A stretch of 34,926 nucleotides of DNA from a virus, in the IMG/VR virus record IMGVR_UViG_3300027834_000021, positions 1 to 34,926 of that record, one strand, 5' to 3'. The notes beneath the pieces were generated by a model. The model was not told where the DNA came from. It saw only the letters and a program-made list of their open reading frames with translations, and made no database searches. Numbering within the stretch: position 1 is the first letter of the stretch; each line of letters begins with the position of its first letter. This document shows positions 1 to 34,926 of the stretch, piece by piece. A program made the translations under genes and the position numbers.

Positions 1-114
1 ATTCTTTACGAAGATGTGGAAACCACGGGCATTGTCAAAGGTTAATGCAGTTAATGGCACTTCATTAGTGTCTTGCAATACTTCATTGACAATACTTAGA
101 TAAGTCTGTGCCAT
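1..114 (-). CDS. Virion-associated protein, N-terminal part only (runs off the window)
   Basis: The ATG at 114-112 opens a frame with no stop to the left edge (38 codons visible), beginning MAQTYLSIVNEVLQDTNEVP and continuing to an NARGFH segment. AAGGA lies about 8 nt upstream of the ATG. I recall similar starts in phage structural or tail-associated proteins placed downstream of the capsid gene, but this is memory of the family and not a domain call. It is the last visible gene of the leftward virion operon. A phage-promoter match overlaps its start codon. Confidence 0.6.
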   Translation of the reverse strand, partial: MAQTYLSIVNEVLQDTNEVPLTALTFDNARGFHIFVKN

Positions 115-126
115 TAGGTTGTGTCC
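111..126 (-). promoter_or_regulatory. Phage RNA polymerase promoter-like site, overlapping a start codon
   Basis: The minus strand reads ACACAACCTAATGGCACA, sharing the 12-nt core ACAACCTAATGG with the five other leftward copies. By analogy with T7-type promoters the start would be the G at 112. That G is the third base of the ATG of the adjoining gene, so a transcript from here would lack that start codon. It may instead be a coincidental match in a ribosome-binding region. Confidence 0.4.
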
Positions 127-411
127 TTATTTTTCAACGATTGCAATATCTACAGTACCTACTTCTAAGGTACTGATAACAATCTTATTACCTAACATAA
201 ACTGAGGCTCATATAGAGCGGAGTCAGCTAGGACAAATGATGCGGTCCCTGCGGGGCCATGAAAAGTCAGAATGACTTCACCTACACCTTTATTAAAGAT
301 GTGAAGGATTTCTCTTGAAGGGTTTGATTTGATTTCATATGGAGACGCAGAGGTAATTCCTACATCCACACAGTTCGCTTGCAATGCCCCAGTTTCGTGT
401 ACTTTTGCCAT
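127..411 (-). CDS. Hypothetical virion-region protein, 94 aa
   Basis: The start is placed at MAKVHETG because AAAGGA sits about 8 nt upstream. A 100-aa version starting further up is possible but has no ribosome-binding site of its own. The protein has alternating hydrophobic strands, no membrane segment and no catalytic motif, so a small beta-rich structural or decoration-type protein is plausible. It lies between the 420-aa virion gene and the next structural gene. A 29-bp palindrome (425-453) ends 13 nt before its ATG. Confidence 0.7.
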   Translation of the reverse strand: MAKVHETGALQANCVDVGITSASPYEIKSNPSREILHIFNKGVGEVILTFHGPAGTASFVLADSALYEPQFMLGNKIVISTLEVGTVDIAIVEK

Positions 412-424
412 GATAAATTCCTTT

Positions 425-453
425 GTCAATATCCGACAGTGTCGGTTTTTGAC
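425..453. repeat. 29-bp palindromic element, copy 1
   Basis: The half-sites are GTCAATATCCGACA and TGTCGGTTTTTGAC around a central G. This copy is symmetric at the inner CC/GG. It lies 13 nt upstream of the 94-aa gene's ATG, between two leftward genes. See the finding on the palindrome family. Confidence 0.9.
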
Positions 454-455
454 GG

Positions 456-1718
456 TTAGTTGATGACCTTAATAGAGCGGAAGTTGATTTCAAGTTCTGC
501 GCTTGGGACACTATTTAGACCCGCTAGGGTCGCTGTTGGTACAAATGGGAGTAACCCACCTGAGTTATGGCCCGATTCATCACGTGCTAACATGAACTTA
601 ATTTTCGTCCCACTAGGTAATAAAGGACTAAGTTGCACAGTAAAGATTTTGTGAACTGCTACGTCTCCGGCATCGAAAGTAAATGCAATCGAATCTGAAC
701 CTACTGGTTGTGCGAAGGTTACACCATCTGTGGCAACTTCCATCCAACCTACTAATCTTGAAATCTGAGGTGTACCTGTGCGTCCAATACGGACTGCCAC
801 TGTGGCCTCTAGAGGACAAGTGTTATCAAGGATTTCTAAGACACCATCAGCATAGACTTTAGTACAACCATCGGTTGCAGTTTCTTCTACCCCGAAGGTT
901 ACTTGATGAGCCCCTGCTAAACCTGTGTTAGTCGGGCTTTGTACAATAAAACTCTTACTATTTAGAGGTCGAGTTTTTTCAACTGCGTCACCATCGAAAG
1001 CAATATCAATATCTAAGAACGAACGATAACGTAGTTCAATCCAGTTTTCGTTAACATCACTAGCTAAGGCATAAACCATCAGTGGTGTAAACGGATTTTT
1101 AGTATCCTGAAATTCCTCAACGGTTGCTGTGGTAAAAATATCAGTTCCGATACGTTCTTCGGATGGGTGGTCGAACCAGAATTCTACATAGTCACCAATT
1201 TCAATTTGAGTCTCTACTGTTCTAAGTTGCTCAAAGATTCGAACGCCTGTATCATCTGTACCCAAGTAAAGTTGATAGTGAATTACATTACCTACTTCTA
1301 AGACTTCACCAGCTCTGAACTTCACACCTTGTACACTGAAATTATCAGTTGTTGTGGTGATGTTCTCGTAAGCTGTGGTTGCAGAAGCATGAATCGCTCC
1401 ATTTGGTTCAATGAAGATTAAATCATCACTATATTTACGACCTGTGTGAACGACTAAACCTGTTTTATCTTGGTTCGCTGGAAGCATCTGAGGTAAAATA
1501 CCCGCCCATGTAGGGAAGTAGTTAATTTGTGAAGAGAAGTTCGTCCAGAAGACGTTCTCATCCCCTGAGGATACCTTGTGTTGGTCTCCAAGGAATACTG
1601 AATTCAAAGTTGTGGATAAAGATTTTTCTGCCTCCAAGGCATTCTTTACCGGATTGTAATCAAAGAAGGAAAGTGTTTCTTTTTCCTCGGGCGTCACTCC
1701 TAATTGTGAAATAGGCAT
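456..1718 (-). CDS. Putative virion structural protein, 420 aa
   Basis: This long leftward frame follows the major capsid gene after a terminator-like hairpin and precedes the 94-aa gene. The product has no signal peptide or membrane segment. It is rich in Thr, Val, Asp and Gly with predicted beta-strand character and ends in ELEINFRSIKVIN. Position and composition suggest a structural protein (head fiber, decoration or tail component). No catalytic motif was recognised and I cannot name the family. Confidence 0.75.
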   Translation of the reverse strand: MPISQLGVTPEEKETLSFFDYNPVKNALEAEKSLSTTLNSVFLGDQHKVSSGDENVFWTNFSSQINYFPTWAGILPQMLPANQDKTGLVVHTGRKYSDDLIFIEPNGAIHASATTAYENITTTTDNFSVQGVKFRAGEVLEVGNVIHYQLYLGTDDTGVRIFEQLRTVETQIEIGDYVEFWFDHPSEERIGTDIFTTATVEEFQDTKNPFTPLMVYALASDVNENWIELRYRSFLDIDIAFDGDAVEKTRPLNSKSFIVQSPTNTGLAGAHQVTFGVEETATDGCTKVYADGVLEILDNTCPLEATVAVRIGRTGTPQISRLVGWMEVATDGVTFAQPVGSDSIAFTFDAGDVAVHKIFTVQLSPLLPSGTKIKFMLARDESGHNSGGLLPFVPTATLAGLNSVPSAELEINFRSIKVIN

Positions 1719-1740
1719 CTAATGTTTTCCTATTGGATAA

Positions 1741-1776
1741 ATAAAAGGACCTCGGGGAAAATCCCGAAGTCCCTTG
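1741..1776 (-). terminator. Rho-independent-type terminator after the capsid gene
   Basis: On the minus strand GGGACTTCGGGA, a TTTT loop and CCCCGAGGTCC form a long GC-rich hairpin followed by TTTTATTT. It lies 14 nt past the capsid stop codon. This is the usual place for partial termination that raises capsid mRNA relative to downstream genes. Confidence 0.85.
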
Positions 1777-1789
1777 AGAAACCTAACTA

Positions 1790-2938
1790 TTACGCTAGAA
1801 CTTCTTTATATGTTACAGCAGCCGCAACTAGCGACTCTGGACGTACAACACCACGACCGTAAACGTGAAGACCACGAACGATGTCTGCGAATGTTGCAGT
1901 TGAACGAATCACTTCTGTCTTAACAATTGCAGATGCAGTTGCTACAGCAGAGATGTGACCAGCCAAGATAATGCGACCAGCATCTTGTAGTTTTGCATCA
2001 GTCTGAGGACGTGCAGCAGTTACAAGCTTAGGAGCATTGATTGTTTTGTGAAGCATTAAGCCACGGATTGGAGACATAGCCATAAGACCATTCTTACCAA
2101 GACCAGCTTTAAGGTCCTTCATACCACCGTTGAAATCACGGTTCAAGACGTTAGAGTCTTGACGCATTAACATTTCAACAAACTCAGGGTCAACTACTAC
2201 CCAACGAGCTTCCTCAGGAACTTCTTCAAGGTCCAATTTAAGGTTAAGCTTGTTAAGCATGTCAAGTGGGTTCTGGTGAGTACCAGCAGAGATTTCAGCC
2301 TCAGATGCACCAACTTTAAGAACTAATGCGTTAGCACCAGTTGCAGCGATGGTTGCAAATGCAACTGCACCAATTACGTCACCAACGATAGCAGCTTCAC
2401 CTAGCGCTGACGCTACGATGTTTGCTTCTGATACGTTCTGTGCCATAAACTCTAACACAGACTTATCGTAGTCATTTTTCAATGAGTAAGTTGCTGAGTT
2501 AGTAGCAAGTGCTTGCCAGTTTACATGAGAAATCTTAGTTTCGATATCATCAACTTGGAATTGGAACGCTTTCGCTTGGTCCAACACAAGATTGAATGTG
2601 TCTGAATCTAATGCTTGTGAATCTAGTGTATCACCACGACCGTAATCTACTACAGAAACTTTTGGTTCCTTGATTACGATAACAGAGTCACCGTATGCAG
2701 CGATTTCACCGTAGTAATCGTTGTTTGTTACGCCTTCCACTACAGATGCAGTACGGAAGAAGTTTAGAACTTTCTTAGAGTAGATTGTTGCAATCCACTG
2801 TGAGTTAGCCGCGTCAGTACCTTGACCAATCGTATTAGGACCAGAGAAGCCCGCATCTACGAAATCAGTACCCGCGAAGTTGTTACCAGCCGCGCCGGAT
2901 TGACCACCGAACTGGGTGTTGTTATTTACTAAAGCCAT
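1790..2938 (-). CDS. Major capsid protein, 382 aa
   Basis: Called from order and character: it lies directly downstream of the scaffold gene and upstream of a strong terminator, has a typical length for a T7-like HK97-fold capsid protein, and is Ala- and Asn-rich. The N-terminus is an Asn/Gly-rich segment (about residues 1-45). The middle contains SQWIATIYSKKVLNFFRTAS, a pattern seen in podovirus capsid proteins, and the C-terminal part ends with an ARPQTDAK…HVYGRGVVRPESLV region. Codon use is smooth and the ribosome-binding site is good. It would form the icosahedral shell. Confidence 0.88.
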   Translation of the reverse strand: MALVNNNTQFGGQSGAAGNNFAGTDFVDAGFSGPNTIGQGTDAANSQWIATIYSKKVLNFFRTASVVEGVTNNDYYGEIAAYGDSVIVIKEPKVSVVDYGRGDTLDSQALDSDTFNLVLDQAKAFQFQVDDIETKISHVNWQALATNSATYSLKNDYDKSVLEFMAQNVSEANIVASALGEAAIVGDVIGAVAFATIAATGANALVLKVGASEAEISAGTHQNPLDMLNKLNLKLDLEEVPEEARWVVVDPEFVEMLMRQDSNVLNRDFNGGMKDLKAGLGKNGLMAMSPIRGLMLHKTINAPKLVTAARPQTDAKLQDAGRIILAGHISAVATASAIVKTEVIRSTATFADIVRGLHVYGRGVVRPESLVAAAVTYKEVLA

Positions 2939-2953
2939 TGTTGTATTCCTGTA

Positions 2954-3637
2954 TTATCGGATTCGACCTTGCTCAAATGCTAAATCAATTTCAGCTTCGT
3001 GCTGTGCATATTGGGCAGGGTTCATTAATTGAATTTCACGCATAGTCCAAATCTTAGGACCAGCGATTTCTTGTGGAACATCACGCATACCTTGACGCAT
3101 ATTCATGCTTGCAGGGTCGGGGCGTTGTTCACGTTGTTGAGGTGCTTGTTGCTGTTGGTGTTCCATCTTAAATAAAGATAGTGCACGGATAGCCATTTGA
3201 GCATTCGGAACGTCATCATAGATAGCGTTTGAGAATACTTCTGGTTGTAATTTAATCCATTGGGCAAATTCTGCGGAACCGATAACGGCTTCGAAGTCTG
3301 GGTGTGCCATTCCTACTGCTGCTTGAGCATCACGTACATTGTCAGCTACGTTACGAGCTGCTAAGTCTTCGTGAAGTTCAGCCACTTGGCGTTGCAATTT
3401 TTCGTTCTCAGTTTCAAAATCCTGCGCAGGAATTTTACTCTTGAGTTCGGCTACTTGCTTAGACGAGTGAGATTGAAGGTCCTTGTAACGTTGTTCCCAG
3501 TTAACCGGGTCAGGTTGTTGCTGTTGCTGCTGTTGAGTGTCCACTTGTTGTGGGTTCAGTGCTGCTTCTGCTGCTGCAAGTTCATCAATTTCTTGTTGAT
3601 GGCGTTGAGCGCCTGATAGGTATTGTTGTTGTGGCAT
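2954..3637 (-). CDS. Scaffold/capsid assembly protein, 227 aa
   Basis: The start is set at MPQQQYLSG, with AAGGAT about 6 nt upstream. An upstream ATG at 3694 lacks a ribosome-binding site and would run close to the palindrome at 3700-3728. The product is Gln-rich and hydrophilic, with a poly-Gln stretch near residues 33-42, a coiled-coil-like segment (about 60-95), and an acidic and basic helical C-terminus. That profile and its place just ahead of the capsid gene match phage scaffolding proteins, which guide procapsid assembly and then leave. Confidence 0.8.
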   Translation of the reverse strand: MPQQQYLSGAQRHQQEIDELAAAEAALNPQQVDTQQQQQQQPDPVNWEQRYKDLQSHSSKQVAELKSKIPAQDFETENEKLQRQVAELHEDLAARNVADNVRDAQAAVGMAHPDFEAVIGSAEFAQWIKLQPEVFSNAIYDDVPNAQMAIRALSLFKMEHQQQQAPQQREQRPDPASMNMRQGMRDVPQEIAGPKIWTMREIQLMNPAQYAQHEAEIDLAFEQGRIR

Positions 3638-3699
3638 TGTTTTATCCTTAGGTCGTACAGGAGTACGGTATCTAAATTGAATGAGTTGAAGCAAAGGGT

Positions 3700-3728
3700 G
3701 TCAATATCCGACACTGTCGGTTTTTGAT
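3700..3728. repeat. 29-bp palindromic element, copy 2
   Basis: The half-sites are GTCAATATCCGACA and TGTCGGTTTTTGAT around a central C. It lies between the 77-aa gene and the scaffold gene, about 62 nt upstream of the chosen scaffold start. This is farther than most copies. Confidence 0.9.
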
Positions 3729-3731
3729 TCT

Positions 3732-3965
3732 TTACTTTAGAAGTTTTGTCTTGAGTGTTGCGAACTGTTGGTAAGCCGCAAATTTACCTTGGGCTCTCGC
3801 TAATTCAATTTGTGAATCATTGGAGGCTAAGACTTTAACTTGCTTGTGCTGCTCACGGCGAAGATATTCTTCGAAGTAAGCCCAACTGTCATGATTTAGC
3901 AACGGTTTTAAGGCCGTCACTAATTCTTGTTCAGCTAAACTCTGTAATAGAGCTTTGTTAATCAT
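3732..3965 (-). CDS. Hypothetical protein, 77 aa, between portal and scaffold
   Basis: The ATG shares its last base region with the portal stop codon (ATGA-type overlap near 3965), so translation is probably coupled. The product is helical and charged, with an ARAQGKFAAYQQFATLKTKL C-terminus. I recall that small helical proteins of this kind with an ARAQG motif are common next to phage portal genes, without a known function. No membrane segment. Confidence 0.75.
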   Translation of the reverse strand: MINKALLQSLAEQELVTALKPLLNHDSWAYFEEYLRREQHKQVKVLASNDSQIELARAQGKFAAYQQFATLKTKLLK

Positions 3966-6115
3966 TAAGCTTGTCCTTCTGGGGCGTTAATGCCCGGAAC
4001 TGCTCCATTTGCACCTTGTGGGTTCCCGCTAGACAAATCATTGCCTGTGAAACCGCTTTGGTCCGGTGTTGGGGCTGCTACACCTCCACCACTTTCCGCT
4101 GGTGCACCTTGGGCTCCCTGAGACGCCTGTTGCATCATTCCCATTAACATGGAGTAGAATGCGGCTTCTTCTGGGGTGTTCAGGATTTCTTCTGGTTCCA
4201 TATCCATGGTCAAGGCCAACTTCTTGATGATAGTTGATAACTTGATTAGTGGAGCCAGTGCTGGATTCGCTGATAATGCTAAGAACACTTGAAGTCGTTG
4301 GTTCTCAACGTCTTTCTGTTCTAGACTAGATGCACCAGTTGCGATGATTTCTAAATCACCTTCAATGTCTGGGTGCGCTGGTCCGTTGTATTGCATATTC
4401 CATGCGAATAGTGATTGTCCAATTGGTCGAATAACATTCCGGTCGATATTACGAACTACACTCTTGATGTTCAAACTAGCATTGTTCAGAATCATAGACA
4501 TGCCTGAGGCAGTTCGTCCTGTTCCTGAAACACCTGTCTGCCCGTGGGCAATTGAAGGAATACCAGTAGCTTCATCAGCTTGTTGTCGCATTTCTCGTAC
4601 CATTTGCAAATTCTCGTTGGCTGTGTTCGGAAACTTAATTCCATAAACTGCTTGCCCCGGAGAACCCGCGATACGTCGGAAGATTTGACCCGGTGCGATT
4701 TCCATAGGCTGACCCGGAGCTAATGCCGATTCATCTACGTCAAACACCATGTTTCCTGCTAGGGCTAAGTTATCTACCGCCATACGCATGAAACCGTTAA
4801 TTAATTTTTGTTGGTCTGCCATTGACTCAGGAACGCCTACACCATAAATTGAATATGGGTCGCTTTCATATGGAGTCAAGAAGTAAGGAATACGATTTGG
4901 TTGGAATGGGTTTAATGTAACACTAAGGATTTCGTTATTAGAGAACCATAGGCATACTTGGACATAATCCACTGCATCCTCTGGGACCTTTAGGCCATAC
5001 TCACGAACCTTTTCGATACTAACATAACCCCAGTATTCATATAGCTCATACAATGAAGATGAACGATAAGCCGTGGTGTTTAAGTTAGGGTCTTCTGTTT
5101 CAGAGTCATTACCGACTTCTTCTGCATAGTTAGGACCAGCATGAAGTAAATTGTCGATGGCGTTGTTATCGAATTGAGGACGACGCTTAATTTCTCTTAC
5201 TTGTGTTTCATTTAATTTGTGACGTTCAATCACCCATTCTGCATCGTTCATATTGTGAGCCGTTGGGTCCACATATAAATCCCATACAGAAACAAAGGAG
5301 TACCGAGGGACTAAGACTTTCTTTGGCTCGTAGCGACGAGTACCATCTTCATTCTTGGCCCAATAAGGGATTTCCTGATATTCATTAAACGGACCTTTCA
5401 TGACGCCTGTGCCAATAATGCACATCTCGTCAATCATTTTCTCCGCTTCGTCCATCGCTAAGGTACGTTCTAACTGGTCGTGGACCTGTTGATTCATACG
5501 ATAAGCTGCCATCTTGGCTGGACTAATAGTTGGTTCCCCAAGTTTACCTACGCCGTCAGCTACAGCAGTGCTAACCACTGTTTCTTTCATTTCTTTAGGT
5601 ACACTTTTGAACATATTCGAAAATGTAGCGCCTACATTCAAATCATTCCCATCACCTTCAAACCCGATAGAGGTTGGTAGGTAAAGTTCTTGACTCGATT
5701 CTGTAGACGCTTCTGGATTCTGTTCTGGGGCTGGCTGACCTTCGGACGTCACATGGACGTACTTTGAAATACCGAATGGGTCTTTTGTTTCCCTTAACTC
5801 TAGAGGAAACTTGCCGTTTTGAAAGAGGGCTTGCTTAATTTGCGCTGCCGCTGCTCTCGTTTTAACCTTGGTCGTGCGTAGTGAAACTTTACTTACTTCA
5901 CTGTCACGAAAATTTGCATTATCTTGGTCTCTAAAAGCTCTTAGGGCTCTGATAGCGACATCTTCCCAACCACTACGGCTGGCTTTACCGATTTCACGCT
6001 TTCCTAAAACATCTGCCAATAGTGCAGTTGCTTTATTCATATCAGCACCTACTAAACCATTAGTTGGCGCACTGCCTTCTGAGGCTTGGGGCATTGGTGT
6101 TGTGTCATGCGCCAT
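3965..6115 (-). CDS. Portal (head-tail connector) protein, 716 aa
   Basis: It is the second gene of the morphogenesis block, between TerL and scaffold/capsid, with the length expected of a large podovirus portal. The centre carries WDLYVDPTAHNMNDAEWVI and later YPIYGVGVPES-like and GMSMILNNAS segments, with the mixed alpha/beta pattern of portal stem and crown regions. The C-terminal 60 residues are low-complexity Gly/Ala/Pro/Gln. Portals form the dodecameric ring for DNA packaging and attach the tail. The family call comes from recognition plus gene order. Confidence 0.88.
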   Translation of the reverse strand: MAHDTTPMPQASEGSAPTNGLVGADMNKATALLADVLGKREIGKASRSGWEDVAIRALRAFRDQDNANFRDSEVSKVSLRTTKVKTRAAAAQIKQALFQNGKFPLELRETKDPFGISKYVHVTSEGQPAPEQNPEASTESSQELYLPTSIGFEGDGNDLNVGATFSNMFKSVPKEMKETVVSTAVADGVGKLGEPTISPAKMAAYRMNQQVHDQLERTLAMDEAEKMIDEMCIIGTGVMKGPFNEYQEIPYWAKNEDGTRRYEPKKVLVPRYSFVSVWDLYVDPTAHNMNDAEWVIERHKLNETQVREIKRRPQFDNNAIDNLLHAGPNYAEEVGNDSETEDPNLNTTAYRSSSLYELYEYWGYVSIEKVREYGLKVPEDAVDYVQVCLWFSNNEILSVTLNPFQPNRIPYFLTPYESDPYSIYGVGVPESMADQQKLINGFMRMAVDNLALAGNMVFDVDESALAPGQPMEIAPGQIFRRIAGSPGQAVYGIKFPNTANENLQMVREMRQQADEATGIPSIAHGQTGVSGTGRTASGMSMILNNASLNIKSVVRNIDRNVIRPIGQSLFAWNMQYNGPAHPDIEGDLEIIATGASSLEQKDVENQRLQVFLALSANPALAPLIKLSTIIKKLALTMDMEPEEILNTPEEAAFYSMLMGMMQQASQGAQGAPAESGGGVAAPTPDQSGFTGNDLSSGNPQGANGAVPGINAPEGQA

Positions 6116-6123
6116 AATAACTC

Positions 6124-8082
6124 CTATGCAAAGTAGTTGTTGATTTTATTCCAACGACTCTCTTGCTTTAATTGATTGAATGCACCTTGACGGCTCTGTC
6201 GTGTCGGACGTGCCATTAATGCATAACGTAAGCAATCGTATAAATCCCAGTGGTGACGTTTCTTACCCGCACCTACACGGCGTTGGTCGATGTCATCAGG
6301 ATTCTTCTCGTCAATCTGTGCTGCATTTAATTGTTGAATTAAACGAGGACAAGTTGAGAAGATTACCATATCTGGTTCCTCTGAATCCATAGGGACCCTT
6401 AGGTGTTCATGAATTTGTACGTTGCCAGCCACACGGTTTCTATCTGCGCGTCTCAAGGACACCCCAGAGCGTTGGATTTGCTCTCCGATAGTTGGACCTG
6501 TGTAACCTGTTTTATTGAAAATTGTCCAGTCAATGATATGCTCGACGGGAATACGCTCACGGATTTCTTGTTCACGAATTGCCATAGCAAACTCGGGACC
6601 AGTTAAACCTTGTTGTTCATATTCTCGATACACAATTTTCTGACCTGTGTCTGGGTTGATAGCAATCCAAATTGAACAGGCAGGGTCACGATAACCGTAA
6701 TCCATACCAGCTAGTCTATTCCACCATCCCGGAATTTCAAATGGTTCAACCACGTGAATCTCCTGACGGAACTCAGGGAAAGCTGCTAAGTCAGTTGCAT
6801 TCCAATCACCATACAATAGTTGACGCTTCTCAATTTCTGGAAGTGACATCAACATTTGACGATAGTCCTCATCTAAGTAAGGGTTATCTAGTAATGATGC
6901 TGCAATGAATTTGTGTGCGATACCAGCTTTGTCGTAGAAAGTTTCTCCGGCTGGTGCTGCGTCGATAAACTTCTCTTTTACCCAACGTGCGCCGGGGTTT
7001 GAAGTTGCTCTCATAAGGGTAGGAATCTTCTTACCAGTACGAGGGTCAATAGGCGGGTTACGTAAACGTGACTTAAGGTAATTCCAACCTTCTGCGTCAA
7101 TCCACTGGCCTAACTCATCGAATGCGATATATTGATACTGCTTGCCTTGATAACGATATTTATCCTTGGGTTTATCAAGATAACCTAAGACCACCTTGGC
7201 TCCACTAGGGAAGGTCCATGTGTTCTTCTGTTGATGATACTTACAACCGGGAAATAATTTAGGATAGAATTCTTGAGTAACCTCAATAAGTTCTGATAAA
7301 TCATTAATAGTCTTACGAATAATAAGACCTTTGTAGCCGGGAACGTGGGCATATCTAATCACATCAAAAATTAATGCGAACGATTTACCACCACCAGCAG
7401 CTCCGCCGTATAGTACAATCTTTTCGGATGCAGCGTGGAAAAGTACCTGTTTAGGTGTCGGTACATAAATTACTTTACGACCTTTAAACTCGTCCGGTAT
7501 ATCATCTTCTTTCAATTCTGGGGGTTTGTCTGCAAAGACATTCTTGGGAGGTTGAGGTGAATCAGGTGCTAGGTCGGCCTTAATTTCTTCGGGAGATTTT
7601 CTCTCCTTCTTGGCTTTCGCTGCATATGCTTTACGTTCTCGCTGGACGAGAGCTTCGGCATCCTTGATAGACTCAATAGTGACACGTTTACCTTTTGGGA
7701 TAAATTCCCATACACCTAGTTTTTCCCCGAGACGCTTTAGCATCTTGGACAAACCCATTTTGGTGAATGAGATTCCATGCTCTTGTAATAGGGCACAGCA
7801 CTCTGTAAGGGTTAAACGTTTCTCAAACTTATGCTTACTAAGACAAATAATCAGGGCGACCATTTGGCTCTTTACAGGTTTAGCCATTTTAGATTGGGAG
7901 TCTAAAGGGACGTAACCTCGTGGAACTCTATTCGCGGCAAAGCGAACGTGTTCTGTTAAAACTTTCTCATAGTTCTCTTGGAACTCTGGGACGTTGGACC
8001 ATAATTTCAACACTTCACCCGACACTACGCCTAGTTCACTGTTGTTTGCAACTAGGTCTACATCTGGGTTGTGCTTCATCAT
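6124..8082 (-). CDS. Terminase large subunit (packaging ATPase-nuclease), 652 aa
   Basis: The Walker A motif is GGAAGGGKS at residues 226-234 and Walker B is IAFDEL at about 319-324. The C-terminal nuclease region has acidic residues in MDYGYRDP (about 470) and HHWDLYDCLRYAL near the end. About 200 residues precede the ATPase domain, more than in T7 gp19-type enzymes, and include a helix-turn-helix-like stretch near residues 88-122. Two ATG codons lie side by side; AGGAG is 5 nt from the second, so initiation may be at either. TerS is encoded 2.4 kb upstream, across the tRNA/lysis island. Confidence 0.92.
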   Translation of the reverse strand: MMKHNPDVDLVANNSELGVVSGEVLKLWSNVPEFQENYEKVLTEHVRFAANRVPRGYVPLDSQSKMAKPVKSQMVALIICLSKHKFEKRLTLTECCALLQEHGISFTKMGLSKMLKRLGEKLGVWEFIPKGKRVTIESIKDAEALVQRERKAYAAKAKKERKSPEEIKADLAPDSPQPPKNVFADKPPELKEDDIPDEFKGRKVIYVPTPKQVLFHAASEKIVLYGGAAGGGKSFALIFDVIRYAHVPGYKGLIIRKTINDLSELIEVTQEFYPKLFPGCKYHQQKNTWTFPSGAKVVLGYLDKPKDKYRYQGKQYQYIAFDELGQWIDAEGWNYLKSRLRNPPIDPRTGKKIPTLMRATSNPGARWVKEKFIDAAPAGETFYDKAGIAHKFIAASLLDNPYLDEDYRQMLMSLPEIEKRQLLYGDWNATDLAAFPEFRQEIHVVEPFEIPGWWNRLAGMDYGYRDPACSIWIAINPDTGQKIVYREYEQQGLTGPEFAMAIREQEIRERIPVEHIIDWTIFNKTGYTGPTIGEQIQRSGVSLRRADRNRVAGNVQIHEHLRVPMDSEEPDMVIFSTCPRLIQQLNAAQIDEKNPDDIDQRRVGAGKKRHHWDLYDCLRYALMARPTRQSRQGAFNQLKQESRWNKINNYFA

Positions 8083-8165
8083 TGCTCCTGTTGTTAAAAT
8101 TGCACGGCAACTCTGTCGATTAAAGAGACTTGTGGGTTGCTATCGCTCATTCTATCGTGCCAAGT
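8083..8165 (-). other. TerL upstream leader with hairpin potential
   Basis: Non-coding gap between the tRNA-like element and TerL. On the minus strand GCACG near 8159-8155 can pair with CGTGC near 8107-8103, enclosing a stretch with a CTCT/AGAG helix. It looks like a structured mRNA leader, but nothing canonical was recognised. Confidence 0.3.
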
Positions 8166-8219
8166 TGGTCGGCAGGGTAGGAACTTCCACCTACTCAAGC
8201 ACTCTCGGGAGTACCGCCG
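8166..8219 (-). ncRNA. Minihelix-like tRNA-like element ending in ACCA
   Basis: On the minus strand CGGCGG (8219-8214) pairs with CTGCCG (8175-8170), six pairs including one U-G that pairs only on this strand. A 5-bp stem GTAGG/CCTAC with an 8-nt loop (TGGAAGTT) stacks next to it, in the position of a T-arm, and ACCA follows the acceptor strand. Between the acceptor strand and the T-arm there is only a short ACTC-CCGA-GAGT hairpin, with no D-arm or anticodon arm. It may be a tRNA remnant or an acceptor/T-arm mimic. Confidence 0.4.
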
Positions 8220-8225
8220 ATTGTT

Positions 8226-8302
8226 TGGTAGCGAGTGCAGGAATCGAACCTACCTTTAACGGGTGATGAGCCCGTCCAGTTCAACCAGAACTGTAACTCG
8301 CG
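8226..8302 (-). tRNA. tRNA-Met (CAU), initiator-like
   Basis: Full cloverleaf with encoded CCA. The anticodon loop is CTCATCA. It has the marks of a bacterial initiator tRNA: an unpaired 1-72 position (C1, T72) with six pairs below it, three consecutive G-C pairs in the anticodon stem (ACGGG/CCCGT), and an A11-T24 pair in the D-stem (CAGT/ACTG). The T-arm is GTAGG-TTCGATT-CCTGC. The base at position 37 is C, which is unusual. It lies between the spanin-type genes and TerL and would be read in the same leftward transcript. Confidence 0.85.
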
Positions 8303-8310
8303 ATAATTCT

Positions 8311-8511
8311 TTACTTTGAAAATACGTATGCATTGTCAATAATACAACCGCAATATCCCGGTTCTTCGACAAAGTGAATTCGTGTACCTTCTACTGGGTC
8401 ACAACCATCACGAATAACTGTGAGGTTATGCTTCTTCCAATCCATAGGTTTACATGGCTTTGACCATGTTAGGGCTTGGTAACGGGTAATAATATCCCAC
8501 TTAACTGTCAT
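8311..8511 (-). CDS. Hypothetical protein, 66 aa, overlapping the spanin-like gene
   Basis: Start chosen at MTVKWDIITRY, whose ATG overlaps the stop of the upstream lipoprotein gene. A longer 84-aa form lies almost wholly inside that gene and is less likely. The product has four Cys residues, with GYCGCIIDNAYVF near the C-terminus, and no membrane segment. The overlap suggests coupled expression with the lysis gene. Function unknown. Confidence 0.6.
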   Translation of the reverse strand: MTVKWDIITRYQALTWSKPCKPMDWKKHNLTVIRDGCDPVEGTRIHFVEEPGYCGCIIDNAYVFSK

Positions 8512-8887
8512 TTTCTTTTCTCCAAAACGGGCTACGAAAGCTAATTTGAGGTGCAGCCCAACCAACTAAGGCTAAAACTACTAAAAATCCCATGATACTC
8601 ATGGTTAACGGGGTGAATTCATTATATGTTACATTTTCGGCATTTCCGACGGTTTTCTCGTTTTTAGTTGTATTTGTCGTTAAATTGCCTTCCACATCGT
8701 CCACATTAAGGGTTTGTGAGTCCCCTATGGTAGCTGTGTCGTCTCCAATCTCTGTATCAATAGCAATAGCAGGCTTATCACCTCCGATGCCCATAGCGCC
8801 GCTTACAGCGCCTAATACGTCCGAGTAGGAACAGGCTGTTACACTGAATGCCAGCATGGTAGCCAGCAGATATGCTTTGATATTCAT
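8501..8887 (-). CDS. Candidate u-spanin: outer-membrane lipoprotein with a C-terminal membrane anchor, 128 aa
   Basis: The N-terminus is a lipoprotein signal (residues 1-18) with lipobox VTAC and Cys19. A Thr/Asn/Asp-rich periplasmic stretch follows (20-90), then one membrane segment at about 93-112 (MSIMGFLVVLALVGWAAP) and a short basic tail. An outer-membrane lipid anchor plus an inner-membrane helix in one chain is the layout of unimolecular spanins such as T1 gp11, of similar length. These fuse inner and outer membranes in the last lysis step. No separate Rz/Rz1 pair was found. The endolysin lies in the other arm. Confidence 0.65.
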   Translation of the reverse strand: MNIKAYLLATMLAFSVTACSYSDVLGAVSGAMGIGGDKPAIAIDTEIGDDTATIGDSQTLNVDDVEGNLTTNTTKNEKTVGNAENVTYNEFTPLTMSIMGFLVVLALVGWAAPQISFRSPFWRKENDS

Positions 8888-8921
8888 TTGGGACCTCTGG
8901 GTTCAGTTGGCTCGTCAGTTA

Positions 8922-8988
8922 TGCATTGCTAAGAGGCTGTACGAGCGTATATTATGTGTCCGACGCTGGTGCGCATTGCTAAGAGGCG
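8922..8988 (-). repeat. Two copies of a 15-bp direct repeat GCATTGCTAAGAGGC
   Basis: Copies start at about 8922 and 8973, separated by about 35 bp, in the gap between tRNA-Pro and the spanin-like gene. Both are followed by a pyrimidine- or G-rich step ending GT. They may be duplicated RNA-processing or leader sequence. No tRNA fold was found here. Confidence 0.7.
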
Positions 8989-9006
8989 GTGTCGTCCATA
9001 GGGTAA

Positions 9007-9083
9007 TGGTCAAGGAGACAGGATTCGAACCTGCATACATCCACTTCCAAAGCGGGACGATAACCAGTTTTCGTTACTCCAAG
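9007..9083 (-). tRNA. tRNA-Pro (UGG), with acceptor mismatches
   Basis: CCA is encoded. The T-arm is GCAGG-TTCGAAT-CCTGT and the D-stem ACGA/TCGT with a GG-containing loop. The anticodon loop is TTTGGAA on a four-pair stem plus one C-A mismatch. The acceptor strands CTTGGAG and CTCCTTG leave T-T mismatches at 2-71 and 3-70. It is either a decaying gene or a tRNA tolerated or repaired in this form. Confidence 0.65.
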
Positions 9084-9084
9084 A

Positions 9085-9477
9085 TAAATTGGTGTAGAGT
9101 TCGACCTATCTAGCCGATTCTAATCCCGACTCGCTTGTTCGGGCACTCCACATTGGGTGAGCTGTTTCTGTGTCCGACACGGTCACTGGACATTACTTTA
9201 GCTCTATCAGTCGCCAGCTTCAAACCGACGGACTCTGAATGGGTGTCCCAACTCTGCGCGTTCCGCGAACTTGAGGGACCATAGATTACGTTGATGGCTA
9301 CGCATATGTCTCCACCCTTAACAGGTAAATAACTTAGCGAATCTATGACAGGGTCGTTAACTCCCTGATTTTACGCCTAAGGTAGCAAACTGCACGTTGT
9401 ATCACAACGGATAGTTGGCGGCGCTAAGGACTGCATATCGCAATAGCAATATGACTGAATTTGTTGTATCTCTTTCC
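9085..9477 (-). ncRNA. Putative structured non-coding RNA in the left tRNA island
   Basis: About 390 nt with no credible gene, starting at a phage promoter (predicted start 9477) and ending at tRNA-Pro. Local inverted repeats include CATAT 9434-9438/ATATG 9449-9453, CGTTG 9395-9399/CAACG 9405-9409, CGCC 9374-9377/GGCG 9417-9420, CAGGG 9349-9353/CCCTG 9363-9367, CATAGATT 9280-9287/AATCTATG 9340-9347, TGTCC 9171-9175/GGACA 9188-9192 and CCCGA 9125-9129/TCGGG 9139-9143. The 9280-9347 helix encloses a CTGTTAA-type loop like that of tRNA-Asn. The helices are short, so this is less secure than the right island. Confidence 0.45.
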
Positions 9478-9490
9478 ATTAGGTTGTATA
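9471..9490 (-). promoter_or_regulatory. Phage promoter, leftward, ahead of the structured RNA and tRNA-Pro
   Basis: The minus strand reads TATACAACCTAATGGAAAGA. It is identical over 18 nt to the copies near 9882, 10008 and 11064. By T7-type geometry, initiation would be at the GG (9477). No coding gene follows within 580 nt, so the product is RNA. Confidence 0.75.
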
Positions 9491-9582
9491 GTAGGAAATT
9501 TGGGCTCTAATAACGGCTTTTACGCTGTGTCTTATACGTTCCCCTAAAGCCTAAGGGACACACGCTTGATACCTCATGAAAC

Positions 9583-9668
9583 TGGTGGTCCACCTTAGAA
9601 TCGAACTAAGAATGGTCGGGGACTACGACTTTACAGGCCGCTCCGGCTCCATACCGGACTAGTGAACC
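9583..9668 (-). tRNA. tRNA-Tyr (GUA)
   Basis: Acceptor GGTTCAC/GTGGACC with one wobble pair and encoded ACCA. The anticodon loop is CTGTAAA on a five-pair stem. It has the long variable arm expected of bacterial tRNA-Tyr, and the T-arm is CTTAG-TTCGATT-CTAAG. It shares a leftward transcript with tRNA-Asn. The 120 nt between them are non-coding. Confidence 0.92.
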
Positions 9669-9789
9669 ATAGTGTAATATTTGGCATATCGAGCCTTTCG
9701 GACTGAGGGATGTTATTACTCTATATTGGTGCTTACATGAGCCCACTACATTACTATAGCGATTCTCACGGTCTCACATAAGACTTATT

Positions 9790-9866
9790 TGGCGGACGAT
9801 ACTGGACTTGAACCAGTGACCCCATGCTTAACAGGCAAGCGCTCTACGCAACTGAGCTAATCATCC
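9790..9866 (-). tRNA. tRNA-Asn (GUU)
   Basis: Acceptor GGATGAT/ATCGTCC with one wobble, discriminator G, encoded CCA. The D-arm is canonical (TAGCTCAGTTGCGTAGAGC), the anticodon loop CTGTTAA, and the T-arm ACTGG-TTCAAGT-CCAGT. One T-T mismatch lies in the anticodon stem. The 5' end is 16 nt from the predicted start of a phage promoter. Confidence 0.92.
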
Positions 9867-9875
9867 GAGGTGTTT

Positions 9876-9895
9876 TCTTTCCATTAGGTTGTATA
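9876..9895 (-). promoter_or_regulatory. Phage promoter, leftward, ahead of tRNA-Asn/tRNA-Tyr
   Basis: The minus strand reads TATACAACCTAATGGAAAGA. Predicted initiation is at 9882, 16 nt upstream of the mature tRNA-Asn 5' end, with no room for a coding leader. Confidence 0.78.
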
Positions 9896-9909
9896 GTAAA
9901 GCTTTTAGG

Positions 9910-9982
9910 GGTGAGCTATGGCAGTCGAAGCCACATATGCCTCCTTCACAGGGAGGGTCCTTGCCACTTAGGATAAACTCAC
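9910..9982 (-). tRNA. tRNA-His (GUG), -1 G not encoded
   Basis: Acceptor GTGAGTT/AGCTCAC, anticodon loop CTGTGAA on a perfect CCTCC/GGAGG stem, T-arm GTGGC-TTCGACT-GCCAT. Position 73 is C, as in bacterial tRNA-His, but the base before position 1 is T rather than the usual G, and the next bases are CCT, so CCA is not fully encoded. The 5' end is 26 nt downstream of a phage promoter start. Confidence 0.85.
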
Positions 9983-10001
9983 ACCTAAAAACTTTACTCT
10001 T

Positions 10002-10021
10002 TCTTTCCATTAGGTTGTATT
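10002..10021 (-). promoter_or_regulatory. Phage promoter, leftward, ahead of tRNA-His
   Basis: The minus strand reads ATACAACCTAATGGAAAGAA. Predicted initiation is at 10008. The site overlaps the stop codon of the 75-aa gene and lies 26 nt before tRNA-His. Confidence 0.78.
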
Positions 10022-10247
10022 ATGGCTTATTTATGTAAGCCTCAGGATTCGTTAGGTAATCAAAGAAACGGGTTGTCTTGTGAACAAAGTCTAGAATCTG
10101 TACAGCATTCACATCACCGTTATCGGCATCTTCTGCGAACTTTTGTAGTCCAGCTTTTAGGTGTACAAAATCAGCTCCACCATCAGCGGCTCCGAAAATA
10201 TCCAGTAGTCTATCAATGTCTTTATTTGTTTGAGTTGTTTCGGTCAT
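10020..10247 (-). CDS. Hypothetical protein, 75 aa
   Basis: Small acidic helical protein starting MTETTQTNKDIDRLLDIFG, with AAGGAAATGCGTA upstream of the ATG. No membrane segment or catalytic motif. It stands alone between TerS and the tRNA island, and a promoter overlaps its stop codon. Function unknown. Confidence 0.7.
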   Translation of the reverse strand: MTETTQTNKDIDRLLDIFGAADGGADFVHLKAGLQKFAEDADNGDVNAVQILDFVHKTTRFFDYLTNPEAYINKP

Positions 10248-10356
10248 TACGCATTTCCTTAGTTCGTCTAATCATTTCGTCTCTGCCACGGCAATGGTCT
10301 ACTATGGCGCAAATTGTTACGATACATAAAAAGATAATCCACATACTTCACCTCTT

Positions 10357-10385
10357 GTCAAAATCAGACAGTGTCGGATATTGAT
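10357..10385. repeat. 29-bp palindromic element, copy 3
   Basis: The half-sites are GTCAAAATCAGACA and TGTCGGATATTGAT around a central G. It lies between TerS and the 75-aa gene, about 110 nt upstream of the latter's start. Confidence 0.9.
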
Positions 10386-10394
10386 GAATTGTGT

Positions 10395-10445
10395 CCCGAG
10401 ATTTATTTATGGAACACGCGGGTTCCCATGGGTTCTCGGGGAACC
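10395..10445 (-). other. Hairpin with two competing pairings after TerS
   Basis: GGTTCCC (10421-10427) can pair with GGGAACC (10439-10445). Alternatively CCCGAG (10395-10400) can pair with CTCGGG (10435-10440), and the two cannot coexist. No U-run follows on the minus strand, so a classical terminator is unlikely. It could be a processing signal or a phage-polymerase pause site. Confidence 0.4.
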
Positions 10446-10527
10446 ACTTTATTAATTTGAATGATGCATGTCGTACACAAATGCCACGACCATCAAGGCC
10501 ATGAACAAGTAACCGACATATATAATG

Positions 10528-10935
10528 CTACTCATCATCTTCTGCTGCTTCTATATTAGGAACATCAGGGTCCTTCTCGGGAAGCATCATTACTGCTGGT
10601 AGTTCGACGACTCCAACTTCAAGATTCTGCTTCTTAGTAATTGAACCACGGTCCATAGTAGTTTCTGCCGCACGCTGTTTGATAGCTTGCACAGCGGGGA
10701 TAATTCCTTGACCTTCTGCATTTTTACCTGCCATTGATTCTTTAGTTACAGCGATTGCTTCTGCTTGCATCATAATCATTTCATCTGCAAGGCGTTCTTC
10801 GATTTGTGTTCGAAGCTTCTTAAATAGGCCGTAGCCATATGTGCGGTCAAAGCCAGCCGCCTCAGCAGCATCTTTAACGTTTCGTAATTCCACGAAGTAT
10901 TCGATGAACAATTCATGTTGTGCGGTAATGTTCAT
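10528..10935 (-). CDS. Terminase small subunit, 135 aa
   Basis: The start is set at MNITAQHELF because GGAG lies 7 nt upstream; a further ATG 12 nt earlier contains that ribosome-binding site. Residues 1-50 (TAQHELFIEYFVELRNVKDA, then AAEAAGF) form the helix-turn-helix DNA-binding start typical of TerS. A central helical oligomerisation region and an acidic tail ending EAAEDDE follow. TerS recognises phage DNA and loads TerL. It is the first gene of the leftward operon, about 130 nt downstream of a phage promoter. Confidence 0.85.
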   Translation of the reverse strand: MNITAQHELFIEYFVELRNVKDAAEAAGFDRTYGYGLFKKLRTQIEERLADEMIMMQAEAIAVTKESMAGKNAEGQGIIPAVQAIKQRAAETTMDRGSITKKQNLEVGVVELPAVMMLPEKDPDVPNIEAAEDDE

Positions 10936-11057
10936 TTTACACTCCATAGGGTAATTTGGTGGTTATACTAATAGATAGCTTATAGTAATCTATAGTCCAT
11001 CCTTTATTTAAACTTAATAAAGAGTCTTTTCTTTTGTCATTGCTGACAAACTCAATC

Positions 11058-11077
11058 TCTTTCCATTAGGTTGTATG
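11058..11077 (-). promoter_or_regulatory. Phage promoter, leftward, for TerS and the virion genes
   Basis: The minus strand reads CATACAACCTAATGGAAAGA, with predicted initiation at 11064. It is the last promoter match before TerS and so a likely main late promoter. Confidence 0.78.
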
Positions 11078-11100
11078 TTTTTTCATCACTATTATCCCGT

Positions 11101-11221
11101 TAGAAGCCCTTGGAGCAGTTTTATCACCTCTTTATTACCCTGTAGAAGCCCTAAAAGCGGATGAATCACTAGGTAAATTCACCATAAGTCCCTTTAGAAG
11201 CCCTTGGAGCTGTTGAATCAC
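11101..11221. repeat. Three spaced copies of a 27-bp direct repeat
   Basis: Units start at 11101, 11143 and 11195. Each begins TAGAAGCCCT(TGG/AAA)AGC and ends ATCAC. Spacings of 42 and 52 bp are about four and five helical turns. They resemble iterons or protein-binding sites. Confidence 0.75.
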
Positions 11222-11246
11222 AAAACAGACAGGTGTCGGATTTGAC
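11221..11246. repeat. Degenerate palindromic element, copy 4
   Basis: CAGACA and TGTCGG are present but separated by GG instead of one base, and the outer arm TTTGAC is shortened. It abuts the last unit of the 27-bp repeat array. It may be a decayed or weak site. Confidence 0.6.
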
Positions 11247-11320
11247 TGCTTTATAGCTATTTATAGTCTATTTATTGATGAATTTAAGGAAAGAATTAAC
11301 TATAGAGGTCTAATATGGCC

Positions 11321-11350
11321 CTGTATGAGCCTGTATGACCCTGTATGTGT
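11321..11350. repeat. Three tandem 10-bp repeats (CTGTATGANC)
   Basis: CTGTATGAGC, CTGTATGACC and CTGTATGTGT follow one another with exact 10-bp period, directly beside a leftward phage promoter. Helical-phase spacing suggests protein binding or DNA opening. Confidence 0.75.
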
Positions 11351-11366
11351 CCATTAGGTTGTGTGT
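11347..11366 (-). promoter_or_regulatory. Phage promoter-like site, leftward, variant
   Basis: The minus strand reads ACACACAACCTAATGGACAC. The core is intact but the initially transcribed bases differ from the GGAAAG of the tRNA and TerS copies. No gene lies between it and the next promoter at 11064, so it may prime replication or feed the late operon. Confidence 0.55.
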
Positions 11367-11540
11367 TAGAGCGTGTGAATTCTCGTGTGAGACACGTGTA
11401 TGTGGTCTATTAAGGGTCTATTAGGGCTCCATGGGGGCTGTTTTATGTGTTTACTAGTTCAATTTTCCAAAATTTATGTCAGGAACGCTGTTACCAGAGC
11501 GGCGGGGCGGGGTGTCCCTTTGGTTTCCCTATAGCCTCCT

Positions 11541-11569
11541 GTCAATATCCGACACTGTCTGTTTTTGAC
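11541..11569. repeat. 29-bp palindromic element, copy 5
   Basis: The half-sites are GTCAATATCCGACA and TGTCTGTTTTTGAC around a central C. No gene start is nearby, so this copy is not explained by a start-codon role. Confidence 0.9.
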
Positions 11570-11851
11570 AATAGTTGTCTTATTTGCAGGAATACGTCAT
11601 TGTTTCCTACGGGGACCTAAGGGATTTAACAGCTATATGAGTGTAATTGTGTATGCATTGTGTTGTATGGTTACGGTATACGGTCCTGTATGTGTTAAGT
11701 GAAGGGCACATATGCGAGTATGAACTACTGTATGTATCCCCATAGGGCCCTTGTTAGATACCACGTGTACTAGTCAGTATACCGTAGACTATTCAGTATG
11801 TTATCAAGTACGTGTATCCCGCGATAAACAGTACACAATATGGTATGGTTA

Positions 11852-11903
11852 AGTCAGGTATCTATAGGCTCAGGTTATGATAATAGTCAGGTATCTATAG
11901 GCT
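11852..11903. repeat. 19-bp perfect direct repeat
   Basis: AGTCAGGTATCTATAGGCT occurs at 11852-11870 and 11885-11903, 33 bp apart start to start. The spacer holds TTATGATAAT, AT-rich and easily melted. It is a possible origin or early regulatory element. Confidence 0.8.
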
Positions 11904-12229
11904 ATGTTTATAGCTGTTAGCTCATTATACCGCATACCATTTAAAGCCCCTGTAAGCCCTGTAGAAGCCTCGCAGTACCCCGAGACAATACGGTCAAGGT
12001 ATCAGGGAGAAATACCCGTCACGGGAATCGTTAGGATTATCAAGGGCTTACAGTTGTATATCCATACAGGTGGCATAGTCCTTGCTACGCGTGCGGTCCT
12101 TATTATACCCACGACATACCCCGACAAGGTCGCATTTCATAAAGGTTATAAGAACGTATTTCTTAGTCCAAAGTTGTCTTTCGCTTTTTCATTGCATGGC
12201 TTATAGTTACTACATCAAACAGAAACAAC

Positions 12230-12241
12230 GTTCTTTAACAA
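12230..12241 (+). promoter_or_regulatory. boxA-like antitermination sequence in the early leader
   Basis: GTTCTTTAACAA matches the core of gammaproteobacterial rrn boxA (TGCTCTTTAACAA), which binds NusB/S10. It lies about 280 nt upstream of the first supported early gene, in untranslated sequence. That is where protection from Rho would be needed if host polymerase starts upstream. Confidence 0.5.
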
Positions 12242-12512
12242 CTAGGCAAGCAAGGCGCGACACATACCCAAGCGGTTAACACTTCTAAGGTTATGCAGTC
12301 ACTAAGCGCATTCACCCACACTACGCAAAGCGAATATAAGTCTATAGAGTGTGGCGTACAGCTTACCACAAGAGGATAAACCAGAGCGCTAACGGTAGCG
12401 TTCGAGCTTATCTTTTAACGCTTGTTAATACTCCAAAGGGCTATACACTCTTGTATAGTCACTTTCTTTTCAAGCCAAACGATTTATCAATAACAGACAC
12501 TAGGCGGTTATC

Positions 12513-12593
12513 ATGGTCTTTACAATCTTATTACTAGGCATACCAACGCTATTTTGTATCGCTGGCATTGCTTCACTCTTTCTACTAGATTAG
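12513..12593 (+). CDS. Tiny membrane peptide, 26 aa
   Basis: ATG preceded by TAGGCGGTTATC. The same 13-nt ribosome-binding segment precedes the next gene (start 12603), supporting both starts. The peptide MVFTILLLGIPTLFCIAGIA… is one membrane helix. First gene of the early operon; function unknown. Confidence 0.5.
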   Translation: MVFTILLLGIPTLFCIAGIASLFLLD

Positions 12594-12602
12594 GCGGTTA
12601 TC

Positions 12603-12875
12603 ATGGCTAAACTCAACAAAGGTATGCAAGCGTTAGTTATTCAAGCTAACGACGAACAAATACCACACCTTGTAAGCGTCATACGACGCAAGCAATCGAA
12701 GGACTTATCATTACCTCACTGGTATTACAATAAGCCTATAGCGTATTACGAAGGGCTTTTACAAGGAGCCTACGCGACAATCGAACAAATACTTATGGCA
12801 CACAATCAATATAAAGGTTATGGTGTGTATCAGGGTGACGAGTTACACCGCGTTTATTGTGTACCAAGGGGCTAG
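12603..12875 (+). CDS. Hypothetical early protein, 90 aa
   Basis: Starts MAKLNKGMQALVIQANDEQI after the duplicated GGCGGTTATC segment. Basic, mixed helix and strand, with a Tyr-rich second half (YYNKPIAYYEG). No known motif. Early position suggests a host-takeover role, but nothing in the sequence shows one. Confidence 0.7.
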   Translation: MAKLNKGMQALVIQANDEQIPHLVSVIRRKQSKDLSLPHWYYNKPIAYYEGLLQGAYATIEQILMAHNQYKGYGVYQGDELHRVYCVPRG

Positions 12876-12877
12876 GT

Positions 12878-13009
12878 ATGTTTAATTACAAGGGCTTTTA
12901 CATTTTCCTTGGGGTGTCTCAGTGGCACTTATGCGAGACTAACAGGAATCACATCAAATCATTTGACACCGCAAAGGGTGCAAAGATATCAGCGAGCTTA
13001 AGAGGTTAA
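12878..13009 (+). CDS. Hypothetical early protein, 43 aa
   Basis: Starts MFNYKGFYIFLGVSQWHLCE two bases after the previous stop, with GGGGC/AGG upstream, and ends at TAA one base before the next ATG. Tight packing with neighbours on both sides is the main support. Function unknown. Confidence 0.55.
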   Translation: MFNYKGFYIFLGVSQWHLCETNRNHIKSFDTAKGAKISASLRG

Positions 13010-13010
13010 T

Positions 13011-13115
13011 ATGATTGATTACGCATTATACATCGGCACTGTATTAGCTTGTTGGTTGGCATTCGCAGACCAATTACTACAAGGGCTGTCACTACTGACT
13101 CACATCTTACCATAG
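13011..13115 (+). CDS. Tiny membrane protein, 34 aa
   Basis: Starts MIDYALYIGTVLACWLAFAD, a single hydrophobic helix. AGAGG of the preceding gene's end serves as ribosome-binding site. Part of a run of small membrane peptides in the early region. Confidence 0.5.
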   Translation: MIDYALYIGTVLACWLAFADQLLQGLSLLTHILP

Positions 13116-13121
13116 GCGCTT

Positions 13122-13217
13122 ATGTTCACATTAAGGGTATTATTTGTCGCATACGGTTTCGTGTGCGTCCTTCAGTTTTTCATAGGGTTTTACTTGGCTA
13201 TTAAGGTGATATTATGA
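13122..13217 (+). CDS. Tiny membrane protein, 31 aa
   Basis: Starts MFTLRVLFVAYGFVCVLQFF and is almost entirely hydrophobic. Its TGA overlaps the ATG of the next gene (ATGA), so the pair is probably coupled. Confidence 0.5.
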   Translation: MFTLRVLFVAYGFVCVLQFFIGFYLAIKVIL

Positions 13218-13588
13218 AGGTTTTAATTAGCTCACATCAAAACGGTTTCACTAATCAAGAGAATCAAAAGGCAACCAAGGCATTCACAACTTGGTTAAAG
13301 CATAATCAATATACGTATGAGCCTTGTGTGGGCGTATACAAGGGCAAGAAAGAAACAGCGTTTTTAATCAAGACCACTAAACACGGTTTACCTTTGATTG
13401 AGGCGAAAGCTTGGGCTAATAATCAAGAATGTATCCTTACCATGAACGATAATGGTGAGAACGCTTGTCTTGTGTACCCCGATGCAATCCCGATGAGCCT
13501 TGGGAAGTTTCGCAAGGTGTTCAAGTTTCAAGCCATGGTAAGAGAATCATATACCATATTACACGGTCGCTATTACGTAGCAGGATAA
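13214..13588 (+). CDS. Hypothetical early protein, 124 aa
   Basis: Starts MKVLISSHQNGFTNQENQKA, with AAGGTG upstream. Soluble alpha/beta profile, Lys-rich N-terminal half with a KGKKETAFLIKTTKHG segment. Overlaps the preceding stop by 4 nt and ends 4 nt before the next gene. No family recognised. Confidence 0.75.
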   Translation: MKVLISSHQNGFTNQENQKATKAFTTWLKHNQYTYEPCVGVYKGKKETAFLIKTTKHGLPLIEAKAWANNQECILTMNDNGENACLVYPDAIPMSLGKFRKVFKFQAMVRESYTILHGRYYVAG

Positions 13589-13592
13589 ATAC

Positions 13593-13805
13593 ATGAAAAG
13601 ATTAGACGGTTTAAGCGTAGTTCTAGAAGCGGGTGAGGCAATCATAGCTACAGGAGTGAGGGGATTGCGTCACCTAACCACGGGTAAGACATATTACGCC
13701 ATTAACGGCACTGAGGGAGGTATATTTGAGTCCTCGCCATATGTCACGGTTATAAACGACGTTGGCAAAGAGTATAGTTGCCATCAATCAAGGTTCTCAC
13801 AGTAG
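13593..13805 (+). CDS. Hypothetical early protein, 70 aa
   Basis: Starts MKRLDGLSVVLEAGEAIIAT. A small beta-rich fold is likely, with GLRHLTTGKTYYAINGTEGG resembling SH3-like phage proteins that carry a LTxGKxYxV motif. That similarity is from memory of the pattern only. It is the last gene before palindrome copy 6. Confidence 0.7.
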   Translation: MKRLDGLSVVLEAGEAIIATGVRGLRHLTTGKTYYAINGTEGGIFESSPYVTVINDVGKEYSCHQSRFSQ

Positions 13806-13852
13806 GTTAATCATTAAGCCCTTGGGAGTCCTGAGGGTTTAAGAGTGAACTT

Positions 13853-13881
13853 ATCAAAAACAGACAGTGTCTGATATTGAC
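13853..13881. repeat. 29-bp palindromic element, copy 6
   Basis: The half-sites are ATCAAAAACAGACA and TGTCTGATATTGAC around a central G. It ends 15 nt before the ATG at 13897, with ACGAGG between. Confidence 0.9.
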
Positions 13882-13896
13882 ACTAACGAGGTTTAT

Positions 13897-14013
13897 ATGA
13901 TTATTCAGGTTATTGTAGGTTTAGCGGGTTGTCTCATTCACCCCGTTATAGGCTTACTTGGTATCACCTTGGTTCATTTCATTCTGGTTAAGAAGGGGTT
14001 ACGTGATGAGTAA
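13897..14013 (+). CDS. Tiny membrane protein, 38 aa
   Basis: Starts MIIQVIVGLAGCLIHPVIGL, one or two hydrophobic helices and a KKGLRDE tail. First gene after palindrome copy 6, with ACGAGG 7 nt upstream. Overlaps the next gene by 8 nt. Confidence 0.6.
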   Translation: MIIQVIVGLAGCLIHPVIGLLGITLVHFILVKKGLRDE

Positions 14014-14128
14014 GACAATGAAGCTTGTAATCACATTGAGCATTGTGTTACCTCCTGTAGGTTTCGCGCTTGCTGTTATCTTGGCTGCTGTAGGTATGAG
14101 CAGGGAGTACACCAATGATAAGTCTTAA
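14006..14128 (+). CDS. Small membrane protein, 40 aa
   Basis: Starts MSKTMKLVITLSIVLPPVGF with one membrane helix and a hydrophilic tail. Overlaps both neighbours (8 and 14 nt), which fits a coupled membrane-peptide cassette. Confidence 0.55.
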   Translation: MSKTMKLVITLSIVLPPVGFALAVILAAVGMSREYTNDKS

Positions 14129-14300
14129 CATGCAATTCATTCTAGGTGGTGTGTTTATCATTGCTTTCGGGCTTATCATGGTCGGTGAGGGCTTCGAAAT
14201 CTTAGGGGCTCCAATGGTAGCCATCGGCATCGTTATGTCAGGAGCGGGAAGCCTTGACGCCTTAATGGAGCATATACGCTCTAAAGGTTATCGCCTATGA
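14115..14300 (+). CDS. Small membrane protein, 61 aa
   Basis: Starts MISLNMQFILGGVFIIAFGL. Two hydrophobic segments (about 5-25 and 30-48) and a short charged C-terminus HIRSKGYRL. Overlaps the previous gene by 14 nt and the next by 4. Two-helix early membrane proteins can act in superinfection exclusion, but nothing here proves it. Confidence 0.65.
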   Translation: MISLNMQFILGGVFIIAFGLIMVGEGFEILGAPMVAIGIVMSGAGSLDALMEHIRSKGYRL

Positions 14301-14467
14301 ACCGATGCAATGTTATCTGCACTAATGAGCACGGGCTATTGGTTCGACTCACACTAACAGAACGAGCTACGTTTGACTTGTTGTATCAACTAACAGGTAA
14401 CGGGGCTCCACGGGATTACAAAGGGCGTCATAACAACGCTGATTACATATTAAAGGTGATACGATGA
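14297..14467 (+). CDS. Hypothetical protein, 56 aa
   Basis: Starts MNRCNVICTNEHGLLVRLTL, with ATGA overlaps at both ends. Contains TFDLLYQLTGNGAPRDYKGR. Soluble and basic, function unknown. Confidence 0.65.
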   Translation: MNRCNVICTNEHGLLVRLTLTERATFDLLYQLTGNGAPRDYKGRHNNADYILKVIR

Positions 14468-14787
14468 AAGCATATAAAGCACGCATTCAACACACTTGTG
14501 GGTATCCTGAGCCTCAATTAAAGGAATCACACATACTCACACAAGAGCAAGTTTATTCAGGCGGAGAGTTTCATAACTTCACCTGTACACCTTTTCAAGA
14601 TTGCAATGGTATAGGTCACACCTTCGAATGTGAGCGCAATCTCACACGCTACCGTGTCATTATGAGTAGTCAAGGCGTGCTAACCTTAGGCATTGCCAAA
14701 CGAAACGAGCGAGGCTTTACAACGGTTCAAGCTTGCTTATCAGGTCATACACGTTTATTACAAGGGGTGCAAGTTACTGGAAACTAA
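14464..14787 (+). CDS. Cys-rich hypothetical protein, 107 aa
   Basis: Starts MKAYKARIQHTCGYPEPQ. Cysteines in HTCGYPEP, FTCTPFQDCNG and FECERN could make a small zinc site, though spacing matches no finger I can name. Coupled to the previous gene by ATGA. Followed by two TTGTAAGTA repeats (about 14804 and 14825) just before the ParB/J-domain gene. Confidence 0.7.
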   Translation: MKAYKARIQHTCGYPEPQLKESHILTQEQVYSGGEFHNFTCTPFQDCNGIGHTFECERNLTRYRVIMSSQGVLTLGIAKRNERGFTTVQACLSGHTRLLQGVQVTGN

Positions 14788-14851
14788 GGACTTTTTAACA
14801 CTCTTGTAAGTATATTTCACATCTTTTGTAAGTAAATAACGAGGGCTTCAC

Positions 14852-15979
14852 ATGAATATTACTAACTTAGAAACACTATTTGATAAGATTGACGGCGAGA
14901 TTTTACCGATTGCGCAACTGGTTCTGGATGCTGGTACTCAACAACGTGCCAAGACAGATAAAGCAGCAATCGACGGATACACCGAAAGCATGAAGGTTAA
15001 CGGTGTCGAGTCTTGGGAACCAATACAGGTTATCCAGCTCACACACGCTCACACGCTCCATGACGGCTCTGAATTAACAGCAGGGGCTCACATACTGGTT
15101 AACGGCTTCCAACGCCTTGACGCTTGTATAGGGGCGAACTATGACACATTCCCAACTAAGGTGTGTGAAGGTACGTTCGAAGAGGCTGTTTATTACAGCA
15201 TGATAGCCAACAAACGGAACGGGGTATCGCTGAAGGGTGCGGATTATCAAAAGGCAATCAAGAAACTATACATCCTTGATGCTGCATGGCGCGAACATGG
15301 CAAGAAGAAAGAACTTGCATTGTTGTTTGGCTGCTCAACCAAGACAGTTGAACGAGCTGTGAAAGCTATTGACGCGGAGGTAAAGGGGCAATGCTTTAAT
15401 ATGTTTGCTGAAGGTAAGACTAACCAGCAAGTAGTGGACTTTAGTCACAAGGCACTCAACACGATTAAAACGTGGCGTGAAGAGTACGAGCAGTCATTGG
15501 AAGACGAAGAGACAGCAAAGCAGGAAAAGGAGCAAGCAGAAGCGAAAGCGGAGGCTGATAAATCCGACCTGTCATACCTTGAAATGACCATCGGTGAGGC
15601 AATGAAGGTTGTGGATAAGGAGATTCAAGCGGCAATCCTTGCAATCCTTAATAATACCTACGGAGCCCAAGCAGCACAGGATGAGCCTAAGGCTAGTGAC
15701 ACGCCTCAAGATGATGAGCCTAGCAACGATGAACCTGACCCATCATTAAGCCCTATGGATGCCCTAGCGGCGCAATGGCGTACACTTGATGAGTATGGTG
15801 TACACGGTACAACCAAGGAAAAGGTAGAAAAGTACGTGAATAAGAAGGCTCAGTTAAACCGCTTGCATAAGCTTGCGCTTAAACAGTGTCACCCTGACAA
15901 GCACGGCAAGGACAACGCCGCGTTAGCAATCTTAATGGACGCATTCAGCACGTTAAAGAAGACGTGGGATTTTAAGTAA
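14852..15979 (+). CDS. ParB-like / J-domain fusion protein, 375 aa
   Basis: Residues about 10-130 form a ParB/Spo0J-type N-terminal domain with the phage version of the core motif (ILVNGFQRLDACIGANYDTF). KKELALLFGCSTKTVERAVK (about 150-172) is a helix-turn-helix. A charged coiled coil (about 205-245) and an acidic Pro-rich linker (280-305) follow. The last about 65 residues read as a complete J-domain: LDEYGVHGTTKE (helix I), LNRLHKLALKQC (helix II), HPDK with H347-P348-D349, and a helix III ending KKTWDFK. The J-domain would recruit host DnaK to the DNA the ParB part binds. It is the largest protein of the early region. Confidence 0.8.
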   Translation: MNITNLETLFDKIDGEILPIAQLVLDAGTQQRAKTDKAAIDGYTESMKVNGVESWEPIQVIQLTHAHTLHDGSELTAGAHILVNGFQRLDACIGANYDTFPTKVCEGTFEEAVYYSMIANKRNGVSLKGADYQKAIKKLYILDAAWREHGKKKELALLFGCSTKTVERAVKAIDAEVKGQCFNMFAEGKTNQQVVDFSHKALNTIKTWREEYEQSLEDEETAKQEKEQAEAKAEADKSDLSYLEMTIGEAMKVVDKEIQAAILAILNNTYGAQAAQDEPKASDTPQDDEPSNDEPDPSLSPMDALAAQWRTLDEYGVHGTTKEKVEKYVNKKAQLNRLHKLALKQCHPDKHGKDNAALAILMDAFSTLKKTWDFK

Positions 15980-15988
15980 TCAAACGGT

Positions 15989-16004
15989 GAGCCCTTCGGG
16001 GCTC
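15989..16004 (+). terminator. UUCG-capped hairpin after the ParB/J-domain gene
   Basis: GAGCCC-TTCG-GGGCTC is a perfect 6-bp stem with a UUCG tetraloop, 10 nt past the stop codon. No T-run follows, so it is more likely an mRNA-stabilising or processing hairpin than an efficient terminator. Confidence 0.55.
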
Positions 16005-16029
16005 CATTGGAATCATTGAGGGCAATGCA

Positions 16030-16446
16030 ATGAGCAATAATAAAAAGACAGTAGCTTATGTCTGGAACGGTGAGAATCATCATTCATGGCAAGAAGCAAC
16101 AAGCCACGGCGTATGCGAGACCATCGAGATTGATAGCACTAATCAAGGCTGTCATATTGAACACTTACGACAAGCGCTCTTAATGAGCAACCGCTTTACT
16201 GATAAGATGTCAATCACCTTAGTGATGGCAATCGTACACTTGAAAAGCTATTCAGTGTCGGCTGAGGTGTTAGAGTGGAATCAGTATAGTGTTGACGTGT
16301 GGGCTGCTAGCCGTGATGATGCTAAACGAATAGCGAAAGATGAGGGCATATTGTCCTTTAGTTCTAACGATGTAACATGGGGCTCATCGGTCTTTGAAGA
16401 CGGTGAACCAACAAGCGACCGTAATCACACGGTTTACATACCTTAA
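16030..16446 (+). CDS. Hypothetical protein, 138 aa
   Basis: Starts MSNNKKTVAYVWNGENHHSW, with GAGGG 7 nt upstream. Soluble alpha/beta character; the C-terminal half has AASRDDAKRIAKDEGILSFS. No motif recognised. The following 130 nt are non-coding. Confidence 0.7.
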   Translation: MSNNKKTVAYVWNGENHHSWQEATSHGVCETIEIDSTNQGCHIEHLRQALLMSNRFTDKMSITLVMAIVHLKSYSVSAEVLEWNQYSVDVWAASRDDAKRIAKDEGILSFSSNDVTWGSSVFEDGEPTSDRNHTVYIP

Positions 16447-16576
16447 CTAACAGGAGCCCGTAAATTTATTCCATAGTCGGATAGTTGAGCTTTGATGACT
16501 AATAGTTATTTAGTGTTACGTCTTTATTGCAATGAGGGCGTAATGCAAAGAGCTATCAAACAACCGAGGTGATAAC

Positions 16577-16786
16577 ATGACACAAACAATCGGACATAGT
16601 GAAGCCTACGGAGGTTTACGTGGGCATTCCATCGGCTCCATATACCCAATGATAGTGGTATGTGTTGGCACTGAATGGCGCATACAGCATCCACATTGGG
16701 GCTTATGCACACCGACCTACCAGACAGCCCAAGAAGCCCACGACGAGGCTGTAGGGTTAAAGCGTGATTTCTTAAAAAGGCAATAA
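16577..16786 (+). CDS. Hypothetical protein, 69 aa
   Basis: Starts MTQTIGHSEAYGGLRGHSIG after CGAGGTGATAAC, the same leader that precedes the gene at 16819. Compact, His/Tyr/Gly-rich, ending in a basic helix (EAVGLKRDFLKRQ). Its stop codon lies inside palindrome copy 7. Confidence 0.7.
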   Translation: MTQTIGHSEAYGGLRGHSIGSIYPMIVVCVGTEWRIQHPHWGLCTPTYQTAQEAHDEAVGLKRDFLKRQ

Positions 16787-16807
16787 CAGACACTGTCGGA
16801 TATTGAC
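16779..16807. repeat. 29-bp palindromic element, copy 7
   Basis: The half-sites are GGCAATAACAGACA and TGTCGGATATTGAC around a central C. It ends 11 nt before the ATG at 16819 and overlaps the end of the upstream gene. Confidence 0.9.
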
Positions 16808-16818
16808 GAGGTGATAAC

Positions 16819-17091
16819 ATGAAACAAGAATTTACCTTATTTCATTGCAGTCCTGACGACCGTGATGAAATTCCATGTGAAAATACACTCTTCTACAAGT
16901 GGCTTGCTAGCATGTACCAGTACACGCTTAGAACGCCTAAACTGGGGAATGATATTGCTCGTTACCTCACGCTTGATGTAGAGAACGGCGAACGTATCAC
17001 AAAGATTCACGCGGAGCGCTTAGGGGAAATCTGGGTAGAGTTCTTTACCCAACACACTAAGCCTATGATGGCGGTTAATCATTTACATTAG
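16819..17091 (+). CDS. Hypothetical protein, 90 aa
   Basis: Starts MKQEFTLFHCSPDDRDEIPC, with GAGG 8 nt upstream directly after palindrome copy 7. Mostly helical and soluble with two N-terminal Cys residues. Function unknown. Confidence 0.72.
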   Translation: MKQEFTLFHCSPDDRDEIPCENTLFYKWLASMYQYTLRTPKLGNDIARYLTLDVENGERITKIHAERLGEIWVEFFTQHTKPMMAVNHLH

Positions 17092-17099
17092 GGGATAAC

Positions 17100-17225
17100 A
17101 TGACAGAGAAAAAACAGTGTCCTTTCGAGGCTGAAGAAAGGAAAGAACGAGTAATCGCTTTAAAGTTAGTAGGAAGCTTGGTAGCTTTCTTTTTGTTTTG
17201 CATTTTCCTTTCTAGTCAGGTGTAA
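17100..17225 (+). CDS. Small membrane protein, 41 aa
   Basis: Starts MTEKKQCPFEAEERKERVIA, followed by one C-terminal membrane helix (VGSLVAFFLFCIFLSS). GGGG lies upstream. A charged N-terminus with a single C-terminal anchor suggests an inner-membrane peptide facing the cytoplasm. Confidence 0.6.
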   Translation: MTEKKQCPFEAEERKERVIALKLVGSLVAFFLFCIFLSSQV

Positions 17226-17227
17226 AT

Positions 17228-17374
17228 ATGAAGTGTGGTTTATTGTTTAATCTCGGGAGTGCTTGGATAGGCTGTCATTACAGCTCACATAACAAGCGCT
17301 TTTGTATCAACCTAATCCCTTGTTGCACCCTATGGATAACAAGGAAAGGTGGGAGAGTACCACATGCACATTAA
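17228..17374 (+). CDS. Conserved-type small phage protein, 48 aa
   Basis: Starts MKCGLLFNLGSAWIGCHYSS. The pattern FNLGSxWIGxHYSxxNKRxCINLIPxxTxWI is one I have met repeatedly in phage small proteins of unknown role. It is Cys- and aromatic-rich. Overlaps the next gene by 11 nt, whose ribosome-binding site lies inside it. Confidence 0.65.
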   Translation: MKCGLLFNLGSAWIGCHYSSHNKRFCINLIPCCTLWITRKGGRVPHAH

Positions 17375-17591
17375 AGTGACCTACGGTGATAAGCTGGTCG
17401 GGGTTTTCGAAGAAGATTCCATGTTCATGCTACCGCTAGCACGCAAGGTTTCCGATGGTTACATCAAGTCATTTCTAGCAGACCTACGCGACGGTGAAGT
17501 TGTTGTTTATCAAGACTTTGACGGCATTTTAATTGAATTTCAGAAGGTAAAATATTATGAGTTTGACAACTGGGACGCAAGACATGGTTAA
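17364..17591 (+). CDS. Hypothetical protein, 75 aa
   Basis: Start chosen at MHIKVTYGDKL because GGTGGGAGAG precedes it; a start 15 nt earlier falls in that ribosome-binding site. Acidic, beta-rich (VTYGDKLVGVFEEDS). Ends overlapping the next gene by 35 nt. Confidence 0.65.
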   Translation: MHIKVTYGDKLVGVFEEDSMFMLPLARKVSDGYIKSFLADLRDGEVVVYQDFDGILIEFQKVKYYEFDNWDARHG

Positions 17592-17985
17592 ACAGATAGT
17601 CCTCGGGTCTAACATTAGCGATAACCAGTTGGATGAGATTTGGCACGCAGTGCAAGCCGCTAGACGTAACCGTCGCCAGCAAGCCCCAAGAGCACCCAGT
17701 GGAAACACTAATGCTTCTGCTGCACCTATCCGTCCTCTTAAGAATAGACCCTCACGGAAGCCTTCAGGGAGTCCACAGGGCTCTATTCACGGTAGCGCAC
17801 AGCCTGACCCTGATTTCTTTGCTGATTGGTCAGTCGCGGGTGATGATGGTATGTCACCTAAACCAGTTGACAACACGGACTCTATCAACTATGAGCCGGA
17901 CGAGTCAGTATTTGAGGACAATGATTTCGAGAATGCTCGCAACAATCGTGAGCACATCGACAACGTTATGAAGAGGATGTTTTAA
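17557..17985 (+). CDS. Largely disordered protein, 142 aa
   Basis: A helical N-terminus (about 1-40, ending in a basic AARRNRRQQ patch) is followed by a Pro/Ser/Asn-rich low-complexity region (41-80) and an acidic tail. It looks like an RNA- or DNA-contacting adaptor with a flexible arm, but this is inference from composition. It ends at the ATG of the next gene. Confidence 0.65.
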   Translation: MSLTTGTQDMVKQIVLGSNISDNQLDEIWHAVQAARRNRRQQAPRAPSGNTNASAAPIRPLKNRPSRKPSGSPQGSIHGSAQPDPDFFADWSVAGDDGMSPKPVDNTDSINYEPDESVFEDNDFENARNNREHIDNVMKRMF

Positions 17986-18287
17986 TGAAGCCTAATATCA
18001 TTCCTTGGGAAGCCATAAAGGAGAAGCCTGAAATTCAGTTGTATATTCAGTCCTTCTTAATAGCTAACCTACCACTGTTTCACAATGTAGAGCAGATAGG
18101 ACACCGTTGGACACTTCGACATCCTATCGCAGCTCAGTTTATGAACGCAAAGATTCACGGTGATTGGCAGTTTTTCCTAAATGAGCTTAGTGCTGAGGAC
18201 ACATTAGCCATTTATGAAGCAATTATCGTGGTTAAGACACTAATGAGTGAGAGCAAGAATGGTTTCACCTTCATGGGTGATGCTTAA
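17985..18287 (+). CDS. Hypothetical protein, 100 aa
   Basis: Starts MKPNIIPWEAIKEKPEIQLY; the ATG overlaps the preceding TAA (TAATG). Mostly helical and soluble. Last gene before the RNA polymerase control region, ending 5 nt before palindrome copy 8. Confidence 0.7.
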   Translation: MKPNIIPWEAIKEKPEIQLYIQSFLIANLPLFHNVEQIGHRWTLRHPIAAQFMNAKIHGDWQFFLNELSAEDTLAIYEAIIVVKTLMSESKNGFTFMGDA

Positions 18288-18292
18288 TAGGT

Positions 18293-18321
18293 GTCAATAT
18301 CCGACACTGTCTGTTATTGAC
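18293..18321. repeat. 29-bp palindromic element, copy 8
   Basis: The half-sites are GTCAATATCCGACA and TGTCTGTTATTGAC around a central C. It lies 14 bp upstream of the phage promoter preceding the RNA polymerase gene. Confidence 0.92.
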
Positions 18322-18334
18322 GGGCATTGTCGGA

Positions 18335-18354
18335 ATTACACTCTTATGAATGAG
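18335..18354 (+). promoter_or_regulatory. Phage promoter, rightward, ahead of the RNA polymerase gene
   Basis: ATTACACTCTTATGAATGAG shares the ACACYCTTATGA core with four other rightward sites and aligns without gaps to the leftward ATACAACCTAATGGAAAG. Predicted start is the G at 18348. A promoter for the phage's own polymerase here would make the gene self-amplifying. Confidence 0.65.
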
Positions 18355-18366
18355 GTACTTTAAGAA

Positions 18367-18410
18367 TCTATAGGATTACTATTATCCATACCTTATATTA
18401 ATCCTATAGA
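18367..18410 (+). promoter_or_regulatory. 12-bp perfect inverted repeat upstream of the RNA polymerase gene
   Basis: TCTATAGGATTA (18367-18378) and TAATCCTATAGA (18399-18410) are exact inverse complements around a 20-nt spacer. The element lies inside the leader between the predicted start at 18348 and the ATG at 18434. It could be an operator, or an mRNA hairpin controlling translation or RNase III cleavage. Confidence 0.75.
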
Positions 18411-18433
18411 ATATCTTTACTGAGGACTGAGTG

Positions 18434-20194
18434 ATGAGCTATAAACAAGTGGCTGAGTTATATGCAAATGACATAGATAGAAAACTGATTGCGACCTTGA
18501 CTGGTAAATCAGTAGATGATGTGAATTTGATATGTGATAATGAAGACCTTGAATCACGTATGAGTGGTGAAGGTTATAAACGCTTTATTGAACGTCAAGA
18601 GGATTTAAAGGCACGTGGTAAGGTATTTGAAACGAACGCTGTGCTGGACTTTGTGTACCAGACAGTGCGCCCAGTAGCTGACCTCATTGAAGAGTATAAA
18701 TTGGCTCATCCGAAAGGGATGGAAGCTAAGTGCTTAGTGAAATATGACTCTTTCAATATGGCGCTTTCTGCTATACGCTGCATCATCGGTTTATCACAGA
18801 AAAGTGGTAAGCAATTAAAATTCACAACTGCTTGTATTAATGTGATGGAAGCTATTGACCTAAACATTGAAAAGAATATGGCGGTTAAATGTGGTCGCGT
18901 GGTACTAGAAGCTGTCTTGCAACACACGGGTGATAAGTTCGAAAAGGTGTTAGAGACTGACGGTAAGAATGCTGTTTATGTGATTAATGCAACCGAAGCG
19001 TTTTTCGCGTGGGAAGAGGAATTAACCGAAGAATTAGCTGAAATGGCAGTGATGTTTCGCCCTATGGTAGTCCCTCCGCGTCCTTGGGATGGCTTACAAT
19101 CCGGTGGATATCACCATGAAACACTTAAACGTTCGTTCATCCGTAACCGCAAGAAGCTACCGTTATCCCAATACGGAACCAAGGCGATACCAAGAGTGTA
19201 TGAGGCAGTCAACAAGATTCAAGCGACGCCCTTTGCGGTTAATCAGTTCGTATTAGACACCGCATTAGCACTTAAAGAGCAAGAAGTGTATCATAAGAAG
19301 TTCCTTCAGGAGCTACCAGAAGCCCCTCACGACCGTTACGCGAGAGATATACGTAATGCTATTGAGAAAGACCAAGAGCTTCTAGGGCTCGATAAGGATG
19401 AGTTTAACGTAGCATTGGAGAACGATGCCTATGACCCCGAAACAGGTAAGAAGAAACCGAAGTCGAAGCTTATCACGTTTGGTAAGTGGATTCGTAGCCA
19501 GTTACTCAAGATTGTTGATGGTGCAGCCTACGACGCTAAGATGCGTCTGGAAGCCAACCGATATGACCTAGTCCAACTGCTCAAGTATAAGAAAGCTCTA
19601 ACCTCGGTGAAGAGTAAAAATCGAGTGATTAACACTGCCCTCAAGGTAGCCTGTGATTACCGAGAGTACACACAAATATTTTTCCCACACAATCTTGATT
19701 GGCGTGGACGGATTTACCCTATGACTGCTGGACTCACTACGCAGGGTGTAGGATTACAGAAGGCTTTACTTAAGTTCGACAAAGGCTTAGCCATTGGACG
19801 TGAGGAAGCTTTGCAATACTTATTAGCGCACGTTGCTGGATGTTGGGGCTTAGACAAAGCTCCGTGGGACGAGCGTATAGAATGGACGGCTAACAATCGT
19901 GAATTTATACAGAAGGTTGCAGATAACCCAGTTGATACGTTTGATACGTGGAAAGAAGCTGATTCCCCGTGGTTATTTATTGCGGCTTGTAACGCCATGT
20001 CTGATTATTACAAGAACGGGCTTAGCTCTTTATGTGATATACCGATTCCTGTTGATGGCACATGTAACGGTGCTCAACACTATGCAGCTATGACGCGTGA
20101 TGCTCATGGTGCTTATCAGGTTAACGTGATGCCTAATGGAACCAAGGGACTCCGTGACCGTTTAACGAAACTACGAGGTAAATTAAATGGATAA
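18434..20194 (+). CDS. T7-family RNA polymerase, N-terminal subunit (motif A half), 586 aa
   Basis: ATG at 18434, one codon after a GTG, with GAGGAC 8 nt upstream. NLDWRGRIYP matches T7 DWRGR, and DGTCNGAQHYAA matches DGSCSGIQHFSA with the catalytic Asp at residue 541 (T7 D537). The chain stays collinear to VNVMPN (T7 VNLLPS, about 563), then ends with an unrelated basic tail GTKGLRDRLTKLRGKLNG. Motifs B and C are missing and lie in the gene at 20769. Both products are needed for an active site. The last codons overlap the next gene's ATG (coupled). Confidence 0.93.
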   Translation: MSYKQVAELYANDIDRKLIATLTGKSVDDVNLICDNEDLESRMSGEGYKRFIERQEDLKARGKVFETNAVLDFVYQTVRPVADLIEEYKLAHPKGMEAKCLVKYDSFNMALSAIRCIIGLSQKSGKQLKFTTACINVMEAIDLNIEKNMAVKCGRVVLEAVLQHTGDKFEKVLETDGKNAVYVINATEAFFAWEEELTEELAEMAVMFRPMVVPPRPWDGLQSGGYHHETLKRSFIRNRKKLPLSQYGTKAIPRVYEAVNKIQATPFAVNQFVLDTALALKEQEVYHKKFLQELPEAPHDRYARDIRNAIEKDQELLGLDKDEFNVALENDAYDPETGKKKPKSKLITFGKWIRSQLLKIVDGAAYDAKMRLEANRYDLVQLLKYKKALTSVKSKNRVINTALKVACDYREYTQIFFPHNLDWRGRIYPMTAGLTTQGVGLQKALLKFDKGLAIGREEALQYLLAHVAGCWGLDKAPWDERIEWTANNREFIQKVADNPVDTFDTWKEADSPWLFIAACNAMSDYYKNGLSSLCDIPIPVDGTCNGAQHYAAMTRDAHGAYQVNVMPNGTKGLRDRLTKLRGKLNG

Positions 20195-20339
20195 GCATGA
20201 AGCCTATGCACTAGGTTATGAAGATGGTACGTACTGCGATATTAATAGTCGTATGTACGTTCCCACACAAGTCCCTGAGGACTTCAAAGGCGATTACCTT
20301 CGTGGTGTTCGCCATGCCATCGAAGACCGCATTAGTTAA
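20187..20339 (+). CDS. Small protein inside the split polymerase locus, 50 aa
   Basis: Starts MDKHEAYALGYEDGTYCDIN, its ATG overlapping the end of the polymerase N-gene, so translation is coupled. Acidic and Tyr-rich; contains RGVRHAIEDRIS. Its stop touches palindrome copy 9. Not homing-endonuclease-like. Confidence 0.65.
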   Translation: MDKHEAYALGYEDGTYCDINSRMYVPTQVPEDFKGDYLRGVRHAIEDRIS

Positions 20340-20367
20340 TCAAAAACAGACACTGTCGGATATTGAC
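20339..20367. repeat. 29-bp palindromic element, copy 9, inside the split polymerase locus
   Basis: The half-sites are ATCAAAAACAGACA and TGTCGGATATTGAC around a central C. It ends 10 nt before the ATG at 20378. Its presence here gives the polymerase C-half a control element separate from the N-half. Confidence 0.92.
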
Positions 20368-20377
20368 GAGGTAACTT

Positions 20378-20548
20378 ATGTCAAGCAATGTTAAACGCTA
20401 TTACTACAAGAACAACAAAGGTCAGCTTATGGTGCTTCACTCAGTGCTCACCTTGAAGGTCTTACGGTCACGCCTATCGAGAACCTATGCGGGTCGGCAG
20501 GATGCCCCAGAGGCTCCAAGAGGCACACTGCTGAGGGTTATCACATGA
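20378..20548 (+). CDS. Basic small protein, 56 aa
   Basis: Starts MSSNVKRYYYKNNKGQLMVL, with GAGG upstream. Highly basic (LKVLRSRLSRTYAGRQ), suggesting nucleic-acid contact. ATGA overlap with the next gene. Function unknown. Confidence 0.6.
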   Translation: MSSNVKRYYYKNNKGQLMVLHSVLTLKVLRSRLSRTYAGRQDAPEAPRGTLLRVIT

Positions 20549-20769
20549 CCATTGAGATACACCTTCTGATAGCCTTAGGACTTGTGATGATTTACTCAGC
20601 ACATCCCATATGGACACTCTACCGACACGATAAGACATATCCAATAACATCCTTTCGAGAACTATGTGTATTCACTACAATGATGTTGCACATCCCCACA
20701 ATAATAGTTGCCTCCTTGTGCCGCCACGGTATCAAAGGATTCTTTAAGTTCTTCACGGAGAAACAATAA
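20545..20769 (+). CDS. Membrane protein, 74 aa, inside the split polymerase locus
   Basis: Starts MTIEIHLLIALGLVMIYSAH. Two hydrophobic segments (about 3-18 and 45-60) with a basic tail. Its TAA shares a base with the ATG of the polymerase C-gene (TAATG), so the C-half is probably translated by coupling to it. Confidence 0.65.
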   Translation: MTIEIHLLIALGLVMIYSAHPIWTLYRHDKTYPITSFRELCVFTTMMLHIPTIIVASLCRHGIKGFFKFFTEKQ

Positions 20770-21788
20770 TGACCTTCACTGACGACGCTCTAACCCTCCT
20801 TATCAAAGCTGGCTTGACCGATGATGAAATCGTTCAACACGTACACTTAAACACTAAGCCAGCCGACCTATACGGAGCGGTTGCTGAAGTCGTCACTCAG
20901 GTCTTAATGGGTGATAAAGAAACCCTAAAGCTTATCGAAAAAAGTAACAAGTCATTCCTTGACCGCATCAAAGATATGTTTGGCAAGAGTGATGTAGTCG
21001 AGGTTATCGAGTGGTGGAAAGAATTGGGCATTACACGCTCAGACACTAAAGCCATTGTGATGACCTTTCTTTACGGCTCAAGTGAATATGGTAATCGTGA
21101 TTCAATTCAGGAACGTATTGATGAGCGTGCAGAGGAACAGCTTGAAAAGGGTCTAGACTCCTACTGGGATAGAAGTGGTGCAGACCTATGGAAAGAACAG
21201 CGTACAGTCGCAGTGACAACCATGGTTCGTTTAATCCGTGGTGCAATGTCAATCGTATGTCCCTCAACTGTACAAACTATGGATTGGCTGCAACAAGTCG
21301 GACTCATCCTTGGTGAAAGAGATTTACCGACGCGCTGGAAGACGAAGTTAAACTTCCCAGTATGTCAAGATAATCCGAATCGTGTTGTTAAGAAAGTCCA
21401 GTGTTTAGAACATGGTAAGCGTATTTGTTCAATTCAGATTCGTGTACCAGCAACCACAGGGAAACGATTAGATGCAAAGAAGATATCAGCGGGCATTGCT
21501 CCAAATTTCATTCACAGCTACGATGCGTGTCACCTACAGCTTGTGGCACTCGGTGTTAACACTATCTATTTTCATATGATTCACGATAGCATGGGTGGTC
21601 AGGTCGCTTGTATGCCTGAGTTTTCCTATGTACTCCGTGACACCTTTTGCGACATGTACGCAGACGAAGACGTTCTCTTTGATTTCTGGATGGAAAATGA
21701 TGGCGATACTTTAGCCCTTCCAGCCCCGAAAGAACTAGGCGACTTCAACGTGAACCTTGTTCGTGAATCAAAGTACTTTTTCCACTAG
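20769..21788 (+). CDS. T7-family RNA polymerase, C-terminal subunit (motifs B and C), 339 aa
   Basis: After a 28-residue head unlike T7, TKPADLYGAVAEVVTQVL aligns with the T7 segment following the split (about 566 onward). Motif B is RSDTKAIVMTFLYGSSEYG with R90, K94 and Y102 (T7 R627, K631, Y639). GIAPNFIHSYDACH matches GIAPNFVHSQDGSH, and motif C IHDSMG holds Asp273 (T7 D812). The C-terminus ends ESKYFFH, the T7 foot ESDFAFA. All key residues are intact, so this is a working half. Together with the gene at 18434 it covers the whole enzyme. Confidence 0.93.
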   Translation: MTFTDDALTLLIKAGLTDDEIVQHVHLNTKPADLYGAVAEVVTQVLMGDKETLKLIEKSNKSFLDRIKDMFGKSDVVEVIEWWKELGITRSDTKAIVMTFLYGSSEYGNRDSIQERIDERAEEQLEKGLDSYWDRSGADLWKEQRTVAVTTMVRLIRGAMSIVCPSTVQTMDWLQQVGLILGERDLPTRWKTKLNFPVCQDNPNRVVKKVQCLEHGKRICSIQIRVPATTGKRLDAKKISAGIAPNFIHSYDACHLQLVALGVNTIYFHMIHDSMGGQVACMPEFSYVLRDTFCDMYADEDVLFDFWMENDGDTLALPAPKELGDFNVNLVRESKYFFH

Positions 21789-21798
21789 AGGGCAAGAT

Positions 21799-22050
21799 AT
21801 GAACATGCAATTTCGAATCGACCACATGCTATGGTTACTCATGGTACTAACAATTATCACCATGGGCTTCATGGGCTTCGCTGGTGAAGTCGCGGTTACA
21901 ATCATCTTGGGACTTAACGTTTACTGGATAGCCTTTTATCTGAATGTGTTCTTTAAAGCGACCAATCAGAACCCACCGAAGGTTGTAGTCAAGAAGAAAA
22001 AGGATTTCCGTAAGAAAATGAAGGATGCAGCAAAGAGGAAAGACAAATGA
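21799..22050 (+). CDS. Candidate holin, 83 aa, two membrane helices
   Basis: Start at MNMQFRIDHMLW, with GAGGGCAAGAT upstream; a longer start lies inside the polymerase gene. Two hydrophobic segments (about 9-27 and 30-52) and a strongly basic tail (KKKKDFRKKMKDAAKRKDK) fit a class II-type holin. It lies three genes upstream of the endolysin. Other two-helix membrane proteins at 26288 and 29095 compete for this role. Confidence 0.5.
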   Translation: MNMQFRIDHMLWLLMVLTIITMGFMGFAGEVAVTIILGLNVYWIAFYLNVFFKATNQNPPKVVVKKKKDFRKKMKDAAKRKDK

Positions 22051-22163
22051 GAAAAGCATTTCACAAAGCGTGTGAGTCATTGTTTTACTTCACATTTTAC
22101 ATGGTAGGCTGTGGTCTAGTCATTGGTATGTTCGTTACCTCTGGTTACATACTGGCTCAATAA
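22047..22163 (+). CDS. Small membrane protein, 38 aa
   Basis: Starts MRKAFHKACESLFYFTFYMV with one hydrophobic segment to the end (GCGLVIGMFVTSGYILA). ATGA overlap with the preceding holin candidate suggests it is a partner (antiholin-like), which is inference. Its stop lies in palindrome copy 10. Confidence 0.55.
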   Translation: MRKAFHKACESLFYFTFYMVGCGLVIGMFVTSGYILAQ

Positions 22164-22184
22164 CAGACACTGTCGGATATTGAC
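22156..22184. repeat. 29-bp palindromic element, copy 10
   Basis: The half-sites are CTCAATAACAGACA and TGTCGGATATTGAC around a central C. It precedes a terminator and a phage promoter rather than a start codon. Confidence 0.9.
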
Positions 22185-22187
22185 ACT

Positions 22188-22219
22188 AAGCCCTGACCTT
22201 AATCGGTTGGGGCTTTTTT
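22188..22219 (+). terminator. Rho-independent terminator after the polymerase operon
   Basis: AAGCCC/GGGCTT stem with an inner TGACC/GGTT extension, followed by TTTTTT. It closes the polymerase-holin unit and stands directly before the next promoter. Confidence 0.88.
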
Positions 22220-22223
22220 GCGT

Positions 22224-22243
22224 TTACACCCTTATGACAAGAG
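22224..22243 (+). promoter_or_regulatory. Phage promoter, rightward, ahead of the endolysin unit
   Basis: TTACACCCTTATGACAAGAG, with predicted start at the G at 22236, 38 nt before the ATG at 22274. Directly follows a terminator, as expected for the head of a new unit. Confidence 0.65.
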
Positions 22244-22273
22244 AATTTCAATTAATTTAACGAGGGTAGAATT

Positions 22274-22624
22274 ATGAAAGAGAATACAAAGTGTAACCTT
22301 TTCCTTGCCATCCTATTTACAGCTTTAATAGGCTGCTTATTCTTCGGTGCTGGCACAGCTCGGGCTGAACATCCAGATAATGAGTGTATGGAACTGCTCA
22401 CTGAAAACCCGCAACAATGGGGTGAAGAAGCTAACAGTTACTTGGAAGATATTTATCCAGAGTATGTTGTAGCCGCAACAACCAAACCAGAACTCCAACA
22501 AGCTGTATCTAGTTTACTGGTTAGAGCGTGTAATGACCTTGGCGACCTTGAAATGGCTGTTGATTTAGTTGTTGAAATGTCTAGTGCAGTTGTATTTGAT
22601 TTAGATGAAGAGGTATCACCATAA
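22274..22624 (+). CDS. Secreted periplasmic protein, 116 aa
   Basis: GAGGG lies upstream of the ATG. The N-terminus (MKENTKCNLFLAILFTALIG…TARA|EH) is a Sec signal peptide with an ARA cleavage site near residue 31. The mature part is acidic and helical with two Cys residues that could form a disulfide. It lies immediately before the endolysin and shares a base with its ATG. It could regulate or assist lysis; no family recognised. Confidence 0.7.
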   Translation: MKENTKCNLFLAILFTALIGCLFFGAGTARAEHPDNECMELLTENPQQWGEEANSYLEDIYPEYVVAATTKPELQQAVSSLLVRACNDLGDLEMAVDLVVEMSSAVVFDLDEEVSP

Positions 22625-23157
22625 TGTTTGATTCTTTAAACCAATTCTTAGATACACATCGTGTAACTCTTCTAGTTGCACTCGCTTTCTTACTTGGCTT
22701 AGTCGCAGGTCATCGTTATGAACCTCTTCAAGCCTCACAATATCCTACTTATGACCTCGAAGCTGAAAAGGCTTGTGTCACTCAGGCTGTCTTCCATGAA
22801 GCCCGTGGTGAGCCTGTGAAGGGCTGGGATTTAGTCATCGCAAGTGCTCAGACGAGAGCCCTTGACCCTCATTGGAAAGCCGATACACTTTGTGGTGTTA
22901 TCTACCAATCCGAACAATATAGTTTCACCTTGCACGATGATGAAGTATTACGTCAGCGTGAGTTGAAAGATTTCGAAAAATTTAAAATCATTGAAGACTA
23001 CGTGGATTCCACATGGGGTCTTAAGGATGTCGGGGAGTTCAATGGGGTTAACCATTATCTTCGATGTGATGTTCGTAAAACTGTCGCCCACAAATGGTGG
23101 AAAGGCATGAAATTTTTAGGGCAAGTAGGAGCCCACTGTTTCTACAAAGGGTACTAA
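22624..23157 (+). CDS. Endolysin: SleB/CwlJ-type cell wall hydrolase with an N-terminal anchor, 177 aa
   Basis: One hydrophobic helix at about residues 14-29 is followed by a SleB-like hydrolase domain: QAVFHEARGE with the signature Glu59, YQSEQYSF, NGVNHYL and the C-terminal MKFLGQVGAHCFYKGY. SleB-family enzymes cut the peptidoglycan glycan strand. The weakly hydrophobic, Gly/Ala-containing N-terminal helix could work as a signal-arrest-release segment, exporting the enzyme by Sec and holding it inactive until the membrane is depolarised. Confidence 0.85.
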   Translation: MFDSLNQFLDTHRVTLLVALAFLLGLVAGHRYEPLQASQYPTYDLEAEKACVTQAVFHEARGEPVKGWDLVIASAQTRALDPHWKADTLCGVIYQSEQYSFTLHDDEVLRQRELKDFEKFKIIEDYVDSTWGLKDVGEFNGVNHYLRCDVRKTVAHKWWKGMKFLGQVGAHCFYKGY

Positions 23158-23784
23158 ATGTTAAACATGATTCGTGGAGACACCATTTACTGTCAAGCTG
23201 TAGATGGCGAGTTTTTCTTTAAAGGTAATCGTATCGTGCGTAACCCTGTCGCGGATAGTGATGGGGATATTCAGGTCTACTGTGATAACGGTAATGACTG
23301 GTTTTACGTACCTTTGAAGTGTATTGATAGCCATTTTTCGAACGGCTTTAAATCAGCTCCACCTCCAACTGGTAAAACAACTGACTTAGGTGAAGCTTTC
23401 TGTCAAGCTTTCGCTGAACTTCCGGCACAAGCTGCCATCATTGATACATTAAGTATCACCGAACAATTGCAAAAGGAACTACCAATGGCTAACTCTGTAG
23501 GCTGCACAAATTCACAACGTCGCACACTTAATCTTGTACTAATCGATGATGATGCGGGTCTTGAAGATGAAGACTCAATTGTTGGTTCATACACGTGCAT
23601 CACTTCTGACTCAGATTCAGTAGCAATCAATCAGCTAGTATCTGAAGGTAAAGTGACACGTGATATCGACAAGCACAACAAAAAGCGTGTTGAAATCGTG
23701 AACAAAGATATTCTTAACCGAACTGGTAATACTGCAAACCTATTACCTATCAAGTTAAAAGATTTACGTTTCGAAGTAAAATAA
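23158..23784 (+). CDS. Hypothetical protein, 208 aa
   Basis: Starts MLNMIRGDTIYCQAVDGEFF at the base after the endolysin stop. N-terminal half beta-rich; the C-terminal part has DNKDILNRTGN-like polar helices. No signal peptide, membrane segment or catalytic motif. Probably co-transcribed with the lysis genes. Confidence 0.7.
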   Translation: MLNMIRGDTIYCQAVDGEFFFKGNRIVRNPVADSDGDIQVYCDNGNDWFYVPLKCIDSHFSNGFKSAPPPTGKTTDLGEAFCQAFAELPAQAAIIDTLSITEQLQKELPMANSVGCTNSQRRTLNLVLIDDDAGLEDEDSIVGSYTCITSDSDSVAINQLVSEGKVTRDIDKHNKKRVEIVNKDILNRTGNTANLLPIKLKDLRFEVK

Positions 23785-23789
23785 GTGTG

Positions 23790-23808
23790 ATTACACCCTT
23801 ATGAAGAG
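23790..23808 (+). promoter_or_regulatory. Phage promoter, rightward
   Basis: ATTACACCCTTATGAAGAG, with predicted start G 23803, identical over 22 nt to the copy at 25158. It precedes palindrome copy 11, which would lie in the 5' leader about 20 nt into the transcript. Confidence 0.68.
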
Positions 23809-23824
23809 AAAGTTTAGCGGCACT

Positions 23825-23853
23825 GTCAATATCAGACAGTGTCGCATTTTGAC
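23825..23853. repeat. 29-bp palindromic element, copy 11
   Basis: The half-sites are GTCAATATCAGACA and TGTCGCATTTTGAC around a central G. It ends 16 nt before the ATG at 23870 and lies just downstream of a promoter, where a bound protein would block early elongation. Confidence 0.88.
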
Positions 23854-23869
23854 ACTAGAGGGTAAAGTT

Positions 23870-24478
23870 ATGAAAGTAGATGAAAATAGTAATATTGTAG
23901 GTGTCCTACAATCAATCAATGCTGGTAATCACGACACAGTGTGTCAAGCTATTCGTGATGCTATGCCGGACAACTTCTTCTCGACGCTTCTACATGATGG
24001 TCGTGAATGTACCACAGATGGCGTTCAATTCGTGGAGCTAAAGACTCCCTTGAACGGTCTTGACTACCTTGTGTATCCCCAAGTAATCGAGATTCCACAA
24101 GAGGGATTCTACGCTGAAATCTTAGCGGAAGACTTTAAGACCTGTCTAGAAAACGCGGGTGTTATCATCGCTACCCTTGGGCATCCCATGAGTGACTTGG
24201 GATTATGGGTACGTCTTATCTGTATTCGTTTCAATGTCAATATTTTAGACAGTAGCCAACCACTATTGGATGCTGTCAATGTAGCCCTTCAAACAGTTCT
24301 TGAATTAGATAAAACTGGTTGTTGGTTAGTGAACGCTTGTCTGCACCACTGTGCTCAAGTAGAGCACTCCACGTACCAAGAAGTTATGGAAGCGTACACT
24401 TCTTGGACAGACGATGAACAAACTGAATTCATTCAGAACACATCAATCGCAATGGGTTTCCAAATCGAAGAGGGTTAA
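23870..24478 (+). CDS. Hypothetical protein, 202 aa
   Basis: Start at MKVDENSNIVGVLQ with GAGGG 7 nt upstream; a longer in-frame start would read through the palindrome. Soluble and acidic, mixed helix and strand, several Cys residues (CLENAG, CIRFNV, CWLVNACLHHCAQ). No family recognised. Confidence 0.72.
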   Translation: MKVDENSNIVGVLQSINAGNHDTVCQAIRDAMPDNFFSTLLHDGRECTTDGVQFVELKTPLNGLDYLVYPQVIEIPQEGFYAEILAEDFKTCLENAGVIIATLGHPMSDLGLWVRLICIRFNVNILDSSQPLLDAVNVALQTVLELDKTGCWLVNACLHHCAQVEHSTYQEVMEAYTSWTDDEQTEFIQNTSIAMGFQIEEG

Positions 24479-24481
24479 ATC

Positions 24482-24658
24482 ATGCCAGTATCAAATAAGC
24501 CACGTCATAAGCGTAATGTAAGCGTAGAAAATTCAGTTGCACGTACAGAAGGTGCGTCCAAGATTCTCAAGCTGATTTCATCGGCTACTCAGGGTGATGT
24601 ATTAGCAGTGCCACGTACAGTGCAGCACATGTTATCTTACCACAATCAGCAAATCTAA
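24482..24658 (+). CDS. Small basic protein, 58 aa
   Basis: Starts MPVSNKPRHKRNVSVENSVA, with GAGGG upstream. Basic N-terminus, helical C-terminus (TVQHMLSYHNQQI). Its last base is the first base of the next ATG. Confidence 0.6.
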   Translation: MPVSNKPRHKRNVSVENSVARTEGASKILKLISSATQGDVLAVPRTVQHMLSYHNQQI

Positions 24659-24711
24659 TGGTCAGCCTTATGTTGTTCATCCTCATTATTTGGTTTCTCA
24701 CCAAGGAGTAA
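24658..24711 (+). CDS. Tiny membrane peptide, 17 aa
   Basis: Sequence MVSLMLFILIIWFLTKE, one short hydrophobic helix, with TAATG coupling to the previous gene. Support is positional only. Confidence 0.35.
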   Translation: MVSLMLFILIIWFLTKE

Positions 24712-24713
24712 CT

Positions 24714-24860
24714 ATGCTTCAGGAAACTTATTTGAATATCAGTGATACCGCTGCTATTCGTGCTTTTCACGCCACTGCTGCACACCGTGGTATTCGTATT
24801 CGTCGCTTCTCGTTAGAGCGTAGCGGTCGTCAAGTCACCATCCGTCAGAAGGTAGCTTAA
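24714..24860 (+). CDS. Small basic protein, 48 aa
   Basis: Starts MLQETYLNISDTAAIRAFHA, with AAGGAG upstream. Very Arg-rich C-terminal half (RGIRIRRFSLERSGRQ), suggesting nucleic-acid binding. Confidence 0.6.
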   Translation: MLQETYLNISDTAAIRAFHATAAHRGIRIRRFSLERSGRQVTIRQKVA

Positions 24861-24861
24861 T

Positions 24862-25047
24862 ATGCAATTTGCAACTCAGCACATCAAGGTCAAAGGCAAG
24901 GGTGGATATTCGTTCCATCGTCAAGGCGATACTACATGGAAGACCGACGGTAAAGGCATTCCTTTCGAAGTTACCAAACACGCTTCAGTAGCTGCGGCTG
25001 CTAAAGATATGAACGAACGTAACCAATCAGGCGCGGGTGGTGCATAA
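24862..25047 (+). CDS. Small basic protein, 61 aa
   Basis: Starts MQFATQHIKVKGKGGYSFHR. Basic beta-strand N-terminus (KVKGKGGYSFHRQGDTTWKT) and an Ala-rich helix. Overlaps the next ATG by one base. Confidence 0.6.
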   Translation: MQFATQHIKVKGKGGYSFHRQGDTTWKTDGKGIPFEVTKHASVAAAAKDMNERNQSGAGGA

Positions 25048-25157
25048 TGGAAGCTACTTTTATTGTTCCAGTGCTGCTCTTGGGCGCACTTATTGTTTAC
25101 AAAGTTTGGGGTGTGATTATAGCTAGCAAGAAGGAATTACAAGACAAGGAATGGTAA
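25047..25157 (+). CDS. Small membrane protein, 36 aa
   Basis: Starts MEATFIVPVLLLGALIVYKV, one membrane helix and a charged tail (SKKELQDKEW). Ends one base before the phage promoter that opens the RNA island. Confidence 0.55.
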   Translation: MEATFIVPVLLLGALIVYKVWGVIIASKKELQDKEW

Positions 25158-25177
25158 TTACACCCTTATGAAGAGAA
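25158..25177 (+). promoter_or_regulatory. Phage promoter, rightward, opening the right RNA island
   Basis: TTACACCCTTATGAAGAGAA, with predicted start at the G at 25170. The first gene downstream begins 595 nt later, so the immediate product is untranslated RNA. Confidence 0.7.
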
Positions 25178-25745
25178 AGTTAACCTAAAAGGTAAATCTC
25201 ATGTAAGAATGTAAGGCTATAAGCCACCTCCGATACTTAAGATAAGAATTCAGTAGTTCCCTAGATTGAGCCTAGGGGACTCCTGTGAGAATCCTTAGAC
25301 AATACTTTAACTATCCCTAAATAGTGCCAGTATGCAGACTTCGTGACTTACTCATAAATTTCACGAGGGTTCTCTCAGGAGTCATATTGACTTCACTGTG
25401 TCAATTCAGACATCATTAGGTGTATGAACCACAGGTGCTCTTTAACAATAAGATGGGAACCAAACTCCTCTAAAGTAAGGTATATCATCAATCAGTAACA
25501 CTGGATAAAACTGAAAGAGACTCGACGTAGGTCGGTGAGCGAAAACAGGCATAGTGTGAAATAACACACCTCTCTTAAACCAGTGCTGCTCATTAAGTAC
25601 ATTCGACACATCAATATTCAATAGGACGGAAGCGCCTAAGGTTATTGTACGAGTGTATTTAATGAGCGGTCGTATTCATCACCGCCAACCTGTAATGTGG
25701 CTCTTTGGCGAGAGTCAAGCTAGCGGGTGTGGTGAAAAGTTCCGC
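25170..25745 (+). ncRNA. Large structured RNA, 5' part of the right island
   Basis: About 575 nt without a gene but with nested helices. CCCTAG 25259-25264/CTAGGG 25272-25277. A 13-bp helix GACTCCTG+GAGAA 25278-25291/25370-25383 encloses ACTAT/ATAGT (25310-25325) and CTTCGTGA/TCACGAGG (25339-25346/25361-25368). ATTGAC/GTCAAT 25386-25391/25400-25405. CACTGG/CCAGTG 25499-25504/25580-25585 encloses AAGAGA/TCTCTT. An 18-bp helix with two G-U pairs lies at 25588-25605/25650-25667, with inner CAATA/TATTG and TAGG/CCTA. GGCTCT/AGAGTC is near 25700-25717. It is promoter-proximal and holds an exact boxA. Confidence 0.75.
25436..25449 (+). promoter_or_regulatory. rrn-type boxA inside the structured RNA
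   Basis: TGCTCTTTAACAAT is identical to the E. coli rRNA-operon boxA as I know it. BoxA RNA binds NusB-S10 and makes host polymerase resistant to Rho, which matters for long untranslated RNAs. Its presence suggests that host polymerase also transcribes the island. Confidence 0.7.
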
Positions 25746-25764
25746 AACTTATTTAGGAGTCATT

Positions 25765-26061
25765 ATGACTGACCGTGAAAAGATTCAAATCCTTAGAAGC
25801 TGTACCTTACAAGTCGGGCATACCGATGGACAGCCATTTGAAAAAGGATGTGTCACCGTTTGTTCCGGTCGAAGTTACGACTTGTTTGCCATCGGGGAGA
25901 TTCAGGAAATTATGAATCACTTCAATAGCATGGCAGCCTTCGGCAGCATTCCGTCACCCACTGACAGATTCGTATATCGTATGTTTCAAGACAACGGTAT
26001 CATCACAGCTTTCGCATATCTAGGCGACTGCATGAATGCTGAAGATAGAGAAGAAATTTAG
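25765..26061 (+). CDS. Hypothetical protein, 98 aa, within the RNA island
   Basis: Start at MTDREKIQILRSCTLQ with TTAGGAGTCATT upstream; an earlier in-frame ATG (25705) falls in structured RNA. Soluble, mixed helix and strand (FAIGEIQEIMNHFNSMAAFG), no motif recognised. Its TAG stop ends on the first base of the following tRNA. Confidence 0.72.
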   Translation: MTDREKIQILRSCTLQVGHTDGQPFEKGCVTVCSGRSYDLFAIGEIQEIMNHFNSMAAFGSIPSPTDRFVYRMFQDNGIITAFAYLGDCMNAEDREEI

Positions 26062-26136
26062 GATAGGTAGCTCAGTTGGGAGAGCATCCCCCTCATACGG
26101 GGACGGTCGCTGGTTCGAGTCCAGCTCTATCCACCA
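26061..26136 (+). tRNA. tRNA with CAU anticodon (elongator Met, or Ile2)
   Basis: Complete cloverleaf with encoded CCA: acceptor GGATAGG/TCTATCC, D-arm GCTC-AGTTGGGA-GAGC, anticodon stem TCCCC/GGGGA with loop CTCATAC, T-arm GCTGG-TTCGAGT-CCAGC. It lacks the initiator marks seen in the CAU tRNA at 8226-8302. Whether C34 is modified to lysidine (Ile) cannot be read from sequence. Its 5' G is the last base of the upstream stop codon. Confidence 0.95.
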
Positions 26137-26142
26137 AACAAA

Positions 26143-26273
26143 CGGGAAGTAACTGGTAATTATCATCCAGCTTGGCTAGGACGGTACTTTGGTTCACCAC
26201 GCATAGGTGGTTCTGAGGTGTGCGTTCGTGGAGTCATAATAGATGGAGGTGTGAAATCCTCCCTTCCCGACCA
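26143..26273 (+). ncRNA. 131-nt tRNA-like RNA ending in ACCA
   Basis: CGGGAAG (26143-26149) pairs perfectly with CTTCCCG (26263-26269), followed by A and CCA. Directly inside is GGAGG-TGTGAAAT-CCTCC (26245-26262), in the position of a T-arm but with an 8-nt loop. CTGG/CCAG after the 5' strand resembles a D-stem. The intervening about 75 nt, including an ACCAC/GTGGT hairpin, is too long for a normal anticodon and variable region, and no canonical anticodon loop was found. It could be a tRNA with an insertion, or a dedicated tRNA-like RNA. Confidence 0.55.
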
Positions 26274-26287
26274 AACAGGAGCAATTT

Positions 26288-26524
26288 ATGGAATGGCTTA
26301 TAGCTTTTCTAGTAAGTTTCGTAGGCGTAGGTCTGCGAGGGCTCCAAACGCACAACATAGTAGATGGTAATTTCAAAGCTGCTGGTATAACCAGTGTCCT
26401 CATGGGAACCACAAATGTCGCCATGATAGGTCTAGTAGCTGCTGACCCGTACTATGTAGCAATACCTGTAATCGTCGGGAGTACCTTGGGTGTACTCACA
26501 TCAATGTGGTGGAAAAGACGATAA
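26288..26524 (+). CDS. Phage membrane protein, 78 aa, within the RNA island
   Basis: Starts MEWLIAFLVSFVGVGLRGLQ, with AGGAG 6 nt upstream. About two to three membrane segments (2-18, 30-50, 55-72) and a basic end WWKRR. Proteins with this VGVGLRGxQ…N…Y/F…AxxTS layout are common in tailed phages, as I recall, usually without assigned function. Holin-like roles are possible. Confidence 0.72.
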   Translation: MEWLIAFLVSFVGVGLRGLQTHNIVDGNFKAAGITSVLMGTTNVAMIGLVAADPYYVAIPVIVGSTLGVLTSMWWKRR

Positions 26525-26528
26525 GAAC

Positions 26529-27265
26529 AAGGCAGCGTTCCCTTATATCTCAGTAAGCAGCCCGTCAAACTCTTTGATTACTGTGGGAACCGCTGCAACC
26601 AAATTAGTGAACGGTGATGGATGCACCAATTCGAGAAAGTTCCTGTCCTCGTTCACTAGCTCAAACAATGGTTTCTTGAAGTCCACCTCCCTACTCTCAC
26701 GACTTCTTTATTCAGGGTAATTCCGAAAGAAACCCTCAAATTCTTATAGTGACGCCCAGCGGTGTCCTTCGAAATCCACCTCCTATAAGCACTAACCCTT
26801 CGGGGATTTGCCCAACGAGCTGAGTTAGTAGATAAGATGGCGAAAGCCCCAAACTCTAAGTGAGTCTTTTAATACTAGGCACTTAGAGCCCTTTGGAATG
26901 CCCGTGGAATCACACAGACGCCCTCACTGTGCCATGGGTATCCCAAAGGGCAGCCCTCCCCCTTGTTCCTAGCAACGCGACCGAATCTGGTTTGGCGCGT
27001 CGGGATGTATCAGCAATCAAACCAGTCAGATGTATCTCATGTCTAGTGGGCTTCTGAATGTCACCGTAAAAGTCTCCAAGGGTTCCCTGACGTATTCAGT
27101 GGTCTCAAAGATGACGCACGCGGTGGGATTCAGAAATCCTCTGGGTTTCCCTCCAAGTAAGACAGCCGATTCCTAGGGCTTTGTACAGGGAGCCGAAAGG
27201 CGAATGAAAGAGTGGATTTTAAATAATTCAGTGAACTCAGAATCTACGGGTTAACGCCCAATTTT
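26529..27265 (+). ncRNA. Large ornate non-coding RNA, about 740 nt
   Basis: No credible gene, but dense perfect helices. GCAGCG+TTCCC 26532-26542/26585-26596 (one bulge) encloses CAGTAA/TTACTG 26551-26556/26578-26583 and TCAAA/TTTGA. TAGTGAACG/CGTTCACTA 26605-26613/26650-26658. ACTAAC/GTTAGT 26791-26796/26824-26829 beside a UUCG hairpin. CTCTAAGTG/CACTTAGAG 26854-26862/26880-26888. GCCCTTTGG/CCAAAGGGC 26888-26896/26943-26951. CTGGTTTG/CAAACCAG 26987-26994/27018-27025. CTGAATGTCA/TGAC..ATTCAG 27054-27063/27088-27099. GGATT/AATCC near 27126-27139. GGGT/GCCC plus a T-rich tract near 27248-27270 may end it. It lies downstream of a tRNA and a tRNA-like element. Confidence 0.82.
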
Positions 27266-27292
27266 TATTTAGATAATGAGAAAAATCCATAA

Positions 27293-27796
27293 ATGTCAAT
27301 TATTAAAGGTGAAGTTTTATTCGCATCAACTGCTAGTGTAGATGATAAGTTCGGTCCACCGGGTAACTATTACGTTACATTGCTGGTAGACGAGGAAACG
27401 TTTGCAGACGCAGAAGCAGATGGTCTTAAATGTAAGCGCGGTGACTATAAAGGTACGCCACAACTTACAGTTAACCTGAAGCTGAAAGGCGGTGGTACAC
27501 GTCGTGACAATACGACTTATATCAATAAGCCAATTACTGTTGTAATTAAAACACCAGAAAACAGCAAGGCTCCTTATCAGGAGAAAGCCCACGATGAAAA
27601 TGGCGACGTATGTATGCGTCAAAAGGAACTCGTTCGTGGCTCATTAGTCCGTGTATCGTACAAAGCACGTGAGTGGACTATGATGGGTAAATCAGGCGTA
27701 GCGTTCGACCTTAAAGCCGTACAGGTTTTAGTTGAAGGTAGCGGTTCACAAGACCCAACCGACGAATTCGATGACGATGACGACGGTGACTTTTAA
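27293..27796 (+). CDS. Single-stranded DNA-binding protein, 167 aa
   Basis: Beta-rich OB-fold-like body (residues 1-140) starting MSIIKGEVLFASTASVDDKF, and a long acidic tail DEFDDDDDGDF ending in Phe. An acidic C-terminus with terminal Phe is the mark of T7 gp2.5-type SSBs and lets the protein contact polymerase and helicase. Length and placement among replication genes fit. It would coat single-stranded DNA during replication. Confidence 0.85.
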   Translation: MSIIKGEVLFASTASVDDKFGPPGNYYVTLLVDEETFADAEADGLKCKRGDYKGTPQLTVNLKLKGGGTRRDNTTYINKPITVVIKTPENSKAPYQEKAHDENGDVCMRQKELVRGSLVRVSYKAREWTMMGKSGVAFDLKAVQVLVEGSGSQDPTDEFDDDDDGDF

Positions 27797-27806
27797 GCAA
27801 TAATAC

Positions 27807-27843
27807 GGAATCCAATCACTGCGGTGGTTGGCTTCCTTTTTTT
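27807..27843 (+). terminator. Strong rho-independent terminator after SSB
   Basis: GGAA-CCAA-CAC and GTG-TTGG-TTCC form an 11-pair interrupted stem with a short loop, followed by seven T. It closes the SSB unit directly before palindrome copy 12. Confidence 0.92.
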
Positions 27844-27844
27844 A

Positions 27845-27873
27845 ATCAAAATCAGACAGTGTCGGTTATTGAC
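27845..27873. repeat. 29-bp palindromic element, copy 12
   Basis: The half-sites are ATCAAAATCAGACA and TGTCGGTTATTGAC around a central G. It ends 13 nt before the ATG at 27887 and directly follows the SSB terminator. Confidence 0.92.
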
Positions 27874-27886
27874 ACGGGAGCAAGTA

Positions 27887-28174
27887 ATGACTCAAGTGTT
27901 CGGTAGCCATGTTTTAGATAGAATAATTGTGGTTCACAATAAAAAATTCTACGCATATAATCATGCTTACAGTAAAGCTTTAAATCTGTTCACAGAAGAA
28001 CAGTGGGTTAAACAATCAGGTAACGCTATGTGTGAACAGACACAAAGCCGTGCCATTAATGTACTGACAGCATATGACGTGGAGAAATTACATGAATTTC
28101 AAACAGAACCTAATCATCAATATCTTCTTTATCGCAGCAGCTATTATAGCGCTCTCCTTCCCTTTACAGGTTAG
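27887..28174 (+). CDS. Hypothetical protein, 95 aa
   Basis: Start at MTQVFGSHVLDRIIVVHNKK, with GGGAG upstream after palindrome copy 12. Soluble and basic, mixed fold. The last 28 codons overlap the signal-peptide region of the next gene in another frame, an unusually long overlap (83 nt), so its C-terminus may have been extended by read-through of a lost stop. Confidence 0.6.
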   Translation: MTQVFGSHVLDRIIVVHNKKFYAYNHAYSKALNLFTEEQWVKQSGNAMCEQTQSRAINVLTAYDVEKLHEFQTEPNHQYLLYRSSYYSALLPFTG

Positions 28175-28562
28175 AGCTGACTCATTCATTCTAGGTGGTG
28201 GTTCGTACCATCTACAGACGCGAGATTATACTCATGACGGTGAAAACGTTAAAATTAATGAGGTCAATCCAGCCTTCGGCTATCGCAATTCTCGTTATGA
28301 GGTCTCAGTTATCTATCTTATGGAGAACTCGTACAAGAACGAATCTCTCGCTATTGCTTGGAATCCGCGTTGGGAAGTCACCCCGACTATGGACTTAGGT
28401 TTACGCCTCGGTGCAGCCACTGGTTACGCTGATACTCCCGTGGATTCCGAAGTAGTCCCTGTGGCAGGTTTTGATTTCACCTATGATATGGGTGCATTCT
28501 ATTTAGTTCTGGGCTTCATTGCACCAGAAGTTATCACATTACATTTGGAAATTCCCTTATGA
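28092..28562 (+). CDS. Exported protein, probable small outer-membrane beta-barrel, 156 aa
   Basis: Start at MNFKQNLIINIFFIAAAIIA with GTGGAG upstream. A Sec signal peptide ends near VRADS (about residue 27). The mature chain alternates polar and hydrophobic residues in strands of about 8-10 residues with aromatic ends (SYHLQTRDYTH, YEVSVIYLMEN, LGLRLGAATGYA, FDFTYDMGAFYLVLGF), as in 8-stranded barrels such as PagP/OmpW-type proteins. No catalytic residues were assigned. A receptor-masking or superinfection-exclusion role is possible but unproven. Confidence 0.6.
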   Translation: MNFKQNLIINIFFIAAAIIALSFPLQVRADSFILGGGSYHLQTRDYTHDGENVKINEVNPAFGYRNSRYEVSVIYLMENSYKNESLAIAWNPRWEVTPTMDLGLRLGAATGYADTPVDSEVVPVAGFDFTYDMGAFYLVLGFIAPEVITLHLEIPL

Positions 28563-28711
28563 ACAAGCATACACGTATGAGACCAAACCGTAATCGCTTA
28601 CACCACTTCCATGATTCACAAAAGAACCATGAGAAGACCAAGGGGCGTAAAGAGTCCGCTCAGAACTCCCCAAAGCCTCAGGCGGATTACAAGGAGCCTC
28701 ACGATGGTTAA
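28559..28711 (+). CDS. Small basic protein, 50 aa
   Basis: Starts MNKHTRMRPNRNRLHHFHDS, with ATGA coupling to the exported protein. Highly basic and His-rich, probably disordered. Ends overlapping the next gene. Confidence 0.55.
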   Translation: MNKHTRMRPNRNRLHHFHDSQKNHEKTKGRKESAQNSPKPQADYKEPHDG

Positions 28712-28928
28712 CCAAAAGAAGGACTGGTATATACGGACTTCCGAAGTACCATTCAACGGCAAGAAGATATCACATTCTGAACTACGCGTGGCAACGCTTG
28801 ATGAAGCAAATGTCGCGCTGCTCGAAGCTGCCCAACGGGTTGCAATACTCAATGGTAATACACGACGATTGTCAACCTATTACGTCGAACCATTGTTCCA
28901 TGCTTGTGGATGTGGAGACTCTGACTAA
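28704..28928 (+). CDS. Hypothetical protein, 74 aa
   Basis: Start at MVNQKKDWYIRTSEVPFNGK with AAGGAG in range. Alpha/beta profile, C-terminal CGCGDSD that could bind metal. TAATG coupling to the next gene. Confidence 0.62.
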   Translation: MVNQKKDWYIRTSEVPFNGKKISHSELRVATLDEANVALLEAAQRVAILNGNTRRLSTYYVEPLFHACGCGDSD

Positions 28929-29095
28929 TGGCGAAATCGAAGGAATCATTATTGTCGGTGCGGGAACAGGCTCAGTTGGAATTGGACGCGGAATCATTTC
29001 GTGCCTCCGTGGACAAGGAAAAAGCTTTTTTACGTAAGGCTAAATGGTGGCATAAGTTCATCCCACGTATCAAAATCTCAATAGGTAAATGGTAA
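28928..29095 (+). CDS. Hypothetical protein, 55 aa
   Basis: Starts MAKSKESLLSVREQAQLELD. Helical N-terminal half, basic C-terminus (KWWHKFIPRIKISIGKW). The stop overlaps the next ATG. Confidence 0.6.
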   Translation: MAKSKESLLSVREQAQLELDAESFRASVDKEKAFLRKAKWWHKFIPRIKISIGKW

Positions 29096-29340
29096 TGAAT
29101 AAATCCACTACCAATCATATGGGCGCTAAGGTGTTCCCTGAAGTCTTAACGTTCTTAATGCTGGTTATCTGTCTTATTGTGTTCACTGTTATCTTTAACT
29201 CAGCCGGACCAGCATCACAGCTAATCGTATTCATGGCAGGACAGTTCTTTACTGCTCTGTTAATTTGTGTGAACTACCATGTTGGTACGTCGCAGTCATC
29301 AGCAGCTAAATCGGAGAAGTTAAATGCCATTATTAAGTGA
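29095..29340 (+). CDS. Membrane protein, 81 aa, two helices
   Basis: Start at MNKSTTNHMGAKVFP, coupled by TAATG. Two membrane segments (about 14-37 and 42-62) and a basic/Ser-rich tail. A holin-like topology, so an alternative holin candidate. Confidence 0.6.
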   Translation: MNKSTTNHMGAKVFPEVLTFLMLVICLIVFTVIFNSAGPASQLIVFMAGQFFTALLICVNYHVGTSQSSAAKSEKLNAIIK

Positions 29341-29515
29341 AGAACTCACACCACGTGAGATTGCTCAGCAAGAGTTAGACCAAGAAGCTAATAAAAAGGG
29401 CGTCAAGCTTCTGAAGGAAAAACTTCGTCAGTTGAAGCAAGCTCGTACCATTGTTGCTAACCTAGAGCGTGAAGTTGACGACCTAGAAGAAGCAATTGAC
29501 CAAGGCAACGTGTAA
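29324..29515 (+). CDS. Coiled-coil protein, 63 aa
   Basis: Starts MPLLSEELTPREIAQQELDQ. Nearly all helix with heptad-like Leu/Val spacing (LKEKLRQLKQ…IVANLEREVDDLEEAI). Overlaps both neighbours. Confidence 0.65.
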   Translation: MPLLSEELTPREIAQQELDQEANKKGVKLLKEKLRQLKQARTIVANLEREVDDLEEAIDQGNV

Positions 29516-30135
29516 TGGCAATGATGCCTAACATGTCCGGCGGTTACAGAGGTAGTATCGAACGCCCCGATGTTGCCCTAAGAAACCAACCAGTTCCCGT
29601 GGAATTCTGCGGGTGGCGTAGTGATACCTTACGTCTTCAACAAGCTGGCTGGCAAATTGCTATTAGTCATGACGCACGATGTTTTGAGGATATCTTTATC
29701 TTCAACCATGAGAACCTAAGGCTCCAAGGGGTTTCTCGCGGTTACGACTCGTACGATGCACTTTCACAGCGACGCCATCAAGGACGTTTCCAGAACGTTG
29801 CACCGATTCAAATTCAGTACATCGGGAACATCAGGGCTGTTCAAATGAACACCACTGTCAACTTTCTAGAAGCTAAGACGATTGATTGTACTCCCAGTTA
29901 TGCAGAAATGACTGAAGTGGATTTAGCTACATTATTCACAGTAGTTCCGAATCAGCAAGAAGCTCTGTTTGTAGACAAAGCGGATATGTCTGTAGTTGAC
30001 CACTTACAAGCGGTTATCGACGGGCAACGTGACAAGCAAGCTGAACTACGTATGAAACACCGTAAGCGTTTAGATGGTTGTAAACAGAACTTAGAAGCCC
30101 CTAGTGACATCCTCCTTCAAGTTCGTGCAGCGTGA
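29515..30135 (+). CDS. Hypothetical protein, 206 aa
   Basis: Starts MAMMPNMSGGYRGSIERPDV, its ATG overlapping the previous TAA. Soluble alpha/beta protein with a helical basic C-terminal quarter (DKQAELRMKHRKRLDGCKQN). No motif recognised. Last gene before a promoter-hairpin-palindrome control block. Confidence 0.72.
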   Translation: MAMMPNMSGGYRGSIERPDVALRNQPVPVEFCGWRSDTLRLQQAGWQIAISHDARCFEDIFIFNHENLRLQGVSRGYDSYDALSQRRHQGRFQNVAPIQIQYIGNIRAVQMNTTVNFLEAKTIDCTPSYAEMTEVDLATLFTVVPNQQEALFVDKADMSVVDHLQAVIDGQRDKQAELRMKHRKRLDGCKQNLEAPSDILLQVRAA

Positions 30136-30154
30136 TTTACACTCTTATGAACAG
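30136..30154 (+). promoter_or_regulatory. Phage promoter, rightward, ahead of the ligase/replication unit
   Basis: TTTACACTCTTATGAACAG, with predicted start G 30149. Unlike other copies it is followed within 6 nt by a strong hairpin. Confidence 0.65.
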
Positions 30155-30195
30155 AAGGTCGCATTACCCTGAGGGGTCTATGTGACCTTTTATTT
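30155..30195 (+). terminator. Hairpin with T-rich tail immediately after the promoter
   Basis: AAGGTC (30155-30160) pairs with GACCTT (30184-30189), with inner CA/TG and CCCT/GGGG pairs, then TTATTT. It may terminate host-polymerase transcripts from upstream. For phage-polymerase transcripts starting at 30149 it would be a 5' stem-loop, as on several T7 mRNAs. Confidence 0.7.
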
Positions 30196-30211
30196 AGAGT
30201 TCACTGAATGA

Positions 30212-30240
30212 ATCAAAATCCGACACTGTCTGATATTGAC
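30212..30240. repeat. 29-bp palindromic element, copy 13
   Basis: The half-sites are ATCAAAATCCGACA and TGTCTGATATTGAC around a central C. It ends 10 nt before the ATG at 30251, with AGGAGA between. Confidence 0.92.
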
Positions 30241-30250
30241 AGGAGACAGA

Positions 30251-30475
30251 ATGAAAATAGTTATTAATGCACTACCTTTCTCATTTGCTCGTTGCTTTAA
30301 ATTTCCTATTGAAGTAGAAGCCACACAATTAGAGAGTGGAAGCTTTTTAGTATACGGTGAAGAGTTCACCAAACATCATTTCACTTTCAAGTACAAGCAG
30401 AGATTCACTAAAAAATTCCGTGAGACTGGCTGGTATGTTGACCATAGACATGTAATAGAGGTTCGAGATGTTTAA
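30251..30475 (+). CDS. Hypothetical protein, 74 aa
   Basis: Start at MKIVINALPFSFARCFKFPI, with AGGAG upstream. Basic beta-rich protein (FTFKYKQRFTKKFRETGW). Overlaps the ligase gene by 8 nt, so it is coupled to it. Confidence 0.68.
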   Translation: MKIVINALPFSFARCFKFPIEVEATQLESGSFLVYGEEFTKHHFTFKYKQRFTKKFRETGWYVDHRHVIEVRDV

Positions 30476-31634
30476 GAAATTCCAGAGTATCACTAACACC
30501 AAATTAAAGTATCTTGCCCATTGGCAACTTACACATGGGGACCAATTGGTTCACGTAACTGAAAAGATTCATGGTGCAAACTACCAAGTGTCCTATGATG
30601 GCACAGGGTTCACCGTGGGTAGCCGTAAGAAACAACTCGGAGCCACCGAAGGTTTATATTCAGACCTATCTATTCGCGCTGTGTTCTGTGAACGTGTTAA
30701 ATTACTTTACACGATTATGAAGGAACAGACCTTAGCCCAAGAGCAAGCTGCTTTAGCTGGCAAGGATGTCCTCATTAAACAAGGTAAGCTTGATGATGCC
30801 GAACAATTCTATAAGCAGACTGCGCCGTCAATTTCTCCTACGTTTAAGTCTATCCGAGTTCGTGGAGAACTATATGGTGGACTCTACGAGCACGAAGATG
30901 TCTGTAAACTCGACATCAAGCGGGTGGGCAAGGGTGGTATTTCCTACGCTCAAAACGCCTCCGTCGCTGTGTTCCGTGTTGAAGTCGATGATGTGCCACT
31001 ACCGTGGGCTCAAGCGAAACTACTATGTTTCTGCGTTGACTTGCCAACCGTACCAACGGTTTTCAATGGAACGTTGGATGAAGCAATTGAGTGGAGCGCT
31101 GCACACGTTCAAGATAATACACTTATCCCAAATGGAACCCCATGGCTTCAGCCAGATGGAACCCCATTGCTTCTCGATGGAGCCGTTCAACCTTTACCCT
31201 TTATCAAAGGTAACGGACGTGAAGGGCATGTTATCGAATTCCAAACACCTATCACCATGGATGATGGGCGTAATGTGATTTTCAAGGATATCAATCCTAA
31301 TCACGCAGAGACCTCGAAGGTCAAAAAGAAAGTACCAAAGGTAGCCCAGTTAAACCCTGAGCAAACCTATGTGGTCGCTAATATTTCCGCAGGTTTTACC
31401 GATGAGCGTATCATTACTCAGTTCTCTTACGATGAATATCAACGTAAGGATTTCATGCTGGTGATGGGTAAGGTTCTACAGGATTGCCTAGGGGAACGTC
31501 GTCAAGTTGACGGCACAGTCGAAGATTTCTTTACCAATGCCTCAGCGGCTGACCGTAAAGTTGTCACTAAAGAATTAATGCGTATTGCGTGTCAAGAGAT
31601 GCGTAACAAATACATGGAGCTAACCAATGGCTAA
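30468..31634 (+). CDS. RNA ligase, T4 Rnl2-like, 388 aa
   Basis: Nucleotidyl-transferase motif I is EKIHGAN with Lys33 as the adenylated residue (T4 Rnl2 has EKIHGTNF at Lys35). FTVGSRKKQLG resembles motif Ia. RVRGELYGG is motif III/IIIa, EGHVIEFQ motif IV, and VIFKDIN motif V. A helical C-terminal domain of about 110 residues follows. Rnl2 enzymes seal 3'-OH/5'-PO4 nicks in double-stranded RNA, including cut tRNA anticodon loops. DNA-ligase activity is less likely from the KxHGxN form. The tRNA genes nearby give it likely substrates. Confidence 0.82.
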   Translation: MFKKFQSITNTKLKYLAHWQLTHGDQLVHVTEKIHGANYQVSYDGTGFTVGSRKKQLGATEGLYSDLSIRAVFCERVKLLYTIMKEQTLAQEQAALAGKDVLIKQGKLDDAEQFYKQTAPSISPTFKSIRVRGELYGGLYEHEDVCKLDIKRVGKGGISYAQNASVAVFRVEVDDVPLPWAQAKLLCFCVDLPTVPTVFNGTLDEAIEWSAAHVQDNTLIPNGTPWLQPDGTPLLLDGAVQPLPFIKGNGREGHVIEFQTPITMDDGRNVIFKDINPNHAETSKVKKKVPKVAQLNPEQTYVVANISAGFTDERIITQFSYDEYQRKDFMLVMGKVLQDCLGERRQVDGTVEDFFTNASAADRKVVTKELMRIACQEMRNKYMELTNG

Positions 31635-31872
31635 AGAACAAGTAGACATCACGAAGGTAGACCGCGAGGCTCTTGAAAACGTCGTGATGCAGTTACAAAC
31701 TGACAACAAATTAATGGCTCAGCAAATCATTGCAGCCAACCGCCTTAACCGCGACCTTGAAGCTCAGCTAGAAGAAGTAGGTTCACGCCTATTAGCAGTG
31801 CGTTCATTGGTCGGTAAGATTGACATCATCGTCGGTCTTAAAGATTTACCAACCGGAGAAACCGATGCCTAA
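31627..31872 (+). CDS. Coiled-coil protein, 81 aa
   Basis: Starts MAKEQVDITKVDREALENVV, overlapping the ligase end by 8 nt. Long helix with heptads (LQTDNKLMAQQIIAANRLNR) through about residue 60. Function unknown. Confidence 0.65.
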   Translation: MAKEQVDITKVDREALENVVMQLQTDNKLMAQQIIAANRLNRDLEAQLEEVGSRLLAVRSLVGKIDIIVGLKDLPTGETDA

Positions 31873-32107
31873 CACACTCACCGTCTATCAAGAGGTGAAG
31901 GAAACAACTGACCAGAAACGTCGCCGCTTAGCAACTGAGTTGAATCTCATTGTACAGCAGCTTAATTCTAAAGTCGGTGAAATCCTAGAAGAAGGTGTTG
32001 ACGTAGATATCATCCATCGTGACGGCACAGTCGTTAGTGGTGATGATGCTCTTATCTCAGTCGCAGACTGCTCATACCAGACCAAGCGTAAGCACTACGG
32101 TCGATGA
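31865..32107 (+). CDS. Hypothetical protein, 80 aa
   Basis: Start at MPNTLTVYQEVKETTDQKRR, overlapping the previous stop. Helical, ending in a basic tail. Its TGA overlaps the primase-helicase ATG (ATGAGTGA), indicating coupling. Confidence 0.65.
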   Translation: MPNTLTVYQEVKETTDQKRRRLATELNLIVQQLNSKVGEILEEGVDVDIIHRDGTVVSGDDALISVADCSYQTKRKHYGR

Positions 32108-33855
32108 GTGATAAGCCGAATTCGGTACTCAGTAATCAACCACACTGGCATGATGATTGTATCCCTAACCCAAAGGGATGCGATAGCTCAGATGCGGTGA
32201 CTGTGTATGACGACGGCTCTGCTTGCTGTTTTGCGTGTATGACACAGCTATTCCCTAATCCCAAGAAGTATGGTTACGACCAATGGGAGAACGGTGAAGG
32301 AGCGATTCAATCACACACAAAACAACCTGAAGTTAAGAAGCCTACTATGTCCACCTCAACTCTTGAACATGAACTCAGAGTGTACGAGAAGGCAAAGTTT
32401 AAAGGTTTCCCCGATAGGAAAATTTCTATCGAAACTGCTCAGTTCTATGGTGTTAAAACCGACTTAGCAGGAAATGTTTACTTTCCATATTTCAGCAAGA
32501 CAACACACAAAATCTGTGGTATCAAGAAACGCACCCCTGATAAGAAATTCTCTATCATTGGTGACATCACTGGTACAGATGTCGGGCTGTTCGGTCAGCA
32601 GAAATTCAAAGCAAAGGGTAAATATTGTACGACTCACGAAGGTGAATTCGATGCACTAGCTGGTTATCAAATGATGGGCAGCCGCTTTGCGAACCTTAGT
32701 ATTCCCACGGGAGCCCCTTCGGCATCCAAAGGAATCAAAGCAAACATTGATTATTTAGAATGTTTCGAAAAGAATGTTATTAGTTTTGATGGCGACGAAC
32801 CGGGACGAGATGCCAGTTTGAAGGTTGCACCAATCTTTGAGCCGGGTACATGTTTCATTCTGGAACACCCAGAGGACCACAAGGATGCTTGTGAATGGTC
32901 TAAGAACGGCGCAGCCCAACTATGGATGCAGATGTTCTGGGACGCTAAAGTTTATACTCCTGCGGGAATTGTGAACTTAGCGGACGACTTCGAATCACTA
33001 TTTAATCGAGAAAACAAAGAGTCCATCCCATATCCTTGGGAAGGGATTAATGAAAAGACTAACGGGCTCCGATACAAGGAACTGGTGTGTTTAACATCAG
33101 GCACAGGTATGGGTAAGTCTACAGTCGTAAGAGCTTTATGTCACCACCTCCTAGAAAATACCGATGATAATATTGGTGTCTTATTCCTAGAAGAGGACCC
33201 AGACCGTACCAAACTTGGTATCATGGGTTATCACTGTGGTAAAGCCTTACACCTTAATGAAGTCTTCGTTGAACAAGAACGAGATTTCATCAAGAAAGCC
33301 TATGATGAAACTGTGGGTTCTGGACGTTTCTATGCGTTCAACCACTTTGGCTCAGCAGCCGTGGACGACCTATTGGCTAGGATTCGTTATCTCATCAAAG
33401 GTCTCGATTGTAAATGGATTGTACTAGACCACCTTTCTATCATTGTTTCCGGTTTAGATACTGGTGATGAACGCAAGGCTATCGACTTGGCTATGACTAA
33501 GTTGAGGACCATTGTAGAAGAGACAGGTGTTGGTATGATTCTGGTTTCACACTTGAAACGTGTGGGACAAGGTAGAAGCCATGAAGATGGCGGTCAGATT
33601 TCTCTTAGTCACCTAAGGGGTTCTCAGGCTATCGCACAACTTTCTGATATTGTAATCGGTCTTGAACGTGACCAGCAACATAAGAATGCTGTGATTGCGA
33701 ATACTACCAAGGTACGCGTTTTAAAGAATCGTTATACTGGCAAGGTGGGCTTATGCTCACACTTACTATTCAATCCCGATACAGGGAGGCTCGTTGAAAT
33801 CGACCCAGATACTCTGGACTTCGGTGACGACGATGACCCTACTCACGACTTTTAA
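32104..33855 (+). CDS. Primase-helicase, T7 gp4-like, 583 aa
   Basis: The N-terminal zinc finger has Cys19, Cys26, Cys42 and Cys45 (DCIPNPKGC … CCFAC). The TOPRIM fold shows THEGEFDALAGYQ and SFDGDEPGRDAS, the Mg-binding primase residues. The RecA-type helicase domain has SGTGMGKSTV (Walker A, about 335-344), WIVLDHLSI (Walker B), LVSHLKR and the SHLRGSQAIAQLSD motif 4 region. The acidic C-terminus FGDDDDPTHDF resembles the T7 tail that contacts DNA polymerase. It would unwind the fork and prime lagging strands. All catalytic motifs look intact. Confidence 0.93.
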   Translation: MSDKPNSVLSNQPHWHDDCIPNPKGCDSSDAVTVYDDGSACCFACMTQLFPNPKKYGYDQWENGEGAIQSHTKQPEVKKPTMSTSTLEHELRVYEKAKFKGFPDRKISIETAQFYGVKTDLAGNVYFPYFSKTTHKICGIKKRTPDKKFSIIGDITGTDVGLFGQQKFKAKGKYCTTHEGEFDALAGYQMMGSRFANLSIPTGAPSASKGIKANIDYLECFEKNVISFDGDEPGRDASLKVAPIFEPGTCFILEHPEDHKDACEWSKNGAAQLWMQMFWDAKVYTPAGIVNLADDFESLFNRENKESIPYPWEGINEKTNGLRYKELVCLTSGTGMGKSTVVRALCHHLLENTDDNIGVLFLEEDPDRTKLGIMGYHCGKALHLNEVFVEQERDFIKKAYDETVGSGRFYAFNHFGSAAVDDLLARIRYLIKGLDCKWIVLDHLSIIVSGLDTGDERKAIDLAMTKLRTIVEETGVGMILVSHLKRVGQGRSHEDGGQISLSHLRGSQAIAQLSDIVIGLERDQQHKNAVIANTTKVRVLKNRYTGKVGLCSHLLFNPDTGRLVEIDPDTLDFGDDDDPTHDF

Positions 33856-33866
33856 AAGGTAACGAC

Positions 33867-34301
33867 ATGCTCAAGGAATTACATTTAGAAAACTACCCAA
33901 TCCGTGTACTGCTATGTACCTCATTTACTGAAACACAGCACATGTACGATGTGTTTGGTGTACCATTCAAGGCACAAGGCGCAGCATTTGTTGAACGCCT
34001 CGACACTGACAATCTCGGAGCTATCTTCGTTATTGCCTTTGATGACCTTGAAACAGCGCTCCGAAATGATATTCTTTGTCATGAGCTTATTCATCTTAAA
34101 AACCAAATCTTCGAGTATGTTGGTGTTAAGCTGGATTTTGCTAACGATGAGCCGGAAGCTTATTACTACGGTTACTTGTATGATGTAATCTCTTCCGCCA
34201 TTCGTCACAATGATACACATGAAGTGCAACCTAATGAAAAGGGTTCACTTGTGCATTATGTGAAGACTGGTGGGGAGCCGTCAGAATCCGACACTGTCTG
34301 A
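33867..34301 (+). CDS. HExxH-containing protein, putative zinc metallopeptidase-like, 144 aa
   Basis: CHELIHLKNQ gives H72-E73-x-x-H76, and NDEPEAYYYGY about 20 residues on supplies a candidate third ligand (Glu97). This HExxH…EA pattern recurs in phage proteins annotated as metallopeptidase-like, which I know by pattern only; no substrate is known. The N-terminal half is beta-rich (YPIRVLLCTSF, AIFVIAFDD). It stands between primase-helicase and DNA polymerase, so a role in processing or inhibiting host proteins is possible. The last codons run into palindrome copy 14. Confidence 0.65.
   Translation: MLKELHLENYPIRVLLCTSFTETQHMYDVFGVPFKAQGAAFVERLDTDNLGAIFVIAFDDLETALRNDILCHELIHLKNQIFEYVGVKLDFANDEPEAYYYGYLYDVISSAIRHNDTHEVQPNEKGSLVHYVKTGGEPSESDTV
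34225..34242 (+). promoter_or_regulatory. Weak phage-promoter-like match ahead of DNA polymerase
   Basis: TGCAACCTAATGAAAAGG is close to the leftward-type promoter but on the plus strand and inside the HExxH gene. It lies 130-145 nt before the polymerase start. The 10-nt core match may be chance. Confidence 0.25.
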
Positions 34302-34308
34302 TTTTGAC
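34280..34308. repeat. 29-bp palindromic element, copy 14
   Basis: The half-sites are GTCAGAATCCGACA and TGTCTGATTTTGAC around a central C. It overlaps the end of the HExxH gene and lies 61 nt upstream of the DNA polymerase start. Confidence 0.88.
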
Positions 34309-34369
34309 ACTAAAATAGAATGAACACAGAGTGAAGGTATCCTATCCCCAAACCTAACCCGAGGAATTG

Positions 34370-34926
34370 ATGAAATTCGAATACAAATTAAACCCCTTCG
34401 CTACTCTATTTGAACGACGCTATTGTTTTGATATTGAGGCAAATGGATTGCTCAAAGAAGTTTCACTATTCTTTTGTGCTGTTATTGAAGACGTTGACAC
34501 AGGTGAAACGTTCTATTACGACCCTGATAATGTTGATGCGTTCCTGAAAGAACTGAGCCGCGCTAAATGGCTTATCGGACATAACATCATTGGTTATGAT
34601 TTACCAGCTCTGAAAAAACTTCATGGATGGCAACCAAACCCAGCTACACTGATTTATGATACAGTAATTGCTTCACGCATTTATAATCCGCACCTTGAAA
34701 TGCACCCCGATTGCCCTCGGAAAGTCCCGAATGCACACGACGGTGGCAAGATGAAAACTGTGGGTCCACATACACTAATGAATCTCGGCTTCCACGTTGG
34801 CTGCCACAAGGGAGACTTTGGTGAAGACCACGCATTTGACGAATACTGTCCAGAGATGATGACGTATTGTGCGCAGGATGTTACTGTAAACGTGAAAGTC
34901 TTTAACTGGTTACGAAAGAAATTAAA
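34370..34926 (+). CDS. DNA polymerase, family A (T7-like), N-terminal exonuclease part, runs off the window
   Basis: The ATG is preceded by GAGGAATTG. The first 185 codons show a 3'-5' exonuclease: Exo I FDIEANGLL (T7 SDIEANALL), Exo II GHNIIGYDLPAL and Exo III YCAQDV. LNPFATLFERRYC precedes Exo I. The polymerase domain lies beyond the right edge. It would be the replicative enzyme, working with the primase-helicase and the SSB encoded upstream. Confidence 0.92.
   Translation, partial: MKFEYKLNPFATLFERRYCFDIEANGLLKEVSLFFCAVIEDVDTGETFYYDPDNVDAFLKELSRAKWLIGHNIIGYDLPALKKLHGWQPNPATLIYDTVIASRIYNPHLEMHPDCPRKVPNAHDGGKMKTVGPHTLMNLGFHVGCHKGDFGEDHAFDEYCPEMMTYCAQDVTVNVKVFNWLRKKL

Follow-up and report, generated by a model that had tools for sequence, protein, structure and literature searches.

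Among the large noncoding RNAs of phages, GOLLD, ROOL and that of phage ICP1 can reach high abundance, and we know of no function for any of them. In the tRNA cluster of phage T4, the stable noncoding RNAs species 1 and species 2 are matured together with the tRNAs. Vibrio phage ICP1 encodes a noncoding RNA of approximately 800 nt, which is its most abundant transcript, between gp139 and gp140, where the lysis cluster begins (PMC7567579). GOLLD is often found near tRNAs, and one known example lies downstream of a Met-tRNA (PMC12286853). The window analyzed here, the whole 34,926-nt stretch of IMG/VR record IMGVR_UViG_3300027834_000021, is a 34.9-kb fragment from a podovirus whose relatives include Vibrio phage CHOED as well as the Aeromonas phages 1233 and MQM1 (67–70% for SSB and 40–44% for the first part of the RNA polymerase). 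A preliminary description had read about 740 nt between a membrane-protein gene and the SSB gene of this phage as a large noncoding RNA, possibly of a new class, and had likened it to GOLLD and ROOL. The dense noncoding structure of this stretch, hereafter element B (Table 1), was confirmed, and its reading as a structured noncoding RNA near a tRNA was supported computationally, whereas membership in GOLLD or ROOL was not supported by the Rfam models.

The nearest precedent for element B is the ICP1 RNA, which is of similar size, noncoding and located beside lysis genes, and which shows its fold signal on the transcribed strand as element B does on the + strand. The signal of the ICP1 RNA (z −2.5) was weaker than that of element B in the same measurement, there was no sequence similarity between the two, and the ICP1 RNA matched neither the structure models of element B nor, above the gathering score, any Rfam family. 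In addition, ICP1 is an unrelated phage without tRNAs, and expression has been shown for its RNA, whereas element B is known from sequence alone. Like GOLLD, element B is large, ornate and phage-borne, with a tRNA nearby, and it is similar to ROOL in its size, in coming from a phage and in lying near tRNAs (PMC12286853). However, the covariance models of both families failed to match. GOLLD (RF02032) gave no match in the record at E values up to 10, its conserved 3′ region was not found, and cmscan was negative; ROOL (RF03087) gave no match at E values up to 10, a search that carries little weight taken singly because no control genome matched either, and cmscan was again negative. No other Rfam family matched element B by cmscan. 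The model RF01998 (group II intron domain) gave nothing above its cut-off, and a group I or group II intron was rejected because there was no Rfam match and element B interrupts no gene, both flanking genes being complete. As in large structured noncoding RNAs in general, the lack of a protein frame was combined with structure beyond chance on one strand. The species 1 and 2 RNAs of T4 may be likened to element B, by description only, as stable noncoding RNAs of phage origin, and they are much smaller. Multimer formation by element B would be pure analogy.

Each of the six frames of element B contained 7–16 stops, and codon scores were below zero in all six, with SSB scoring +0.45 in its own frame; the stretch thus holds no credible gene, as had been described. 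A decayed gene was rejected as its origin because codon scores were negative in every frame. The flanking genes, given earlier as a membrane-protein gene and SSB, proved by family matches to encode a holin-like protein and SSB. When perfect Watson–Crick helices of at least 8 bp with a span of at most 120 nt were counted, element B had six, whereas 1000 dinucleotide shuffles averaged 0.96 and did not exceed 5, and the count of element B was the highest among 185 windows of the 35-kb record. The claim that helices are crowded here beyond random sequence was therefore borne out, and the four helices offered as examples were all found. Three of them were perfect (26854–26862/26880–26888, CTCTAAGTG/CACTTAGAG; 26888–26896/26943–26951, GCCCTTTGG/CCAAAGGGC; and 26987–26994/27018–27025, CTGGTTTG/CAAACCAG), and the fourth, 26532–26542/26585–26596, consisted of 6+5 bp with a single bulged C. 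A UUCG-capped hairpin was likewise present, as CCC-UUCG-GGG at 26796–26805.

The fold energy of element B gave z −4.4 on the + strand, with none of 60 shuffles as good, and z −1.5 on the − strand. Since DNA palindromes would score about equally on both strands, this bias points to an RNA read rightward, in the same direction as the flanking genes, and argues for selection on RNA. Most of the signal came from 26888–26951 and 27047–27140, and the segments 26952–27044 and 27141–27200 were unremarkable on energy alone. Some coding windows of the record reached z −3.4 and −3.9, so that little weight can be put on fold energy by itself, and the case for element B is carried more by its helix density and strand bias. 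In its layout, element B consisted of roughly ten closed stem units arranged head to tail, the first of which, B1, ended in ACCA. A second GAAA-capped stem, in addition to that of B5–B6, was located at 27192–27201. The helix 26987–26994/27018–27025 is an 8-bp complement that links one loop of B9 to the other. The open-loop hairpins plus the 8-bp contact were calculated at −12.1 and −9.5 kcal/mol, with no kissing penalty counted, and were thus of about the same stability as the best knot-free fold at −19.9 kcal/mol, so a loop–loop kissing contact in B9 is possible by this model.

Table 1. Features of the element B locus and the structured stretch of Vibrio phage CHOED.
Feature	Position	Strand	Remarks
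Probable phage-polymerase promoter	25159..25175	+	Promoter-like motif match, 17/17 to TACAMCCTWATGRARAG; probable start at 25170
Element A, second noncoding structured stretch	25170..~25740 (3′ border approximate)	+	21-bp helix 25585–25605/25650–25670; two 8-bp helices; z −4.6
tRNA-Met	26061..26136	+	389 nt upstream of element B
tRNA-like RNA, ~130 nt	26143..26273	+	7-bp acceptor-like stem; D-like and T-like arms; ACCA end
Holin-like membrane protein gene	26288..26524	+	phrog_7045, E 3e-7
Element B, dense noncoding structure flanked by the holin and SSB genes	26525..27270	+	
B1, 6+5-bp rod with one bulge	26532..26596	+	GCAGCG/CGCTGC and TTCCC/GGGAA; pair probabilities 0.90 and 0.99; z −2.9
B2, 11-bp closing helix	26604..26659	+	TTAGTGAACGG/TCGTTCACTAG; pair probability 0.93
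B3, perfect 8-bp helix (26670–26677/26727–26734)	26670..26734	+	GGTTTCTT/AAGAAACC; inner GAAGTC/GACTTC; outer-helix pair probability only 0.55
B4, 7-bp closing helix	26743..26789	+	CTTATAG/CTATAAG; inner GACGCC/GGTGTC
B5–B6, weak small stems	26791..26848	+	UUCG loop (26796–26805); GAAA loop (26839–26848)
B7, perfect 9-bp helix	26854..26888	+	CTCTAAGTG/CACTTAGAG
B8, most stable unit	26888..26951	+	Rod of 9, 10 and 5 bp; base 26888 common to B7; z −6.2
B9, two hairpins	26975..27038	+	26975–27000 and 27002–27038
B10, long rod	27047..27140	+	TTCTGAAT/ATTCAGAA plus TCACCGT/GCGGTGG; z −4.9
Segment complementary to 30197–30221 (leader of ORF 30236 and RNA-ligase operon)	27214..27238	+	25 nt, 88%; lead only
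Small hairpin, then U-rich TTTTATTTAGA (27263–27273)	27248..27273	+	Likely 3′ border of element B
SSB gene (gp2.5-like)	27293..27796	+	phrog_112, PF10991
Terminator-like hairpin with T run, 3′ of SSB	27812..27841	+	
Unannotated 1.4-kb noncoding structured stretch beside endolysin, Vibrio phage CHOED (KJ192399)	L002:20606-22084		

The motif TACAMCCTWATGRARAG is SP6-promoter-like and is repeated on both strands before tRNAs, noncoding stretches and genes; its + strand form occurs in three copies each in two partial relatives, L012 and L013. A motif scan of the record found no copy at element B itself, and the nearest strong upstream copy was that at 25159, 1.35 kb away. From this copy, the order was element A, a small gene, tRNA-Met, the tRNA-like RNA, the holin gene, element B, SSB and the terminator-like hairpin. 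In the tRNA-like RNA, an arm of approximately 65 nt replaces the anticodon arm, and the RNA had no match to any tRNA model. No + strand terminator-like site was found in the unit from 25159 to SSB, and a good one was present after SSB at 27812. Because a promoter-like copy starts the unit, which has no internal terminator-like site and one after SSB, element B is probably transcribed from the promoter at 25159. This phage contains several structured pieces of noncoding sequence, element B among them.

The search for homologues of element B brought in none from phage, IMG/VR, plasmid or GTDB collections. A blastn search of 50,697 phage records gave nothing, and that of plasmids gave only matches to tRNA-Met. 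Protein-anchored scans of IMG/VR with SSB alone or holin alone gave nothing, those with SSB, RNA-polymerase and primase alignments gave only CHOED itself and one distant primase match, and a GTDB scan for relatives was empty. L012 and L013, which were found via another RNA, do not extend to the element B locus. Structure models built from 26886–27040 and 27045–27195 gave nothing significant in CHOED, 1233, MQM1, L012, L013 or ICP1, and their remaining matches within the record were to the minus strand of those inverted repeats.

The CHOED genome, however, carries its own structured stretch in the lysis-gene neighborhood upstream of SSB (Table 1). It had no ORF of more than 66 amino acids and, like element B in this related phage, appeared as a row of closed structured units with linkers rich in A and U. 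The two differ in that the CHOED stretch is twice as long, has promoter-like sites of its own (two tandem copies of CHOED's own motif at its start), contains internal duplications (two duplicated hairpins) and lacks a strand bias; its halves folded with z −2.6 and −3.6, and the minus strand was at least as good. No sequence was common to the CHOED stretch and element B, and 10-mers common to the CHOED stretch and element A were at chance level.

From these observations, element B is best read as a structured noncoding RNA, modular in build, that belongs to the lysis/tRNA region; it is like GOLLD and ROOL in kind and a member of neither. We propose, with a probability somewhat short of one half (about 0.48), that it functions in a CHOED-like podovirus as a structured noncoding RNA, processed from a long transcript and standing alone around lysis. 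The phage's own RNA polymerase would initiate at the SP6-like promoter at 25159, and the transcript would span element A, the small gene, tRNA-Met, the tRNA-like RNA, holin, element B and SSB and end at the terminator-like hairpin. The host RNases that mature tRNAs might also cleave around element B, and the RNA so released would be stable and consist of about ten closed stem units in a row, with a possible loop–loop contact at one place; it would accumulate late, around lysis, as a separate RNA comparable to that of ICP1. In this reading we infer the transcription, processing, stability and timing, and any trans-acting role; the reading as a whole draws on several lines of evidence: the helix density above 1000 shuffles, the + strand bias and the missing coding signal; the promoter-like motif at 25159, which recurs in two partial relatives, and the terminator-like site after SSB, with none inside the unit; the tRNA-Met and tRNA-like RNA just upstream; and the CHOED stretch beside endolysin together with the ICP1 precedent beside the lysis cluster (PMC7567579). 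Counted against a stand-alone RNA are the failure to find a homologue and the lack of a promoter of its own, the CHOED stretch, which shares no sequence with element B and folds equally well on the minus strand, the genome of MQM1, which has no room before SSB for such an element, and the coding windows that reach z −3.9. A further step, which we regard as doubtful, would be that element B is the first recognized member of a new class of large phage RNAs in the lysis/tRNA region of CHOED-like phages, of polycistronic origin, with loop–loop contacts and perhaps multimeric, and that the CHOED stretch is a distant or convergent counterpart.

If element B is a true large RNA, it would be a further example whose sequence is unlike GOLLD, ROOL and the ICP1 RNA, and it would suggest that phage genomes contain other unrelated large RNAs that have escaped annotation. 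CHOED, which is cultured on Vibrio anguillarum and has the comparable stretch, would give a system for testing the roles of large RNAs around lysis.

A stand-alone RNA has two main rivals, a long structured leader of SSB and a set of small stable RNAs. Element B lies inside an apparently polycistronic unit, has neither its own promoter nor a terminator-like site before SSB, and has its 3′ end 23 nt from the start codon of SSB, and these features would suit a structured part of an mRNA. Such a part could be a long 5′ leader belonging to SSB, or a spacer by which the processing, stability and translation of holin are tuned against those of SSB within one transcript. We nevertheless consider this unlikely, because the usual mRNA leaders are far smaller than 740 nt, element B has about ten independent stem units, and SSB in CHOED, MQM1 and 1233 has no such leader directly upstream. 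Slightly less probable again is an array of small stable RNAs that would be cut at A/U-rich linkers like the tRNAs of a tRNA cluster. The head-to-tail arrangement of closed units and the ACCA at the end of B1 are consistent with such an array, and CAAATT-type linkers were enriched both in element B (4 versus 0.9 expected) and in the CHOED stretch (10 versus 1.9). A linker followed a closing stem in 14 of 19 cases in the noncoding elements, compared with 31% elsewhere, for a pattern that was picked after inspection. On the other hand, only three linkers in element B fit, several unit borders have none, the possible kissing contact links two units, and neither ARAGORN nor Rfam at E values up to 10 found a tRNA cluster or tRNA remnants in element B.

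It is improbable that element B has no RNA function and that its inverted repeats arose from chance, from mobile elements or through a role at the DNA level, such as in replication near SSB. The failure to find a homologue, the several units that were unremarkable by energy and the existence of the palindromes at the DNA level are in line with this explanation, whereas the six long helices, compared with at most 5 in 1000 shuffles, the + strand bias, which is not expected from DNA palindromes, and the retention of a noncoding stretch in a compact phage genome argue against it. Finally, that the 3′ tail of element B (27214–27238) would be an antisense regulator of the ORF 30236/RNA-ligase leader is highly improbable, since the complementarity, although equalled by only 2 of 500 shuffles and directed at a target behind the promoter-like site at 30138 and directly 3′ of a strong hairpin with a U-rich tail, and although exact copies of TTTTATTTAGA occur in the record only at these two places, is a single match chosen out of several scans and leaves the rest of element B unexplained. 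An antisense link of comparable kind has been reported for PLE satellite RNAs (PMC7567579), and such a role of the tail would be compatible with element B as a stand-alone RNA. The leader itself (30149–30235), which precedes ORF 30236 and the RNA-ligase gene, folded with z −3.5 and is a possible attenuator.

Other RNAs and features were observed in the record. On the minus strand, a noncoding block of approximately 200 nt (9230–9430), behind a promoter-like site at 9488, was nearly identical to L012 3012–3210 and L013 6493–6690, and a two-sided change from CAGGG/CCCTG to CTGAG/CTCAG preserved a stem. This block had no blastn match in phages, and it is better conserved than element B. Directly after a tRNA, also on the minus strand, lies an element of approximately 86 nt (9498–9582) starting with GTTTCATGARGTATCAAG, which was kept from CHOED to the source phage, with counterparts at L002 10202–10288, L012 2727–2812 and L013 6208–6293 (model scores of 94–107 bits). 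It was not in Rfam at the gathering score and may be a small stable RNA belonging to the tRNA cluster.

A palindrome centered on GACASTGTC occurred in 13 copies (427, 3702, 10359, 11543, 13855, 16781, 18295, 20341, 22158, 23827, 27847, 30214 and 34282), mostly intergenic and in both arms of the record. The core is found throughout CHOED, where it flanks the noncoding stretch, and is absent from the read stretches of 1233 and MQM1; it is a candidate operator-like or processing site. The single-subunit RNA polymerase was encoded in two frames, 18431–20194 and 20769–21788, separated by approximately 575 bases that contain a small ORF and an operator-like palindrome. The split is also present in 1233 and MQM1 and is annotated as an intron in CHOED; no Rfam intron matched the gap in the record. 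Between the leftward and rightward gene blocks, approximately 1.6 kb without convincing genes (10950–12600) contained short repeats of the GCCCTTGGAGC type and several perfect helices, giving the second-highest helix count in the record, and is possibly an early control region or origin. At 28074–28562 lies a gene of a kind that is unusual in phages, with a match to the PagP family of lipid A acylation (phrog_3600, E 6e-22).
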